A stretch of DNA of 64,000 nucleotides. Source: Bacteroidales bacterium (GTDB lineage: Bacteria > Bacteroidota > Bacteroidia > Bacteroidales > UBA10428). Positions 1 to 64,000 of the stretch are shown piece by piece. The notes beneath the pieces were generated by a model. The model saw only the letters and a list, made by a program, of their open reading frames with translations, was not told where the DNA came from and ran no database searches. Location of the stretch: assembly GCA_016934395.1 (NCBI GenBank), contig JAFGSZ010000002.1:1-64000 (forward strand). The letters run 5' to 3'. The translations under genes were made by a program, and so were the position numbers. The number at the start of each line of letters is the position of its first letter. Position 1 is the stretch's first letter.

Positions 1-62
1 AATTAATTATTAGTTTTAATAAAAAAAAATTATTTTAGAAAATATTTAAGCTAAAATACAAT

Positions 63-3000
63 ATGGGAAGATTTGTTGTTGTTGGCATTTTTATTTTTAA
101 CTCGCTCTTAAATTTCGCTCAAAATAATCCGCTGCAGTTTAGCAGGATTACTACTCAGGAAGGGCTCTCTAATAATTGGGTTAGGGATATTTACCAGGAT
201 CAAAAAGGATTTATGTGGTTTGGTACAAGAGATGGGCTGAATCGCTACGACGGCTATTTTTGTAAGGCATATCGTCCCGAATTTTTCAAAGACAATCCAC
301 TGGGAGATATTGCTGTAAATAGTATTCAGGAAATCGATGGCAAACTTTGGGTTGGCACTGACATTGGCCTTTTTATGTATGATTCCTACCTTGATAAATT
401 AGTTCCTTTAACCACTCCGGAACAGCTTTCTGTAACCTGTATTCTCATGGATAATAATCAACAGGTATGGCTGGGAACCCATACCGGATTATACAGATAT
501 AATAAAAAAGACAGCATATGGACACATTTTGTTAACAACCCTGATAATCCATTATCAATAACCAACAGTTATATAACCAGACTTTTTCTGGATTCGGAAT
601 CAAACATCTGGGTGGGTACACGTAACGGTTTAAACCTCTTTCAGGAAAATTCGAACACCTTTAGTTCCTATTTTATTACCAATGTTTGGGATATTAATTC
701 CGATTACGATGTTATGGCCATTGCGGAAGATAAACTGAAAAGGATATGGATCGGCTCTACGCGTAAAGGTTTATATGTTTTAGATCGTCAGGCACAAAAG
801 GCAAGTAAATTATCCAAGGTTAGGTCTGGTGCCATTCTGGACCTGTTAATTGATTCGTATAATGTTTTGTGGGTAGCCAAGGGAGGAAATCAGGGACTGG
901 AAAGAATACATCTTAATAATTTTTCACTTACAGACAAAACAGAAATCGAACATTATACCCTTAATCGGGCCAACCCTTCAAGCCTTAGTGACAATTCAGT
1001 TTTTTGTTTATATAAGGACCATCTAAATGATATTTGGATTGGGACTTTTGAAGGCGGGGTTAATTATTATAGTCCCAGGGCAAAAAAATTTCAGGTTATT
1101 CAGGAGAGTTTTGATAACAGTGAATCTATAAAGAGTAGTCTTGTAAATTCTTTTTTTGAAGAAAAGGATTATTTATGGATAGGCACTGAAGGGGGATTGG
1201 ATCGATATAATAAAAAAACAGGAAAATACAGCCATTATGAATACGATGTTCAGGATCCCTCCAGCATCGGTGGAAATCCTATCTATGCCATTTATAAAGA
1301 CCATCGGGGTAATCTCTGGATCGGAACATGGGCTGGCGGACTGTATTTATTTGATTATAAAACGGAAACATTTAAAAGGTATTTACCCGGTGACAGACCA
1401 GGTTCATTAAGCAATGCCAGTATTTTTTCAATTGCTGAAGACAGCCGTGGAAATTTATGGATTGGAACCATTGGCGGCGGACTAAATCGTTTTGACTATA
1501 CAAGTGAAACTTTTATTCACTATAAACATGATACTAATAATCCTTCAAGCCTTGATAATGATTATGTACATAATATTTTAGAAACCAGTAAGGGCATATT
1601 ATATATAGCAACAAGTAATTCGTTGGAAGAGTTTAACTATGAAAATAATAATTTTATTCATTACCCTCATTTTGTTCAGGACTCATCAAATCAATTGGGT
1701 GAAATACGATCAATATTCGAAGACAGCAGAAATAATATTTGGATAGCGACAAATAAGGGTCTTGAAATATTTAATGAAGAGCAAAAAGTTTTTGTACCCT
1801 ATAATATAGAAACAGTTATTCGTAATAGTACTATTCAGGGTATACTGGAAGATGATCGGGGCAATCTTTGGATTAGTACTAATAAAGGAATTTCAAAAAT
1901 TGAACTGGGAATTTTTACACCTGAGCCAGCAATCTCTGAAAATTTTACTGTGGAAGACGGAATAGCCGGAAATGAATCGATAAAAAGAGCTGCCTATAAA
2001 AATGATAAGGGCATTATGTTTTTTGGATCTTCATCCGGGTTTACCTATTTCCATCCGGATAGCATTTTTCTTAATCCGGTCATACCTAATGTTGTAATTA
2101 CAGGATTTAATACCTTATTTTCAACACCGGATAAAAATGTAAAATATACTACCATACAGCAAAATATTGAGACACTGGATAAATTAGAGTTATCATATAG
2201 GGATGCAGATTTTATTATTGAATTTGCAGCCCTGAACTATCTAAATTCCATTAAAAATCAATATCGTTACAAGCTCGAAGGATATGATAAAAACTGGATT
2301 GATGCAGGAAATCAGCGGGCAGCAACATATACTAATATAAGTCCCGGTAAATATACTTTTATCGTAATGGGATCAAATAATGACGGGGTATGGAACAGCA
2401 AACCGAAAACCCTGGATATTATAATTTATCCCCCATGGTGGAAAACGTGGGCATTTAGAATATTTATAATTATTCTATTGCTGATTGCGCTTTATTCCAT
2501 CTACCGGATTCGTATTTCTTTGCTTCAAAAGCAGAAGAAAATTTTAGAGAAAAGTGTCAAAGAACGTACTCTTGAACTGTCTGAAATAAATACGCTCCTG
2601 GAAGAACGCACAGAGGAGATTACAATGCAGAATGATGAATTATCGCAACACAGGAACCACCTTGAAGATTTAATTAAAGAACGTACTACGGAGCTTGAAG
2701 CTGCAAAAATTAAAGCTGAAAGATCGGATGCTCTGAAATCAGCATTCCTCGCAAACATGAGTCATGAGATTAGAACCCCCCTGAATGCTATAGTGGGTTT
2801 TTCATCTCTTTTTAGAGATGATGAGTTAACGAATGAAAATAAAAATAAGTATGTAGATATTATTGAAAGTAATAGTGAAGCCCTGTTAGTACTAATCAAC
2901 GATATTCTCGATATTTCACTTATCGAAGCAAACCAGCTTGTACTTTCAAAAGATACTTTTGAAGCTGATAAAATATTAATTGAGCTTGAAAGCTTTTATA

Positions 3001-3839
3001 ATATGAAAAATACTAAGGGAATAACAATAACTTTTGAATCTAAAAATAATAGAAATTTAAAGCTTCATAATGATTCTGTGAGGTTCAGACAAGTATTTAG
3101 CAATTTATTGGGCAATGCCTATAAATATACAGATGAGGGCAGAATACGCTTTGGATATCAGATAGTAGGTAAGGAGGTACGGTTTTATGTTTCCGACTCA
3201 GGTATAGGAATTCCCAAAGCTGAATTTCCACTCATTTTTGAACATTTCTATAAAATTGAAAATACCGAACGTAAACTATATAGAGGAACAGGTATTGGTT
3301 TGTCGATTAGTAAAAAACTGGTGGAACTAATGGGTGGAGAATTATGGCTTGAATCTACTGTAAATAAGGGTACAGTATTTTATTTCACCCTGCCTTTTGA
3401 TCAGCCTGAAGAATTGATTGAGGAACAACAGAAAACAACATCAATTATCGATGCCGATTCTTTTAAGAATATCCAGGTTCTTATTGTTGAAGACGAACCT
3501 GCCAATTATGAACTGGTTCATAATATTTTAAAAAGCCGGGTGGGTAAAATGTTTTGGGCAAAAAATGGTAAGGAAGCAATTGATTTTGTTCAGGAACAAC
3601 CCCAAATAAAAAACCTAATCATTCTTATGGATATAAAAATGCCGATTATCAATGGTTATGATGCCAATAGGGAAATTAGAAAAATTAACAGTAAAATACC
3701 TGTAGTTGCATTAACTGCTTATGCCCAGGCTGCTGACAAGGAAAAAATTAAAAAAGAAAATTTCGATGCCTATATTTCCAAACCTTTTAAACCTGAAACG
3801 CTGATTAGCGTGCTGCAAAAATTAAAGCCAAAACTTTAA
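63..3839 (+). CDS. Hybrid two-component sensor kinase with Reg_prop propeller
   Basis: Periplasmic sensor fused to a cytoplasmic histidine kinase and a receiver. A signal peptide (about residues 1-20) is followed by many Reg_prop propeller repeats (recurring WxGT..GL motifs, about 30-640), a Y_Y_Y domain (about 715-795), one membrane segment (about 799-816) and a coiled coil. Then come HisKA with phospho-acceptor His901 in SHEIRTPLN, a HATPase (NLLGNAYKYT; DSGIGIP; GTGIGLS) and a C-terminal receiver with Asp1190 in LMDIKMP. It resembles the Bacteroidota hybrid (HTCS) regulators that sense glycans, but it stops after the receiver. No AraC-type helix-turn-helix follows, so output must pass to another protein. 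No SusC/D pair is adjacent, so the ligand is unknown. The ATG at 63 gives a sensible signal peptide. Confidence 0.93.
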   Translation: MGRFVVVGIFIFNSLLNFAQNNPLQFSRITTQEGLSNNWVRDIYQDQKGFMWFGTRDGLNRYDGYFCKAYRPEFFKDNPLGDIAVNSIQEIDGKLWVGTDIGLFMYDSYLDKLVPLTTPEQLSVTCILMDNNQQVWLGTHTGLYRYNKKDSIWTHFVNNPDNPLSITNSYITRLFLDSESNIWVGTRNGLNLFQENSNTFSSYFITNVWDINSDYDVMAIAEDKLKRIWIGSTRKGLYVLDRQAQKASKLSKVRSGAILDLLIDSYNVLWVAKGGNQGLERIHLNNFSLTDKTEIEHYTLNRANPSSLSDNSVFCLYKDHLNDIWIGTFEGGVNYYSPRAKKFQVIQESFDNSESIKSSLVNSFFEEKDYLWIGTEGGLDRYNKKTGKYSHYEYDVQDPSSIGGNPIYAIYKDHRGNLWIGTWAGGLYLFDYKTETFKRYLPGDRPGSLSNASIFSIAEDSRGNLWIGTIGGGLNRFDYTSETFIHYKHDTNNPSSLDNDYVHNILETSKGILYIATSNSLEEFNYENNNFIHYPHFVQDSSNQLGEIRSIFEDSRNNIWIATNKGLEIFNEEQKVFVPYNIETVIRNSTIQGILEDDRGNLWISTNKGISKIELGIFTPEPAISENFTVEDGIAGNESIKRAAYKNDKGIMFFGSSSGFTYFHPDSIFLNPVIPNVVITGFNTLFSTPDKNVKYTTIQQNIETLDKLELSYRDADFIIEFAALNYLNSIKNQYRYKLEGYDKNWIDAGNQRAATYTNISPGKYTFIVMGSNNDGVWNSKPKTLDIIIYPPWWKTWAFRIFIIILLLIALYSIYRIRISLLQKQKKILEKSVKERTLELSEINTLLEERTEEITMQNDELSQHRNHLEDLIKERTTELEAAKIKAERSDALKSAFLANMSHEIRTPLNAIVGFSSLFRDDELTNENKNKYVDIIESNSEALLVLINDILDISLIEANQLVLSKDTFEADKILIELESFYNMKNTKGITITFESKNNRNLKLHNDSVRFRQVFSNLLGNAYKYTDEGRIRFGYQIVGKEVRFYVSDSGIGIPKAEFPLIFEHFYKIENTERKLYRGTGIGLSISKKLVELMGGELWLESTVNKGTVFYFTLPFDQPEELIEEQQKTTSIIDADSFKNIQVLIVEDEPANYELVHNILKSRVGKMFWAKNGKEAIDFVQEQPQIKNLIILMDIKMPIINGYDANREIRKINSKIPVVALTAYAQAADKEKIKKENFDAYISKPFKPETLISVLQKLKPKL

Positions 3840-4063
3840 ATTTGTTGATTAGTTTTCAAAAAAAATTTATTTTTTCAGGTAAACAATTCCTTGGTTTTTT
3901 GTCATTTATAGCTTTCTTTCCCAATCTTATCCAAGCTGATATTAGAAAATTATATACCCTTAGTCCTGCAAAAATTGACACTTTGGTATGAGTAATATCA
4001 CACAACTTTGAATTTTTAAACACGTATTGTTAAATATTATTTATAAACCTTAATGTTCATGCA

Positions 4064-5398
4064 ATGCAGACAGGAAGTAAAATGAAGGAATTGATCGATG
4101 AAATTGAACTATTAAGAGCCGAATTAGAAAAAAAAGATAAAATACTTGAGACTCAGAATAATTTCATCCGGATTGAAAAAGAAACGATGGAAAGACAGGA
4201 GAGACTGCTTCATTCATTGGTGGAAGCAGCTGCAGGTAAGATCGGACAAGATTTTTTCGATAATATTGTTACAAAGCTCGCTGAGTGGCTAAATGCTGAT
4301 TGTGTAATAATCGGTCAAAAGACAGAAGATGAAAGAATTAATGCAGTTCCTATGTATTTTGATGGACAAATATCACATGGATTTTCATATGAACTTGAAG
4401 GTTCACCATGCGATGTAACCACAAGAACCGGATATTGTGCGTATTCTGAAAATGTGATAAACCTCTTCCCGAAAGACAAAATTTTAATTGATTTTAACGC
4501 GGAGAGTTATATTGGAACAGCACTGTATAATAAATCCGGAGATTGTAATGGCGTTATTTGTTCAGTTTCCAGGAAAAAATTAACGATTCCTCCAAATGCC
4601 AAAGAAATCCTGAAAATAATCGGTGCCAGAGTTAGTGCCGAAATTGAAAGAAAAAAGATTGAGGAAGCGTTGCTCAAATCAGAATCTGATCTAAGAGTAA
4701 GTAATGCAACAAAAGACAAGTTTTTTTCGATAATTGCCCATGATTTAAAAAATCCAATGAATACAATTATTGGATTTTCTGAATTGCTGGCTGAGGGTCT
4801 GGGTAAAATGAATGATGAACAAATAGAATTTTATGTTGATATAATCGGTCAAAGCTCAAAAAATGCATTTGATCTTCTGGAAAATTTATTGGTGTGGTCA
4901 CTTTCTCAACAGGGATTAATACGGTTTAATCCTAGAAAATTTAATGTAAATTCTGAAATACATAAATCTATTGCCTTAGTGAACAATATGGCAATTAAAA
5001 AATCTATATCCATTCAGGTAAATATCAATAAAATCCTTCAGGTTGTAGCGGACAGAAACTTGTTTGGAACGATAATTAGAAATTTACTATCCAACGCCAT
5101 AAAGTTTACAAATCCCGGGGGGGCTGTAAAAGTGTATACCAATCAATTTTTAAATCCGGCTCAAAACAAAGTGGAAATTATTGTTGAAGATAACGGAGTA
5201 GGTATGAATGCAGATAAACTTAAAACTATTTTTTCTGTTGGTAAAAGTACTCCGGAACAAGGAACGGACTATGAAAAAGGAACGGGTTTGGGATTAATTC
5301 TTTGTAAGGAATTTGCAGAAAAAAATGAGGGATCTATTCATGTTGAGAGCAAGTTAGGTAAAGGGAGTAAATTTATTGTTACACTAAATACCATATAG
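4064..5398 (+). CDS. Soluble sensor histidine kinase with GAF-like domain
   Basis: Cytoplasmic histidine kinase with no membrane segment. A short N-terminal coiled coil (about 1-50) leads to a GAF-like sensor region (about 55-200), then HisKA with His226 in IIAHDLKNPMN, and a HATPase with N box NLLSNAIKFTN, G1 box EDNGVGM and GTGLGL. It lies 224 bp after the hybrid kinase on the same strand. No response regulator is adjacent, so its partner is unknown. The ATG at 4064 is used; an in-frame ATG at 4082 is preceded by aggaag and is an equally good start. The GAF ligand cannot be inferred. Confidence 0.9.
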   Translation: MQTGSKMKELIDEIELLRAELEKKDKILETQNNFIRIEKETMERQERLLHSLVEAAAGKIGQDFFDNIVTKLAEWLNADCVIIGQKTEDERINAVPMYFDGQISHGFSYELEGSPCDVTTRTGYCAYSENVINLFPKDKILIDFNAESYIGTALYNKSGDCNGVICSVSRKKLTIPPNAKEILKIIGARVSAEIERKKIEEALLKSESDLRVSNATKDKFFSIIAHDLKNPMNTIIGFSELLAEGLGKMNDEQIEFYVDIIGQSSKNAFDLLENLLVWSLSQQGLIRFNPRKFNVNSEIHKSIALVNNMAIKKSISIQVNINKILQVVADRNLFGTIIRNLLSNAIKFTNPGGAVKVYTNQFLNPAQNKVEIIVEDNGVGMNADKLKTIFSVGKSTPEQGTDYEKGTGLGLILCKEFAEKNEGSIHVESKLGKGSKFIVTLNTI

Positions 5399-5552
5399 AA
5401 CCAATCCAAAATCTCCATATATACCCATTCTGAAAAATAAGGGATAATTTTCAAATAATTTAATATTCAACAACTAAATCTGTCATAAAAAGGATAAATA
5501 AAAATTATCTTTACAGAAAAATTGTCATTTTAATGCTATAACCATTTAATAC

Positions 5553-7472
5553 ATGAAGAGTTTATTTAAAATCCTGGAAGAAAAAAAGATTCAACTGCCT
5601 GATAATGTAAAAACACTTTTATGGGAATGTAAGAGTTTATCAGTTTTTAATACCACAGAAGAACTAGCAAAAGCTGCAACAGGAAATGAGAATACCACTT
5701 CATTTGAGGTCAAATATAATATTCCGGGAAAAGGGCTTTATACCGAAGCTGTAATTCACAGAGTTAAGAATGGAATTTCTGCAAATTACACCGAATCGTA
5801 TATGCGTCGTCGCGATCCGGATACAATGGCCATTGCCGATGATAAACCCACTGATAAAATGCGGTTTTCAGATAAATACGGATATGATTTTTCAGTTTTA
5901 AAAGACGAAACATTTACATGGTTAAAAGAACAGGATATTTCACTTTTCTTCTATTTTGCCGGCAGAAATAACATTGGTTCCGGTGGAATAGCAATTGTTC
6001 CTTCAAATGCGGCATTTTTTGCGATGGGGCTTTCGATGCTTCAATCCATAATTAGTAGTGATGAATTACCTGAAAATTTCACCGTCGAATCCACTGTTTT
6101 GGTTGCCCCGCCTTTCAGACATACTCATTTTAAAGGCAAACAGGTTGTTATACACAACAGAACCGAAAAGGTGCACGAAGTATATTCATATAACTTATAT
6201 CCCGGTCCCAGTGCAAAAAAAGGATTATATGGAGTGTTGCTGGATAAAGGTGAAAAAGAAAACTGGATAACCACCCATTGTTCTACAGTACAGGTTTCCA
6301 GTCCATATGATAATATTACTACATTTATGCACGAAGGTGCCAGTGGAGGCGGAAAAAGTGAAATGTTGCAGCATATTGTAAGAGAACCACAGGGACAGGT
6401 ATTAATTGGTGAAAATACGGTAACCAGTGAAAGAAGGTTAATTTCTCTTCCTTTGTTTTGTACTTTTAATCCGGTTACCGATGATATGGCCATATGCCAT
6501 CCCTCTATTCAAAAGAATAATGGAAAATTATCTATTATTGATGCAGAAAATGCATGGTTTATACGCGTAGATAGTATCAACGATTATGGAGATGATCCCT
6601 TTCTTGAAAAATTGACCATTAAGGCAAAAAAGCCGCTGTTATTTTTAAATATCGAAACCAAACCTGAATGCACTGCACTAATCTGGGACCATATTGAAGA
6701 TGAACCCGGAAAAAAATGCCCAAATCCCAGGGTAATTGTGCCCAGAGATATTGTACCCGGTATTGTGGATACTCCTGTTACTATTGACGTTCGTAGTTTC
6801 GGAGTCCGAACTCCCCCATGTTCATTAGAAAATCCCTCTTATGGTATTGTTGGATTGTTTCATATATTGCCCCCGGCACTGGCATGGTTGTGGAGACTTG
6901 TAGCCCCCAGGGGGTATGCCAATCCAAGTGTTGTTGGCACCGGAAATATGGAAAGTGAAGGAGTTGGTTCATTCTGGCCTTTTGCCACCGGGGAAATGAT
7001 AAATCATGCCAACCTGTTGTTAGATCAGGTTATTCAGAATCCAAGAACAAGATATACCCTCACGCCCAATCAGCATATCGGAGTATGGAAAGTTGGTTTC
7101 AAACCTCAGCTTTTAATGCGTGAATACCTTACAAGAAGGGGAAATGCTAAATTAAGAAGCGATCAGTATCAAGGTGCCCGAACACCCTTGCTGGGATATG
7201 AATTAAATTATCTAACCATTGAAGGCGCAAAAATTCCGTCAAGGTTCTTAAAAGTTTATAAACAACAGGAAGTTGGCGAAGAAGGATATGATAAAGGAGC
7301 GTCTATTCTCTATGATTTTTTCAGAAGTGAACTACAAAAATATTTGAAGCCTTCTTTATCAAATGTTGGTAAAAAAATTATTGAGACTTGTTTATCAGGA
7401 GCTACTGTTGAAGATTATGTAAAAATTATCCCTATGGATTATCAATATTCATTTACACATATTGAGGAATAG
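5553..7472 (+). CDS. DUF4914 family protein with HprK/PEPCK-like P-loop
   Basis: 639-residue cytoplasmic protein that I recognise as the DUF4914 family, which has no established function. It contains an unmistakable Walker A, GASGGGKSE (about residues 262-270). The G-x-S-G-x-G-K-S-E pattern is that of HPr kinase and is close to the PEP carboxykinase P-loop. Further conserved-looking blocks are PPFRHTHFKGKQ, YPGPSAKKGLYG and CPNPRVIVPR. The last lies where ATP-dependent PEPCKs carry their adenine/ribose-binding segment. I infer a nucleotide-binding enzyme of that fold, possibly a kinase; substrate unknown. It stands alone, 154 bp after the second kinase gene, and ends at a strong terminator. 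Confidence 0.87.
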   Translation: MKSLFKILEEKKIQLPDNVKTLLWECKSLSVFNTTEELAKAATGNENTTSFEVKYNIPGKGLYTEAVIHRVKNGISANYTESYMRRRDPDTMAIADDKPTDKMRFSDKYGYDFSVLKDETFTWLKEQDISLFFYFAGRNNIGSGGIAIVPSNAAFFAMGLSMLQSIISSDELPENFTVESTVLVAPPFRHTHFKGKQVVIHNRTEKVHEVYSYNLYPGPSAKKGLYGVLLDKGEKENWITTHCSTVQVSSPYDNITTFMHEGASGGGKSEMLQHIVREPQGQVLIGENTVTSERRLISLPLFCTFNPVTDDMAICHPSIQKNNGKLSIIDAENAWFIRVDSINDYGDDPFLEKLTIKAKKPLLFLNIETKPECTALIWDHIEDEPGKKCPNPRVIVPRDIVPGIVDTPVTIDVRSFGVRTPPCSLENPSYGIVGLFHILPPALAWLWRLVAPRGYANPSVVGTGNMESEGVGSFWPFATGEMINHANLLLDQVIQNPRTRYTLTPNQHIGVWKVGFKPQLLMREYLTRRGNAKLRSDQYQGARTPLLGYELNYLTIEGAKIPSRFLKVYKQQEVGEEGYDKGASILYDFFRSELQKYLKPSLSNVGKKIIETCLSGATVEDYVKIIPMDYQYSFTHIEE

Positions 7473-7530
7473 AAAACATTGACTCACTGAACTTTTAAAG
7501 TTCTAAAACAGCGATTATAACAATATTAAA

Positions 7531-7571
7531 ATCCCGGATTACAAATCAATTAGGTAGTCCGGGATTTTTTT
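7531..7571 (+). terminator. Rho-independent terminator after the DUF4914 gene
   Basis: An 8-bp GC-rich inverted repeat (atcccgga, 7531-7538, with tccgggat, 7558-7565) is followed directly by a run of T to 7571. It lies 58 bp past the stop codon. Confidence 0.8.
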
Positions 7572-7637
7572 ATAGTATTATATATTGTATAGAATCGGAA
7601 TCCTCTTTTAGAAATAATTCGGGTATACTATTACAGT

Positions 7638-8123
7638 TTACTTGTAATTTTCAGCATTTAAAGCAGATGAATTCCAATTTAATAAAAACCGTTTAATTTT
7701 TTCTTCGCTGTATCCCCCGTTTTCCTCAAGATATCCGGTGTCCTGGGTATGCAATCGTTTCCCGTTTTTATCGAGCACTACCAGTACCGGAAATCCGAAG
7801 CGCTGGGGAAAATCGAGTTTTTTCATTACCGGGGGATTACGGTTTTCTTTACTGTAGTTTATCCTGATCAGTACATAATCTTTTTGAATTATCGAATCGA
7901 GCTGACTATGCTCAAGGATAAAATGATGAAGTTTAATACACCATTTACACCAGTTACCTCCAACCTGAATCAATACCTGTTTGTTTTCTTCCTGAGCCTG
8001 TGAAACAGCAAATTTTATCTGGGCATCAGCATCAGCATCCGGATTATAAAGTGTAACGCTGCTTTGTCCGTGAAGAGCAATGCCGTTCATGAGAATGAAC
8101 AAAATGAGAATATTTTTTTGCAT
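7638..8123 (-). CDS. Exported thioredoxin-family protein
   Basis: Small thiol-disulfide protein with a signal peptide (about residues 1-20) and a thioredoxin-fold CxxC at Cys59/Cys62 (NWCKWC) after a gxW-type strand. It probably handles disulfide chemistry in the periplasm. The ATG at 8123 is chosen because it begins one base after the flavodoxin stop codon and starts the signal peptide cleanly. A longer in-frame reading to 8198 would bury the signal and overlap flavodoxin. It is translationally coupled to the flavodoxin gene. Confidence 0.86.
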   Translation of the reverse strand: MQKNILILFILMNGIALHGQSSVTLYNPDADADAQIKFAVSQAQEENKQVLIQVGGNWCKWCIKLHHFILEHSQLDSIIQKDYVLIRINYSKENRNPPVMKKLDFPQRFGFPVLVVLDKNGKRLHTQDTGYLEENGGYSEEKIKRFLLNWNSSALNAENYK

Positions 8124-8124
8124 A

Positions 8125-8631
8125 TTAAATAAATTCCTTTTTAAGCTGATCACACCAGTTTTTAACGCGATCGTTGTTTTGTTTCGGCTGGTTTTCAAAA
8201 TCGAGCGCTAACCCAACAAAATGTTTGCCGTTATATGCCCGGGAGCTTTCAAAAGTATATCCATTTGCAGATGTATATCCAACAATTTTTGCACCTTTCG
8301 ATTCCAGCAGTTCAGCCATGATACCAATTCCATCTACAAAATTTTCGGGATACCCTTTTTGGTCACCGGCGCCATAAATAGCCACACATTTACCTTTTAA
8401 ATCAAGGTCCCTCAGGGCAGGAACAAATTCATCCCAGTAATTTGGCAGTTCACCGTCAAACCAGGTAGGAACGCCAAGAATAAGATTATCGAATGAAAGG
8501 AAGGTTTTTTCATCCACAATTTCCGCATTGATTGCTTCTATCTGTTTTTCTCCAAATTCCTTAAGAATTTTTTTTGCAATTTGCCCGGATTTTACTGTAT
8601 TAAAACTGTAAAACAGTCCTATTTTTTTCAT
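8125..8631 (-). CDS. fldA: Flavodoxin
   Basis: 168-residue FMN-binding electron carrier of the long-chain flavodoxin type. The phosphate loop is at residues about 8-15 (SFNTVKSG after GLFY). Flavin-contacting segments are GVPTWFDGELPNYWDEF (about 54-70) and YGAGDQKGYPENFVDG (about 91-106). It donates low-potential electrons in the cytoplasm and often replaces ferredoxin. It is 11 bp downstream of the dehydrogenase E1 gene on the same strand, so it may be co-transcribed with the 2-oxoacid dehydrogenase genes. A functional link to them is only an inference. Confidence 0.92.
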   Translation of the reverse strand: MKKIGLFYSFNTVKSGQIAKKILKEFGEKQIEAINAEIVDEKTFLSFDNLILGVPTWFDGELPNYWDEFVPALRDLDLKGKCVAIYGAGDQKGYPENFVDGIGIMAELLESKGAKIVGYTSANGYTFESSRAYNGKHFVGLALDFENQPKQNNDRVKNWCDQLKKEFI

Positions 8632-8642
8632 ATACCAAAATT

Positions 8643-10703
8643 TTAATAGTCTAATATATTTTTCATGGCTTCCTTAATTTTGTCGGTGTTCGGAAGAATA
8701 GCTTTTTCAAGAATCCGGTTGAATCCCACCGGAGTAAAAGTGCTTCCCACCCTGCGCACAGGGCCATCAAGGTATTCAAACGCAAGCTCGGTAATCTGTG
8801 CAGCGATTTCAGCTCCAAAACCTGAAAATACTTTATCTTCATGCACTACCAATGCTTTTCCCGTTTTCTTCACCGATTCAATAATTTTATCGGTATCCAA
8901 GGGCAGTAATGAACGCAGGTCGATTACTTCAATACTCACGCCATTTTCCTTTCCCAGCATATCGGCAGCTTCTAAACACATATGTGTGGTGTTTCCATAA
9001 GTAAAAACAGAAAGATCGGAACCTTCGCGTCGCACCCTTGCTTTCCCGAAAGGAACTTCAAAATCATCGGGAACAGGCGTAGCTGCAACGGGAGCATTAT
9101 ATAATGCCTTAGGTTCAAGAAAAAGGGTCATTCCTTCAGAGCGCATGCTGGTGCGTAACAAACCGGCAGCATCATCTGCAAATGAAGGATAAACTACTCT
9201 TGTACCCGGAAAGGTGGTAAGCGCACCTTCGGTGGATTGTGAATGATACAATCCTCCGCCAATATATCCTCCCGAAGCAAGGCGAACCGTAATATTCGGA
9301 GAAAACTGGCCTTTTGAGCGCCAGTATTCATGTGTGGTTTCTACAAACTGTTCCATGGCAGGCCAGAAATAATCAGCAAATTCCGCGCCCTCCACAACAA
9401 TTCTTATTTTTTTATTATACCGGGACATGCCGTTGGCCGTCCCCATAATATAATCTTCGGCAATGGGAGCATTAAATACCCGTTCAATACCAAATTCCTG
9501 CTGTAAACCTTTGGTAACATTAAAAATTCCGCCTTTTTCTTTATGGGCAACATCCTGCCCCCAAATAAAGGTATCCGGGTTATGCCTGAATTCAGCTTTT
9601 AAGGTTTCGTTTAGTCCTTCGATAAGTTTTTTCTTTGGGCCGTCGAAGGTATGTGTCCCGTCCGGATATTTTTCTGCTTTGTAAGCTTCACCGATTACAA
9701 AATCGAAAATTGATGCCGGATCCGGATCAGGCGCTGTAATTCCCTTTTTATGGGCTATTTTTACTTCCTGCTTAACTTTTTCCTCTATTTGCTGAAGTTC
9801 TTCTTCTGTAAAACGGTTATACCGCAATAATAACCTTCTGAATTTTCCCAGCGGATCATATTCGCTTACATAGTTTAATTCAACATCATCGCGGTACAAA
9901 TCGTGCCGGTCAGAGTTGGAGTGGGAGTGGATCCTCACACAATTCGCCTGAACAATCACAGGTTTTTGATTTTTTAATGCCCATGATTTTGCTTCTTCCA
10001 TAGCATTCATGGAATCGAAAACATCTTTTCCGTTACAATGGATGATCCGGAGGTTTTTAAATCCTGTAAAATTATTTGCTACTTTTCTGTTGGCCGTCTG
10101 GTCTTTTTTCGGAACAGATATGCCATATCCGTTATCCTGAAAAACAAAAATCACAGGCAATTGCTCGTTTGACGCTCCGTTGATTGCTTCGTACACATAA
10201 CCTTCAGATACTGAAGATTCACCCTGGGAACTGATCACCACCCCTTTTCCGTTATATCGTTTCATGGCCCTGCCGGTACCCACAGCATGCAGGGTATGGT
10301 TACCCGTGCAGGATGATACATTGTGTATGTTCCATTCGGGTTTGGCAAAATGATTTGACATGTGTCTTCCGCCACCAGCTACATCGGTATCTTTAGAGAT
10401 TCCATTGGCAATAACTTCATCAGAAGTGAGCCCGGCAGAAATAGAGGTTAACATATCCCTGTAATAGGGAAATAAATGATCAGTTTTTTTATCGAATACC
10501 TGACCGATTGCCAGTTGAATCCCGTCATGCCCGGCGAATGGTGCATGATAGGACCAGCCTATGGCCTGTTTCAGGTAGTTCGGCGCCCTGTCATCCCATG
10601 CACGGCCCAATACCATTAAATAAAACCAGTGTTCAAGGGTTTTTTTATCGGTAGTTTTAATACTGTATTTTATTGGAACTTGAATATTATCTAAATTTTT
10701 CAT
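8643..10703 (-). CDS. Branched-chain 2-oxoacid dehydrogenase E1, alpha-beta fusion
   Basis: Thiamine-diphosphate E1 component that decarboxylates branched-chain 2-oxoacids and acylates the E2 lipoyl group. The alpha part (about 1-340) has GGGRHMSNHF and the TPP/Mg motif: GE at 161-162 (in place of the usual GD), then Asn191 in DNGYGIS. The beta part (about 355-686) has GEDVAxxKGG-like GQDVAHKEKGG, EGAEFADYFWPA and VVHED. Alpha and beta are usually separate genes; a single fused chain is known in Bacteroidota. E2 lies 20 bp upstream in the same operon. No E3 (dihydrolipoamide dehydrogenase) is present in the window. Confidence 0.93.
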   Translation of the reverse strand: MKNLDNIQVPIKYSIKTTDKKTLEHWFYLMVLGRAWDDRAPNYLKQAIGWSYHAPFAGHDGIQLAIGQVFDKKTDHLFPYYRDMLTSISAGLTSDEVIANGISKDTDVAGGGRHMSNHFAKPEWNIHNVSSCTGNHTLHAVGTGRAMKRYNGKGVVISSQGESSVSEGYVYEAINGASNEQLPVIFVFQDNGYGISVPKKDQTANRKVANNFTGFKNLRIIHCNGKDVFDSMNAMEEAKSWALKNQKPVIVQANCVRIHSHSNSDRHDLYRDDVELNYVSEYDPLGKFRRLLLRYNRFTEEELQQIEEKVKQEVKIAHKKGITAPDPDPASIFDFVIGEAYKAEKYPDGTHTFDGPKKKLIEGLNETLKAEFRHNPDTFIWGQDVAHKEKGGIFNVTKGLQQEFGIERVFNAPIAEDYIMGTANGMSRYNKKIRIVVEGAEFADYFWPAMEQFVETTHEYWRSKGQFSPNITVRLASGGYIGGGLYHSQSTEGALTTFPGTRVVYPSFADDAAGLLRTSMRSEGMTLFLEPKALYNAPVAATPVPDDFEVPFGKARVRREGSDLSVFTYGNTTHMCLEAADMLGKENGVSIEVIDLRSLLPLDTDKIIESVKKTGKALVVHEDKVFSGFGAEIAAQITELAFEYLDGPVRRVGSTFTPVGFNRILEKAILPNTDKIKEAMKNILDY

Positions 10704-10723
10704 GCGTAAAAATTAATTAAAAA

Positions 10724-12007
10724 CTAAAAAGATGTATTTACATCAAAATTACCCAAGTCATCAGCAAGTGATTTTAAGAATGCCCCGGCAAGCGCTCCGT
10801 CAACTACCCGGTGATCATATGATAATGATAAAATCATTTTATGCCGTATAGCGATTACATCACCTGAAGGGGTCTCCAGCACAGCAGGTTTTTTCTCAAT
10901 ATTGCCAACGGCAAGAATAGCCACCTGGGGTTGATTTATGATTGGTGTGCCCGTGAGGTTCTGAAATGTACCAAAATTTGATATTGTAAATGTACCCCCT
11001 TGTATATCGTCGGGGTTCAGTTTGTTATTTCTGGCATCGGCCGCCAGTCGGTTAATTTCACTGGTAATACCGAGCAGGTTTTTCTGATCCACATTTTTAA
11101 CAACAGGTACAATAAGGTTGCCGGATGGCAAGGCTACGGCAAAACCAATATTTATATTCTTTCTAAGAATAATAGTATCACCGTCTACGGAAGCATTAAT
11201 ACCCGGAAATGCCTTTAAAGCTTTTGCAGTAGCTTCTGTGAATATGGGCATAAACGTAATTTTTTGTTTTTCACGGGCAAAAAATTCATCTTTTACTTTG
11301 TTTCGCCAGATTACAATATTTGTAACATCGGCTTCAATAAAGTTGGTAACATGCGGAGATACCTGTTTAGACATTACCATATGTTCGGCAATAAGTTTTC
11401 TCATACGGTCCATCTGCACAACCTGATCTCCGGGATTCACATTAACTGTAACTTTTGGAGCTGATGACACTGCTTTCCCTGGTTGAGCAGCAGAAGGAGA
11501 GCCGGATTTCCCTTTATTTTCAAGATAGGCCAAAATATCCTGCTTTCTTACCCTGCCGTTTTGCCCTGTCCCTTTAATGTTATCAAGCTCGCCGGAAGAA
11601 ATATTTTCTTTTTGGGCAATGCTTTGTACAAGTGGGGAATAAAATCTACCTGAAGACTTAAAGTCTGAAACAGATTCTTTTGCTGAGATTATTACTTTAG
11701 GTGTTTCTTTTTCCGCTACTTTATCAATAGTTTCTTCTTTTTCTGCAACAGGCTCCCCTTCATCGCCGTCTAATGCTACAATAGCTATAATTTCTCCTAC
11801 TGCAACCACATCATTTTCTTTAAAAAATATTTTTTTTATAACACCATCCACAGGTGAGGGAATTTCAGAATCCACCTTATCGGTTGCAATTTCGAGCAAT
11901 ACATCCTCTTCTTCGATCGCATCGCCTTCTTTTTTAAACCATTTGGTGATAGTAGCTTCCTGAACACTTTCACCCATCTTTGGCATTACAATATTAAATG
12001 TACTCAT
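10724..12007 (-). CDS. Dihydrolipoamide acyltransferase (E2) of 2-oxoacid dehydrogenase
   Basis: Core acyltransferase of the 2-oxoacid dehydrogenase complex. One N-terminal lipoyl domain carries Lys44 in ATDKVDSE. An acidic/proline-poor linker and a peripheral subunit-binding domain (about 122-161; GTGQNGRVRKQDIL) follow. The catalytic domain ends in SYDHRVVDG, with His399 and Asp403. The fused E1 gene follows after 20 bp, which fits a branched-chain rather than pyruvate complex. The alternative, another short-chain 2-oxoacid substrate, cannot be excluded. Confidence 0.93.
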   Translation of the reverse strand: MSTFNIVMPKMGESVQEATITKWFKKEGDAIEEEDVLLEIATDKVDSEIPSPVDGVIKKIFFKENDVVAVGEIIAIVALDGDEGEPVAEKEETIDKVAEKETPKVIISAKESVSDFKSSGRFYSPLVQSIAQKENISSGELDNIKGTGQNGRVRKQDILAYLENKGKSGSPSAAQPGKAVSSAPKVTVNVNPGDQVVQMDRMRKLIAEHMVMSKQVSPHVTNFIEADVTNIVIWRNKVKDEFFAREKQKITFMPIFTEATAKALKAFPGINASVDGDTIILRKNINIGFAVALPSGNLIVPVVKNVDQKNLLGITSEINRLAADARNNKLNPDDIQGGTFTISNFGTFQNLTGTPIINQPQVAILAVGNIEKKPAVLETPSGDVIAIRHKMILSLSYDHRVVDGALAGAFLKSLADDLGNFDVNTSF

Positions 12008-12324
12008 TGTTGAATTTTATTAGTTATTCGAATTCTATAGTTTTTTTAATAACGAGTTTAAAAGTATAAAAACTGCCGGTTATAACTCTCCTGTTTTTTA
12101 ACTGCTTATTCCTTATACCCTAAAGATAATATACCAATGGCATATGTTCAATAGTTCAATAATTCATTAGCTCAATAATTATTCAGGGCTAAATTATAAA
12201 ATTCCTGATAAAACAAGTTATGAAATGTATGAATTGAGCAGCTTAATATAGTTTGAGAATTAATTATAATAATACAAATTAATTCAAGAGTTGTTCATGA
12301 AGAGCGCAAATTTTTATGCGGAAT
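12008..12324. other. Intergenic spacer, AT-rich
   Basis: 317 bases upstream of the E2 gene and downstream of the unrecognised gene at 12325. It should hold the promoter of the dehydrogenase operon. I see only AT-rich sequence with loosely repeated 'ttcaataattcatt'-type words near 12145-12180, and no gene or convincing hairpin. Confidence 0.5.
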
Positions 12325-13290
12325 TTAATTATAAAAAGAATCAGGATCATCATCATCAGTGAAGATCGTTTTGAGAATTATGGGTATGTCTATGGGTTCA
12401 CCTTCCATACCTATTGGTTTTCTTTCAGAAACTGTATCCCACAATACAATATCCGGATAGCGGGTTGCCAGCAACATAGAAATAAGGCCAAAAGGTTTTG
12501 GCCCATGGGGAAGGATCACCACCTTTGAATGAATACGAAGATCAAGACATAATGAAGTGAGGATGGAATTTATTTCTTCGGGATTATCAGGAGAGTATGA
12601 TAATATATTTTTATGGTTTAGTTGTTTTAAAAATCCCTGATTTACTTCAGTTACCGATGCAGTATAATCCTGAATTGCAGGTGTCTCAGGAATAAATGCG
12701 TAAATATTTTCGGGCTTAAGCTTTGAGATCAGTTTAGAACTTAATTTCGGACAATTCTCCATACCGGCAATAACGGATACCGATTTTTTATCTTTAATAA
12801 TATCCTCGGATCCAAGGATCGGACCCAGATAATGCACATCTACTTTAGTTTCGGCAGGGTAATAATTTGCCGGAGTATATGAAAAAAAGACATTTGCCTT
12901 TTGAAAAGAAAAATCATTACTGTTGAAGTAATCGATAAGCGCAGCAATCCATTTTTTGGGCATACACGAGTAATCCACAAGAATATTGAAATTTTCTCTT
13001 GCATGGCGTGCTGTTTTACTTTTTAGAATATCGGCTATTGTATCTATGTTATTTTTGAGGCATTCTATTTTCTTAAATCCTAATTTGCTGAAAATGTTTT
13101 CATTTTTTTCAAGATCTTCAATAAAATCAGGGCAATCTAAATCAAATAGTATCTTTTCAGCATTAGTATCTTCAAAATGACGGGCCAGATATGTACACCT
13201 TGGCTGGTAGCCAAGAACTGCAAAAATCAGGTCGTATTGTTCAAGTTGAAGTTCTTCAAACTTTATTTGACAGGTGTGTATCAGTTCCAT
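12325..13290 (-). CDS. Uncharacterised 321-residue protein
   Basis: I do not recognise this protein. It is soluble, with no signal peptide or membrane segment. The N-terminus has a compact block, DLIFAVLGYQPRCTYLARHF (about 21-40), then acidic helical sequence, then a segment with VDYSCMPKKW (about 107-116). The second half has a Rossmann-like run (SVIAGMENCPKL; VVILPHGPKPFGLISMLLA, about 258-276). The C-terminus is acidic (DDDDPDSF). It is monocistronic, flanked by spacers of about 270-320 bp. Codon use looks like that of its neighbours. No function is proposed. Confidence 0.8.
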   Translation of the reverse strand: MELIHTCQIKFEELQLEQYDLIFAVLGYQPRCTYLARHFEDTNAEKILFDLDCPDFIEDLEKNENIFSKLGFKKIECLKNNIDTIADILKSKTARHARENFNILVDYSCMPKKWIAALIDYFNSNDFSFQKANVFFSYTPANYYPAETKVDVHYLGPILGSEDIIKDKKSVSVIAGMENCPKLSSKLISKLKPENIYAFIPETPAIQDYTASVTEVNQGFLKQLNHKNILSYSPDNPEEINSILTSLCLDLRIHSKVVILPHGPKPFGLISMLLATRYPDIVLWDTVSERKPIGMEGEPIDIPIILKTIFTDDDDPDSFYN

Positions 13291-13563
13291 AACGTATTAT
13301 CAAAAGAAATTAGTTTTAATAGAATTCAGATCGTGTTTTAGACTTTTATAAACGATTATTTAATTGGCAGGTTTCTATTCCAATATACTTCTTGACCAAA
13401 GGATATATAGTTGTGACAGATGGTTTATTGAATCACAGTAAAATTCTCACAGGAATTCAACACTAATTTTTTAGAAGCAAATTGTTATTGCCAGCCCAAT
13501 GGATATTCAGGCAGTGTCATCTGTTTATTGTCAATTTAATCTTTTAAAATGAAACGAATATTT

Positions 13564-15522
13564 TCAGTTTGAAGTTTCAGGCATCCAAACTCTCATTTTT
13601 CCAATTCCACGGTTCGACCAGGCATAATAAGGTACTAAAGTTAAAGTGGATTTATTATTGTCAGAGAGTGTGTCAACGTTACCCGTAATAATATTTACCC
13701 CGTTTAACAAATCATTTCTTTTTATAACTTTTAAATTTTTTATACCGGGAACAGCAAGTTTGGTAAAATCATATGGATTATCGATTTCTTCGGCACAATA
13801 TACAATAGGTCCATATTCCAAAGCAACAAGGTTACGATCGGATTCTATTTTTTCATCCGCAATAAGCTTTTGTATTTGCATTGGAAAGTTCAATTCAATG
13901 GTATCCCCTTTTTCCCATAATCTGGTGATAGTAATATATTCCTCGTTTGTGAAGGTATCTTCTGCCTGTCCGTTAATTTTCAGTCTGATTTTTTCTGTTC
14001 CCGGATTTGCGTAACTGTATAAATTTCCGGGTAAAGCATTGTTTCTGGCCCAGCCAGGAACACGGATTTTAATTGTAAATTCATTTTGCTTTTCAGGATT
14101 TACAAGAAATAGAATTTTTCCCGACCATGGATATTCTGTCTCCTGGGAAAGTTTGATTTTGTTACCATCAAGAGAAATAGATGCTTCATTACTCATAAAC
14201 AGATTAATATACAGATTGTCTTTATCGGTGGCATAAATTAGATTGGGAACTGAGGGAAGAAACCGGATTAAATTGGTAGGACAGCATGAACAATCGAACC
14301 ATGATTGCCGGGTACATGCACCCTTATTAAAAGCATATTCCCCGTCTGCTTCAAGCGGGTTAGGATAAAAAAACTTATCACCCTCAAGTGAGATACCCGA
14401 AATTAAAGCGTTATAGAGGGTACGTTCAATAATATCGTAATATTTTACCTGACCCGTTTGCAAAAACATCCTATGATTCCAGTATACACTGCCGATAGCG
14501 GCACAGGTTTCACTATATGCTGTAAGGTTAGGTAATTCGTAATTTTCTCCGAAGGATTCACCTTCATGCCTGGCTCCAACACCCCCCGTAATATACATTT
14601 TTTTATTCACCATGTTTTCCCAGAGAACATTCACAGCTTTCAAGTATGCAGTGTCCCGATAAATAGCAGCAATATCAGTCATACCGGCATACATATACAA
14701 TGCCCGTACGGCATGCCCCACAACTTCATCCTGATCGATTACCAGCTGGTGGTCCTGATTATAAGGACCGTAAAGTTTTCTTAATTGCGGATTACCACGG
14801 CTGTCTAAAAAGTGCCTTGCAAGTTCAAGATATTTGGTTTTATGTGTAATCTGATAAAGTTTTATCAATCCGGTCTCTACAATTTGATGACCCGGTAATT
14901 GAGGATTTTTACCCGGTCCGAATGTTTCAGTTAACAGATCGGCATTTTTAAGGGCAATATCCAGGAAATTTCTTTTGCCAGTAGCATAGTAATGTGCAGC
15001 TGCAGCTTCAAACAAATGCCCGCTATTATAAAGTTCGTGACTGGCGTCCAGATTTTGCCATCGTCCACCGGGTTTTACCCAGGGTGCCGGAGGTTCATCG
15101 GGATTAATGGTTTTCCAGGTGGTAAGATACCCGTCTTTTTCCTGTCCGGTTTTTATAATGGCAATAATCGAATCCAGATAAGCTTCTAGATTTTTATCGG
15201 GCATAAGAATTAATGAATAAGAAGCTCCCTCGATAATTTTATACAGATCAGTATCATCAAAAGGCATGGCCCCTTTGGTTTCACCATCCATTTTACCGCC
15301 TGCTATCAGAAAATTGTCCATTCGACCTTCTATGCGGCATTTTTCAAAAGCATAGGGAATGGTGATTTCACGAATAGTTTTAATTTTAGGTAACCAGAAA
15401 TTGTCGGTAAGTTTTATGCTGTTTAAACTTACAGGTGTTATTGGATAATCGGATAAATTATGCCCGGAATTTGTGCAACCTGCAAATATTAAAATGGCGA
15501 CCAGAGGTATAATTGTTTTCAT
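13564..15522 (-). CDS. GH127-family glycoside hydrolase lipoprotein
   Basis: Envelope lipoprotein (lipobox ending at Cys16 in IFAGCTN) of the GH127/DUF1680 family, which includes beta-L-arabinofuranosidases. Family hallmarks are visible: GESFGENYELPN with a downstream SETCAAIG, and the CSCCPTNLIR cysteine cluster. In characterised members this cluster, with a Glu, binds zinc and supplies the nucleophilic Cys. The length (652) fits the family. It probably cleaves arabinofuranosyl or related linkages at the cell surface or in the periplasm. It is isolated: no SusC/SusD, transporter or other arabinan enzyme is adjacent. Confidence 0.9.
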   Translation of the reverse strand: MKTIIPLVAILIFAGCTNSGHNLSDYPITPVSLNSIKLTDNFWLPKIKTIREITIPYAFEKCRIEGRMDNFLIAGGKMDGETKGAMPFDDTDLYKIIEGASYSLILMPDKNLEAYLDSIIAIIKTGQEKDGYLTTWKTINPDEPPAPWVKPGGRWQNLDASHELYNSGHLFEAAAAHYYATGKRNFLDIALKNADLLTETFGPGKNPQLPGHQIVETGLIKLYQITHKTKYLELARHFLDSRGNPQLRKLYGPYNQDHQLVIDQDEVVGHAVRALYMYAGMTDIAAIYRDTAYLKAVNVLWENMVNKKMYITGGVGARHEGESFGENYELPNLTAYSETCAAIGSVYWNHRMFLQTGQVKYYDIIERTLYNALISGISLEGDKFFYPNPLEADGEYAFNKGACTRQSWFDCSCCPTNLIRFLPSVPNLIYATDKDNLYINLFMSNEASISLDGNKIKLSQETEYPWSGKILFLVNPEKQNEFTIKIRVPGWARNNALPGNLYSYANPGTEKIRLKINGQAEDTFTNEEYITITRLWEKGDTIELNFPMQIQKLIADEKIESDRNLVALEYGPIVYCAEEIDNPYDFTKLAVPGIKNLKVIKRNDLLNGVNIITGNVDTLSDNNKSTLTLVPYYAWSNRGIGKMRVWMPETSN

Positions 15523-15675
15523 AGAATAAATTTTTTAATAATTTTAAATATAATACTTTCTTCCATTCAGCACAAACGGGAAGAATTTTCAAAGATTAAA
15601 TTTAACTGGATTGATATAGGTTAAAAGAGACCAACTGCACGAATTTGGAAAGAAATCGGCACCAGATTCCGCCTT

Positions 15676-15696
15676 GTCCTCGTTACAAACGAGGAC
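15676..15696. repeat. Palindromic hairpin (REP-like)
   Basis: Perfect 9-bp arms gtcctcgtt and aacgaggac around a 3-base loop. There is no T tract, so it is not a standard terminator. Similar palindromes recur within 400 bp and near 40.5 kb. Confidence 0.6.
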
Positions 15697-15973
15697 GAGA
15701 AGAGTAGCGACTAATTAATTAAATCGATCCAAAAACATAATACAAAGCATTAAATAAGCATTTAAGTCACACATCTCTCTTAGTTAAAACTGCGAAGGAG
15801 AAGCTTAAGACTTAAACGAGATGGGTAACTTTTTTTAGGACGAGTCAATATTTTCTTTAATTGCAGGCATCTCCAATTCCCCCTTGGAGAAGGGGGAGTG
15901 CGAATGTCCTGGATATGGCAAGGGGGATTGAAAGAAAATAATTATTACATTAAAATATTGATGTTCCCATCCT

Positions 15974-16012
15974 ACCGCAAGTTGCAAGTTTAGCGTCAGC
16001 GGAACTTGTGGT
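15974..16012. repeat. Inverted repeat in intergenic spacer
   Basis: Arms accgcaagtt (15974-15983) and aacttgtggt (16003-16012) pair over 10 positions with one G-U. The loop is 19 bases. Confidence 0.5.
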
Positions 16013-16044
16013 AATTAACCATTATAAAATTGTAAGATTGCCTC

Positions 16045-16060
16045 TCCGCCAGCTGGCGGA
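16045..16060. repeat. 16-base perfect palindrome
   Basis: tccgccagctggcgga reads identically on both strands. It is GC-rich in an AT-rich spacer, typical of dispersed intergenic palindromes. Confidence 0.55.
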
Positions 16061-16114
16061 TCGCAAAGACGTGAGACATATGTATACAGACGGTTGTACT
16101 GTCAAGTAATAAAG

Positions 16115-16141
16115 AAGCCGGAAACTGCCACAATCCGGCTT
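16115..16141 (-). terminator. Possible terminator of the serine hydrolase gene
   Basis: Arms aagccgga (16115-16122) and tccggctt (16134-16141) form an 8-bp stem. On the minus strand only a weak T-rich tract (ttcttta) follows, about 270 bp beyond the stop codon. It may instead be another dispersed palindrome. Confidence 0.35.
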
Positions 16142-16408
16142 ATTATAGGAATGGTAAGGTTATAACTCGGGGCATTGAGGGTTGACCATTACTGCCGTAT
16201 GCCTGTCTATAGTCAAACTCACAATAATTTTGGAATGATTAGAATAATAAATTAACTTTTTTTCTCTTGTGAATTTTACAAAAACAAACATATACTTAAA
16301 GATATACTTATACCAAAAGTCTGGACTATAGCATAATAATAACGGCCTGTATTCCTAAAGATACAAACCGCTTACATTACGTTAAAAAAAGTCTGAAAAT
16401 TTTTGAAC

Positions 16409-17737
16409 CTACCTTGCCCGATTTACCGCAAAATACCGTGTTTTATTTACCGAGTACCGGTTAAAAAGATCCTGCTCCGGCCATTCCTCTATACTTCTAA
16501 GTGCGCGGAACATGGTATGTGAAAGTTCGTTATGTATATGTGATTGTTTATTGGTACTGGTATTTAAAAGCACAACCCAGTTAATTTCGTTTCTATGCCG
16601 CATTACCAGCGCCGAAGTACCTGCCAGTGTTCCGGTTCTCCACCATGTGCCATGGCCATCGGAGCCGCGCCATCCGATCAGTCTGTTCCTGCCAGCGTTG
16701 GTTTCTGTCATAATATCAATAATATGTTGCGATAATATATCAGGCTTACTGTCAAAACCATCAATAGCTACAATCAGTTTACTGAGTTCGGCAGAAGAAG
16801 CAAGCCAGCCACCTGCTGCTCCCAGAAGTTCTATATTATTTCCACCATAGGATAAGGGCACCAAATCACCCGATCCATCAAAAGCATAACATTTCCGGGC
16901 TCTTTCAGGTTCGTAGTAGCGTACTTCGTTGGCATATTTTTCAGTAAAATAATTTCTGCCGATATGCATGTCATAAATTCCCAGGGGGTGAAGTATGGCA
17001 AATTGAACATAATCTTCATATTTCATCCCGGTTACTTTTTCAATAACCTGTCCAAGGATAGTATATCCAAGGTTGGAATAGGAATATTTTGTTCCGGGAG
17101 CAAAATCGAGTCTTTGTTTTAGGGCATACTGAATAACAGTTTCAAGACTGGCTGGAGGATCCACCTTCATCTCATTAGCAATTGATAATGAGCGGAAAAC
17201 CGGGTCAGCATTTTTATTGTTCCAGCCGGCTGTATGTTCAAGTAAGTTTTCTACAGTAATCCGTTCAATCCTTCTGTCAGTATAATTCAGATACGCAGGA
17301 TCGTTCAGAATACCGTCATTTCCAAAAACTTTATCGTTCAGATTAAGTTTTTCATCTTCAACCAGCTTCATTACTGTTACAGCTGTAATAAGTTTTGATA
17401 CACTGGCAATCCTGAAAAGACTTCCGGGATCAACCATTTCTTTTGTTGCCAGGTCGGCATACCCGAAACCCTTGGCATATATCAGTTTGCCTTTACGAGT
17501 AATTGCAACAGAAGCCCCCTTAATATCATTCCTTGAAATAAAATCCGAAATAATACTATCCAGGTCTTGTGTTTCCAGATAGGTTGATAGTTCATTGTCC
17601 AGATTCTGGGACAGCGGAATTATATCCGATGAAGGTATATTTCTGTTGCTGTCTCTTTTGAAAGAAAAGGATATTGCGATTTCTCCCAAAAAGAATACAA
17701 TAAACAATATTATAAATATTATTGACTTAAACCTCAT
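16409..17737 (-). CDS. Class C beta-lactamase-like serine hydrolase
   Basis: Membrane-anchored or exported serine hydrolase of the beta-lactamase/AmpC-like (PF00144) family. An N-terminal hydrophobic segment (about 5-25) precedes the enzyme. The catalytic Ser-x-x-Lys is in IASVSKLI, the Tyr-x-Asn element in YSYSNLGY, and a late HGTWWRTG segment occupies the KTG-like position. Members are penicillin-binding-like peptidases or esterases; true antibiotic hydrolysis is not implied. It is monocistronic, flanked by long spacers. Confidence 0.87.
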   Translation of the reverse strand: MRFKSIIFIILFIVFFLGEIAISFSFKRDSNRNIPSSDIIPLSQNLDNELSTYLETQDLDSIISDFISRNDIKGASVAITRKGKLIYAKGFGYADLATKEMVDPGSLFRIASVSKLITAVTVMKLVEDEKLNLNDKVFGNDGILNDPAYLNYTDRRIERITVENLLEHTAGWNNKNADPVFRSLSIANEMKVDPPASLETVIQYALKQRLDFAPGTKYSYSNLGYTILGQVIEKVTGMKYEDYVQFAILHPLGIYDMHIGRNYFTEKYANEVRYYEPERARKCYAFDGSGDLVPLSYGGNNIELLGAAGGWLASSAELSKLIVAIDGFDSKPDILSQHIIDIMTETNAGRNRLIGWRGSDGHGTWWRTGTLAGTSALVMRHRNEINWVVLLNTSTNKQSHIHNELSHTMFRALRSIEEWPEQDLFNRYSVNKTRYFAVNRAR

Positions 17738-18155
17738 AAGTATCTTTGCTTTGTAAAACCTCTAAATTGGAAAGTTCATTTATAAACAGATTAAATTCTG
17801 TTTTGTTTAAGCGCGCAAAAATAGACATTTATTTTTAACTGCAATATTTACGCTCATCTTCATATCGGGAATCAAAATTAAGCTACCTGAGGCTGAAAGC
17901 CAAACTCTATTTGATTAGCAGTAAGAAATTTATGTTAATAAGTAGGTAATCTTTGACGAAGATAAATGACAATCTTAATATCCGTTTATCAGGTATTCTG
18001 AATCATTAATCCAGGCAATACAACATTTTGGCACAAGTATTTGTTACTTAGTCAAAATACGGATATGCATTTTATTTAAGAGATTGAATGTTAATAACTT
18101 TTACCGATTAATTATTAACACAAGCTTAAAAAATTGTGAATAAAATAATTTAAAT
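17738..18155. other. Divergent spacer between serine hydrolase and msrB
   Basis: 418 AT-rich bases that should contain the two divergent promoters. I see no ORF, strong palindrome or recognisable riboswitch. Confidence 0.5.
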
Positions 18156-18671
18156 ATGAGAAAAAGTGTCTTAATACTGATTGTCACAACATTAACTGCG
18201 TGCAGCTTTACTCAAAGCCAGGATATAACTATGAAAACAAAACAAGATTCAGATAGTATTTACACGGTAGTAAAAACCGAAGAAGAGTGGAAGGAGATGC
18301 TTACGCCTTCGCAGTATTACATAACCCGAATGAAAGGTACAGAGCGGCCTTTTACTGGGAAATATTACGATTTTTATGAAAAAGGGCATTATGATTGCGT
18401 AGCTTGTGGTTCGTTACTTTTTGATTCCGATACCAAATTTGTTTCCGGTTGTGGCTGGCCCAGTTTTTTTGATATCACATCACAAAAAAGTATCCGCATT
18501 CTTAGAGATACTTCTCACAATATGATTCGTTCCGAAGTAACATGTGCCATATGCGGCGCACATCTCGGACATGTTTTCGAAGATGGACCTCCACCAACCG
18601 GATTACGGTACTGTATTAATTCGGAAGCATTACATTTTATACCGGAAAAGGGTAAAAAAAGTGAAGAGTAA
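18156..18671 (+). CDS. msrB: Peptide methionine-(R)-S-oxide reductase, envelope lipoprotein
   Basis: Reduces methionine-R-sulfoxide in proteins. It carries a lipoprotein signal (Cys16 in LTACSF), so it acts outside the cytoplasm. The MsrB fold is complete: zinc ligands Cys81/Cys84 (CVAC) and Cys130/Cys133 (CAIC), the GCGWPSF block with candidate resolving Cys99, HLGHVF, and catalytic Cys153 in RYCINSEAL. It ends at a bidirectional terminator shared with two exported thioredoxin-fold genes on the opposite strand. These are plausible reductants, but that link is inference. Confidence 0.95.
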
Positions 18672-18689
18672 TTATGTATCGGATTAAAT

Positions 18690-18723
18690 AAAAAAGGGGA
18701 TGGCAATATGCGTCCCCTTTTTT
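18690..18723. terminator. Bidirectional terminator between msrB and the redoxin gene
   Basis: Perfect 11-bp arms: A6 plus gggga (18690-18700) and tcccc plus T6 (18713-18723). The A/T runs at both ends let it act on convergent transcripts from both sides. Confidence 0.82.
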
Positions 18724-18752
18724 GTTTAAGAATGAATGATAAGAGTAATACT

Positions 18753-19355
18753 TTATTTTTGCTTAATTGTACAACCAATGGCTTTTGTCATTTCCGGATC
18801 AGGCGATTTGCCTGCAATTAATGATTCTACTGCATTGGCAAGATACTGCTGTTGAACTTTACCTGGATCCTGGTAATTATCGTCAATGGTACCGATATAA
18901 GAAACCACCAGATCTTTATTTTCCTTTTTCAGCAAAAAAACGTGAGGAGTGCGTGTGGCACCGTAGGTTTTATATACCTCAAATTTTTCATCGAAAAGAT
19001 ATGGGAATGTGTAGCTTTTTTCTTTTGCCCGTTGTTGCATGTTCTTATACGAATCCCCTGGAGAAACTTCAGGATTGTTCGGATTAATAGCAATCACCGG
19101 ATAACCTTTTGCCTTATATTTTTTGTCGAGGGCAATAATCCGGTCCTGGTAAGCTTTTGCATAAGGACAGTCGTTACAGGTAAATATTACTATAAATCCT
19201 TTTGCATCTGTATAGTCGCTTAAACTAACCGTTTTACCATCCACATTCTTAAGTTTGAAATCCGAGGCTTTATCACCAACGGAATAACCATCACCGGCCT
19301 GAACTGTATTAATGGCCAGTAAAAAACCTAATGTTAGAAAGAGTAATTTTTGCAT
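18753..19355 (-). CDS. Exported peroxiredoxin-like thioredoxin-fold protein
   Basis: 200-residue AhpC/TSA-Redoxin family protein with a signal peptide (about 1-20). It has a CxxC at Cys60/Cys63 (FTCNDCPYAK) where peroxiredoxins have their active site, plus a C-terminal Cys. It probably transfers electrons in the periplasm. The ATG at 19355 lies 4 bp after the stop of the TlpA-like gene and begins the signal peptide. A longer reading to 19436 would overlap that gene by 77 bp and is rejected. It forms a two-gene operon with the TlpA-like gene. Confidence 0.88.
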   Translation of the reverse strand: MQKLLFLTLGFLLAINTVQAGDGYSVGDKASDFKLKNVDGKTVSLSDYTDAKGFIVIFTCNDCPYAKAYQDRIIALDKKYKAKGYPVIAINPNNPEVSPGDSYKNMQQRAKEKSYTFPYLFDEKFEVYKTYGATRTPHVFLLKKENKDLVVSYIGTIDDNYQDPGKVQQQYLANAVESLIAGKSPDPEMTKAIGCTIKQK

Positions 19356-19359
19356 AATA

Positions 19360-19836
19360 TTAAAGTATTGGTTTGACAATAGATTCGAGTTCATCATATG
19401 TAAAAGATTGTTCATAAAACTTCCTGAAACGTGCATTATAAACCAGCGTTGCCGGAATTGCCCCGCTCCATGTGTTATCTACCTTATCGATCCAGGAGTT
19501 TGAATCGGGATCGTTGAGTAAAATAATTTCAGATTGAATATTGTATTTCTTTTTAAAAGGAAATATCAGCTTATCAGCCTGATTTGGAAAATCAAGACTT
19601 ACAAGCAGTATTTTTAATTTTTTATTTTTATATTTTTCCTGAAGTTCAACAAAAGCCGGCATTTCTTTACGGCAGGGAACACACCATGTAGCCCAGAAAT
19701 TGATAACATAAGTAGTATCATTTTTAAGATGAAGTTTCGGCTCAAACTGTTTAAAACTGAATTTTTGAGTTTGAGAAAATACTGTTGAAGTTATTAAAGC
19801 CAAAATAAAGGCCACAAAAATTTTCATACTATTCAT
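19360..19836 (-). CDS. TlpA-like periplasmic thioredoxin
   Basis: 158-residue TlpA/ResA-type thiol-disulfide oxidoreductase. A signal peptide (about 1-21) is followed by a thioredoxin domain with the classic active site WCVPC (Cys52/Cys55 after FWAT). The segment GAIPATLVY supplies the cis-Pro. It keeps envelope proteins reduced. It is the first gene of a two-gene operon with the redoxin-like protein. ATG 19836 is used; ATG 19827 is nearly as good. Confidence 0.9.
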   Translation of the reverse strand: MNSMKIFVAFILALITSTVFSQTQKFSFKQFEPKLHLKNDTTYVINFWATWCVPCRKEMPAFVELQEKYKNKKLKILLVSLDFPNQADKLIFPFKKKYNIQSEIILLNDPDSNSWIDKVDNTWSGAIPATLVYNARFRKFYEQSFTYDELESIVKPIL

Positions 19837-19931
19837 AAGTGTATTTCTTTAAAATCAACTTTAAAACATAAATTAGTTACATTTGTTGCCGGTATTTTTT
19901 TATTTAACAAAGGTTTAACGTTTGATATTCA

Positions 19932-20975
19932 ATGAAGAACAAAAGAGGATTCGCCAGTGATAACAATTCAGGAATTCACCCTGATATTCTGGAAGCAATG
20001 CAAAATGTAAATTCAGGCCATGTGGTTGGTTATGGAGGTGATCTTTATACAGAACAGGCTAGACAGCTTTTTAAGGAACATTTTGGTAAAGAAAGCGAAG
20101 TGTTTTTTGTTTTTACAGGAACGGCTGCAAATGTGCTTGGATTAACTGCAGGGACTTCCTCTTTTAATTCTATTATTTGTCCCGAATCGGCCCATATTAA
20201 TGAAGATGAATGTGGGGCGCCTGAAAAATTTTCCGGTTGTAAGCTGCTTCCGGTTGAAACCCATGATGGAAAAATAACTGAGGAAGGTGTAAAAAAGCAT
20301 ATTTACAATATAAATTTTGAACATCACTCACAGCCAAAAATAATTTCCATATCTCAAGCCAGCGAAATGGGGACTGTATATTCAATTTCTGAAATAAAGG
20401 CGCTGGCAGATTTCGCCCATCAAAATAATATGTACCTGCATATGGATGGTGCACGTCTGGCTAATGCAGCCATAAGCCTGAACTGCACTTTTAGAGAGAT
20501 GACCGGAGAAGCCGGTGTGGACATACTATCTTTTGGCGGAACAAAAAATGGCCTGATGGTGGGAGAATCTGTAGTATTTTTCAAACCTGAATTATACCAG
20601 GATTTTAAATACCTCCGGAAACAAGGGATGCAATTGTCTTCAAAAATGCGATTTATAGCTGCTCAGTTTATAGGGTATTTTAAAAACGACCTATGGAAGA
20701 AAAATGCCAGTCATGCCAACAACATGGCCAGGATTCTAAGTGAAAAAATAAAAAATATACCTTCGGTAAAAATTACCCAAAAGGTACAGTCAAACGGTGT
20801 TTTTGCTATTGTCCCCAAAGCGATTATCAAATCCCTTCAGGAAGCATATTTCTTTTATGTTTGGAACGAAGACAGAGGCGAAGTGCGTTGGATGACCTCA
20901 TTTGATACCACTGAAGATGATATTAATAATTTTGTTGAAATACTTAAAGTTGAAATCGAAAAACTGAACAGTTAG
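19932..20975 (+). CDS. ltaE: Low-specificity threonine aldolase
   Basis: PLP enzyme that cleaves threonine/allo-threonine to glycine and acetaldehyde. The fold-type I hallmarks are SDNNSGIHPDIL at the N-terminus, LHMDGARLANA (Asp172 as the PLP-nitrogen partner) and the Schiff-base Lys205 in FGGTKNG. Length 347 is normal. It is convergent with queA, with 4 bp between the stop codons and no obvious terminator. Confidence 0.93.
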   Translation: MKNKRGFASDNNSGIHPDILEAMQNVNSGHVVGYGGDLYTEQARQLFKEHFGKESEVFFVFTGTAANVLGLTAGTSSFNSIICPESAHINEDECGAPEKFSGCKLLPVETHDGKITEEGVKKHIYNINFEHHSQPKIISISQASEMGTVYSISEIKALADFAHQNNMYLHMDGARLANAAISLNCTFREMTGEAGVDILSFGGTKNGLMVGESVVFFKPELYQDFKYLRKQGMQLSSKMRFIAAQFIGYFKNDLWKKNASHANNMARILSEKIKNIPSVKITQKVQSNGVFAIVPKAIIKSLQEAYFFYVWNEDRGEVRWMTSFDTTEDDINNFVEILKVEIEKLNS

Positions 20976-20979
20976 AAAA

Positions 20980-22206
20980 CTACATTATTTTTGGTAGAAG
21001 CAAAGAGCTGTCCCCGTAACTCAAAAAGCGGTAATTGTTTAGTAAAGCATAATCGTAAATTTTTTTCCAGTCCTCGCCAATAAATGCTGCTACAAGAAGC
21101 AACAACGTACTTTTTGGCTGGTGAAAATTAGTTATCAGCCCTTGTATCATTTTAAATGAATACCCCGGTACGATCATTAATCGAGTACCTGAAATCAGGT
21201 CTTCAATTCCATGCTGGTCCAGAAAATTGAGAATAGCAGTCAGGGAATCCCTTACGGGAATATCTCCGGGTAAGACCTTCCATTCCCACTGGTCGAGTTT
21301 TAATTGTGGAGAAGTATTATTCTTCTTTGATAGTATTTTTACACCGATCCAATAGATGCTTTCCAATGTGCGAAGCGAAGTAGTTCCTACGGCGATATTT
21401 CTGTTTTCTGATTCCATTAAAGAAAGGAGCGTACTTCGGTTTACAGCAAAAAACTCCTCATGCATGGGATGATTGGCAACATTAGCTTCTTTTACCGGTT
21501 GAAAAGTACCGGCGCCCACATGCAGCGTAAGTTCAGCGGTTTTTATTCCCTTGTTGTTAATATTCTTTAAAAGCTCATCTGTAAAATGTAAACCTGCAGT
21601 GGGCGCTGCCACCGATCCTTTAAGTTTTGAATAAACGGTTTGATAGCTAGTTTTATCCTGTTCTTCTGATGGCCGTTCAAGGTAGGGCGGAATAGGAATT
21701 ATTCCTATTTGATCGAGTAATTCACCAAAAGTCAAATCACCATTCCAATTAAAGCGAATTTCTACTTTCCCGTTTTCACTCCTTAATTTTTCTGCAGTAA
21801 GGATAAAAGACAGGTTTTTGGTTTCAAATGTTCCAGATAAAGTCCCGGATTTCCATTTTTTAAGATTTCCCACAAGGCATTTCCAGGTGCAGGTGTTTTT
21901 TTGCTGAAATATCAGAGAATAATCTGAAGGTTCTAAAGGTGTAAGACAGAATATTTCAATATTGGCCCCCGTGGATTTCTGAAAAGGAATACGGGCATAG
22001 ATTACGCGGGTATTATTAAATACAAGCTGTAATCCGGCAGGTAGTAATTCAGGTAATTCATAAAACTGCCTGCCGGAGATAGTTCCCTCACTATAGACCA
22101 GTAATCTGGAATGTTCCCTGTTTGTAAGCGGGTATTTGGCAATCCGCTCCGAATCGAGAGTATAATCGTAGTTCAGGATTGGAATATAACTTTTTATCAT
22201 GGCCAT
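20980..22206 (-). CDS. queA: S-adenosylmethionine:tRNA ribosyltransferase-isomerase
   Basis: Penultimate step of queuosine synthesis: it transfers and isomerises the SAM ribosyl moiety onto preQ1 in tRNA. Signature blocks are VFNNTRVI (about 62-69), PTAGLHFT (about 208-215), TLHVGAGTFQPV and GTTSLRTLES. At 408 residues it is longer than typical 340-360-residue QueA; the extra sequence lies in the middle and in the region between GTTSLRTLES and the C-terminus. ATG 22206 or the third-codon ATG at 22200 could start it. No other queuosine genes are adjacent. Confidence 0.93.
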   Translation of the reverse strand: MAMIKSYIPILNYDYTLDSERIAKYPLTNREHSRLLVYSEGTISGRQFYELPELLPAGLQLVFNNTRVIYARIPFQKSTGANIEIFCLTPLEPSDYSLIFQQKNTCTWKCLVGNLKKWKSGTLSGTFETKNLSFILTAEKLRSENGKVEIRFNWNGDLTFGELLDQIGIIPIPPYLERPSEEQDKTSYQTVYSKLKGSVAAPTAGLHFTDELLKNINNKGIKTAELTLHVGAGTFQPVKEANVANHPMHEEFFAVNRSTLLSLMESENRNIAVGTTSLRTLESIYWIGVKILSKKNNTSPQLKLDQWEWKVLPGDIPVRDSLTAILNFLDQHGIEDLISGTRLMIVPGYSFKMIQGLITNFHQPKSTLLLLVAAFIGEDWKKIYDYALLNNYRFLSYGDSSLLLPKIM

Positions 22207-22268
22207 TCTGAAAATTGCTGGCCAAAAATAGTTAATTTTGTAATGGAATTAAAAGCACAATTAATATT

Positions 22269-23312
22269 ATGAGTTTAAGAATTGGGGATAAAGTTAAATT
22301 TCTGAATGAAACCGGTGAAGGTGTTGTTACCGAATTTATTGATAATAAAACCGCAAAAGTCAAAACCCAGGATGGTTTTGATATTCCGGCATTGATTACT
22401 GAACTGGTAATTGATAATGCGGGTACAAATTATCATAATACACGAAGGCCAACTTTCTCAGAAGAGCCTAAAAAGGAAAAAACACAAAGTTTAGAAGCAG
22501 AAAAAAGTGAAATAACAGAGAAGAGGGATTTAAAACAGAAAAACGGGAATGTGCTGTTAGCCCTGGTTCCTCGTAACGAAACCGAAATACACCGGTCTGA
22601 TGTAGAGTTGTACCTGGTAAATGACACCAATTATTATATCATCTACCTGATAGGGCAGCTGGATAATATTTTGGTTAATAAAATTGCTACAGGTACTTTG
22701 GAACCGGAAACAAAAATCAGGATAAAAACTTATAATCAGACAGAAATCAGTAAAATTAAACAGTTGTTCCTGCAGGCCTTGTATTTTGGTACGGGTTCTT
22801 TTATTTCACAGATACCGGAAAACGAGAGTTTTGACCTCGATGGTCTGCAATTTTATAAGGAAAGCATTTATAAAGAAAATGATTTTTTTAATGAGAAGGC
22901 TTTACTTTTGGGAAAGGGAATAACAAATAGTAAAGAAGAAACGGTTAAAATATCCGGTGAAGAGCTTCGGCAGGCCATGCTGAGTAAGGATAAAAAAGGC
23001 GGAGAAATAGTAAAAAAAACCGATAAAAAGGAACTGGAAGAGGTTGACCTGCATATTCAAAAAATTGTTGATGAGTATGAGGGATTGTCAAATGGTGAGA
23101 TAATAAACATCCAGATGAGCAGGTTCACCACAGCGCTGGAGGGGGCCATTTTAAATAAGACAAAAAAAATTGTATTTATTCATGGAGTAGGCAACGGAAA
23201 GTTAAAGTATGAATTAAGAAAGGCTTTGGAAACAAAATATCCGGATTATAAATATCAGGATGCATCATTTAAGGAATATGGATATGGTGCAACACTTATA
23301 AATTTAATATAA
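22269..23312 (+). CDS. DUF2027-Smr domain protein
   Basis: 347-residue Bacteroidota protein with an N-terminal SH3-like/DUF2027 module (IGDKVKFLNETGEGVV), a charged linker, a central beta domain (about 95-215) and a C-terminal Smr domain (about 263-347: VDLHIQKIV, VFIHGVGNGKLK). Smr domains nick or bind nucleic acid and occur at the end of MutS2. Here there is no MutS ATPase core, so it is not MutS2. The final Smr sequence abuts the rnpB gene, whose first base lies a few bases after the stop. Confidence 0.88.
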   Translation: MSLRIGDKVKFLNETGEGVVTEFIDNKTAKVKTQDGFDIPALITELVIDNAGTNYHNTRRPTFSEEPKKEKTQSLEAEKSEITEKRDLKQKNGNVLLALVPRNETEIHRSDVELYLVNDTNYYIIYLIGQLDNILVNKIATGTLEPETKIRIKTYNQTEISKIKQLFLQALYFGTGSFISQIPENESFDLDGLQFYKESIYKENDFFNEKALLLGKGITNSKEETVKISGEELRQAMLSKDKKGGEIVKKTDKKELEEVDLHIQKIVDEYEGLSNGEIINIQMSRFTTALEGAILNKTKKIVFIHGVGNGKLKYELRKALETKYPDYKYQDASFKEYGYGATLINLI

Positions 23313-23316
23313 ACAT

Positions 23317-23764
23317 ACAGCAGTAAATCGTTCTATCGTTCCGGCGAAAACCGGGAAGGAAAGTCCGGACAACACAGGGCACCTTACTTCCGAAAGGGAA
23401 GGTATCCGCGAGGGTACGGAAGCGAAGAAGAAAACAACTTCCGGCTGAAGTTCTAAAAGGTCTGGGGAAACCCGCCTTCACTGGAGCTTTGGCAGGTAAA
23501 GATGAGAAGGTGGGGTAAGAGCCCACCAGTTTCGATGGTGACATCGGAAGCTGTTCGCTCTTTGGGTTGCAAGATCATGTATATTACGGATTCTTTTTGT
23601 TTCGACAAAAAGATATAGTGTGGCCCGCACTATGAATATGTGTTTTACACATTGAAACTGTAAGGGGTGGATCGCTTGTTCCCGGTGGTGACACCGGGAC
23701 CAGATAAATGATAGAAAACCCGGTTTATCGGGAAACAGAATCCGGCTTACAGGTTTACTGCTGT
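23317..23764 (+). ncRNA. rnpB: RNase P RNA
   Basis: Catalytic RNA of ribonuclease P, which matures the 5' ends of tRNAs. The class A core is visible: gaaggaaagtccggac (about 23354-23369) near the 5' end, and acagaatccggcttac (about 23735-23750) near the 3' end, which pair as P4. The ends are set by P1: acagcagtaaa (23317-23327) is perfectly complementary to tttactgctgt (23754-23764). The predicted length is 448 nt. It begins about 5 bp after the Smr gene, so promoter elements must lie within that coding sequence. Confidence 0.93.
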
Positions 23765-23775
23765 TTTTAAAATAA

Positions 23776-23808
23776 AGAAAGTCTGCTAATTGGGGGAGCA
23801 GACTTTCT
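23776..23808. terminator. Strong hairpin after rnpB, possible terminator
   Basis: Perfect 12-bp arms agaaagtctgct (23776-23787) and agcagactttct (23797-23808) with a 9-base loop. It sits 12 bp past the RNase P RNA. There is no following T run, so termination is plausible by position but not by the full motif. Confidence 0.5.
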
Positions 23809-23986
23809 GTCATATGGGTCTAATTGTTAGGGTTAACAACGCAGTAAATATAATAAATTAGTTTTTAAAAACAACCGGTAACAAAAGAAACTGTACATTT
23901 TCTAAATAAAACTTCACCATATTAACATTAAGTAATTATTGATAAGTGATTGACGGATTTTATGTTAAGATAGACAAAATTAATTC

Positions 23987-24805
23987 TTAAAAAGAAATGA
24001 ACACCTGTCTTATTTTTACCAGATTATATAATAAATCTTCCAGTTTTGTGAGTTGAAGCATGTTTGCGCCGTCTGATTTTGCATTTTTCGGATCAGGATG
24101 GGTTTCCAGAAAAATACCATCCACACCCACGGCGATACCTGCTCTTGCAATGGTCTCAATTAATTCCGGCTTTCCGCCTGATACACCCTCTGCCTGATTG
24201 GGCTGCTGCAGAGAATGTGTGATGTCAAGCACAACAGGGAGTCCGGTTTTTTTCATTTCAACAATTCCCCTGTAATCCACAATAAGATCCTGGTATCCGA
24301 ACATGGTGCCCCGGTCGGTTAGAATAACATTTGGATTTCCTGAGCGGATTACCTTATCGGCAGCATACTTCATGGATTCCGGTGCAAGGAACTGGCCTTT
24401 TTTGATATTTACATATTTACCGGTCTTACCGGCAGCTATTAATAATTCTGTTTGCCGGCACAAAAAGGCCGGAATCTGCAGAATGTCAACAAATTTTGCT
24501 GCCAGTTCAGCTTCGTCAACAGAATGGACATCAGTAATTACCGGAATTTCAAAATGTTTTCCGATATTCTTTAAAATAGTCAGCGCTTCTATATCTCCAA
24601 TTCCCTGGAAAGAATCCAGTTTCGACCGGTTGGCTTTTCTGAATGATCCTTTAAAAATAAAAGGGATTTTAAGGGTATCGGTTATTTTTTTTATTTCCTG
24701 TGCGATGCTGAAACTAATTTCTTCTCCTTCAATTACGCATGGACCAGCGATAAGGAAAAAATTTCCACTATCCTGATATTTAATTTTTGGTAAGTTCTTT
24801 AGCAT
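23987..24805 (-). CDS. kdsA: 2-dehydro-3-deoxyphosphooctonate aldolase (Kdo-8-P synthase)
   Basis: Condenses PEP with arabinose-5-phosphate to Kdo-8-phosphate for lipopolysaccharide core. Recognisable blocks are LIAGPCVIE (about 17-25), FKGSFRKANRS (about 50-60), VITDVHS and DGIFLETHPDP. Length 272 matches KdsA. The rarA gene ends 17 bp upstream on the same strand, so the two may be co-transcribed. Its presence implies a Kdo-containing outer membrane. Confidence 0.95.
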   Translation of the reverse strand: MLKNLPKIKYQDSGNFFLIAGPCVIEGEEISFSIAQEIKKITDTLKIPFIFKGSFRKANRSKLDSFQGIGDIEALTILKNIGKHFEIPVITDVHSVDEAELAAKFVDILQIPAFLCRQTELLIAAGKTGKYVNIKKGQFLAPESMKYAADKVIRSGNPNVILTDRGTMFGYQDLIVDYRGIVEMKKTGLPVVLDITHSLQQPNQAEGVSGGKPELIETIARAGIAVGVDGIFLETHPDPKNAKSDGANMLQLTKLEDLLYNLVKIRQVFISF

Positions 24806-24822
24806 ATTATTTTTTTTACTAA

Positions 24823-26103
24823 TTAATAGTTATACCTGTCTTTCCAGAGTTTCGACAGTCTGGTTTTTATCTCCGTTTCTTTTGCATTATCCTGAGGCTG
24901 ATACAGGATGGTATTTTTTATTTCCTCAGGTAAAAATTCTTCAATTACAAAGTTTCCTTTAAAGCTATGGGCATATTTGTAATCCTTTCCATAACCAATG
25001 TCTTTCATCAGACGGGTAGGTGCATTTCGGATATTTAAAGGAACAGGCAAATCTCCTTTTTCTTTAACAAGCGCCTGTGCTTCGGATATAGCCTGGTATG
25101 CTGAATTGCTTTTTGGAGAGGTAGCCAGGTATATGGCTACTTCAGAAAGAATAATGCGTGATTCAGGCCAGCCAATTTTATTTACGGCCTCAAAACCACT
25201 ATTAGCCAGAAGCAGTGCATTTGGATTGGCAAGGCCGATATCCTCGGCGGCAAGAACTACCAGCCTGCGGGCAATAAATTTTGGATCTTCGCCTCCTTCA
25301 ACCATGCGGGCCAGCCAGTATACTGCACCGTTGGGATCGCTTCCCCTGATGGATTTAATAAAGGCAGAAATAATATCATAATGCTGTTCTCCGCTCTTAT
25401 CATAAAGTGCAAGGTTTTCCTGTACTTTTTCAAGTACCATTTTATTGGTGATGGTTACTTTATTGTTATCTGCTGCTGAAGTAACGAGTTCAAGTATATT
25501 AAGAAGTTTCCGGGCATCTCCGCCTGATAAACGTAATAGGGCTTCATATTCAGCAATTTTTACCTGCAGCTTTTTTAAATACACATCCTGCGCAAGAGCC
25601 CGGGAAAGAATTTCAGTAAGTTCATCTTTGCCTAAAGACTTTAGCACATATACCTGGCATCTTGAAAGCAAGGGAGAGATAACCTCAAATGATGGATTTT
25701 CCGTGGTGGCACCTATCAGCGTTATAATACCCTGTTCTACGGAACCCAGAAGGGAATCCTGCTGAGACTTACTGAAACGGTGGATTTCGTCAATAAATAA
25801 TATAGGATTGGGTTGATTGAAAAACTGAGTTTTTTTTGCCTTTTCAATGGTTTCGCGAATATCTTTAACCCCGGAATTAATTGCGCTTAAACTGTAAAAC
25901 GGACGGCTGAGTTTATGGGCAATAATTTTTGCCAGGGTTGTTTTTCCCACACCGGGTGGCCCCCATAAAATAAAAGAAGGTATATTTCCCGATTCTATGC
26001 TGTTACGCAATATGGCATTTTTCCCCACAAGATGTTGCTGGCCAATATAATCATCAAGTGATACTGGTCGTAACCGGTCTGCCAGGGGCTGATTCGTATT
26101 CAT
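24823..26103 (-). CDS. rarA: Replication-associated recombination protein A (AAA+ ATPase)
   Basis: RarA/MgsA clamp-loader-like ATPase acting at stalled forks. Walker A is GPPGVGKT (48-55), Walker B has Asp105-Glu106 in LFIDEIHRF, sensor 1 is GATTENPSFEV, and the C-terminal tetramerisation part includes GSDPNGAVYWLARM. Length 426 is typical. It lies upstream of kdsA, a pairing that probably reflects gene order only. Confidence 0.94.
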   Translation of the reverse strand: MNTNQPLADRLRPVSLDDYIGQQHLVGKNAILRNSIESGNIPSFILWGPPGVGKTTLAKIIAHKLSRPFYSLSAINSGVKDIRETIEKAKKTQFFNQPNPILFIDEIHRFSKSQQDSLLGSVEQGIITLIGATTENPSFEVISPLLSRCQVYVLKSLGKDELTEILSRALAQDVYLKKLQVKIAEYEALLRLSGGDARKLLNILELVTSAADNNKVTITNKMVLEKVQENLALYDKSGEQHYDIISAFIKSIRGSDPNGAVYWLARMVEGGEDPKFIARRLVVLAAEDIGLANPNALLLANSGFEAVNKIGWPESRIILSEVAIYLATSPKSNSAYQAISEAQALVKEKGDLPVPLNIRNAPTRLMKDIGYGKDYKYAHSFKGNFVIEEFLPEEIKNTILYQPQDNAKETEIKTRLSKLWKDRYNY

Positions 26104-26260
26104 ATTAAAATTAAAAAGAAAGGATAAATATATTATTTTTTATCCGGGCAAATGGTAAAAAATTCTTAGTATTTCCGGGTAATGTTAAATAAAATTGCAC
26201 ACAATTTTTTTTAACAAAAGTAGTTTCTTTAAATTAGCAAAACATACACGAATACCTATC

Positions 26261-27067
26261 ATGAAAAATAAAGTTGTTATTATTACCGGTGCCTCATCGG
26301 GAATTGGACTGGCATGTGCCAGAGAGTTTGCCCGGATGGGCGCTAATGTGGTTGTGGCGGCGAGAAGCATTGAAAAGCTGGAAACACTGGCTAAAGACAT
26401 CAATTGTAACCAAAATAAATGCCTCCCTGTTAAAACAGATGTTACCCTGGAACAGGATTGTCTAAATTTGATTGAAAAAACTATCGAAAAATTTGGAGGT
26501 ATCGATATCCTTATCAATAATGCCGGAATTTCTATGCGGGCGTTATTTGACAATGTTGATCTTATTGTATTAAAAAAAATAATGGACGTTAATTTTTGGG
26601 GAACAGTATATTGTACCAAGTTTGCTTTACCCTATATTCAGAAATCAAAAGGTACTATTGTGGGTGTATCATCCATTGCCGGATTTCACGGTTTACCCGG
26701 AAGAACAGCTTATTCGGCCTCAAAATTTGCTATGCAGGGATTCCTGGAAAGCGTCCGGATTGAAAATCTGAAAAAAGGTGTTCAGGTGTTAATTTTATCT
26801 GCCGGATTTACCAGTTCGAATATCCGAAAGTCAGCACTGGATGCACACGGTAATCCACAAGGCGAAACCCCAATAAGGGAGGATAAGCTTACACCTCCCG
26901 AAAAAGTGGCAAAAGTTCTCATACGATCAATACGTAAAAACAAGCGGAATAAAATTATGACCGTAGAAGGGCAATTAATGGTATTTTTCCAGCGTATAAT
27001 ACCAGTACTTGTTGATAGGACGATATATAATAAATTTGCCCGGGAGCCAAATTCACCGATAAAATAG
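26261..27067 (+). CDS. Short-chain dehydrogenase/reductase
   Basis: Classical SDR of 268 residues. It has the dinucleotide motif TGASSGIG (9-16), NNAG (86-89), catalytic Ser138, Tyr151 and Lys155 (YSASK), and a C-terminal extension with a hydrophobic helix. The C-terminus (RSIRKNKRNKIMTVEGQ) resembles membrane-peripheral SDRs acting on lipids or steroids; substrate unknown. ATG 26261 is used because upstream in-frame sequence to 26195 has no SDR homology. The thioesterase gene follows after 49 bp, which suggests acyl-group metabolism. Confidence 0.9.
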   Translation: MKNKVVIITGASSGIGLACAREFARMGANVVVAARSIEKLETLAKDINCNQNKCLPVKTDVTLEQDCLNLIEKTIEKFGGIDILINNAGISMRALFDNVDLIVLKKIMDVNFWGTVYCTKFALPYIQKSKGTIVGVSSIAGFHGLPGRTAYSASKFAMQGFLESVRIENLKKGVQVLILSAGFTSSNIRKSALDAHGNPQGETPIREDKLTPPEKVAKVLIRSIRKNKRNKIMTVEGQLMVFFQRIIPVLVDRTIYNKFAREPNSPIK

Positions 27068-27116
27068 ACAGATTATAAAAACCATTCCGTTTTTCTCTAA
27101 AATATAACTTTTAGCA

Positions 27117-27527
27117 ATGTACTCATTTACAACCAAGGTAAGGGTTCGATATAACGAAACCGACAGGATGGGATATTTACATCATGGTGTATATCCTGCG
27201 TATTTTGAAATCGGACGCACCGAAATGTTACGGTCACTTGGCATGAGCTATCGTGAAATGGAAGATGACGGGATTGTTTTGCCGGTTTCAAACCTTAACA
27301 TACAATATATATCGCCCGCCTATTATGATGATGTTTTAATCATAAACACGATAATTAAGCAAAAACCTACTGTTCGGCTGGTTTTTGAATATGAGGTAAC
27401 CAACGATTCCGGAAAATTGGTTTGCCAGGGTGAGACAACACTTGTATTTGTTAATGCAATCACCCGAAAACCCACAAGAGCTCCCCAGAGTTTTATGGAG
27501 AGAATGGAACAGTACTTTAAAAATTAA
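27117..27527 (+). CDS. YbgC/FadM-type acyl-CoA thioesterase
   Basis: Hot-dog-fold thioesterase of 136 residues. The active-site region is VRYNETDRMGYLHHGVYPAYFEIGR in two adjacent pieces; the Asp in ETDRMGYLHHG is the expected catalytic residue. It probably hydrolyses acyl-CoA thioesters in the cytoplasm. It lies directly after the SDR gene on the same strand. Confidence 0.9.
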   Translation: MYSFTTKVRVRYNETDRMGYLHHGVYPAYFEIGRTEMLRSLGMSYREMEDDGIVLPVSNLNIQYISPAYYDDVLIINTIIKQKPTVRLVFEYEVTNDSGKLVCQGETTLVFVNAITRKPTRAPQSFMERMEQYFKN

Positions 27528-27603
27528 TGAACAGACTTTATTAAAATTTTCCTGTAAAACGAGCATGTTTATAATTCATGTCTCTTATTTGCAGAATGTC
27601 CAG

Positions 27604-28353
27604 TTAGTCTGCCCTCGTAAAAACAACATCATAACCCCATGCACAAACAAAATCTTCCAATACATAGGTTGAAGCGCTTACACCACTCAGGGTATTTTCT
27701 GAGCTGGCTGTAAGACTTATGGTATTTGTAGCTACTCCACCTTCATCATCCACAACATCCGAATTGGCAAAACCATAGGTATTGCCTGAGCAAAATCCTT
27801 CATATGTGCACATTGAAACTGGATCGCATACCCAGCCACTGGTAAATACTAGGGTAAGCAAATTGGCTGTCTGACTAATTTCACAGGTACCCGATGAATT
27901 TGTACCTGCCGGGCATATCCCGGTATGAGTGGCATTTGAAGTGGTGAAATTCCAAGTGCCGTTCAAATCATAAGTACAGGCCCCCAATACCGGAAGGTTA
28001 ACAGTGACATTTATTTTGGCAGATTTTTCATTAGCATCGCTGTCTGTGGCAAGTAAGGTTACGGTATGTGTTCCGGGAGAAAGATAAATACTTATCTCAG
28101 TACCAGTGCCCAGTTCTCCATCAATATTTGAGGACCAGGTTAAGGTATTGCCGGTTAAAGTTCCATCCTGTTCATCGGAAGCATTTCCTACAAAGGTGAT
28201 TTTGTCGAGCATATTATAAGTGCTTCCATTATCAGGGCTTGAGATTGTTACGGTAATACCACTATTTTCATCTGATGATTTTTTATCACATGAAAAGAAA
28301 AAGAGAAGGCCTGCCGAAATAAGCATCACAGCAAAAAGTTTCAATGTTTTCAT
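27604..28353 (-). CDS. Secreted lipoprotein with Ig/PKD-like domain
   Basis: 249-residue lipoprotein: MKTLKLF...FFFSCDKK with lipobox Cys at about residue 22. An Ig/PKD-like beta-sandwich follows (about 32-118; VTISSPDNGSTYN, GTHTVTLLATDSD), then a cysteine-bearing C-terminal domain (CTYDLNGTWNF, ICPAGT, WVCDPVSMC, FVCAWGYDV). It is anchored in the envelope; the function is unknown and no enzyme motif is seen. ATG 28353 is used because it starts the signal peptide; the reading upstream to 28410 lacks a signal. Confidence 0.82.
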   Translation of the reverse strand: MKTLKLFAVMLISAGLLFFFSCDKKSSDENSGITVTISSPDNGSTYNMLDKITFVGNASDEQDGTLTGNTLTWSSNIDGELGTGTEISIYLSPGTHTVTLLATDSDANEKSAKINVTVNLPVLGACTYDLNGTWNFTTSNATHTGICPAGTNSSGTCEISQTANLLTLVFTSGWVCDPVSMCTYEGFCSGNTYGFANSDVVDDEGGVATNTISLTASSENTLSGVSASTYVLEDFVCAWGYDVVFTRAD

Positions 28354-28520
28354 AATGGTTAATTTGGTTAACAATACCGTCAAGTTAAAAAAATTAATTG
28401 ATACGGTCAAAATAAAACATTGATAATGTGAGCATAACCATTCAAAGGATTATCTCCCTGTAAATTTGGAAATAGCAGTAAAAGAAAACATCCCGGGGAA
28501 TTATTTAAATATTATTAAAA

Positions 28521-28982
28521 TTACTCTTCATCTTCCATCACCGGTCCCCATTGAATTTCAGATAGCATCCCGTTTTCAAACCAAAAGTTCAGGCTGGATT
28601 CTTCGATGCTGAGAAGTTCACTCTCGGGACTCTCTTCTGAAGAAATATCAATGATTTCTAATTTTCCCAGTTTCATTTTGGCAATTTCTTTTTCCACATT
28701 TGTTTTTGAAAGACCAATGAGGTTTTTGCCATGGAGTTTAAAGTCCGGAGAACTTACCGCAATGGAGGTTAATAACCAGTTGTTGATCTCCTCAAAAGAT
28801 ACCGACATTTCCAGTTCATCATAATGCCATGTTTCCGCTTTATCATCTGATTTATCAGAAAACGAATATTTTTCAATTTCATCGGGTTCGCCGGCAATTT
28901 TTTTAAAATTTTCACGGGTCATTCCAAAGCTGATGGAACCTAATCCAACGCCGGGTTTAATTTCAAAAGAGGTAATTTTCAT
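28521..28982 (-). CDS. Uncharacterised acidic 153-residue protein
   Basis: Cytoplasmic, strongly acidic protein without signal or membrane segment. The opening GVGLGSISFGMTRENFKKI followed by GEPDEIEKY, and a second half with GLSKTNVEKEIAKMK, form two similar helix-strand units. These are reminiscent of the BamE/SmpA-like or BLIP-like repeat fold. That resemblance is my inference and no function is claimed. It is monocistronic. Confidence 0.75.
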   Translation of the reverse strand: MKITSFEIKPGVGLGSISFGMTRENFKKIAGEPDEIEKYSFSDKSDDKAETWHYDELEMSVSFEEINNWLLTSIAVSSPDFKLHGKNLIGLSKTNVEKEIAKMKLGKLEIIDISSEESPESELLSIEESSLNFWFENGMLSEIQWGPVMEDEE

Positions 28983-29052
28983 AGTATATCGAATTATTAA
29001 ATTTGTTTTTCTTTAACAGGTTTCTGAAAAATTTTAGCTTCAAATTACCCTG

Positions 29053-29886
29053 TTAAATGTTTAGCCGGATACCCTCTTTTTCAAGGATAATTTGTCTGGA
29101 TTTAAATAGTTTACCCACTGCCTTTTTATAATTTTTTTTACTCAGGCCAAACAGTTCATATATTTTTTCAGCCGGACTTTTGTCGGATACTTCTATAAAT
29201 CCGCCCTGTTGTTTTAATAACTCCAGTATTTTTTCCGAAAGGCTGTTTATTTTTTCATATCCGGGTTTATTCAGCATCAGGTCAATTTTCTCATCCTCCC
29301 GTATTCTGTTGATATAACCTTTAATACGCTGGCCCTGCACCAGGGGCTGAAATACTTCATTTTTGTAAAGCATGCCCCAGTGTGTATTATTTATTATTGA
29401 TTTATACCCCAGTTCGGTGGTTTCACATATTAAAAGCTCAACCTCTTCTTCTGGCTGGTATTCAGCGGGCAGGTTATCCACAAACTTATCGAGCCTTGCA
29501 GAGGCTACGATACGCTGGCTTTCCTGATCGAGGTAAATAAAAACAAGGTACATTTTGCCTTCAGACATTTTTACCTTTTGTTCCCGAAAGGGTACAAGCA
29601 AATCTTTAGGCAGGCCCCAATCGAGAAAAGCGCCCATATTATTTACCGATACTACTTTTAATAAAGCAAATTCACCAACTTTGGCATATGGCTTTTCAGT
29701 GGTGGCAATAATCCGGTCTTCAGAATCCAGGTAAATAAATACCTCAATGTTATCATCGGGCTTGCATGCTTCGGGCACATACCGTTTAGGTATAAGTATT
29801 TCGCCATGTTCCCCGCCATCGAGATACATGCCAAATTCCACCTCTTTTACAACCCTGAGTGTGTTGAGTTTTCCAATTTCAGCCAT
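29053..29886 (-). CDS. cvfB: CvfB-like S1 RNA-binding protein
   Basis: 277-residue protein of the CvfB family, with tandem S1-like OB domains and a C-terminal winged helix. Evidence includes GMYLDGGEHGEILIPKRYVP (first S1-like unit), GAFLDWGLPKDLLVPFREQ (second), GYINRIREDEKIDLML (third) and a C-terminal segment typical of the wHTH (PAEKIYELFGLSKKNYKKAVG). It binds RNA and in Firmicutes influences virulence gene expression; its role here is unknown. It is monocistronic. Confidence 0.9.
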   Translation of the reverse strand: MAEIGKLNTLRVVKEVEFGMYLDGGEHGEILIPKRYVPEACKPDDNIEVFIYLDSEDRIIATTEKPYAKVGEFALLKVVSVNNMGAFLDWGLPKDLLVPFREQKVKMSEGKMYLVFIYLDQESQRIVASARLDKFVDNLPAEYQPEEEVELLICETTELGYKSIINNTHWGMLYKNEVFQPLVQGQRIKGYINRIREDEKIDLMLNKPGYEKINSLSEKILELLKQQGGFIEVSDKSPAEKIYELFGLSKKNYKKAVGKLFKSRQIILEKEGIRLNI

Positions 29887-30097
29887 GTGAAAAAATTAAT
29901 TCGCCGGAACAAAGGTACAGGATTCTCTGATTCTTTTACAGGAAAATGAAAATTATCAGGCTCATTAATTCTTTCAGTAAACAAGGAAGAAAAATTTTAC
30001 ACACGGTTGTAATGTTTTTTTTTATCGCTCGTCTTGATGTTGAATGTTGGTTAATTAACCCGAATAATAACATAGTATTCACAAAAACGATAAACAA

Positions 30098-30613
30098 ATG
30101 AAAAACTTAATGATTCTTTTAATGGCGCTTTACTTGTCAGCAGCAACATATGCCCAGAATGACCCGGTAGGTAAAATTTTTGACAAGTATTCAGGTATTG
30201 AAGGTTATACTACAGTACATGTTACCGGAGACCTGTTAAAAATGGTAGCAAAAATGGATACAGGTGACCAGGATTTAAACGCGGTTACAAACATGCTTGA
30301 TGAGATAAAAATCCTTGCACAGGAAGATGCCTCAGCAGCAAAACTTGATTTTTACAATGAAGTGTATATGAAACTTGATCGTTCTCTCTTTAAGGAATTG
30401 CTTACCGTTAAAGAGGCCACTCAGAAGGTAAACATGCTGGCTAAAGAAGACAATGGTATAATCTCTGAATTTATTCTTATTGTAAGCGGTGAGGACAATG
30501 TGCTGATCAGCATCAAAGGAAGAATTCAGTTGGATAAAATGGGCGATCTTGCAGAATCCTTTGATTTTGCCGGATTTGAAAAATTAAAACTTCTCGAAGA
30601 GGAGCATAACTAA
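30098..30613 (+). CDS. DUF4252 protein (first copy)
   Basis: 171-residue exported protein with a signal peptide (about 1-20, ending ATYAQ) and a DUF4252 domain: DKYSGIEGYTTVHV, TGDQDLN, IKILAQED, LLTVKEATQKV, EFILIVSGEDNVLISIKG. The function is not established. It is paralogous to the protein at 31808, and the two bracket an ECF sigma factor and a single-pass membrane protein. It is the first gene of that cluster. A stem-loop at 30631-30679 separates it from the sigma gene. Confidence 0.88.
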   Translation: MKNLMILLMALYLSAATYAQNDPVGKIFDKYSGIEGYTTVHVTGDLLKMVAKMDTGDQDLNAVTNMLDEIKILAQEDASAAKLDFYNEVYMKLDRSLFKELLTVKEATQKVNMLAKEDNGIISEFILIVSGEDNVLISIKGRIQLDKMGDLAESFDFAGFEKLKLLEEEHN

Positions 30614-30630
30614 TCATAAAAATAGGGTAG

Positions 30631-30679
30631 AAAGGTGCCGTATAAAATCATAATAATTTAATACCTTAAGGCGCCTTTT
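30631..30679 (+). terminator. Possible terminator or attenuator before the sigma gene
   Basis: Arms aaggtgcc (30631-30638) and ggcgcctt (30669-30676; one G-U) are followed by T5. The loop is long (30 bases). It could partly uncouple the first DUF4252 gene from the sigma gene. Confidence 0.5.
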
Positions 30680-30713
30680 TACACTTATTGTTTTATAACC
30701 GGACATTGGGATT

Positions 30714-31250
30714 ATGCATTCACAGGAATTTAAAAATCTGGTATTGCCTATGGGGAAGAAGCTCTTTCACTTTGCCCGGTTGTTGCTTAAAGATGAAAAC
30801 GAAGCCCAGGATGCTGTGCAGGAAGTGTATATAAAATTGTGGAATATGCGGGAAAATTTTAAAACCATTAATAACATCGAAGCATTTGCCATGAGAATGA
30901 CCCGCAACTGGTGCCTCGACAGGATAAAGGCTAAAAAGCCAAAGCTGATTGAAAATTACTCATCGGGTTATGATCGTCAGGCAGACACGGCCAATCCTGA
31001 AAAAATAACGGTAATGAACGACAGAATGAATTTTCTCAGAAGAGTGATGGAAGATTTGCCGGAACCACAGAAAACAATTATACAACTGCGGGATATTGAA
31101 GGATACGAATTTGAAGAAATTGCCGATATAACCGCTATGAAAGTAAACGCTATACGAGTGGCGCTTTCAAGAGCACGAAACAAAATTAAAGAAACACTTT
31201 TAAAAGTTGAAGATTATGGATATCAACAACGTGCGAATTCTGCTGGATAA
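30714..31250 (+). CDS. ECF-type RNA polymerase sigma factor
   Basis: 178-residue sigma-70 family factor with region 2 (DENEAQDAVQEVYIKLW, about 24-40; RNWCLDRI) and region 4 (YEFEEIADITAMKVNAIRV). There is no region 1 or 3, hence ECF class. It overlaps the next gene by 35 bp, so the two are translationally coupled. That gene has one membrane segment and is the likely anti-sigma. The flanking DUF4252 genes are probable regulon members or signal components. Confidence 0.92.
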   Translation: MHSQEFKNLVLPMGKKLFHFARLLLKDENEAQDAVQEVYIKLWNMRENFKTINNIEAFAMRMTRNWCLDRIKAKKPKLIENYSSGYDRQADTANPEKITVMNDRMNFLRRVMEDLPEPQKTIIQLRDIEGYEFEEIADITAMKVNAIRVALSRARNKIKETLLKVEDYGYQQRANSAG

Positions 31251-31794
31251 ATATTTCGAAGGAAATACCAGTATAGGGGAAGAAAATTTGCTCAGAGACT
31301 ATTTTCTTCATCAGACTGAAATACCGGAAGATCTATATTATGCCCGGGAACACTTTGTGTTTTTAAACCGGCAGAGCGATCAGGGACTTCCTGAAGGACT
31401 TATGGATAAAATTGAAAAGCTAATCGATAGTCAGGAAGAGAAAAAAATAGTCTATCCTGGAAGGAAAAACCTGATCAGAGTATTATCCATAGCTGCAAGT
31501 TTACTTATAATTGTTGGGCTTTATTTTACGGTACGCAATATAATACCCGGAAAACAACAAACTAAAATTGAGGACACCTTTAAGGAAAACCCGGAACTTG
31601 CTTACCTGGAAACTCAGAAAGTACTTTATTATGTGTCACAAAAACTTAACAAGGGAACCCAGCCTCTTTCGAATATTTCGAAATTAAATGTCGCAGCCGA
31701 ACAGCTTCAGTATATGGAAAAAATTGATGAAGGACTGGATATGCTCGAAAAGCTTCAATTAATCAACAAGACAGAGAATACAGAAATAAAATAA
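31216..31794 (+). CDS. Single-pass membrane protein, probable anti-sigma factor
   Basis: 192-residue protein with an N-terminal cytoplasmic domain (DKYFEGNTSIGEENLLRDYF), one transmembrane helix (about 94-112, SIAASLLIIVGLYF) and a charged periplasmic tail. This topology and its overlap with the ECF gene match anti-sigma factors, though no named anti-sigma motif is evident. ATG 31216 is preferred over a TTG three codons upstream. The second DUF4252 gene starts 13 bp after it. Confidence 0.82.
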   Translation: MDINNVRILLDKYFEGNTSIGEENLLRDYFLHQTEIPEDLYYAREHFVFLNRQSDQGLPEGLMDKIEKLIDSQEEKKIVYPGRKNLIRVLSIAASLLIIVGLYFTVRNIIPGKQQTKIEDTFKENPELAYLETQKVLYYVSQKLNKGTQPLSNISKLNVAAEQLQYMEKIDEGLDMLEKLQLINKTENTEIK

Positions 31795-31807
31795 TAAAAT
31801 AAAGATC

Positions 31808-32335
31808 ATGAAAAAAATAATAATTGGTTTTTGCTTCATTCTGGGAATTATCAATGTTTCTAATGCCCAGAACTCGCCTGCCGATAAATTGTTCGACAAG
31901 TATTCCGGAAAGGAGGGATTTACATCGGTATACATTTCAAAATATATGTTCGACATGATTACAAACCTTGAAACAGGCGATCCGCAGAATGATGAAATGA
32001 AGAATGTAATCGGAAAACTTACAGGAATAAAAATACTGGCCACAGATGAAAATTCCGAAAATAAGGTAAAAGTTAACTTCTATGAGGAAATGATGAAAAA
32101 CTTCCCGAAAGATACCTACAAAGAACTTATGGTGATAAAGGAAAAAGACCAGGATGTGAAGTTTTATGTAAAAGAAGAAAAAGGGAAAGTTGCCGAACTC
32201 CTGCTGATTGTCGGAGGTATCACAGAAAATGTAATGATCAGTATACAGGGAGATATTGACATGAAAAACATTTCGAAGCTGGCAAAAGCCATGAACATTG
32301 AAGGTATGGAACAACTTGAAAAAATGGAAAAATAG
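31808..32335 (+). CDS. DUF4252 protein (second copy)
   Basis: 175-residue exported DUF4252 protein with a signal peptide (about 1-20, ending SNAQN). It aligns along its length with the protein at 30098: DKYSGKEGFTSVYI, TGDPQND, IKILATDE, KELMVIKEKDQDV, VMISIQGDID. It is last in the sigma/anti-sigma cluster. The function is not known; an envelope-stress or signal-sensing role is inference from context. Confidence 0.88.
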   Translation: MKKIIIGFCFILGIINVSNAQNSPADKLFDKYSGKEGFTSVYISKYMFDMITNLETGDPQNDEMKNVIGKLTGIKILATDENSENKVKVNFYEEMMKNFPKDTYKELMVIKEKDQDVKFYVKEEKGKVAELLLIVGGITENVMISIQGDIDMKNISKLAKAMNIEGMEQLEKMEK

Positions 32336-32564
32336 CATCCCGTCAACAAACTATCATACTGCTATTAGTAATTCAGTCAGGTGATAACTGCCCGGATACG
32401 TTTCTGAAAACCTGACATTATACCTCTTAACTATTACTGCCCGCCTTCCAGCGAATCATTTCTATACGGGATAATTTTCCTGAGTTGGATAAATTTCATT
32501 TAGTTCGCAGAAATATTCGTTAAATTTGCCTAACGGAAAATCCCTGAAAAATTGTTAATGCATA

Positions 32565-34751
32565 ATGAAACAGCAGATATCGCAATCTAAAAAAGTAAGT
32601 ACAAAGATTGATAAACTTTTAAATGTTCTGCAAGAGAATAAAAAGAATGAGAATCCGGAGCGCATTCAGGATTCCTTATCGGAACTTATTCTTTCAACGA
32701 GCGATAAGGAAAATGACCTGTTGTCGATTTTAGATTGTGCTGTAATTGTTATAGAAGAAATAGGTTTGGGGGTTTCTTCGGTAATTAGTCTGTTCAATAG
32801 CGAAATAGCCAAAAGATCAGGATTTAATCCGGGTATAATCGAAAAAAAATATGGCAAATCCGTTAGAACAATTACAGAGGGATTAATTAAAATATCTGAT
32901 TTTGGATCCACAACGTCTTCATCTCAGGCCGAAAACTTCAGGAAGTTGTTGTTAAATCTTGCAAAAGATGTGAGGGTAATTTTAATCAGGCTGGCAGTTC
33001 AGCTTGAAATTATGCGGAAGCTGAAATCCTTACCCAACGAAATTCAGATTAAAATCGCGCTGGAAGCTTCTTATTTATATGCTCCACTGGCTCACAGACT
33101 GGGATTATACAATATTAAAACAGAAATGGAAGACCTTTCTTTAAAATATACAGAAAGGCAGACTTATTCAACCATTGCAAAGAAGCTCGATGAAACAATG
33201 AAGGCCCGTAAACAATTTATACAGGAATTCATTCAGCCAATTGAGGATTCATTAAAAAAGCAAAATTTTTCATTCGATATCAAAGGACGTCCAAAATCCA
33301 TTCATTCTATCTGGAATAAAATGAAAAAAAAGGAGGTGGAATTTGAAGATATTTATGATTTATTTGCCATCCGGATAATACTAAACAGTGATCCCAAAAA
33401 CGAAAAATCAGACTGCTGGCAGGTGTATTCAACCGTAACAGACATCTATCAACCCAATCCTTTGCGGTTAAGAGACTGGATTTCGGTTCCCAAAACAAAC
33501 GGGTATGAGTCGTTACATACCACGGTTATAGGCCCGGAAGGCAGGTGGGTGGAGGTACAGATACGCACCGAGCGGATGAATGAAATTGCTGAAAAAGGAT
33601 TTGCTGCCCACTGGAAATATAAAGGGGTTGAGGGAGAACAAGGTCTTGAAGAATGGCTGGTAAAAATAAGAGAAATACTGGAAACCCCCGAACCTGACGC
33701 AGCAGAATTTATTGATGATTTTAAGCTGAGCCTGTATTCAAAGGAGATTTTTATTTTTACCCCTAAAGGCGATTTACGAAAATTTCCGGCAGGAGCCACT
33801 GTGCTCGATTTTGCTTATGATATCCATACCGATGTGGGATCTACCTGCACCGGGGCAAAAGTAAACGGGAAAAATGTACCCATACGGTACGTGCTTCAGA
33901 ATGGCGACCGGGTAGAAATACTCAGGTCAAAAAACCAGAACCCGAAAATGGACTGGCTGAATTTTGTTGTAACCTCAAAGGCCAAATCAAAAATTAAACA
34001 ACGCCTGAATGAAGAAAAAGCCAAAGAAGCTGAAAACGGAAAAGAGATTATAAAGAGGAGGTTTAAAAACTGGAAAATAGCCTATGATGATGATGTAATT
34101 CGAAGGCTGATGAAAAAATTCAGGCAAAAAACTGCACAGGATTTTTATTTTTTAGTGGCTAATGAAAAGATCGATCTTACTAACATAAAAGAATTTTTAA
34201 CGGAAACGCCTGTAGAAACTGCAGAACCTGTGGTGACAGAAACTGAAGAAAAATCAACAGAAGTTGAAACTTCAGTAACCGGTAAAGTAGGCGATTACCT
34301 GCTGATAGATGAACAAGTGGCCAATATAGATTATAAACTGGCCAAATGCTGTAATCCTATTTTCGGTGATGCTGTTTTTGGATTTGTCACGGTAAGCGAG
34401 GGGATTAAAATCCACCGCATGCATTGCCCGAACGCGGCACAACTGATATCAAAATACAATTACAGAATAGTAAAAGCCAAATGGACAAAAACGGATAAGG
34501 AAACATCTTTCCCGGTTGAGATAAAGATTAGCGGTGAAGAAACCACGGGAATACTGAATGATATTTCTGATGTTATTTCCAAGGATTCTTATATACATAT
34601 GAGGGGAATAAATCTTGATAGTGATAAAGGAGTGTTTGAAGGGAAAATAAAACTGCTGGTAAAAGACCTTCAACATCTCGATTCGGTAATTGCAAGATTA
34701 TCGATGGTAAAAGGGGTATATAAAGTTACCCGTATTGAAGGGATGGCATAA
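32565..34751 (+). CDS. RelA/SpoT homologue ((p)ppGpp synthetase)
   Basis: Makes the stringent-response alarmone from GTP/GDP and ATP. Layout: N-terminal HD-like region (about 40-190), synthetase domain (about 225-360: KGRPKSIHSIWNKMKKK, FEDIYDLFAIRI, NGYESLHTTVIGPEG, EVQIRTERM), TGS (about 388-450: FIFTPKGDLRKFPAGATVLDFAY), the CC domain with KCCNPIFGD, and a C-terminal ACT. The hydrolase HD motif (HDxxED) is not recognisable. The region corresponding to it reads SVISLFNSEIAKR, so this enzyme is probably synthetase-only (RelA-type). Confidence 0.92.
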   Translation: MKQQISQSKKVSTKIDKLLNVLQENKKNENPERIQDSLSELILSTSDKENDLLSILDCAVIVIEEIGLGVSSVISLFNSEIAKRSGFNPGIIEKKYGKSVRTITEGLIKISDFGSTTSSSQAENFRKLLLNLAKDVRVILIRLAVQLEIMRKLKSLPNEIQIKIALEASYLYAPLAHRLGLYNIKTEMEDLSLKYTERQTYSTIAKKLDETMKARKQFIQEFIQPIEDSLKKQNFSFDIKGRPKSIHSIWNKMKKKEVEFEDIYDLFAIRIILNSDPKNEKSDCWQVYSTVTDIYQPNPLRLRDWISVPKTNGYESLHTTVIGPEGRWVEVQIRTERMNEIAEKGFAAHWKYKGVEGEQGLEEWLVKIREILETPEPDAAEFIDDFKLSLYSKEIFIFTPKGDLRKFPAGATVLDFAYDIHTDVGSTCTGAKVNGKNVPIRYVLQNGDRVEILRSKNQNPKMDWLNFVVTSKAKSKIKQRLNEEKAKEAENGKEIIKRRFKNWKIAYDDDVIRRLMKKFRQKTAQDFYFLVANEKIDLTNIKEFLTETPVETAEPVVTETEEKSTEVETSVTGKVGDYLLIDEQVANIDYKLAKCCNPIFGDAVFGFVTVSEGIKIHRMHCPNAAQLISKYNYRIVKAKWTKTDKETSFPVEIKISGEETTGILNDISDVISKDSYIHMRGINLDSDKGVFEGKIKLLVKDLQHLDSVIARLSMVKGVYKVTRIEGMA

Positions 34752-34821
34752 TGAAAATATCTGGAATTTTGATTACATTTGTTCCTTTATCAGGAAAATA
34801 TCAATTAATAGATTTCAGGAT

Positions 34822-35469
34822 ATGAAACACTTGATATGTATACTGTTTTTTTTGCCGGCAATCGGATTACAAATAATTGCCCAACCGGAAAATAAATATA
34901 CAGACGATAAAGATTTTCTTTTGTTGCCTTCTGAAACTTCAATTTCTCAGGCGGATCAGAATATATTAAAGACTCCCGAACTTAAAAAAGTAAAACTTAA
35001 TTTTTCCGCAGGAACAAATTTTTCATTTTATGGAAAAAACCGGTATTCTTCGGGAACATACATTGCACCGAATCTATCCTATACTATCTTTCCAAGATTA
35101 AAAGTCAGGGTGGGAAGCATTTTATCCTATGAAAATTTTATGGGTGATTTTTCACAGGAAATGACCGGCGGACTTTCAGAAACTAATGGATTTTACTCCT
35201 TTTTTTTATATGCCAGCGGAGAATACCTGGTGAACGACCGGTTAACTTTTACAGGAAGTGTTTTTAAAAGATTAACCCCGGCGCCATATTATCAGATGAA
35301 TCCCAGAGCTATGAATTACAGATCGCAGGATTATTCTGTGGGGTTTAATTATAAAATAACTGAAGGTCTGAGCATAGGCGGACAAGTTAGGTTTTCAGAT
35401 TATAATTATCCGTTTTTAAATCCTCATCAGCAATCTCCGGCTTTTACAAATGATCCGACATACTGGTAA
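34822..35469 (+). CDS. Putative outer-membrane beta-barrel protein
   Basis: 215-residue exported protein with a signal peptide (about 1-20). The mature part is rich in alternating aromatic/polar strands (LKVRVGSILSYENFMG, RLTFTGSVFKRLTP, GLSIGGQVRFSDYNYPF), as in small outer-membrane barrels. No family was recognised. ATG 34822 is preferred because it begins the signal peptide; the upstream reading overlaps the RSH gene. PrsW follows after 3 bp, so they form an operon. Confidence 0.78.
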   Translation: MKHLICILFFLPAIGLQIIAQPENKYTDDKDFLLLPSETSISQADQNILKTPELKKVKLNFSAGTNFSFYGKNRYSSGTYIAPNLSYTIFPRLKVRVGSILSYENFMGDFSQEMTGGLSETNGFYSFFLYASGEYLVNDRLTFTGSVFKRLTPAPYYQMNPRAMNYRSQDYSVGFNYKITEGLSIGGQVRFSDYNYPFLNPHQQSPAFTNDPTYW

Positions 35470-35472
35470 TTT

Positions 35473-36153
35473 ATGAACTTTCTTTTTATTGCACTTGCTC
35501 CCATACTTATCATAGCATTTTATTTATACTACAGGGATAAGTATGAAAAAGAACCCCTTGGTTTGTTAATAAAAGCCCTCGTTGCCGGCGGCCTGATAAC
35601 CATCCCTGTTATATTTACCGAACGATTTTTATTGACGTATATCGATAATTATGAAGGATTATCAAAAGCTGCGTATCATGCATTTGTTGTGGCCGCTTTT
35701 ACCGAAGAACTGTTCAAATATTTGGCCCTATGGATTTTAATATGGAGAAATCCGAATTTTAATGAAAAGTTTGACGGGATTGTGTATGCTGTTTTTATAT
35801 CCCTGGGATTTGCTGCTGTAGAAAATGTAATGTATGTTACCAGTTATGGAATTCAGGTGGGATGGATCAGGGCATTCACAGCCGTTCCTGCCCATGCATT
35901 GTTTGGAATTACAATGGGTTATTTTTATGGATTAGCCAGGTTTTATCCTGAAGGCAGGGTCACCTATCTTTCCAAATCTATTATTTATGCCATTTTCCTG
36001 CATGGGGTGTATGATTTTATTCTCATGTCTCAGCACCAGGTTTTATTACTTTTGTTTATACCCTTTATTGTTTACCTGTGGATTACAGGTTTTAAAAAGA
36101 TGAAATCACTTTCAGACCGTTCTAGATTCAGGCCTTTACAAAAAGGTTCCTAA
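35473..36153 (+). CDS. prsW: PrsW family intramembrane metalloprotease
   Basis: 226-residue multi-pass membrane protein of the PrsW/CPBP-related family. Hydrophobic helices begin at the first residues. The metal-site motifs are EE in FTEELFKYLALW, HALFGITMGYFYG and HGVYDFILM. In Bacillus, PrsW cleaves an anti-sigma factor; that role here is inference. It follows an exported barrel-like protein by 3 bp. Its stop overlaps the convergent Dabb gene by 4 bp. Confidence 0.88.
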   Translation: MNFLFIALAPILIIAFYLYYRDKYEKEPLGLLIKALVAGGLITIPVIFTERFLLTYIDNYEGLSKAAYHAFVVAAFTEELFKYLALWILIWRNPNFNEKFDGIVYAVFISLGFAAVENVMYVTSYGIQVGWIRAFTAVPAHALFGITMGYFYGLARFYPEGRVTYLSKSIIYAIFLHGVYDFILMSQHQVLLLLFIPFIVYLWITGFKKMKSLSDRSRFRPLQKGS

Positions 36154-36581
36154 ATTTTCAGTATATCATAAACCTGTACTCTTGTCCAGAGATGAGAGGC
36201 ATCCTCAATAAATTTAAGATGAGCCGGATGTACCTGGTAAGCGTCCTGCGCTTCTTTGCTGTCGAACGTAACAATTAAACTAAAGGTATAGGTGTTATCA
36301 ACAACTTCTCTGGGAGTATTTGCAGGTATTCCGATATGCGTTGAATTTATGGTTTCGCACTGTTTTAAAAATGTGGTCAGGTTATGCAGAAAAACATCCC
36401 GGATATCTTTATTTTCAGGTTCCTTTAACCAGAAAAATACATGATGGACAAAATACACGTCAAGTTGATGTTTTGTTTCTGAAGATGCTGCTCCGCTGGC
36501 TTTTTGCACCGAAAGCAGACCTGTGGCCGCTGCTCCTTTCATAATCATGGATATAAATGATCTTCGTTTTTGGTTCTTCAT
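36150..36581 (-). CDS. Dabb (stress-responsive A/B barrel) protein with Tat-type signal
   Basis: 143 residues. The N-terminus has a twin-arginine signal (KNQKRRSFISMIMKGA) and a hydrophobic h-region. The rest is a Dabb ferredoxin-like dimeric domain (VYFVHHVFFWLKE, YTFSLIVTFDSKEAQDAYQVHPAHLKF). Dabb domains bind or convert small hydrophobic molecules; substrate unknown. It overlaps the convergent PrsW gene by 4 bp at the 3' ends. Confidence 0.87.
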   Translation of the reverse strand: MKNQKRRSFISMIMKGAAATGLLSVQKASGAASSETKHQLDVYFVHHVFFWLKEPENKDIRDVFLHNLTTFLKQCETINSTHIGIPANTPREVVDNTYTFSLIVTFDSKEAQDAYQVHPAHLKFIEDASHLWTRVQVYDILKI

Positions 36582-36638
36582 AATTCTGAAGTTTTAGCAC
36601 GAATCTACGATTTTTTTTTAATTTTACATGCTTTTATA

Positions 36639-36711
36639 CGGCTCGTAGCTCAGCTGGCAGAGCACGTGACTCTTAATCATGGGGTCGAGGGTTCGAGCCC
36701 CTCCGAGCCGA
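36639..36711 (+). tRNA. tRNA-Lys (anticodon CUU)
   Basis: 73-nt cloverleaf. Acceptor cggctcg/cgagccg, D stem gctc/gagc, anticodon stem cgtga/tcatg (one G-T) with loop ctcttaa (anticodon CTT at 36672-36674), a 5-base variable loop, and T stem gaggg/ccctc with loop ttcgagc. The discriminator is A. CCA is not encoded. Confidence 0.95.
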
Positions 36712-36717
36712 CATCCA

Positions 36718-36755
36718 AAATTCCTTTATCCATTACAGGGTAAAGGAATTTTTTT
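36718..36755 (+). terminator. Terminator after tRNA-Lys
   Basis: Inverted repeat aattcctttatcc (36719-36731) with gggtaaaggaatt (36738-36750), with one mismatch (G-T pair), followed by a T run through 36755. Confidence 0.8.
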
Positions 36756-36863
36756 AACAGTGTGATGGTTTCTGTTGTTCTTTTGCAGGACAGACAAACG
36801 AGTTGAGCGTACGTTTTATATATACAATTGTAGGTCTCAGTTCCATCTGTTACATTCAGAAAA

Positions 36864-37328
36864 TTATTCGTTATCTATAGAGATAAATTCCCCATCTTTA
36901 TAATTCCCTTTCTGTGAAGTGCCATCGGCCCAAGTGTATGTACCTTTCCCGTGAAACTGGTTGTTTTTAAAATATCCGGTATATTTATCGCCATTCACAT
37001 AAAAATAGATACCATAACCATCCCGTACACCACATTTCCATGCACCCACATACTTATCGCCGGAAGTCCATAAAAAAGTTCCCTGACCTTCAAACTGATC
37101 ATTAACCCACATACCATCATAGGTTTCACCTTCAGGACTTTTCAGATATCCACGCCCGTGACGGATGCCTTTTACAAAATCTCCTTCATAGATATACCCG
37201 TTCGTGTATACATATTTTCCTTTGCCGTTTTCACAATCACCGCTTGTACATCCGGTATCCTGCGCCAGTGAAGGCAGATAAATAATTGCAAAAAGTATGC
37301 TGGTAAAAATTATCGAATGTTTTTTCAT
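36864..37328 (-). CDS. Exported MORN-repeat protein
   Basis: 154 residues with a signal peptide (about 1-22) and about four to five MORN repeats (YEGDFVKGIRHGRGYL, YDGMWVNDQFEGQGTF, YVGAWKCGVRDGYG, YTGYFKNNQFHGKGTY). MORN hairpins serve as protein/lipid-binding scaffolds. There is a Cys pair near the start of the mature protein (GCTSGDC). It may be surface-exposed; the function is unknown. It is 93 bp upstream of dnaE on the same strand side but in a separate unit. Confidence 0.88.
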   Translation of the reverse strand: MKKHSIIFTSILFAIIYLPSLAQDTGCTSGDCENGKGKYVYTNGYIYEGDFVKGIRHGRGYLKSPEGETYDGMWVNDQFEGQGTFLWTSGDKYVGAWKCGVRDGYGIYFYVNGDKYTGYFKNNQFHGKGTYTWADGTSQKGNYKDGEFISIDNE

Positions 37329-37421
37329 GATTTTGTATTTTAAACGAAATTAATTAAATTTTTAAACCGGATACAGGTTCAGGTTTTATTTTAAGTATAT
37401 TTTATCTTCACTTTCTAAGAA

Positions 37422-40364
37422 TTAAAATCTGGGATCTTTGAGCTGGGGGAGTTTAGCCATTTTTTCCACTTCAATACTGGGAAATCCGAATTCTTCCACT
37501 ACCTTTCCCAGGATGAGGTATACCCCGTATCCCCGGAACGGGTAATTCTTAAGCGAATCGGGAAAATTTACCGTATCGAAAAATTCGCCCTGCTGATCAA
37601 GGAAACATCCGAAATGCATCCATTCTTTTTTTGCAGTCCTTACATATTTTATTGTAACGAGGTTACCCAACATCCGGATTTTTTTCCCAACATGGTTTAT
37701 CAGGTCTTTTGCTGATATTTCTCCCCGATAGGATGTTTCGAGCAGATCAAAATTCGATTCTGTAACCGGAAATCCTAGTAATTCGATTTCATCGTAGGTA
37801 TCTTCAATCGGACTTTGTTCCAGGTCGGGCAAATGAAATTCACGGGGTTTTTCATGAAAAAGCAGGTTGTTTTTGAGTGTTTTATTCTTTTTTCCCAGCA
37901 ACATGTGCGCATCCCACAACAATTGTTTTTTTGTTTTTCCGGTAAACCGGAAAGTATTAAGACGGATAAGAATAATTAGTTGTTCTATACCTATATGAAT
38001 TCTTCTAATAAAGTCATTAAGATCCTTAAAATCTCCGTTTGATTCGTGATTTTCAACAATGTTATGCGCGACGTTTGCTTCAAGATTAAGCACGTGTACA
38101 AAACCCAGATAGATATCCGAACCATAAATGCAGGTGGAGTATTTGCTATTGTTAACGCAGGGCAGATGAATGACAGCGCCACTTCTCCGGGCTTCGTTAA
38201 CATATACCCAGGTACGGAAAAATCCGCCAAAATTGTTGATTACAGCCACCATAAATTCCTGCGGGAAATAGGTTTTCAGGTACAGGCTCTGATAACTTTC
38301 CACGGCATACGAAGCGGAATGGGCCTTTGAAAATGCATAACCGGCAAAGGAAGCAATTTGCCTCCAAACTTCGCCGGTTAATTCAACAGGATATCCCCGT
38401 TCGTTACAATTGGCATAAAATTTATTCTGAATGCGTTCAAATTCTTTTTTTGCGCGGAATTTTCCGGCCATGGCCCGGCGAAGAATATCGGCATCGGAAA
38501 GATCGAGCCCCGCAAAATGATGACATATTTTAATTACGTCTTCCTGATACACCATTACGCCGAAAGTTTCTTTTAGCTGTTGTTCCATTACCGGGTGCAG
38601 GTATTTAAAATTCCCGGGATTATGAAACCTTTTGATATATTCTTTCATCATTCCCGATTTGGCTACCCCGGGACGGATTATTGAACTTGCCGCCACCAGG
38701 CTGAGGTAGTTATCGCACCGGAGTTTTTTAAGCAATCCCCGCATAGCAGGGCTTTCGATATAAAAACAGCCGTTGGTCTCGCCATGGTACAAACGCTGGT
38801 TAATTTCCGGGTCTTCTTTAAATTTACGCACCTGGTGCACATCGATCTTAATGCCTTTATTTTTTAATACAATATCCACACTTTCGTTGATGTGCCCGAT
38901 TCCCCGCTGGCTTAAAATATCAAGTTTTTCGAATCCCAGTTCTTCGGCCACATACATATCCCACTGTGTGGTGGGAAACCCTTTTGGGGGAAGATCTACA
39001 GCGGTATAATAACTGATGGGCTCTTCGGAAATAAGTATACCCCCGGCATGGATGCTGCGTATGTTTGGAAAATTTACAACACGGCCGGCCAGGTCAAACA
39101 TTTTTTCAGTAATCTCATTCCGGTTGGTGGGTGCCGATGGATTAGCTACCAGCTCATCAATTTCTTCTTTCGGTAAACCGTAGACTTTTCCCAGCTCCCT
39201 GAATATCGAGCGGTCTTTAAATGTTGTGGTAGTCCCCAGCAGGGCGGTATGTTTATCACCGTAGCGTTTAAAAATATAATCCTGCACCTGGTCGCGGTCT
39301 TTCCACGAATAATCGATATCAAAATCAGGAGGGCTGGTCCGTTTCGGATTGATAAACCGCTCGAAATACAGATCCAGTTCAATGGGGTCTACATCTGTTA
39401 TTTTCAGACAATAGGCCACAATACTGTTTGCTCCGCTGCCGCGGCCCACATGGTAAAATCCGCGGCTCATGGAATAGCGAATAATGTCCCAGGTAATCAG
39501 GAAATAGGCGGAAAAGCCAAGCTTGTCGATCACCTCAAGTTCATGCTGCACCCGTTTTAATGCCTCTTTGTTGGATTTTCCATACCGGTATTCCATCCCG
39601 TCAAAAGCAAGTTTTTGGAGCAGTAATTTATCATCATACCGATGGCCGGTGAAGGTCTGTTTATTTTTAATTGTGGTAAAATCAAAATCTATAGAACAAT
39701 CTTCAAAAAGCCTTTCGGTATTTTTTAAAATTTCAGGATAATCTTCATACGCGATACGAAGGAGATCAACGGGCAGCAGTTTTTCACCGGGCGCAGCCAT
39801 CTGGTCAGGTGTAACCTTGCTGAGTAAGGTATTATTATCAATGGCCCTGAGATGGCGGTGCAGAAAATAGTCATCCGGTCCGGCAAATGTAACCGGAAAA
39901 AAAACGACCAGCTTTGACTGATCGTACCGGTATCTCGATGTAATCAACCTGTTGATATCCCCGGGACCAATACCGATACGTTCATTTTCCCTAAGTTTTC
40001 TTAAAAAATTCGTACGGTAAGGATAAATAATATATACATTATTAAATGCCGGCGGGACCAGAGGCAAGGGGGAATTTTCCAAGTTATGCCGGCTCAGGAA
40101 TTCATTAAGTTCCCGAAACCCGGAATTATTTTCTGCAATGCCGGTATAGAGGAGGGCATTGTTTTTATCCCTGAATTCAATACCGGCAATGGGTTTTATA
40201 TTGTTCAAACGGCATTCTTTCACAAAATCGATAATCCCGGTGGTATTGTTAATATCGGTAAGTGTAAGCGCAGTGATTCCGTTTTTTCTCGCTTCACAAA
40301 CCAGTTTTTCCACCGGCAGGGTACCATAGCGCAGGCTATAATAGGAGTGACAGTTTAAGTACAT
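37422..40364 (-). CDS. dnaE2: Second DNA polymerase III alpha (error-prone DnaE/ImuC-like)
   Basis: 980-residue C-family polymerase, about 200 residues shorter than replicative DnaE. The PHP domain (about 1-200) has HSYYSL and TDINNTTG instead of the metal-binding TDHxN, so PHP proofreading is unlikely. Palm: PDFDIDYSW (about 345-353) has the catalytic Asp pair. Then GRGSGANSIV, AFSKAHSASYA and SYQSLYLKTYFP. The C-terminus ends after an OB-fold-like segment and lacks long tau-binding sequence. It lies in a minus-strand group with a 61-residue protein and a Y-family polymerase, beside an S24 regulator. This is a translesion cassette, by analogy with ImuB/DnaE2. Confidence 0.9.
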   Translation of the reverse strand: MYLNCHSYYSLRYGTLPVEKLVCEARKNGITALTLTDINNTTGIIDFVKECRLNNIKPIAGIEFRDKNNALLYTGIAENNSGFRELNEFLSRHNLENSPLPLVPPAFNNVYIIYPYRTNFLRKLRENERIGIGPGDINRLITSRYRYDQSKLVVFFPVTFAGPDDYFLHRHLRAIDNNTLLSKVTPDQMAAPGEKLLPVDLLRIAYEDYPEILKNTERLFEDCSIDFDFTTIKNKQTFTGHRYDDKLLLQKLAFDGMEYRYGKSNKEALKRVQHELEVIDKLGFSAYFLITWDIIRYSMSRGFYHVGRGSGANSIVAYCLKITDVDPIELDLYFERFINPKRTSPPDFDIDYSWKDRDQVQDYIFKRYGDKHTALLGTTTTFKDRSIFRELGKVYGLPKEEIDELVANPSAPTNRNEITEKMFDLAGRVVNFPNIRSIHAGGILISEEPISYYTAVDLPPKGFPTTQWDMYVAEELGFEKLDILSQRGIGHINESVDIVLKNKGIKIDVHQVRKFKEDPEINQRLYHGETNGCFYIESPAMRGLLKKLRCDNYLSLVAASSIIRPGVAKSGMMKEYIKRFHNPGNFKYLHPVMEQQLKETFGVMVYQEDVIKICHHFAGLDLSDADILRRAMAGKFRAKKEFERIQNKFYANCNERGYPVELTGEVWRQIASFAGYAFSKAHSASYAVESYQSLYLKTYFPQEFMVAVINNFGGFFRTWVYVNEARRSGAVIHLPCVNNSKYSTCIYGSDIYLGFVHVLNLEANVAHNIVENHESNGDFKDLNDFIRRIHIGIEQLIILIRLNTFRFTGKTKKQLLWDAHMLLGKKNKTLKNNLLFHEKPREFHLPDLEQSPIEDTYDEIELLGFPVTESNFDLLETSYRGEISAKDLINHVGKKIRMLGNLVTIKYVRTAKKEWMHFGCFLDQQGEFFDTVNFPDSLKNYPFRGYGVYLILGKVVEEFGFPSIEVEKMAKLPQLKDPRF

Positions 40365-40457
40365 TTTTTGAATCTCCTGAACACTAAAAATTTATGAATT
40401 TATTCGTGAGACTCAAATTTCAAAAGCGAAACGCATTGAAATTTGTAAGTCGAACGA

Positions 40458-40483
40458 ATCCCGATACGCTGCGCTATCGGGAT
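40458..40483. repeat. Palindromic hairpin (REP-like)
   Basis: Perfect 9-bp arms atcccgata (40458-40466) and tatcgggat (40475-40483) with loop cgctgcgc. There is no T tract on either strand. Confidence 0.6.
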
Positions 40484-40539
40484 AAATGAGTATAATACTC
40501 CGAAGCTTGCATCGAAAATTAAGAAAGTCATATTTTGAT

Positions 40540-40562
40540 ACCTCGTCAGCTTGCTGCGAGGT
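40540..40562. repeat. Palindromic hairpin (REP-like)
   Basis: acctcg plus cagc pairs with gctg plus cgaggt around a 2-base loop, with one bulged T. It is a second hairpin 57 bp from the first. Confidence 0.55.
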
Positions 40563-40698
40563 AGTCCATTTTTATACAACATACCCATACCCGATACAGG
40601 TTGTACCGGCAGCAAAAGTTGTACAATAATACCACAGGCCATTATAAGCCCAATGTTTACGGTTTACAGAACGGTAGTTTCAATTGCCGGCGCCTTAT

Positions 40699-40884
40699 TT
40701 ACCGGGCAATAGGAAAGGGCATGGGGTTTTCAGAAATAAGGAAGCCTTTAAAATTGTATTTTCGAATTAACTGGTAAGCCCAGTTGCCCAATACTTCTGC
40801 TGATGAGTTTTTTAATGCTGAAGGCACCTCGTATTCAAACCATCCTTCACCGTGCTTTGAAAAGAAAATTCTGTTTGTTTTCAT
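40699..40884 (-). CDS. Small 61-residue protein in the mutagenesis cassette
   Basis: Short soluble protein (MKTNRIFFSKHGEGWFEYEV...PMPFPIAR), basic at the N-terminus and rich in aromatics. I do not recognise a family. Support as a gene: it lies between the Y-family polymerase and dnaE2 on the same strand, and its ATG starts 8 bp after a 41-bp sequence (40893-40933) that matches the polymerase/regulator promoter region at 32 of 41 positions. Its predicted role, an accessory to translesion synthesis, is inference from location only. Confidence 0.65.
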   Translation of the reverse strand: MKTNRIFFSKHGEGWFEYEVPSALKNSSAEVLGNWAYQLIRKYNFKGFLISENPMPFPIAR

Positions 40885-40892
40885 ATCTTAAA

Positions 40893-40933
40893 TGATTATA
40901 TTACGATCAAAATAACGATTATAATATAGGCAT
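40893..40933 (-). promoter_or_regulatory. Putative S24-regulator operator, copy A
   Basis: 41-bp sequence that shares 32 positions with 42219-42259. It contains the word GATTATA twice, 23 bp apart (40894 and 40917), and an ATTATAAT palindrome. It lies 8 bp upstream of the small gene's ATG. That it binds the adjacent XRE-S24 protein is inference. Confidence 0.6.
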
Positions 40934-40999
40934 TTGTTTTTTAATAAACAAATTTTGGAGGAAATAAAGCAGAGGAAATTTCACAAAATTTTAGAAAAA

Positions 41000-42154
41000 T
41001 CACCTCAATCCCACAGCCCGAATTACTGATTTTCTCCCGTAGCGGTTTCTCAGTTTATCCATGGCCAGGTAGAGGTTTACCAGTTCGGGGGTATCTTCGA
41101 ACATGTTCAGTTGCTGGGTACCCTGTATCAGGTGACTGAAACGTACACCGATCAGCCGGATAAGCATACGGCGCTGATACAGCCTGTCGAACAGCTCTTT
41201 GGATATGGCAATCAGCTGATGGTCGAAAGAAGTATAAGGAATGCGTTTTTGAAGGGTGTGGGTGTCGAAGTTGGAGTAGCGTATTTTTACCGTTACGCAT
41301 GAGGTCAGCCGGTGCTTCTGGCGCAGTTCAAAAGTAATTTTTTCTACCATGCCCACCAGTATCTCTTTTAACTTCACCAGATCAATGGTATCTTTATCAA
41401 ATGTACGTTCGGTACTGATGGATTTACGTTCCGAATAGGGTTTTACGGGGGTTAAATCTATTCCATTCGCTTTTCTCCAGATGTCAATACCGTTTTTTCC
41501 CAGCACCTTTTCCATCATTTCTACCGGTATCAGGCTCAGGGTGCCAATGGTGGCAATACCCATCGAACGGAGCAGGTGAAAAGTCTGCTTTCCGATCATG
41601 GGTATTTTATTGATGGGAAGCGGGGTAAGAAAAGGTTTTATCATAGGCGGGGGTACCTCTTTTTCACCGCTGGGTTTGGCTTCCCCTGTGGCAATTTTCG
41701 AAACCGTTTTGTTTATCGAAAGGCCGAACGATATGGGCAGCCCGGTTTCTTTGATAATGCTTTTCCGGAGTTCCTGCGTCCATCTCAAACAACCAAAAAA
41801 ACGGTCCATCCCGGTAATGTCCAGGTAATGTTCGTCGATAGAAGCTTTTTCATAAAACGGGGCTCTTTCGGCAATAACCTCCGTAACCATGTTGGAATAT
41901 TTACTGTACAGCTCAATATCCCCCCTGATTACGGTAGCATCAGAACAAAGCAGCCGGGCCATTTTCATGGGCATGGCAGAATGCACCCCGAATTGACGGG
42001 CCTCATAGCTGCAACTGGCCACTACTCCGCGGTCCGATAAGCCGCCAATAATCACAGGTTGCCCGTTAAGCCTGCTGTTGATCAGCCGTTCCACCGATAC
42101 AAAAAAAGTATCCAGATCCAAATGCACGATATTTCTTCTTTCCGCTTCCACCAT
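41000..42154 (-). CDS. dinB: Y-family translesion DNA polymerase
   Basis: 384-residue UmuC/DinB-like polymerase. Catalytic residues are Asp13 in VHLDLDTFF, and Asp107-Glu108 in SIDEHYLD (consensus SIDEAYLD). The fingers SCSYEARQFGV and thumb GIGKxT-like IPMIGKQTF are present. A sliding-clamp motif QQLNMF (about 347-352) sits near the C-terminus, and the tail DKLRNRYGRKSVIRA resembles UmuC tails. ATG 42154 is preferred: a reading from 42202 starts with TTG and adds 16 hydrophobic residues before the conserved N-terminus. It is divergent from the S24 regulator. Confidence 0.92.
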   Translation of the reverse strand: MVEAERRNIVHLDLDTFFVSVERLINSRLNGQPVIIGGLSDRGVVASCSYEARQFGVHSAMPMKMARLLCSDATVIRGDIELYSKYSNMVTEVIAERAPFYEKASIDEHYLDITGMDRFFGCLRWTQELRKSIIKETGLPISFGLSINKTVSKIATGEAKPSGEKEVPPPMIKPFLTPLPINKIPMIGKQTFHLLRSMGIATIGTLSLIPVEMMEKVLGKNGIDIWRKANGIDLTPVKPYSERKSISTERTFDKDTIDLVKLKEILVGMVEKITFELRQKHRLTSCVTVKIRYSNFDTHTLQKRIPYTSFDHQLIAISKELFDRLYQRRMLIRLIGVRFSHLIQGTQQLNMFEDTPELVNLYLAMDKLRNRYGRKSVIRAVGLR

Positions 42155-42218
42155 GGCTACCAGAACGTTAAAAAATAATACGGTAATTTTTTTGCTTTTC
42201 AATATTTTATAGTAAATT

Positions 42219-42259
42219 TGATTATATTTTAATCAAATATCAGATTATAATATAAGCAT
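42219..42259. promoter_or_regulatory. Putative S24-regulator operator, copy B
   Basis: Located in the divergent promoter between the Y-family polymerase and the S24 regulator. It holds GATTATA twice, 23 bp apart (42220 and 42243). A perfect inverted repeat with 9-bp arms, atttgatta (42216-42224) and taatcaaat (42230-42238), overlaps its start. Position and dyad symmetry suit a repressor operator controlling both directions. Confidence 0.65.
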
Positions 42260-42353
42260 TTTTTATAAAAGCGCGATGGATTTTTCTGAAATTTTTTTTC
42301 GGAAAAGAAATCAAATAAGACCTGGAAAAATAATATAATAAACCAATACAGCC

Positions 42354-43160
42354 ATGTATTTTAACAGTAACATTAAATTATTGAGGAAGCGTAAAAGCCG
42401 TACTCAGGATGATGTGGCCCATGCCCTGAAAATGAAACGTTCTACCCTGAGCGGGTATGAGAACGAGGTAAGTCAGCCAACGGTTCCTGTATTACTGGCC
42501 TTTTCAAAGTATTTTGGTGTAGCTATCGACACCCTGCTGAAAGTTGACCTGGCGACGCTTACCGAAAGCCAGCTTTCGCAACTGGAACGGGGAGGGGATG
42601 TGTACATTAAAGGCAGTAACCTCAGGGTGCTGGCTACTACGGTGAACGAAAACAATGAAGAAAACATCGAGCTGGTTCCTGAAAAAGCAAAAGCCGGGTA
42701 TGCTACCGGGTTTGCCGACCCCGAGTTTATTAAAGAACTGCCTACATTCCGGCTTCCTTTCCTGTCGAAGCAAAAAAAATTCAGAACCTTTCAGATCAAT
42801 GGCGATTCGATGCTTCCCATTCCTCATGGGGCCTGGGTTACCGGAGAGTATTTACAGGACTGGAACCAGATTATCAGCGGGCATGCGTATATTATTTTTA
42901 CTCTCGATGAAGGCATCGTTTTTAAAATTGCGGAAAACCTTATTGAGGAAGAAAAGAAGCTGCGATTATTTTCACTTAACCCGATTTATGGACCTTTTGA
43001 TATTCCGGTTAACGAAGTGAAGGAGGTCTGGAAATTTGTAAACTATATCAGTTCCGAAATACCGGAGCCTATGGTACCTCAGGAAGAATTGCTCCGCACG
43101 GTGGCCACATTAAAAAAGGATATGGATGCCGTAAAAAACAGGATGTTTAAGAAAGATTGA
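42354..43160 (+). CDS. XRE-S24 LexA-like autocleaving regulator
   Basis: 268-residue repressor-type protein. An N-terminal Cro/C1 helix-turn-helix (about 8-62: TQDDVAHALKMKRSTLSGYE) is followed by a linker, then a peptidase S24 domain. A candidate Ala114-Gly115 cleavage bond lies in KAKAGYATG, catalytic Ser152 in NGDSMLP and Lys191 in GIVFKIAEN. The cleavage-to-Ser (38) and Ser-to-Lys (39) spacings are close to LexA (35 and 37). It is probably the damage-responsive repressor of the adjacent polymerases, released by RecA-stimulated self-cleavage; this is inferred. A C-terminal helix (about 240-268) extends past the S24 fold. Confidence 0.9.
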   Translation: MYFNSNIKLLRKRKSRTQDDVAHALKMKRSTLSGYENEVSQPTVPVLLAFSKYFGVAIDTLLKVDLATLTESQLSQLERGGDVYIKGSNLRVLATTVNENNEENIELVPEKAKAGYATGFADPEFIKELPTFRLPFLSKQKKFRTFQINGDSMLPIPHGAWVTGEYLQDWNQIISGHAYIIFTLDEGIVFKIAENLIEEEKKLRLFSLNPIYGPFDIPVNEVKEVWKFVNYISSEIPEPMVPQEELLRTVATLKKDMDAVKNRMFKKD

Positions 43161-43662
43161 CGAATTACGATTTGGGATTTACGATTACAATTAAATAATC
43201 TTTCACTGGATACCTGTATCAGGGAGAGATTGCTTCTTAATTCTTATATACTCCCTGGTAAAGGCAGGAACCCACTGTAAATTTCAAATACACCGCTCTA
43301 ATCAATATGGATGCCGTATCATGTACGGCATGGTTGATGCATATTAATACAATTTTCCTTAGCATTTATGACCAGGGATTATGAGGTGTACTGGGTACCC
43401 CTTTAGCGCTTGATGTGTCAGCGGGATGTTAGGCGGGGATTTGGGATTTACGTTTTATGATTTAGGATTTGGGATTTGGGATTTGGGATTTACACTGATA
43501 TGTACTTCTAACTTCTAACTTCTAACTCCTAACTCCATACTTCCCACTCCTAACTCCTAACTTCTAACTTCTAACTCCTAACTCCTAACTCCATACTTCC
43601 AACTCCTAACTGCTACTACCTCCTGCCACGTGCCACCTGCCACCTGCCCAATACCCAACCCT
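43161..43662. repeat. Composite short-repeat array, copy 1 (convergent spacer)
   Basis: Between the 3' ends of the S24 gene and the Fe-ADH gene. From about 43157 to 43190 and again 43434-43492 there are units of 'gatttgggatttacg' type. After the junction gggatttacactgat (43485-43499) come tandem heptamers ctaactt/ctaactc (43502-43610), then ctgccac units (about 43622-43650). The same modules in the same order occur reverse-complemented at 60340-60528. The non-repeated part (about 43200-43430) shows no gene. Confidence 0.8.
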
Positions 43663-44838
43663 TTACAATCTTTCACTCAACACACCAATTAAATCCTCTC
43701 TATCCAGTTGTACCGGATTATTTTTATTGGAGGTATCTAGTGCAATTTTTTCCAGGTCATCAGTTGTAACACCATAGGCGCCTAATCCCGGAAGGCGAAG
43801 GTCTGTTATCAATTCTTCAATTTTATTCACCAGCATATATGCAAGATCGACATCACCGGTATCTTGTGTTTCCTGAAAAAATATTCTGCTTATTTCTGCA
43901 TATTTTTTTAATGTATGAGATTCGGAATCCTTTGAATTAAGCTTGTTTACCATTAATCGATTCACAGATCCCATGAGTGTGCCGCATACCACTCCATGCG
44001 GGATATCGTACAATCCGCCCAGGGAAGACGCAAAGCCATGGATCACACCTAACCCGGCATTAGTTAGAGTGATACCCGAAAGCATCGATGCATAGGCCAT
44101 ATTACTTCTTGCTTCCAGATCCGATCCGTTCAGATACACTGAAGTTAATGATTGTTTTACTCTTTTTATCCCTTCCAGGGCGAGTGCATCTGTTAATGGA
44201 TTGGATTTCGTGGAAAGGTATGATTCCAGTAACTGCGTAAATGTATCCATTCCGCTGGCTGCAGTTATCTCTGGTGGACAACTCAGTGCTAGCTCAGGAT
44301 CAACAAGTGCTATATCTGGCATAAAGTTATCATGGCGTAATGATCTTTTAAATCCTTCAGGGCCAACTTCGGAAATTACAGCATTTTTTGTGGTTTCGCT
44401 TCCGGTACCTGAGGTGGTAGGAACTGCAATAAAGGGCACCTTTATTCCGGAATGGTGCTTTTTGCCTATACCTTCGAGATAATCCTTTACCGGTTCCCCT
44501 GAGGGAATCATGGCAGAAATAGCTTTTCCTGCATCGATTACACTTCCGCCACCGACAGCAACTACAGCATCGATATTTTTTCCTCGAAAATCAGATACAG
44601 CCTCATCCACATCCTGAGGGGAAGGTTCTTTCATAATACGGGTCTGAAATACAATTATTCCCTGGTTATTCAGTTGTGAAAATAGTTTTGAGGCATAATA
44701 AGAGCTTGCAAAAGAAGTGGATCCGGTAACCAGTAAAATAGTATGTCCGTACATTTTGATAATCTCCGGAATTTCAAAAATTTTACCCGGACCAAAATGT
44801 ATTGTTGGAATACCTGAAAAATTGAATCGTTTTACCAT
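43663..44838 (-). CDS. Iron-containing alcohol dehydrogenase
   Basis: 391-residue group III (Fe-type) ADH that oxidises or reduces alcohols/aldehydes with NAD(P). Evidence: FGPGKIFEIPE at the N-terminus, GGGSVIDAGKAIS (nucleotide binding), VPTTSGTGSE, and the metal-binding region with GVIHGFASSLGGLYDIPHG, whose two His are ligands. Substrate unknown. The ABM-domain gene overlaps its start by 7 bp, so the two form an operon. Confidence 0.92.
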   Translation of the reverse strand: MVKRFNFSGIPTIHFGPGKIFEIPEIIKMYGHTILLVTGSTSFASSYYASKLFSQLNNQGIIVFQTRIMKEPSPQDVDEAVSDFRGKNIDAVVAVGGGSVIDAGKAISAMIPSGEPVKDYLEGIGKKHHSGIKVPFIAVPTTSGTGSETTKNAVISEVGPEGFKRSLRHDNFMPDIALVDPELALSCPPEITAASGMDTFTQLLESYLSTKSNPLTDALALEGIKRVKQSLTSVYLNGSDLEARSNMAYASMLSGITLTNAGLGVIHGFASSLGGLYDIPHGVVCGTLMGSVNRLMVNKLNSKDSESHTLKKYAEISRIFFQETQDTGDVDLAYMLVNKIEELITDLRLPGLGAYGVTTDDLEKIALDTSNKNNPVQLDREDLIGVLSERL

Positions 44839-45140
44839 AATAACTGATCGACAGGGTAAATGATTTTATGTTTTATTCCTTGCCTTGGCCGGGCCATCAT
44901 ATCAGCAACAGCGGTTCTCCATGCCAGGTAATGTTTGGTAGTTTTGTGTGCAGCAGCTGATTCATCTGAATCATACGCTTCATAGAGCACAAATTTCCCG
45001 GGATCGTTATCATCCTGCAGGATATCGAATCTCAGGTTTCCGGGTTCTTTAACTGATTCTTTATGGTTTGAAATTGTTGCTTTAAGAAATGCTTCAATAT
45101 ATTCATTCTTTACCCAAACATGAACGAATGTTACTATCAT
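44832..45140 (-). CDS. ABM-domain monooxygenase-like protein
   Basis: 102-residue antibiotic biosynthesis monooxygenase (ABM)/LsrG-like ferredoxin fold: VTFVHVWVKNEYIEAFLKAT, NLRFDILQDDNDPGKFVLYEAYDS, HKTTKHYLAW. Relatives are quinol monooxygenases or autoinducer-2-processing LsrG. It overlaps the Fe-ADH start by 7 bp, suggesting joint action on a small aldehyde or ketone. ATG 45140 is chosen; the reading to 45194 adds 18 residues with no fold support. Confidence 0.87.
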   Translation of the reverse strand: MIVTFVHVWVKNEYIEAFLKATISNHKESVKEPGNLRFDILQDDNDPGKFVLYEAYDSDESAAAHKTTKHYLAWRTAVADMMARPRQGIKHKIIYPVDQLLW

Positions 45141-45274
45141 AATGCCAACTTTTTTGTTTATTAATCCAAAATACTGCTTTTTATTTGGAAACAAAAGTGA
45201 TCATGCCGAAAACTTTTTCTGTATGAATATTATAAAATATTGTAGGGAAGATGGTTTAAAGTGATCAGGCAGAC

Positions 45275-45856
45275 TTAAATCTTCATCCGGATGAAATAAT
45301 TCATATTTAACCCGGATAATAATACGGATACAATCATTAATAATCCAAAAAAGAAGGAGAAAAATAAAGAAAAGATACTACCGGCAACCGATACTTCAGG
45401 ATCAATACCATAGGTTGTCAGCGAATATATAGGGAGGATAACAATTAAAAAACCGGCAACAAGAAATACAGCGTGAAAGAATAAATAGATTATTTTTCCG
45501 AACAAAACAGATTTGAAATTAATTTCATTTTTTTGCTGCCTTTTGTAATTGGCCCTTCTTGCATGTTCTTTTGTATGGTAATAATGAATCCAATTGTTAT
45601 AGTTGTCAGTTGTTCTGGAAGAAGAGGCACTCGGCTGATCAGGGCTGCCTGAAAAAGATTGTTTATTTTGGTAGTATAAAAAATAAGAATTCAGATTTTC
45701 AAATGCCCGGTTTAATTCAATAAAACTTAAATGAGCTGATTCAGAATTATTCACATCAGGATGAAACTGTTTTGCTTTAGCCCGGTATGCCTTTTTAACA
45801 TCCGACAATGTTGCCGTGGCATCCACTCCCAATATTTGCATGTCATCATAAATCAT
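45275..45856 (-). CDS. Membrane-anchored J-domain protein
   Basis: 193-residue protein with an N-terminal J domain (about 4-62, HPD at 32-34 in KQFHPDVN) that would activate an Hsp70. A basic linker follows (HARRANYKRQQK), then two hydrophobic helices (about 125-147 and 158-185), so it is a membrane-tethered co-chaperone. It lacks the G/F and zinc domains of DnaJ. It lies in a three-gene minus-strand group with a 101-residue protein 10 bp upstream and a 60-residue winged-helix-like protein before that. Confidence 0.88.
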   Translation of the reverse strand: MIYDDMQILGVDATATLSDVKKAYRAKAKQFHPDVNNSESAHLSFIELNRAFENLNSYFLYYQNKQSFSGSPDQPSASSSRTTDNYNNWIHYYHTKEHARRANYKRQQKNEINFKSVLFGKIIYLFFHAVFLVAGFLIVILPIYSLTTYGIDPEVSVAGSIFSLFFSFFFGLLMIVSVLLSGLNMNYFIRMKI

Positions 45857-45866
45857 ATAAGCTTTT

Positions 45867-46172
45867 TTATATAGAATTATAACAGGTTTTTACGGCCTCT
45901 TTGGCAATTTCATTCCATTCTTCTTCAAGCGATTTTTTTGGCATTTTTTTCCCGGCCTGATAATACCAGTATGCCGCATTGGTTAAATCCCCTTCTTTAC
46001 GGTGCAGGTATGCATGAACCCAGGAGCCGTAATGACTTCGAATAGATTGTGCGATCTGGTGAGCTGTATCCCAATCACCTTTTGCATCGTACCACAGAGC
46101 CTCACAAAGTTTATTTACCTTTGAAGGCGGAATAACCTGATCCATAGAATTAATAAATTCTTTAAATGTCAT
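45867..46172 (-). CDS. Small conserved-looking 101-residue helical protein
   Basis: Soluble helical protein (CEALWYDAKGDWDTAHQIAQS; GSWVHAYLHRKEGDLTNAAYWYYQAG). The repeated small helix pairs look like one or two TPR/Sel1-like hairpins; no family name is claimed. It lies 10 bp upstream of the J-domain gene and 22 bp after a winged-helix-like gene, so it is very likely in the same operon. Confidence 0.8.
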   Translation of the reverse strand: MTFKEFINSMDQVIPPSKVNKLCEALWYDAKGDWDTAHQIAQSIRSHYGSWVHAYLHRKEGDLTNAAYWYYQAGKKMPKKSLEEEWNEIAKEAVKTCYNSI

Positions 46173-46194
46173 ACCTATACATTCAACAAAATTT

Positions 46195-46377
46195 TTATTC
46201 CGGATTTGCCTGCCAGAAACACCGTTTTGACGAAAATATTTTGCCTTTGGTTTTTAGTATTTTAATAATGTTATCAACCTCTTTTTTCTCCAGTCCCGAT
46301 TGATCAACAATTTCACCTGTTCGTAATTCTCTGCCTGATTTTTTTAGTACGTTTAATACTTTATCTGCATTCTCCAT
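46195..46377 (-). CDS. 60-residue winged-helix-like protein
   Basis: MENADKVLNVLKKSGRELRT... has a helix-turn-helix/winged-helix look (GEIVDQSGLEKKEVDNIIKILKTKGKI). It resembles small DNA-binding or DprA-type winged helices. ATG 46377 is preferred over 46395 because it fits the fold start. It is the first gene of a three-gene set with a 101-residue protein and a J-domain protein. Confidence 0.75.
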   Translation of the reverse strand: MENADKVLNVLKKSGRELRTGEIVDQSGLEKKEVDNIIKILKTKGKIFSSKRCFWQANPE

Positions 46378-46493
46378 AGCTAAGAATATTATCAAGCATT
46401 AAAATTACAAAATACTCTTTAAAGAAAAATCATAAAGTTTAAGTAATATTGTCTGTAATAATTTTATCGATCTGTTAATTTATTAGAATATAT

Positions 46494-47438
46494 ATGAAAG
46501 CTGCAGTAATCAATGAGTTTGGCGGACCAGAGAAGTTACAGATTGTAGAAGTCCCAAACCCGGTTCTGTCAGATAAAGATGTAAAAATTAAAATGAAAGC
46601 CAGTAGTATAAATCCGGTCGATTGGAAAATTCGCAAGGGATTTCATAAGTATACACTGGGTTCAAATTTTCCCATAATCCTCGGATTTGATGCTGCAGGA
46701 GAGGTAGTGGATACTGGTAAGGATGTAAAGAAATTTAAAAAGGGAGACCTGGTATATGGCCGTCTCGATAAGAAGTTTGGTAAGGCTTATGCGGAATATG
46801 CAGTCGGGGCTGAATCTGTTTTTGCCTTGAAACCTGAAAAGTTATCTTTTGAAGAAGCCGCTGCTATCCCTCTTGCAGCCCAAACTGCCTTGCAGGCATT
46901 ACGGGATAAGGGAAAAATACAAAAAGGGCATAAAGTGCTCATTAACGGCGCCGCAAGCGGTGTTGGTCATTTTGCTGTGCAGTTGGTTCAACTATTTAAA
47001 GCCGACTGTTATGCGGTTTCCAGTTTTCGACACAAGAAACTTATTGACGAACTTAAGCCCGATGTATTTATTGATTATACAAAGGAAAATTTTAAAAATC
47101 GTAGTGAGAAGTTCGATATTATTTTTGATGTGGCAGGCACAGAAACATTCTTAACCTGTAAACATCTGCTGGCCAGGGGCGGAATATATATAACATCCCT
47201 GCCCAAGCCAAAATTGATCTATCATAAACTGGTTTCACTTTTTACTGCCGGAAAAAAAGTAAAAACCCTGTTAATGAAACCCAGGGGGTATGAATTGGAT
47301 CAAATTAACCAGTGGATATCGGAAAACAAATTCAGGGCACATATCGACAAGGTTTTCCCTCTTGAAAAAATTGCTGATGCGCATACCTATAGTCAGGAGG
47401 GGCACGCTGAAGGAAAAATTATTATTAAGATCGGTTAA
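46494..47438 (+). CDS. Medium-chain NAD(P)-dependent alcohol dehydrogenase/quinone reductase
   Basis: 314-residue MDR-family enzyme of the zeta-crystallin/quinone oxidoreductase type. It has SSINPVDWKIRKG, a GxGxxG-like nucleotide loop (GAASGVGHFAVQL) and PLAAQTALQAL, and lacks structural-zinc cysteines. It may reduce quinones or alkenals. The SH3 lipoprotein gene follows after 78 bp. Confidence 0.9.
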   Translation: MKAAVINEFGGPEKLQIVEVPNPVLSDKDVKIKMKASSINPVDWKIRKGFHKYTLGSNFPIILGFDAAGEVVDTGKDVKKFKKGDLVYGRLDKKFGKAYAEYAVGAESVFALKPEKLSFEEAAAIPLAAQTALQALRDKGKIQKGHKVLINGAASGVGHFAVQLVQLFKADCYAVSSFRHKKLIDELKPDVFIDYTKENFKNRSEKFDIIFDVAGTETFLTCKHLLARGGIYITSLPKPKLIYHKLVSLFTAGKKVKTLLMKPRGYELDQINQWISENKFRAHIDKVFPLEKIADAHTYSQEGHAEGKIIIKIG

Positions 47439-47516
47439 TATTCCCGGCACTATTTTTTTGACCGGTTTTAAGAAAAACCATATCTTGACAATGTTTTAAT
47501 TTTACACATTATTCCC

Positions 47517-48254
47517 ATGACTCTAATGACTATGAACCGGATCAAATTTTCACTCATCTTATTCATATTATTTTTTCTTTTATTATCATTGGTATCCTGT
47601 TCCAGAAAAAAAGGCGGTGATACTTCACTACCTTCGGGTGATAATGCCAAACCGGTACCTGCGGTTTGTATCTGGGATGGTATAAATGTTCGTGAATCTC
47701 CTTCAATTTCCGCAAAAGCTTTTTCTACTTTAAGTCTTGGTGAATCTCTTATTTACCTGGGTATTACTCAAGCTGATTCAGCATCAGAAAATCTGGAATA
47801 TGCCAAATTAGAGCTATCTGATGGCGCCCTGGGCTGGGTGGCACAATCTGGAATTGTTGAAAATGCGTATCCGGCAGTAATTATTAATGCCGTTCCTGTT
47901 TATAAACGTCCTGATTTATTGACCATAAGTAACGAAACCTTAAACACGATGGATGTAATTGCTGTTGTGGAAGAAAAAGACGACTGGGTTCAATTTGTAA
48001 GCGAAAGAAAAAGACGAACAGGTTGGGTAAAGGTGTCGGTGATTTCAAAAACCAAGGAAGATATTGCTCTTGCTGTACTTGCCGGAAAACGTTTAAAAAA
48101 TTCAGAAGGCCAGCCGGCATATGAAGCTATTGAAAACTTGCTGGAAAACAACCCTTATCCGAATTCTATTTTTGTGGAAACCTTAAAAAGCATTGCCCGG
48201 GAAGAAAGGGAAAAAGAATCTCTTGAACATGTAGTTAAAAGTTATTGGGAATAA
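47517..48254 (+). CDS. SH3-domain lipoprotein
   Basis: About 245 residues. A signal peptide ends in a lipobox (SLVSCSRK, Cys at about 29 of the longest reading). A bacterial SH3-like domain follows (CIWDGINVRESPSISAKAFSTL), then a second SH3-like repeat (AVPVYKRPDLLTI...WVQFVS), and a helical C-terminus. SH3 lipoproteins bind peptidoglycan or the envelope. PBP1A starts 39 bp downstream, which supports a cell-wall link. ATG 47517 is listed; 47526 or 47532 are equally good starts. Confidence 0.85.
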   Translation: MTLMTMNRIKFSLILFILFFLLLSLVSCSRKKGGDTSLPSGDNAKPVPAVCIWDGINVRESPSISAKAFSTLSLGESLIYLGITQADSASENLEYAKLELSDGALGWVAQSGIVENAYPAVIINAVPVYKRPDLLTISNETLNTMDVIAVVEEKDDWVQFVSERKRRTGWVKVSVISKTKEDIALAVLAGKRLKNSEGQPAYEAIENLLENNPYPNSIFVETLKSIAREEREKESLEHVVKSYWE

Positions 48255-48293
48255 TCCAGCCCATTTTTTTTACGGAACAAAGCACGGTATTGT

Positions 48294-50621
48294 ATGAAAA
48301 AAAAATCATCTCAAAAGAAAAGGAAAACCGGCAGGCATAATCAAATTTCTGTGCTAATCTTAAAAATTATTGCGGTTCTTGTTTTGCTTTTATTGTTCCT
48401 TTTTATATGCGTATATATCGGAATATTTGGACGGATACCAAACCAGCAGCAGTTAGGGAAAATACAAAACCACACAGCATCTGAAATATATTCTGATGAC
48501 GGAAAATTATTAGGCCGTTATTATATTCAAAACCGGACCAATGTATCCTACGAGGAGATACCTGACTTTTTTATTAAAGCATTAATTGCCACAGAAGATG
48601 TGCGCTTTATGAAACATAAAGGCATCGACAGGCGCAGTATGGCACGGGTGGTTTTCAAATCCATACTGCTTTTTAATGAAAGTTCGGGCGGCGGCAGTAC
48701 CATTACCCAGCAACTGGCAAAAAACCTTTATCCCAGAAAGAATTACTGGATTTTCACCACGCCCGTGGGAAAATTCAAAGAGATGATCATCGCCTCCCGG
48801 CTCGAAAAAGTATATTCAAAAAAAGATATCCTTGAACTCTATATGAATACGGTATCATTTGGAGAGAATACCTATGGCATTGAAACGGCCGCCCTCAGAT
48901 TTTTTAATAAGCGTCCCGGCATTTTAAAAATGGAAGAATCTGCCATGTTGGTGGGTATGTTGAAAGGAACAAATTTATACAATCCCAAACGTGATTACGA
49001 TAAAGCCCTGGCCAGAAGAAATGTGGTTTTTCAACAAATGGTAAAATATAATATGCTCACGGCAAATGTGGCCGATTCATTACAAAACCTGCCAATTAAA
49101 TTAAATTATGTAAGATTTAGTCATAACCAGGGTCCGGCGCCCTATTTCAGAGAATACCTGAGGTTAGAACTGCTTGAAATACTTAAAAAATACAATAAAG
49201 AACAGGGAACAAATTATAACATTTATACCGATGGTTTAAAGATTTATACAACCCTTAATTACGATCTACAATATTATGCAGAACAGGCCGTAAAGGAACA
49301 GCTTATCAGGCTTCAGGAACTTTTTGACCGGCACTGGAAAAACCGTGAACCCTGGAATAAAAACTATTCTTTAATTAATAATGAAATAAAAAGATCGGAT
49401 CGGTATAAATCGTTTCAAAAACAGGGCCTTGAAGATGAGGAGATTTTAAAGAAAATGGAAATCCCGGTATCCATGGAGATTTTTAACTGGTCCGGAACCA
49501 GGGAACAAAAAATGAGCCCCCTGGATTCTATAAAACATTATTTTAAATTTTTGCAGGCAGGTGTGTTGTCTATGGAAGCCAAAACCGGTTTTATCAGGGT
49601 TTGGGTAGGGGGCATAAATTATAAATATTTTCAATATGACCATGTAATATCAAAAAGGCAGCCCGGATCGGTTTTTAAACCCATAATTTATGCTGCAGCG
49701 ATTGAGAATGGGATTTCACCCTGCGACTATTATGCAAACGATAGTGTGGTATATGAAGATTATAATAACTGGATACCCAGGAATGCCGATCGTGAATATG
49801 GCGGATATTATACCTTAAAAGGAGGGTTAACTCAGTCGGTGAATACTGTAAGTGTACATCTTTTAATGGACACAGGGTTTGACAAAGTGATAAAGCTGGC
49901 AAAAAAAATGGGAATCACATCCGATTTACCCGAAGTACCCTCTCTTGCACTGGGCACCGGCGAATGTTCGTTATACGATCTGGTAAAAGTCTATTCCGTT
50001 TTTGCCAACCGGGGAACCCTGATGAAACCGGTATATCTTCGAAAAGTTGAAGATAAATCGGGTAATGTATTGTACACCGACCAGTCTGAGATAGAAGAGC
50101 CTGAAGTAATCAGTTCAGAAACCGCTGAACTTATGATTGCCTTGCTTCAGAATGTAGTTAATAGTGGAACTGCATCCGGATTACGATCTGTTTATGGGTT
50201 TAATAATGATATAGCAGGAAAAACCGGTACCACTCAAAAACATACCGATGGCTGGTTTATTGGTTTTACTCCCGATCTGGTTACCGGCGTGTGGGTTGGA
50301 GGGGATAATCCTGCCGTACGGTTTCGTTCCCTTTCTCTGGGGCAGGGATCAGCAACAGCCCTGCCGGTGTGGGGAAGATTTATGGGAAAAATTTATCGTG
50401 ACCCATTATATAGAAATTCAAAAAATGCCACATTTAATCTTTCCGGGGAATTGATAAACCGGCTCGATTGCCCCGATTTCTCAGAAGAACCTTATGAGAC
50501 TTTAGATGAATATTTGAGAAGGGAAGACCGGTCAATAATTGAAATTATTAAACATGTATTCCGAAAAAAAAGCAAGAAGAATAAATCAATGGATGGGGAT
50601 GATTCGGATAATAGTGAATAA
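48294..50621 (+). CDS. mrcA: Class A penicillin-binding protein 1A
   Basis: Bifunctional cell-wall synthase of 775 residues. One N-terminal membrane anchor (about 20-45) is followed by a GT51 glycosyltransferase with Glu101 in IATEDVRFMKHKG and GGSTITQQLAKNLYP. The transpeptidase has Ser459-x-x-Lys462 (PGSVFKP), SVNTVS and Lys643-Thr-Gly (GKTGTT). The C-terminal tail is basic and acidic. It is in the same operon as the SH3 lipoprotein and a cyclophilin-like protein. Confidence 0.94.
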   Translation: MKKKSSQKKRKTGRHNQISVLILKIIAVLVLLLLFLFICVYIGIFGRIPNQQQLGKIQNHTASEIYSDDGKLLGRYYIQNRTNVSYEEIPDFFIKALIATEDVRFMKHKGIDRRSMARVVFKSILLFNESSGGGSTITQQLAKNLYPRKNYWIFTTPVGKFKEMIIASRLEKVYSKKDILELYMNTVSFGENTYGIETAALRFFNKRPGILKMEESAMLVGMLKGTNLYNPKRDYDKALARRNVVFQQMVKYNMLTANVADSLQNLPIKLNYVRFSHNQGPAPYFREYLRLELLEILKKYNKEQGTNYNIYTDGLKIYTTLNYDLQYYAEQAVKEQLIRLQELFDRHWKNREPWNKNYSLINNEIKRSDRYKSFQKQGLEDEEILKKMEIPVSMEIFNWSGTREQKMSPLDSIKHYFKFLQAGVLSMEAKTGFIRVWVGGINYKYFQYDHVISKRQPGSVFKPIIYAAAIENGISPCDYYANDSVVYEDYNNWIPRNADREYGGYYTLKGGLTQSVNTVSVHLLMDTGFDKVIKLAKKMGITSDLPEVPSLALGTGECSLYDLVKVYSVFANRGTLMKPVYLRKVEDKSGNVLYTDQSEIEEPEVISSETAELMIALLQNVVNSGTASGLRSVYGFNNDIAGKTGTTQKHTDGWFIGFTPDLVTGVWVGGDNPAVRFRSLSLGQGSATALPVWGRFMGKIYRDPLYRNSKNATFNLSGELINRLDCPDFSEEPYETLDEYLRREDRSIIEIIKHVFRKKSKKNKSMDGDDSDNSE

Positions 50622-50637
50622 ATAAATACTAAATACG

Positions 50638-51012
50638 ATGAAAAAAATTAAAATCCTTACAGAAGAACTTCAATTTACTGCCGAATTATATGCTACGGCC
50701 ACTGCTAATGCTATAGCCAAACAATTACCGCTTACCGGAATTGTTCATACATGGGGTGATGAAATATATTTTTCAATCCCTGTTAGTCTTGGTCAGGAGG
50801 CAAAGGCACATGAAGAAGTTGAACCGGGCGATCTAGGCTATTGGCCTGTAGGAAAGGCCTTCTGTATTTTTTTCGGCCCCACTCCTGTAAGTACCAACGA
50901 AAAACCCCGTGCCTACAGTCCTGTTAATGTTTTTGGAAAAATTACGGGTGATATGGAAAAGCTTAAAAAGATAAAAACCGGGGCTAAAATAATAGTTGAT
51001 GTGTTGGAGTAA
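50638..51012 (+). CDS. Cyclophilin-like fold protein (TM1367 family)
   Basis: 124-residue single-domain protein of the cyclophilin-like (TM1367/DUF369-type) fold: TVHTWG-type IVHTWGDEIYFSIPV, GDLGYWPVGKAFCIFFGPTP, SPVNVFGKITGD. It lacks the residues of active prolyl isomerases as far as I can see. It starts 16 bp after PBP1A and is probably co-transcribed. The molecular role is unknown. Confidence 0.85.
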   Translation: MKKIKILTEELQFTAELYATATANAIAKQLPLTGIVHTWGDEIYFSIPVSLGQEAKAHEEVEPGDLGYWPVGKAFCIFFGPTPVSTNEKPRAYSPVNVFGKITGDMEKLKKIKTGAKIIVDVLE

Positions 51013-51425
51013 CAATTAAAAATCTTCGTATTTTATTATATATAAAGTTCTTTATTTTATTTCAGTTGGAGCATTAGATAAGTAAGGATATTTAGATTAT
51101 AATTCATTCAAATCTGAATTAAATATTTTATCACTTTTATTTAAAGAAATCATTTCTATACATGCATATAAAGAAGATAGATAAAAAAACAAACTTATAT
51201 TATAATAATAATCCTAGTTCCTGTAAAAGTATTCAATTCCAAATTTCTTTCCGGTTCATTTAACCTGTTAATTCCAATCATAAAGATGTATTTTTTATAA
51301 TTTAGCAGCACAGGTTTTTTTTCTGATATTCTGATAATGTTATTTAAATAATAAATTCAGCAATTCATCAACAAAAAAAATGAACTCATGAATTAACTAC
51401 AACCTTAAACTGTTGTGCCCGGTAA
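51013..51425. other. 413-bp AT-rich spacer
   Basis: Very AT-rich, with no ORF, strong hairpin or RNA motif that I can support. It would contain the promoter of the sugar-transferase gene. Confidence 0.5.
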
Positions 51426-52856
51426 ATGTATTGTAAATACGTAAAACCAAAACCAGGGCACATGCATAAAAAACTGAAATCACATCAGCAATTTAATTCT
51501 TCGTTTTATAGAATTCCGGATATAATAATCACCATAATATCAGTTTTTGTTTCGTTGTTGGTATCTTCTTTTATATTAAAAGAAAATATACCTGTTACTT
51601 CAAGACTATTAGGGTTTATATTATTAGCGATTTTAATATGGAGCCTGCTTTTTGAATATTTAAAGTTATCGCGAATATCTGGGACAGGTGCTTTTAAAAT
51701 AATTCTTTTCAGAATTTTAAATCTTGAAATAGCCGGCTTGATAATCCTGGTACTTTTCTATTATGCCATTGGCATAAAGGCATTCCCTGTATTTACTCTA
51801 TTTATCTTTGGTGTGTTGAACATGGCTGGTCTGTTTAGTTATCGGATTATTTCGCGTTTTCTTTTAAAAAGAGATAAGTCAACAAAAAAAAGACTGCAAT
51901 ATATAATTCTTTTAGCTGGTGAATCAGCTGAAAAACTAATTACAAAAATTTTAGAACATAAGGAATGGGGTATCAGAATTTCAGGCATTGTGACTTCTTC
52001 GGAAATTATTCAAACAAAATTTGATGCCGTTTGTAAAGTATTCCCCGAAAATGTAAACCTAAAGAACCTTCTTCAGGCAGATGATATTGATGAACTTATC
52101 TGGTGTAAGAAAACTTCGGATCGTAAAGAACTCGGTGAAATTGCTGAAATGTGCCATGAATTGGATATAAACTTTAAAATTCAATCTGTACTGAATTATC
52201 AGTCAGGCTTTAATACTTCCGTGTCTTATCTGGACAATATCCCTCTTTTAACAGTGGAAAAGACACGAAAGAATTCGGTGGTCCCGTTAATCAGAAGTTT
52301 TATGGAGATGTTATTTGCTTTACTGTTATTGTTTTTTGTATCTCCCATACTTATTGTTGTATCAGCTGCAGTTTCGGCAACATCAAAAGGCCCGGCCATA
52401 TACAAACAGGCCCGGGTTGATAAAACAGGACGCAGATTTTATATTTATAAATTTCGCACGGTAACTCTGGAAACGGAAGTAGTTGAACAACATATGGATG
52501 AGGGTAATATTGAACGCTATATATTCAACATGAATGATGGTCCTCAAATGACTTTAATTGGTAAATTATTGAAAAAATCAGGGATTGAAATATGGCCCCA
52601 ATTATTTAATGTAATAAAAGGCGATATGTCATTTTTTGGTCCGTGTTTGGAGTATATTAAAGATATTGAAAAAAGTGAACTGCTACATTATGATAATATT
52701 GCTGCTAAACCAGGACTGATATGTTCCAAATCAAAGGATACCCTTAATTCAGAAAGTGACTTTGATCGCGATGTTCAATATATGGAAAGCTGGTCGGTAC
52801 GAAATGAATTAAGGCTATTTGTACATTTTGTAAAATCTATATTTTTTTCGAAATAA
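51426..52856 (+). CDS. Polyprenyl-phosphate sugar-1-phosphate transferase homologue, degenerate
   Basis: 476-residue protein with N-terminal membrane helices (about 28-150), a Rossmann-like middle, another membrane helix (about 291-318) and a C-terminal bacterial sugar-transferase domain (GPAIYKQARVDKTGRRFYIYKFRTV). The family's catalytic Asp-Glu, normally in DELPQ, reads EIWPQ here (E388, I389), and the usual GPRP reads GPCL (405-408). The enzyme may therefore be inactive or altered. It stands alone; no polysaccharide genes are nearby. It ends at a strong terminator. Confidence 0.85.
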   Translation: MYCKYVKPKPGHMHKKLKSHQQFNSSFYRIPDIIITIISVFVSLLVSSFILKENIPVTSRLLGFILLAILIWSLLFEYLKLSRISGTGAFKIILFRILNLEIAGLIILVLFYYAIGIKAFPVFTLFIFGVLNMAGLFSYRIISRFLLKRDKSTKKRLQYIILLAGESAEKLITKILEHKEWGIRISGIVTSSEIIQTKFDAVCKVFPENVNLKNLLQADDIDELIWCKKTSDRKELGEIAEMCHELDINFKIQSVLNYQSGFNTSVSYLDNIPLLTVEKTRKNSVVPLIRSFMEMLFALLLLFFVSPILIVVSAAVSATSKGPAIYKQARVDKTGRRFYIYKFRTVTLETEVVEQHMDEGNIERYIFNMNDGPQMTLIGKLLKKSGIEIWPQLFNVIKGDMSFFGPCLEYIKDIEKSELLHYDNIAAKPGLICSKSKDTLNSESDFDRDVQYMESWSVRNELRLFVHFVKSIFFSK

Positions 52857-52883
52857 TCAAAGGAATTAAAACAAATATTGTTG

Positions 52884-52913
52884 AAAACCCGGATCAATTT
52901 GCCGGGTTTTTTT
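52884..52913 (+). terminator. Rho-independent terminator after the sugar-transferase gene
   Basis: 9-bp arms aaaacccgg (52884-52892) and ccgggtttt (52902-52910), with T7 through 52913. Confidence 0.88.
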
Positions 52914-52940
52914 ATTGTCGAATGATTAATTTTAAGAATT

Positions 52941-54314
52941 GTGTATACCATTATCGACATAGAAACCACAGGTGGGAGTGCGGTTACTGAAAAGATTACC
53001 GAGATAGCTATTGTATCGCATAATGGCGTTAAAGTTACCGGTGAATTTACTACCCTGATCAATCCCGAAAAAAAGATACCCTATCACATTACAAACCTAA
53101 CCGGGATTACAAACGAAATGGTGGCCGGCGCACCTAAATTTTATGAGGTAGCCAAAAAAATTGTTGAGATTACACAGGATAAAATTTTTGTAGCCCATAA
53201 TTCAAATTTTGATTACAGCTTTATTAAAAATGAATTTAAGAACCTGGGATACAGTTTTGCACGTGAACAATTATGTACCGTTAAACTGAGCCGAAAGCTA
53301 ATTCCCGGACTTCGTTCATATAGCCTGGGGAAGTTATGCTCGGAGTTGGGAATTGAATTAAATGGCAGGCACAGGGCCGCCGGAGATGCGCTGGCTACAG
53401 CAAAACTATTCGACCTTCTGTTGGATTTAAACCGTTCAAATTCTTCCGATTTGCTTTCTGTACCCGGTATATCGGGAAAGGATATTCACCCTAATCTGAA
53501 CCGGGATATTATTAAAGAATTACCCGAAGAACCGGGGACCTATTATTTTTATAATGAGCAAGCCGAATTAATTTATGTTGGTAAAAGTAAAAATATTAAA
53601 CACAGGGTATTATCTCATTTTAATAACAACACAACAAAAAAGGCAATAGAAATGAAAATGAACATTGCCGATATCAGTTACGATTGCACCGGAAGTGAAT
53701 TAATAGCCTTACTGAAAGAATCAGAAGATATTAAAAGAAACAAGCCGGTTTATAACAGGGCGCAGCGAAGAACATTGTACCAAAACGGGCTGTATTATTA
53801 TTACGATAAGGCTGGGTATCTCAGGTTTCAGGTAGACAAAATAGCAAATCGTGAAGAGGTTCCGCTCACCACCTTCAATTCTCAATTGCAGGCAAAACAG
53901 TTTATGAATACCCTTATTGAGGAATACTCACTTTGTCAGAAACTTGCCGGAGTGTATACTTCAGGCGGGGCATGTTTTCATTACGAAATCCGGGAATGTC
54001 GCGGAGCATGCCTTGGTAAAGAGTCTCCTGAAGATTATAACGCAAGGGCAGAAGAGGTTTTGTTGACTTTTCAATATGAGCTCGACAGCTTTTTAATAAT
54101 CGATAAAGGCCGTTTTGAGAATGAATACAGCATAGTAAAAATTGAGCATGGAATTTACAAAGGGTTCGGATATGTTGAAGCCGGAATGATAAATGAAAGT
54201 CCGGAATTATTGCACGATTGTATTAAATCTTATAGCGATAATAAAGATGTTCAGCAGATCATCAGAAGTTACCTCAGAAGAAATAAAGTTTTTAAAATTT
54301 TGCCCGTAGATTAA
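52941..54314 (+). CDS. DEDDh exonuclease fused to a GIY-YIG (UvrC-like) nuclease
   Basis: 457 residues. The first half is a PolIII-epsilon-like 3'-5' exonuclease (Asp6/Glu8 in IDIETTG; HNSNFDYSFI; HRAAGDA). From about 190 there is a GIY-YIG domain like the N-terminus of UvrC/Cho (GTYYFYNEQAELIYVGKSKNIKHRV; SELIALLKESEDIKRNKPVYN), whose Tyr, Arg and Glu residues are present. A C-terminal Cys-containing part (ECRGACLG) resembles UvrC. It likely trims or incises DNA in repair. The start is GTG at 52941. Confidence 0.9.
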   Translation: MYTIIDIETTGGSAVTEKITEIAIVSHNGVKVTGEFTTLINPEKKIPYHITNLTGITNEMVAGAPKFYEVAKKIVEITQDKIFVAHNSNFDYSFIKNEFKNLGYSFAREQLCTVKLSRKLIPGLRSYSLGKLCSELGIELNGRHRAAGDALATAKLFDLLLDLNRSNSSDLLSVPGISGKDIHPNLNRDIIKELPEEPGTYYFYNEQAELIYVGKSKNIKHRVLSHFNNNTTKKAIEMKMNIADISYDCTGSELIALLKESEDIKRNKPVYNRAQRRTLYQNGLYYYYDKAGYLRFQVDKIANREEVPLTTFNSQLQAKQFMNTLIEEYSLCQKLAGVYTSGGACFHYEIRECRGACLGKESPEDYNARAEEVLLTFQYELDSFLIIDKGRFENEYSIVKIEHGIYKGFGYVEAGMINESPELLHDCIKSYSDNKDVQQIIRSYLRRNKVFKILPVD

Positions 54315-54336
54315 TAATTGAATTACTTTTCAAAAT

Positions 54337-55215
54337 CTATTCCTGTTCAAGTATCTGTCTGCCTTTTTGAATATACTCCAGTTGTTTTTCTCCCACCTCC
54401 GGATAATACAGGTTCATCTTTTCCAGTGAATGTATCAGCACCTGCGATACCAGGTACCTCATATACCATTTTTTGTCGGCCGGAATAATATACCAGGGAG
54501 CTTGTGTTGTGGTAGTATTTTTAATCATTTCTTCATAAGCCGACTGGTAATTGTTCCAGTATTTCCGTTCTTCAATGTCGCTAATGGTGTATTTCCAGTT
54601 TTTATCTTTATTTTCTATTCGTTCCATAAAACGTTTTTTCTGCTCCTCTTTGGATACGTGTAGAAAAAATTTAACAATATGGGTCCCGTTTCTGAACATA
54701 TGCTTTTCAAAATCCTTAATACTTTCATAACGTTCATTCCAGAATTTTTTCGAAATATGTTCCATCTTTTCAATTCCGGGAATACGCTGATGTAAAACAA
54801 TTTCAGGATGGACTTTAACGATTAATACTTCCTCGTAATAGGAACGGTTAAAAATTCCAATATTTCCCCGGTTGGGCAATTTAACGGTTGTACGCCATAA
54901 AAAATCATGTTCAAGCTCATTTTCCGACGGCTGTTTAAAGCTGTATACCTGACATCCCTGGGGATTAATTCCTGACATCACATGTTTAATGGTGCCGTCT
55001 TTTCCGGCAGCATCCATTGCCTGAAAAATTAAAAGGAGAGAATACTTATTGGATGCATAAAGTTTGTTTTGCAGTTCTTTCAAAAGTGTGATATTATTTT
55101 TAAGCTGTTCTTTAAGCTCCTTTTTATCCGGAAGGCTTTTGCCCATAGAAGTTTTGAAATCTGCCAGTGAATCAAATTCCCCCGGCCTGGCCATAATATC
55201 TTTAAGTTTATCCAT
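54337..55215 (-). CDS. ppk2: Polyphosphate kinase 2
   Basis: Transfers phosphate between polyphosphate and nucleotides. The PPK2 P-loop is MDAAGKDGTIKHVMSG (about 67-82), followed by GCQVYSFKQPSENE and the lid region FNRSYYEEVLIVKVHPE. Length 292 is a single-domain PPK2. Whether it makes NTP/NDP or NMP products cannot be told from the sequence. It is convergent with the exonuclease gene. Confidence 0.92.
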   Translation of the reverse strand: MDKLKDIMARPGEFDSLADFKTSMGKSLPDKKELKEQLKNNITLLKELQNKLYASNKYSLLLIFQAMDAAGKDGTIKHVMSGINPQGCQVYSFKQPSENELEHDFLWRTTVKLPNRGNIGIFNRSYYEEVLIVKVHPEIVLHQRIPGIEKMEHISKKFWNERYESIKDFEKHMFRNGTHIVKFFLHVSKEEQKKRFMERIENKDKNWKYTISDIEERKYWNNYQSAYEEMIKNTTTTQAPWYIIPADKKWYMRYLVSQVLIHSLEKMNLYYPEVGEKQLEYIQKGRQILEQE

Positions 55216-55381
55216 AAAAATTAAATCAGGTGAGTTTTTTGTTTATAAAAAACGGATTATATGAAATTACACAAATTTAGCTATTTAATAAAATGTTTAA
55301 ATCTGTTGAATTCAGCCGGCAATAAAAAGGATTAGTTTTTATACTTTTGCTGAAGAATATTCATCCTCAAAATCAAGGCTA

Positions 55382-58300
55382 ATGATCATTTTTTTTAGAG
55401 ATAAATCGGATAGAATCTTTTGTGTAAAATCTATCAATACACTTTCATCGGCAGACATTAATAAGCTTTGCTGGCTTTTTGGGGATGCACATTTAGTGGA
55501 AGAAGACCTGGTAGAAGGTATTTTTGTGGGACCGCGCAAAGAAATGATCACTCCCTGGAGTACCAATGCCGTGGAAATAACACAGAACATGAGCATTTCG
55601 GGCATTGAACGAATTGAGGAATTTTTTCAGGTTGAAGAAAAAAATCCTGAACACGACCCGATGTTACAACGGGTATATACCAACCTCAGCCAGGAAATAT
55701 TCACAATAAACCGTAAACCTGATCCGATAAAAAATATCGAAAATATCGAAGAATTTAATCAGCAGGAAGGTTTGGCTTTAAACAAAGATGAAGTTGAATA
55801 TCTAAATACGTTAAGTAAGAAATTGGGGAGACCTCTCACGGATAGTGAAATTTTCGGTTTTTCCCAGGTCAATTCTGAGCATTGCCGGCATAAGATATTT
55901 AACGGAACATTTGTTATTGATGGCGAAGAAAAATCAAGCTCATTATTTGATTGGATTAAGCTGACTACGAAGTCGAATCCCAACCGGGTGGTTTCGGCAT
56001 ATAAAGATAATTGTGCATTTATTGAAGGGCCCCGGATTGAACAATTTGCTCCTGCCACACAGGATAAACCCGATTACTTTGAGGTCACCGATATAAATTC
56101 CGTTTTGTCACTGAAAGCGGAAACCCATAATTTCCCCACTACTGTGGAACCTTTTAACGGAGCTGCTACCGGCACCGGCGGTGAAATACGAGATCGGCTG
56201 GGGGGCGGAAAAGCTGCTCTTCCATTAGCCGGAACCGCGGTTTATATGACATCCTATCCCAGGATTCATAATGGGCGTGACTGGGAAAAAAATTTAGAAT
56301 CGCGAAAATGGCTCTATCAAACCCCGGAGCAGATTCTTATTAAAGCATCAAATGGAGCAAGCGACTTTGGAAATAAATTTGGTCAGCCTTTGATTTGTGG
56401 CAGTGTGTTGACCTTTGAACATACCGAGAACAATAAAAATTATGGATTCGACAAAGTGATCATGCTGGCCGGGGGAATTGGCTTTGGAAAAAAGAAAGAT
56501 TCCGAAAAAGGCATCCCTGAAAAGGGAGACAAAATTGTTTTACTTGGCGGCGACAATTACCGCATTGGTATGGGTGGAGGAGCTGTATCTTCAGTGGCTA
56601 CCGGGGAGTTTGACAATACTATTGAACTCAATGCAGTGCAACGCTCAAATCCGGAAATGCAAAAGAGAGTGTGTAATGCCATTCGTGCTCTGGCCGAATC
56701 TGAAAATAACCCGATTGTTTCTATACACGATCACGGCGCAGGTGGCCATTTAAACTGTTTATCCGAACTGGTAGAAGCCACCGGGGGAAAAATTGATATC
56801 ACCAAATTGCCGGTAGGGGATCCCACGCTGTCGGAAAAAGAAATTATTGGCAATGAATCTCAGGAACGGATGGGACTTGTATTAAAGAAAAAGGACATTG
56901 AACTGCTGAAATCCATTTCAGACCGCGAAAGAGCCCCCATGTATTTAATTGGTGAAGCTACCGGGGATATGCAGTTTACGTTCGAGAATAAAGACAAGGG
57001 AACCAGGCCGCTCGATTTATTATTGGAAGATATGTTTGGCAACCCGCCAAAAACCATTTTAAAAGATGAACGGTTACATGAAACTTATAATGACATTCAA
57101 TATGATATTCAATTGCTGGAAAATTACCTCGAAGCTGTGCTTCAATTAGAGGGTGTTGCCTGTAAAGACTGGCTGACCAATAAAGTTGACCGGTCGGTTA
57201 CCGGTAAAGTGGCCAAACAACAAAACGCAGGAATTATTCAGTTGCCTCTGAATAATGTGGCAGTTACTGCTCTTGATTTTACAAGTGGTAAAGGTATTGC
57301 CACAGCCCTGGGTCATGCCCCTGTAAGTGGTTTAATAGATCCGGCCAGCGGTTCTGTATTGTCTATTGCCGAAGCGCTTACCAACATTATCTGGGCGCCA
57401 ATAGAAGGAGGCCTTCAGGGAATTTCACTGAGTGCAAACTGGATGTGGCCCTGCAAAAATCCTGGCGAAGATGCCCGGCTTTATGATGCCGTTGAAGCAG
57501 CAAGTAATTTCGCGCTGGCCTTGGGCATAAATATACCCACAGGAAAAGATTCACTTTCCATGACCCAGAAATATCCTGATGGCAAAGTAGTCTATGCCCC
57601 GGGTACTGTAATTATTTCTGCAGCCGGTGAAGTCAGCGATATAAAAAAGGTGGTGGAACCTGTTTTAGTCCCCGATACAGAATCATTCTTATTGTATATT
57701 AATTTTTCAAAAGATTTGTTAAATCTGGGGGGCAGCAGTTTTGCCCAATCCGGGAATGCACTCGGAATTTCTGCCCCAACCGTAAAAGATCCTTTATATT
57801 TTAGGCAGGCTTTTGCAGCAATTCAGGAGCTTATTTTAAAAGAAAAAATTCTGGCAGGTCATGATATTTCTGCCGGTGGTTTGATTACCACACTACTTGA
57901 AATGACCTTTGCTATACCCGAAATTGGTCTTGATATTAACCTAAACAGATTTGATAATGATTTAATAAAGGTATTATTCAGTGAAAATCCGGGTATTATT
58001 ATTCAGATAAACGACCTCGATGAAGTCACTAAAATTCTGGACAATAATAATGTGGATTTTGTTATTATCGGAACTCCAATTCACAACAGGGTATTAAAAA
58101 TTAACAAGGATGAAAAACTCTGGAGTTTTCCCATTGATAAATACAGGGACATCTGGTATAAAACATCCTTTTTGCTGGATCGAAAACAGTGTGGAGATAA
58201 ACTTGCATTAGACCGCTTTAATAACTACCGCGAACAACCGGTTCGATTCAGTTTTCCTGCCCATTTTACAGGAACGCCCGGCCAATATAAAATAGATTTA

Positions 58301-59074
58301 AAACGCAGGAATAAAACCGGGATTAAAGCGGCTATCATTCGCGAGAAGGGAGTGAATGGCGATCGCGAGATGGCATATTCTATGTACCTTGCCGGTTTGG
58401 ATGTTAAAGATGTACATATGACTGATCTGGTTTCGGGAAAAGAAACGCTTGAAGATGTAAATATGATTGTTTTTGTGGGTGGGTTTTCCAATTCCGATGT
58501 GCTGGGGAGCGCTAAGGGCTGGGCAGGCGCCTTTATTTATAATGAAAAGGCCAAACGTTCTCTGGATAATTTTTATGCCCGTAAAGATACCCTGAGCCTG
58601 GGAGTATGTAATGGTTGTCAGTTAATGATTGAGCTTGGACTGGTAACACCGGAGCATAATGAAAAACCAAGAATGTTGATTAACGAATCTCATAAATTCG
58701 AATCTCAGTTTCTTACTGTAGATATCCAAAAAAACAACGCAGTAATGCTGGAGTCATTGGCCGGATCACGTTTGGGAATCTGGGTGGCACATGGAGAAGG
58801 AAAATTCAGTTTTCCCTATGCTGAAAAAAAATACCATATTCCCCTGAAATTCAGTTATGATGAATATCCGGGAAATCCAAACGGCTCCGAATTTTCTACT
58901 GCCGGTATTTGTTCTGAAGACGGCCGGCACCTGGTTATGATGCCTCACCTTGAAAGAGCCATGTTTCCATGGAATTGGGGATATTATCCTGCTGATAGAA
59001 AAAATGATGAAATTACACCTTGGGTTGAGGCTTTTGTAAATGCCAGGGAATGGATTAAAAAAAATAAGCAGTAA
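55382..59074 (+). CDS. purL: Phosphoribosylformylglycinamidine synthase
   Basis: Large single-chain FGAM synthase of purine biosynthesis: FGAR plus glutamine and ATP to FGAM. N-terminal and synthetase domains contain SEHCRHKIFNG, ETHNFPTTVEPFNGAATGTGGEIRD and HDHGAGGHLNC. The C-terminal glutaminase has its nucleophile Cys1076 in GVCNGCQL and HGEGKF. Length 1230 is standard. It is monocistronic. Confidence 0.96.
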   Translation: MIIFFRDKSDRIFCVKSINTLSSADINKLCWLFGDAHLVEEDLVEGIFVGPRKEMITPWSTNAVEITQNMSISGIERIEEFFQVEEKNPEHDPMLQRVYTNLSQEIFTINRKPDPIKNIENIEEFNQQEGLALNKDEVEYLNTLSKKLGRPLTDSEIFGFSQVNSEHCRHKIFNGTFVIDGEEKSSSLFDWIKLTTKSNPNRVVSAYKDNCAFIEGPRIEQFAPATQDKPDYFEVTDINSVLSLKAETHNFPTTVEPFNGAATGTGGEIRDRLGGGKAALPLAGTAVYMTSYPRIHNGRDWEKNLESRKWLYQTPEQILIKASNGASDFGNKFGQPLICGSVLTFEHTENNKNYGFDKVIMLAGGIGFGKKKDSEKGIPEKGDKIVLLGGDNYRIGMGGGAVSSVATGEFDNTIELNAVQRSNPEMQKRVCNAIRALAESENNPIVSIHDHGAGGHLNCLSELVEATGGKIDITKLPVGDPTLSEKEIIGNESQERMGLVLKKKDIELLKSISDRERAPMYLIGEATGDMQFTFENKDKGTRPLDLLLEDMFGNPPKTILKDERLHETYNDIQYDIQLLENYLEAVLQLEGVACKDWLTNKVDRSVTGKVAKQQNAGIIQLPLNNVAVTALDFTSGKGIATALGHAPVSGLIDPASGSVLSIAEALTNIIWAPIEGGLQGISLSANWMWPCKNPGEDARLYDAVEAASNFALALGINIPTGKDSLSMTQKYPDGKVVYAPGTVIISAAGEVSDIKKVVEPVLVPDTESFLLYINFSKDLLNLGGSSFAQSGNALGISAPTVKDPLYFRQAFAAIQELILKEKILAGHDISAGGLITTLLEMTFAIPEIGLDINLNRFDNDLIKVLFSENPGIIIQINDLDEVTKILDNNNVDFVIIGTPIHNRVLKINKDEKLWSFPIDKYRDIWYKTSFLLDRKQCGDKLALDRFNNYREQPVRFSFPAHFTGTPGQYKIDLKRRNKTGIKAAIIREKGVNGDREMAYSMYLAGLDVKDVHMTDLVSGKETLEDVNMIVFVGGFSNSDVLGSAKGWAGAFIYNEKAKRSLDNFYARKDTLSLGVCNGCQLMIELGLVTPEHNEKPRMLINESHKFESQFLTVDIQKNNAVMLESLAGSRLGIWVAHGEGKFSFPYAEKKYHIPLKFSYDEYPGNPNGSEFSTAGICSEDGRHLVMMPHLERAMFPWNWGYYPADRKNDEITPWVEAFVNAREWIKKNKQ

Positions 59075-59127
59075 CTTTACCTTTTGGACTAAAATTATAA
59101 ACCGTTTATATAGGGGGGGAGACAGGT

Positions 59128-60312
59128 ATGCTGAAGGATACGGGAAGTATAGATTGGTTTAAGGATGCAATTGTCTATCATATTCTGATTGACCGCTTTG
59201 CCGGCTTTAAAAAAACCAACAACTGGGAGAAGCCTGTTTTTATTGGAGGCAAGATAAACGGAATTACAAAAAAACTATCTTATCTTGAAGAATTGGGAAT
59301 TAATACCATTTGGCTTTCTCCGTTTTTTAAAAATACAGATTATCATGGCTATCATATTACCGATTATTTTAAAGTTGATAATCGTTTTGGAACCTACGAT
59401 GATTTGCAGGAGTTAATTTCTGAAGCTCATAAGCGAAATATCAGGATTATTGCTGATTTTGTCCCTAACCATTGTTCAAGAAATCATCCGTTTTTTATTG
59501 ATGCAGTAAATAATGTAAGCAGTCCATACCGGCGTTGGTTCTATTTCGACTGGTGGCCCGATAATTACCGGTGTTTTTTACATTTTAAGAACCTTCCAAA
59601 ATGGAACCTTGATTATCCGCCTTGCAGGAATTATATGATTGAAGCAGCAAAATTCTGGTTAGGACAGGGGATTGACGGATTCAGACTCGATCATGTTATA
59701 GGTGTTTCACATTCTTTTTGGAAACAGTTCCGACAAAAAATCAAATCCATTTACCCTGAAGCCGTATTAATTGGGGAAGCCTGGTTTGAAGGCATTTCAT
59801 ATAAACATTTAAAAACATTAAATATTAACAGGAAATTTATGCGGTGGCTTTTTGGCATAAATGTTACAAAGCTTCAGAAGGAATATATGGGTGAACTGGA
59901 TGGTGTGCTGGATTTTAATTTTCGGCACCGAATTATTGAATATATAGCATGGAAGGAAAATCCGGAATTTTATCAGACGAAACTAACGGAAACTTTAAAT
60001 AAATTCAGAATGAACTTTCCGGAAGATTATTTTTTACCCACTTTTGTTGAAAACCATGATATGAGTCGGTTTCTTTTTGAATGCGGGCAAAACAGGGAGA
60101 AATTAAAACTGGCATTAAAAACCCAGTTTTCCTTATCGCAGCCACCTGTATTGTATTATGGAACAGAAACTGGATTAACACACATCAATCCCGTGGACTT
60201 ATCGGTACATTTTTCAGATATTCAAGCCAGAAAACCGATGAACTGGAAATCTATAGATTATGAGTTACTCGAATTCTGCAAAACTCTTATTGCCGATCGG
60301 AAAGGTACGTGA
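59128..60312 (+). CDS. GH13 alpha-amylase-family protein, C-terminally short
   Basis: Glycoside hydrolase family 13 catalytic barrel of 394 residues, without a signal peptide. The nucleophile is Asp188 in DGFRLDHV, the acid/base Glu217 in LIGEAWFEG, and the transition-state Asp311 in ENHDMSRF. Other GH13 regions (FVPNHCSRNHPFF) are intact. It stops after the barrel, without the usual C-terminal beta-sandwich, just before a short-repeat array. Purines-rich taggggggga upstream of the ATG is an unusually strong leader for this window. It acts on an intracellular alpha-glucan by inference. Confidence 0.87.
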   Translation: MLKDTGSIDWFKDAIVYHILIDRFAGFKKTNNWEKPVFIGGKINGITKKLSYLEELGINTIWLSPFFKNTDYHGYHITDYFKVDNRFGTYDDLQELISEAHKRNIRIIADFVPNHCSRNHPFFIDAVNNVSSPYRRWFYFDWWPDNYRCFLHFKNLPKWNLDYPPCRNYMIEAAKFWLGQGIDGFRLDHVIGVSHSFWKQFRQKIKSIYPEAVLIGEAWFEGISYKHLKTLNINRKFMRWLFGINVTKLQKEYMGELDGVLDFNFRHRIIEYIAWKENPEFYQTKLTETLNKFRMNFPEDYFLPTFVENHDMSRFLFECGQNREKLKLALKTQFSLSQPPVLYYGTETGLTHINPVDLSVHFSDIQARKPMNWKSIDYELLEFCKTLIADRKGT

Positions 60313-60339
60313 TTTTGTATTTATAGTTGAAGCAGGCAG

Positions 60340-60528
60340 CCTTTAGTGGGTAGTAGGTAGTAGGTAGTAGGTGGTTGGCAGTAGGTAGTTTGGAGTTGGA
60401 AGTTAGGAGTTAGGAGTAGGCGGTTGGCATTGGGCAGTTGGGAGTTGGACGTAATCAGTGTAAATCCCCAATTGCAAATCCCAAATCGTAAATCCCAAAT
60501 CGTAAATCGTCAATCGTCAATCCCAAAA
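60340..60528. repeat. Composite short-repeat array, copy 2 (convergent spacer)
   Basis: Between the GH13 and zinc-ribbon gene 3' ends. Read on the minus strand it has the same modules in the same order as 43161-43662: gatttgggatttacg units (about 60470-60528), the junction gggatttacactgat (complement of 60454-60468), taactcc/taacttc heptamers, then ctacctg-type units (about 60345-60385). Confidence 0.78.
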
Positions 60529-60529
60529 T

Positions 60530-60934
60530 TTACAGGTACTTTTTATATTTATCTGCAAGTTTAAAAAATGTATACCGGTCTGCATGTTCACCGGTAGAAG
60601 TAACATCATCTCCATGGACTTTATAAGTACTCTTTTCACCGGCTATCCTTGAGAAATATATTTTATATTCTTTTTCGTCTTCGATAAGTACAAGCTGAAT
60701 AAGATTTTCATCAATATCGGAAACAAGACTCTTATGACACATCGGGCAATAGAAATCGATATGTTCCCCGGAATGAAAACTAAAATCCGGATGGCTTTTT
60801 ATAGAATAATTCCCGATTTCCGGATGCAGTAACACTAATCCAAATTTTTTATTTGTATTTCGGGCGCTAAATACGATATATTCGCATACCTGTAAATTTC
60901 CATAACAAAATGGACAAATATAATCTCTTTTCAT
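60530..60934 (-). CDS. Zinc-ribbon protein of unknown function
   Basis: 134-residue soluble protein with two CxxC pairs (CPFC at residues 6-9; CPMC about 71-74) that could form one zinc site. The sequence between and after is mostly beta (LVLIEDEKEYKIYFSRI) with a basic helical end. No family name is recognised. It is monocistronic and its 3' end faces a repeat array. Confidence 0.78.
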   Translation of the reverse strand: MKRDYICPFCYGNLQVCEYIVFSARNTNKKFGLVLLHPEIGNYSIKSHPDFSFHSGEHIDFYCPMCHKSLVSDIDENLIQLVLIEDEKEYKIYFSRIAGEKSTYKVHGDDVTSTGEHADRYTFFKLADKYKKYL

Positions 60935-61002
60935 AGTTAAGAAATTTGACTTTATACAATTTACAAAATGTTTAGCACGAAGTCAATGCTTTCTCTAATA
61001 AT

Positions 61003-61031
61003 AAAAAAAAGACCTGCCGTGAAGCAGGTCT
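61003..61031 (-). terminator. Terminator of the S8 protease gene
   Basis: 8-bp arms agacctgc (61010-61017) and gcaggtct (61024-61031). On the minus strand a T8 run follows (complement of 61003-61010). Confidence 0.85.
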
Positions 61032-61060
61032 AAGAATAGAATTTCTGTTAGAAATTTCTA

Positions 61061-62248
61061 TTATCTGTGGGCAATGGGATCTGGATTTCCATCAGGATCT
61101 CCCTGCACATAACCATCAGTATTAAGCGAGCCGTTAGTGGCCAGTAATAAGCCACACACATGAGGGGCCGACATGGAGGTTCCGCTCATGGTAGCATATG
61201 CTCCGCCCTTATATGTTGAAAGGATACTTACGCCAGGGGCACAGTAATCAATTGGAGGATTTCCGTAATTAGAGAAGGAAGCAAAATAATCGCTGGCATC
61301 GCAGGCTGAAATAGTGTACAGATTTGTTCCGTTTGCACGGGCAGGAGTATGATTATTGGCATCGTCACTTTCGTTTCCTGCAGCAAGCGAAACATATATA
61401 CCGGAAGCTCCCAGGTTCTGAACTGCAATATCAAGCGGTTCGTAAATACCTCCACCCAGGCTCATATTGGCTGCATCGCCGGGAACAGCATGGGCGCCAA
61501 CCCAATCAACGCCAGCAATTATCGCCGACATTGTACCTGAACCTCTTTTATTAAGTACCTTAACTGGAACAACGGTTGCACCTGCTGCTACGCCTATTAC
61601 TCCAATTTCGTTATCTATGGCAGCAACAATACCTGCGCAGTGTGTGCCATGGCCGTTATCATCATCAGCAGTGGAAGTGCGGTCTACAAAAGTTGCTGAT
61701 CTTGATGCATCCACATTAAGATCTGCATGGTCGAGATCTATCCCGGTATCTATTATCCAGGCTGAATGGCTCCCGGTATAGTTCCCGTAACCAACCCGGG
61801 CTACACCATAGGGAATACTTTCTGACGGTGGATCTGTTGGATCGGTACCCGGATTTTTTAATATAAAAACCCGATCGGGCCATACACCCATCACTGAAGC
61901 ATCCTGTTTTAAAAGACTGGCTTCATTTTCTTCAAGTTCAATTGTAAATCCGTTAACGGTTGCAGCATATACCTGTTTTAATTCACGAAGCGGTATGTTC
62001 AGCGTGTTTAAAACATCTGTTGCCCTTTTTTGTACAAATTCCTTTTTAATCTGATAACTTTCACCTGTGCTTTTAAACTCAATTGCTCCATCATTGAGTA
62101 AAACAATAAATTGTCCCGGTACAGTTTCGCCTAACTCACCTGAAACAAAATCATCTGTAATTGGTAGTTCAACGTCTTTTATGTTTTTTTCACAAGAAAA
62201 TAACAAGCCCAGCATTATTGCTGAAGACAAAATGATTACTTTTTTCAT
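61061..62248 (-). CDS. Subtilisin-like S8 serine protease lipoprotein
   Basis: 395-residue secreted protease with a lipoprotein signal (Cys19 in LLFSCEK) and an inhibitor-I9-like propeptide (about 43-130). The S8 catalytic domain carries Asp167 (IDTGIDL), His200 (NGHGTHCAG) and Ser358 (SGTSMSAPH), with the oxyanion Asn in AAGNES. It is probably self-activated at the cell surface and degrades proteins. It is monocistronic and ends at a clear terminator. Confidence 0.94.
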   Translation of the reverse strand: MKKVIILSSAIMLGLLFSCEKNIKDVELPITDDFVSGELGETVPGQFIVLLNDGAIEFKSTGESYQIKKEFVQKRATDVLNTLNIPLRELKQVYAATVNGFTIELEENEASLLKQDASVMGVWPDRVFILKNPGTDPTDPPSESIPYGVARVGYGNYTGSHSAWIIDTGIDLDHADLNVDASRSATFVDRTSTADDDNGHGTHCAGIVAAIDNEIGVIGVAAGATVVPVKVLNKRGSGTMSAIIAGVDWVGAHAVPGDAANMSLGGGIYEPLDIAVQNLGASGIYVSLAAGNESDDANNHTPARANGTNLYTISACDASDYFASFSNYGNPPIDYCAPGVSILSTYKGGAYATMSGTSMSAPHVCGLLLATNGSLNTDGYVQGDPDGNPDPIAHR

Positions 62249-62393
62249 CTAAATGAAATTTTAGGTTAATAATAGGTCTATAGGTTTCTAAAAATACAAT
62301 TTGAAATTTTCTTTTCCAAAATTAAAATGAACATAAGTACATCTATAGGATACTTTGATTTAAATTTTTCTTGGTTTACAACCATTAAACCTT

Positions 62394-64000
62394 TTAATTC
62401 ACTTTTCTTAGTTGCTTTTCAAAAACTGAAGAAAATGAAGTTATATCAACAATATTTAATGGATTAAAATTAGCTGAATTCATATAGTTTATTAAGCTGT
62501 AATAAAATTGGAGGGCAGCCGGATTCTCTCGATTATCTTGAGACAGATCGATACTGCATACCATACATTTACCGTTGGCTACCCTGGTTTCAAATAGAAC
62601 AGCTAATTTGTTGTTGCGTTTATATGAATCAATAATATAAATCAAAGGTTCAAATTCAGCGGGAAACAAATCAAGGTTTATCACCGGTTGATTTTGAAGA
62701 AGTTCAATCCACAATTGGTTGTAATAGTTTTCTGCAGGAAAATTATTAAATACAGGATGTTTTGAATTACAAAAAAGTCCAAGAATATCAGAGGAATTTT
62801 TAAAGCTTAATGCACTAATCTCATCATTCTGAGGATAAGATTTAACAATCTCCTGATTTGGTGAAATCCTGTCTGAGATTAAAAATAATACCTTGCCCCC
62901 GGCAGCAAGCACTTTTTTAGATGTGGCATCGAGTGAGGTTGTTATATAGATATCTTTTGTTTCAGATACCGGAATAATTTCCGGGAATACCCAAACATCC
63001 CAGCTATTGGAATTACTTTTAATACTCACTTCAAGTGTAAGTTTAGTTGCTTCTGTAATGGCAGAGAGTGGAAAATCGATATTGCCAATAGTAAAACAAT
63101 TTCCAATGGGTAAGGTCTCATTTTCAAAAACCCCTTTTGAAAGAACTGAGTTTTTGGGACCAATAATTTTCCATCCGGATTTGACATTTACAATTTCCTG
63201 GTTTCCGAAATGGGCAGCTTCAATTCCTGCCTGAAAAGATTCATTGTTAAGGTATATGAATTTGGGTATTCCGGCTATCGGAACCGTTTGATTGCAAAAT
63301 CTTGCAAATTGGGAAGCAGTGATATATCCTTTTTCAATAAAGAAGGCATCCATTACTCCTGAAAAAACCAAATCGTTGTCGATATAATCATTAATGGACC
63401 ATAATTCAAATCCGGATAAACCGGGAGTCCCCAGGATTGTTTCTATATATGATTTGTAATTTGACATTTGAAACTTACCGGAAGCCAGGAAGAATTCCTC
63501 AGCTTGCGCCGCATTAAATTTGCTTAAAAAGATTTTTTGAAAAAATTCCAGGTTATCAGGCTGATAAATTCCTTTAAACTTTAAGATGTTTTTGTAATCC
63601 GGAAATCCGTAATATTGGTCAGAGGCGTTGATAATGCAGGGAACCTTATTCTGTATATCCGGATCATTAAGTACAATAAAATCAGAGTTACTATGGATAG
63701 TTCCGGAACCGGATAAAGTGTATAACTTACGGGTATCAGAATTTTTTATCTCAACAATTTCATCGTCAGAGATGTTGCCGGGCAGGCCGAGAAAACAAAA
63801 GGAAGGGTGATTCCCATAAGTTTTTATTATATTTATTATTTCCTGTTTCTGAAAATCTTTTTGTTCTTGTGAATAACAGGGTTCTAACCCGGTTGAATTA
63901 AGCCCGGGTAGTTCGATAAAGAGATAAAAACCTGCCTTATCCGCTGCACTGAATGCAGCATCGGGAGGACACCAGGATGTAAAATGTATATTGTTTAATC
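62394..64000 (-). CDS. GH2-like glycoside hydrolase, 5' end outside the window
   Basis: A minus-strand frame open from 62394 to the window edge, encoding at least 535 residues. The N-terminal visible part (HFTSWCPPDAAFSAADKAG, then FYLFIELPG) matches the barrel region of Bacteroidota GH2-superfamily enzymes, as do QMSNYKSYIETIL and GFELWSINDY with DAFFIEKGYIT in the distal part. The C-terminal beta domains follow. The ATG at 63467 is internal, not the start. Because the N-terminal part is missing, the catalytic acid cannot be assigned. Confidence 0.82.
   Translation of the reverse strand, partial: LNNIHFTSWCPPDAAFSAADKAGFYLFIELPGLNSTGLEPCYSQEQKDFQKQEIINIIKTYGNHPSFCFLGLPGNISDDEIVEIKNSDTRKLYTLSGSGTIHSNSDFIVLNDPDIQNKVPCIINASDQYYGFPDYKNILKFKGIYQPDNLEFFQKIFLSKFNAAQAEEFFLASGKFQMSNYKSYIETILGTPGLSGFELWSINDYIDNDLVFSGVMDAFFIEKGYITASQFARFCNQTVPIAGIPKFIYLNNESFQAGIEAAHFGNQEIVNVKSGWKIIGPKNSVLSKGVFENETLPIGNCFTIGNIDFPLSAITEATKLTLEVSIKSNSNSWDVWVFPEIIPVSETKDIYITTSLDATSKKVLAAGGKVLFLISDRISPNQEIVKSYPQNDEISALSFKNSSDILGLFCNSKHPVFNNFPAENYYNQLWIELLQNQPVINLDLFPAEFEPLIYIIDSYKRNNKLAVLFETRVANGKCMVCSIDLSQDNRENPAALQFYYSLINYMNSANFNPLNIVDITSFSSVFEKQLRKVN

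Follow-up and report, generated by a model that had tools for sequence, protein, structure and literature searches.

PEP carboxykinase (PEPCK) is a meeting point of gluconeogenesis, anaplerosis, and CO2 fixation, and connects the synthesis of sugars with the citric acid cycle. Its described classes depend on ATP, GTP, or PPi. In the E. coli enzyme (PckA), we take R65 to be the substrate/CO2 arginine and R333 to be a substrate/phosphoryl contact, while D268 and D269 of PEPCK are presumably the Mg and Mn ligands. Metabolic models call PEPCK on the basis of families like PF01293 or PF00821, and the family DUF4914 (Pfam PF16260) is without an assigned function: a literature search on DUF4914, PF16260, and IPR032583 gave no match (COG1866 alone gave matches), and in the literature on PEPCK and Thermotoga no paper assigning this family was found.

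The window (the whole stretch of DNA analyzed, 64,000 nucleotides) encodes a member of this family in an intact open reading frame with an ATG start, which spans exactly 5553-7472 on the forward strand. PF16260 covers the protein over its full length (profile positions 1-612 of 612, E 2.5e-288) and is its sole Pfam match at E up to 10, with PF01293 and PF00821 both absent; no NCBIfam model scored above its cut-off. We propose, with a probability of about 60%, that DUF4914 is a working PEPCK and a fourth deep lineage alongside the three classes that depend on ATP, GTP, and PPi. The features on which this proposal draws are as follows, with residue counts taken over distinct family members:

5553..7472, forward strand: DUF4914 gene, 639 aa, PEPCK-fold protein (Pfam PF16260, AF2 model, VIA-align)
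5811..5813, forward strand: R87, aligned with E. coli PckA R65 and with the R of the GTP-PEPCK "ARVE" (joint alignment; 116/116)
6198..6221, forward strand: Y216 ... K222 K223, corresponding to the PEPCK Y207 / K212-K213 motif, K223 being a proposed Mn ligand (alignments; 116/116)
6276..6278, forward strand: H242, aligned with PEPCK H232, a proposed Mn ligand (alignments; 116/116)
6336..6362, forward strand: P-loop GASGGGKSE (kinase-1), residues 262-270 (G[AS]SGxGKSE in 116/116 distinct relatives)
6480..6485, forward strand: D310-D311, aligned with PEPCK D268-D269 (kinase-2) (alignments; 116/116)
6717..6746, forward strand: CPNPRVIVPR, residues 389-398, with N391-P-R393 aligned with PEPCK N-T-R333 / N-A-R (N391, P392, and R393 116/116)

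The AlphaFold2 model of the window protein, built from the family's own alignment, has a mean pLDDT of 91.3 and a pTM of 0.90, and the two-domain PEPCK fold spans almost all of it. The 50 Foldseek matches listed are all PEPCKs (best E 1.9e-24), as are the 50 listed by VIA-align, among them the Thermus ATP-PEPCK 2pc9 (Z 30.0, 488 residues, 2.9 A), the PPi-PEPCK 6k31, which we take to be that of Actinomyces israelii (Z 29.4, 572 residues, 3.1 A), the P. freudenreichii PPi-PEPCK 8e1u (Z 29.0, 570 residues), and the rat GTP-PEPCK (Z 26.4, 529 residues). As a control, a model of the host's own canonical PckA (pLDDT 89.4) scored Z ∼50-55 against ATP-PEPCKs and 29.6 against GTP-PEPCK; the Z scores for PPi-PEPCK have no counterpart in this control, since none was among its 50 listed matches. 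Because the control value of 29.6 is close to the 30.0 of DUF4914, DUF4914 and GTP-PEPCK lie at about the same distance from ATP-PEPCK, and the family is therefore better regarded as a further class than as a diverged PckA. One review holds PPi-PEPCK to be unrelated to other PEPCKs (PMC8100219), a view that stands against the match of both kinds to the DUF4914 model. A sequence-only reading of this locus had named comparison with ATP-PEPCK in advance as a check, and the predicted fold is that of PEPCK, not an unrelated one.

The same reading had singled out GASGGGKSE for its G-x-S-G-x-G-K-S-E pattern and had set conservation of the P-loop lysine beforehand as a test. The motif does lie at residues 262-270. 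Among 116 distinct DUF4914 members, collected as open reading frames of at least 450 aa without filtering by motif, every one (116/116) keeps G[AS]SGxGKSE and K268 is invariant, so the P-loop is conserved in the family. The pattern G.SG.GKSE occurs once in the 248 six-frame ORF segments of at least 60 aa in the window, and is expected ∼5e-6 times by chance in a protein with the same composition. Across the whole chain, 115 distinct aligned relatives share at least 48.6% identity with the window protein, and 107 positions are near-invariant across phyla.

Kinship to PEPCK is detectable by profile-profile and structure comparison, which are needed here, and not by plain sequence search. A single-sequence search of PDB chains with the window protein returned no match at E up to 10, and the family profile matched the ATP-PEPCK 1j3b at E 0.9, ranked under a thymidylate synthase at 0.45. 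When this profile was run on 296 genomes of the window's phylum, 8 matches passed the family cut-off and 7 fell short of it, and six of these seven are canonical ATP-PEPCKs of ∼540-560 aa from 6 genomes (E 7e-5 to 5e-4). Profile-profile alignment by hhalign gave E 5e-9 for 40 DUF4914 sequences against 6 ATP-PEPCKs, 4.8e-8 against 18 ATP-PEPCKs, and 2.3e-4 against 10 GTP-PEPCKs. Mean identities are 18.5% (DUF-ATP), 15.0% (DUF-GTP), and 15.9% (GTP-ATP). A joint alignment of 10 DUF4914, 6 GTP-type, and 8 ATP-type sequences has 16 invariant columns, including Y216, K222, H242, S264, G267, K268, D310, D311, N391, and R393, and the R87 column is at least 90% conserved; MAFFT shifts the Lys pair by one column in some GTP-type rows, although both types clearly have the pair.

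The computed register places the family's invariant residues on the catalytic residues of PEPCK. With E. coli numbering transferred via the host ATP-PEPCK (70% identical to E. coli PckA), the Mn-site residues K213, H232, and D269 are matched by K223, H242, and D311, and the substrate residues R65, Y207, and R333 by R87, Y216, and R393; these, together with D310, are invariant in 116/116 members of a set pre-filtered by the P-loop pattern. Further pairs are K212-K222, S250-S264, K254-K268, and T255-S269, whose DUF4914 members are likewise 116/116 in that set, and titles of PDB entries among the PEPCK structure matches name variants of R65, Y207, K212, K213, S250, K254, and D269. The sequence-only reading had placed CPNPRVIVPR at a nucleotide-binding segment of PEPCK, an assignment that we revise, as N391-P-R393 aligns instead with the "N-x-R" arginine and not with the base-binding segment. 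On computed evidence, DUF4914 belongs firmly to the PEPCK fold family, and its catalytic set is intact.

From these correspondences we infer a reaction in which oxaloacetate and a phosphoryl donor would be interconverted with PEP and CO2, its direction and donor being part of the proposal. Mn2+ would be held by K223, H242, and D311, oxaloacetate or PEP by R87, Y216, and R393, and Mg2+ and the phosphates of the donor by the P-loop (K268, S269) and D310. Oxaloacetate would be decarboxylated to the enolate, which would then take the phosphoryl group. Our guess is that the donor is probably a nucleotide, with PPi as the main alternative.

The distribution of DUF4914 is scattered. Counting matches over the Pfam cut-off, carriers make up 8 of 296 genomes in the sample of the window's phylum, 13 of 40 near relatives, 26 of 71 genomes in the family of a Labilibacter sediminis genome, 31 of 299 in a Clostridia-type phylum sample (the phylum of a Gallispira MAG), and 28 of 198 in a Spirochaetota-type sample (the phylum of a Spirochaetales MAG); where a sample carries no name of its own, its phylum label is taken from the title of the record at its center and not from taxonomic classification. 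Named carrier records also include Planctomycetota and Kiritimatiellota, and T. maritima is a carrier among 14 control genomes; by profile search it has PF16260 and lacks both PF01293 and PF00821. The window's own genome holds a canonical ATP-PEPCK (PF01293, L087), as do most carriers near it. Among 40 carriers checked for PF01293 and PF00821, 8 had neither; these are the named isolates L014, L016, L017, L024, and L025, all with draft genomes, the MAGs L028 and L047, and a sixth named isolate (L022) in which the sole match is a sub-threshold protein of 300 aa. In the 71-genome family, 21 genomes lack both canonical families, and DUF4914 is present in 13 of these 21 versus 13 of the 50 PEPCK holders (Fisher p 0.007), while in the Clostridia-type sample canonical PEPCK is missing from 20 of 31 carriers and from 126 of 268 non-carriers (p 0.087, not significant); both tests ignore phylogeny and MAG gaps. 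Because 8 of the 71 genomes hold none of the three families, PEPCK is not obligatory in that family, and the replacement of canonical PEPCK by DUF4914 is suggestive only. Two Clostridia-type genomes have DUF4914 copies interrupted by several stop codons (G475:C1:1076688-1078554 and G666:C14:19334-19952); the gene seems to be in the course of loss there, and is thus dispensable in places.

In the window, the DUF4914 gene stands alone, preceded by two histidine kinase genes. The first encodes a hybrid two-component sensor (Reg_prop/Y_Y_Y/HisKA/HATPase_c/receiver; 63-3839, forward strand); it is followed, directly upstream of DUF4914, by a second histidine kinase (4064-5398, forward strand) that ends 154 bp before it. 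Downstream, on the other strand, are thioredoxin-like, flavodoxin, and 2-oxoacid dehydrogenase E1/E2 genes. A promoter and terminator scan around the gene gave nothing above chance. Further along the window, a 321-aa open reading frame (12325-13290, reverse strand) has no Pfam match at E up to 1e-5.

Gene neighborhoods were compared across 113 DUF4914 loci (73 + 40), for which raw counts are given, with some contigs entering twice and many flanks short. No operon common to all 113 loci was found. PurE lies directly 3' of DUF4914 in 10 Bacteroidota-type loci, two genes 3' (behind PurK) in four Clostridia-type loci, and three genes away on the opposite strand in two loci of one genome. In a Spirochaetota-set genome (L199) it precedes DUF4914 by 8 bp, and a beta-carbonic anhydrase follows 25 bp downstream; a Bacteroidales record (L005, on the contig that also appears as L068) likewise has a beta-carbonic anhydrase 16 bp downstream. 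Pyruvate:ferredoxin oxidoreductase adjoins the gene divergently in three loci (L172-L174), and in L175 a single strand carries, in this order, 2-oxoacid dehydrogenase E2, Lpd, Gp_dh_C, PGK, the lactate racemase LarA, malic enzyme, and DUF4914. CO2 or bicarbonate takes part in the reactions of PurE/PurK, carbonic anhydrase, and malic enzyme as well as in that of PEPCK, and this computed association with genes of the PEP-pyruvate-oxaloacetate/CO2 area fits a carboxykinase role for DUF4914.

Two other associations recur among these loci. A regulator with HTH_3 and Cupin_2 domains adjoins DUF4914 or lies two genes off in 20 loci (one contig twice), 17 of them on the same strand, and in Marinilabiliaceae-like genomes (loci such as L015, L025, L071, and L116) this XRE-HTH plus cupin protein is kept beside the gene as a candidate dedicated regulator. 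MpsC (PF10057, "Na+-translocating membrane potential-generating system") is upstream of DUF4914 in seven loci from several groups (L065, L170, L176-L178, L194, and L197).

The main rival to a working PEPCK, which we regard as possible but doubtful, is a PEPCK-like kinase with a changed substrate, in which the fold and the Mn/Mg machinery would be kept and another small 2-oxo or enolisable acid phosphorylated, perhaps with decarboxylation. It has to be considered because the host also holds a normal PckA, as do many carriers, and because the replacement statistics are modest; 107 positions are near-invariant across phyla, and there is no genome-wide, one-for-one replacement of PEPCK. The varied neighbors, which include OFA-type MFS and Na_sulph_symp/CitMHS transporters, are also consistent with a different acid. 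Against this, R87, Y216, N391, and R393, which align with the contacts to PEP/oxaloacetate and CO2, are all invariant, and the neighbors fit the PEP-pyruvate-CO2 area.

A second alternative, which overlaps with the working-PEPCK reading and which we consider unlikely, concerns the donor: DUF4914 may be a PPi-type carboxytransphosphorylase, catalyzing the same reaction with pyrophosphate and phosphate replacing the nucleotide, and thus a compact relative of the ∼1100-aa PPi-PEPCKs. Among the 50 structure matches listed, 6k31 and 8e1u have the most aligned residues (rmsd 3.1-3.2; 16-17% identity), and the base-binding region of DUF4914 is without sequence register to the nucleotide PEPCKs, its C-terminal third (430-630, the would-be base site) giving no significant alignment to the ATP or the GTP class (E 0.002 and 0.068 by hhalign). 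However, the PPi-PEPCK chains are nearly twice as long (1109 and 1115 aa versus 639), and none was among the matches listed in the DUF4914 and PEPCK profile searches (60 of 118 in one listing). F516 is invariant and residue 512 is always W, Y, or F in the 116 members; although the register of this region to PEPCK is not significant, the two aromatic residues may equally stack a base.

The sequence-only reading had left open whether a protein with this P-loop phosphorylates a protein or uses a PEPCK-like reaction; the PEPCK half is borne out by the fold, the profile-profile E of 4.8e-8, and the active-site residues, while for the protein-kinase half nothing speaks beyond the common GKSE motif. 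HPr kinase/phosphorylase (PF07475) presumably has, as DUF4914 does, a P-loop with GKSE followed by DD, and the G-x-S-G-x-G-K-S-E pattern with Glu after Ser recalls it, but we assume that it lacks the PEPCK substrate arginines, whose equivalents to R65 and R333 (and to Y207) are present here. Even with E values up to 10 allowed, the window protein did not match Pfam Hpr_kinase, and its PEPCK-sized, two-domain model matches PEPCK end to end; on this null result and this match, an HprK-type protein kinase or phosphorylase was rejected as the main reading and is very improbable. A catalytically dead, regulatory homolog is likewise very improbable, as the degraded copies in the two Clostridia-type genomes would allow it but all active-site positions are invariant in 116/116 intact members.

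Should DUF4914 prove to be a PEPCK, it would supply many PEP-oxaloacetate links now counted as "missing", and models of organisms that also have PckA would need a second isozyme under separate regulation, given the cupin-type regulator that often adjoins the gene. A more far-reaching version, which we offer as speculative, is that of a fourth PEPCK class with its own donor, possibly PPi, forming a compact link between the nucleotide PEPCKs and the giant PPi-PEPCKs, and serving as the only PEPCK in T. maritima and in various other bacteria, Marinilabiliaceae-like and Clostridia-type ones among them, that are currently regarded as PEPCK-free.

Other PEPCK-like proteins were encountered in these genomes. 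A Candidatus Anammoxibacter MAG (G353) encodes a divergent one (L099:1369-3090) with the P-loop GLSATGKTT, which matches PF01293 at only E 9e-56 and has ∼23% identity to ordinary ATP-PEPCKs; divergent PEPCK-like proteins of ∼515-620 aa also occur in G618, G534, G612, G659, and G661. Proteins of this kind are possibly another under-described PEPCK branch. Two proteins of ∼300 aa (L102:1201-2100 and L103:1192-2094) have GxSGxGKS P-loops and sub-threshold PEPCK_ATP matches, the latter being also sub-threshold for Hpr_kinase_C, and appear to be small HprK/PEPCK-like proteins of no clear family.

Among the known systems compared with DUF4914, HPr kinase/phosphorylase is a much smaller protein with no profile match to it. 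The PPi-PEPCKs (6k31 and 8e1u) are alike in fold, at ∼1110 aa versus 639. GTP-PEPCK (PF00821) is also alike in fold and has ∼15% identity; its N-x-R aligns with that of DUF4914, as does the stretch after the DD pair (DDMAI...GKLSIIDAENAWF in DUF4914 versus DDIAW...GKLYAINPEAGFF in GTP-PEPCK), while its PSACGKT P-loop was not found in DUF4914 members. With ATP-PEPCK (PF01293; E. coli PckA, T. thermophilus 1j3b/2pc9) the family differs in being 100 residues longer, in its ∼18.5% identity and the lack of a match to the PF01293 model, in an extra hairpin between the P-loop and DD, in a P-loop that reads GASGGGKSE instead of GLSGTGKTT, and in adenine-contact equivalents that are not recognizable by sequence; the whole fold is nevertheless common to both, and the sites of R65, Y207, K212/K213, H232, K254, D268/D269, and R333 hold the same residue types.
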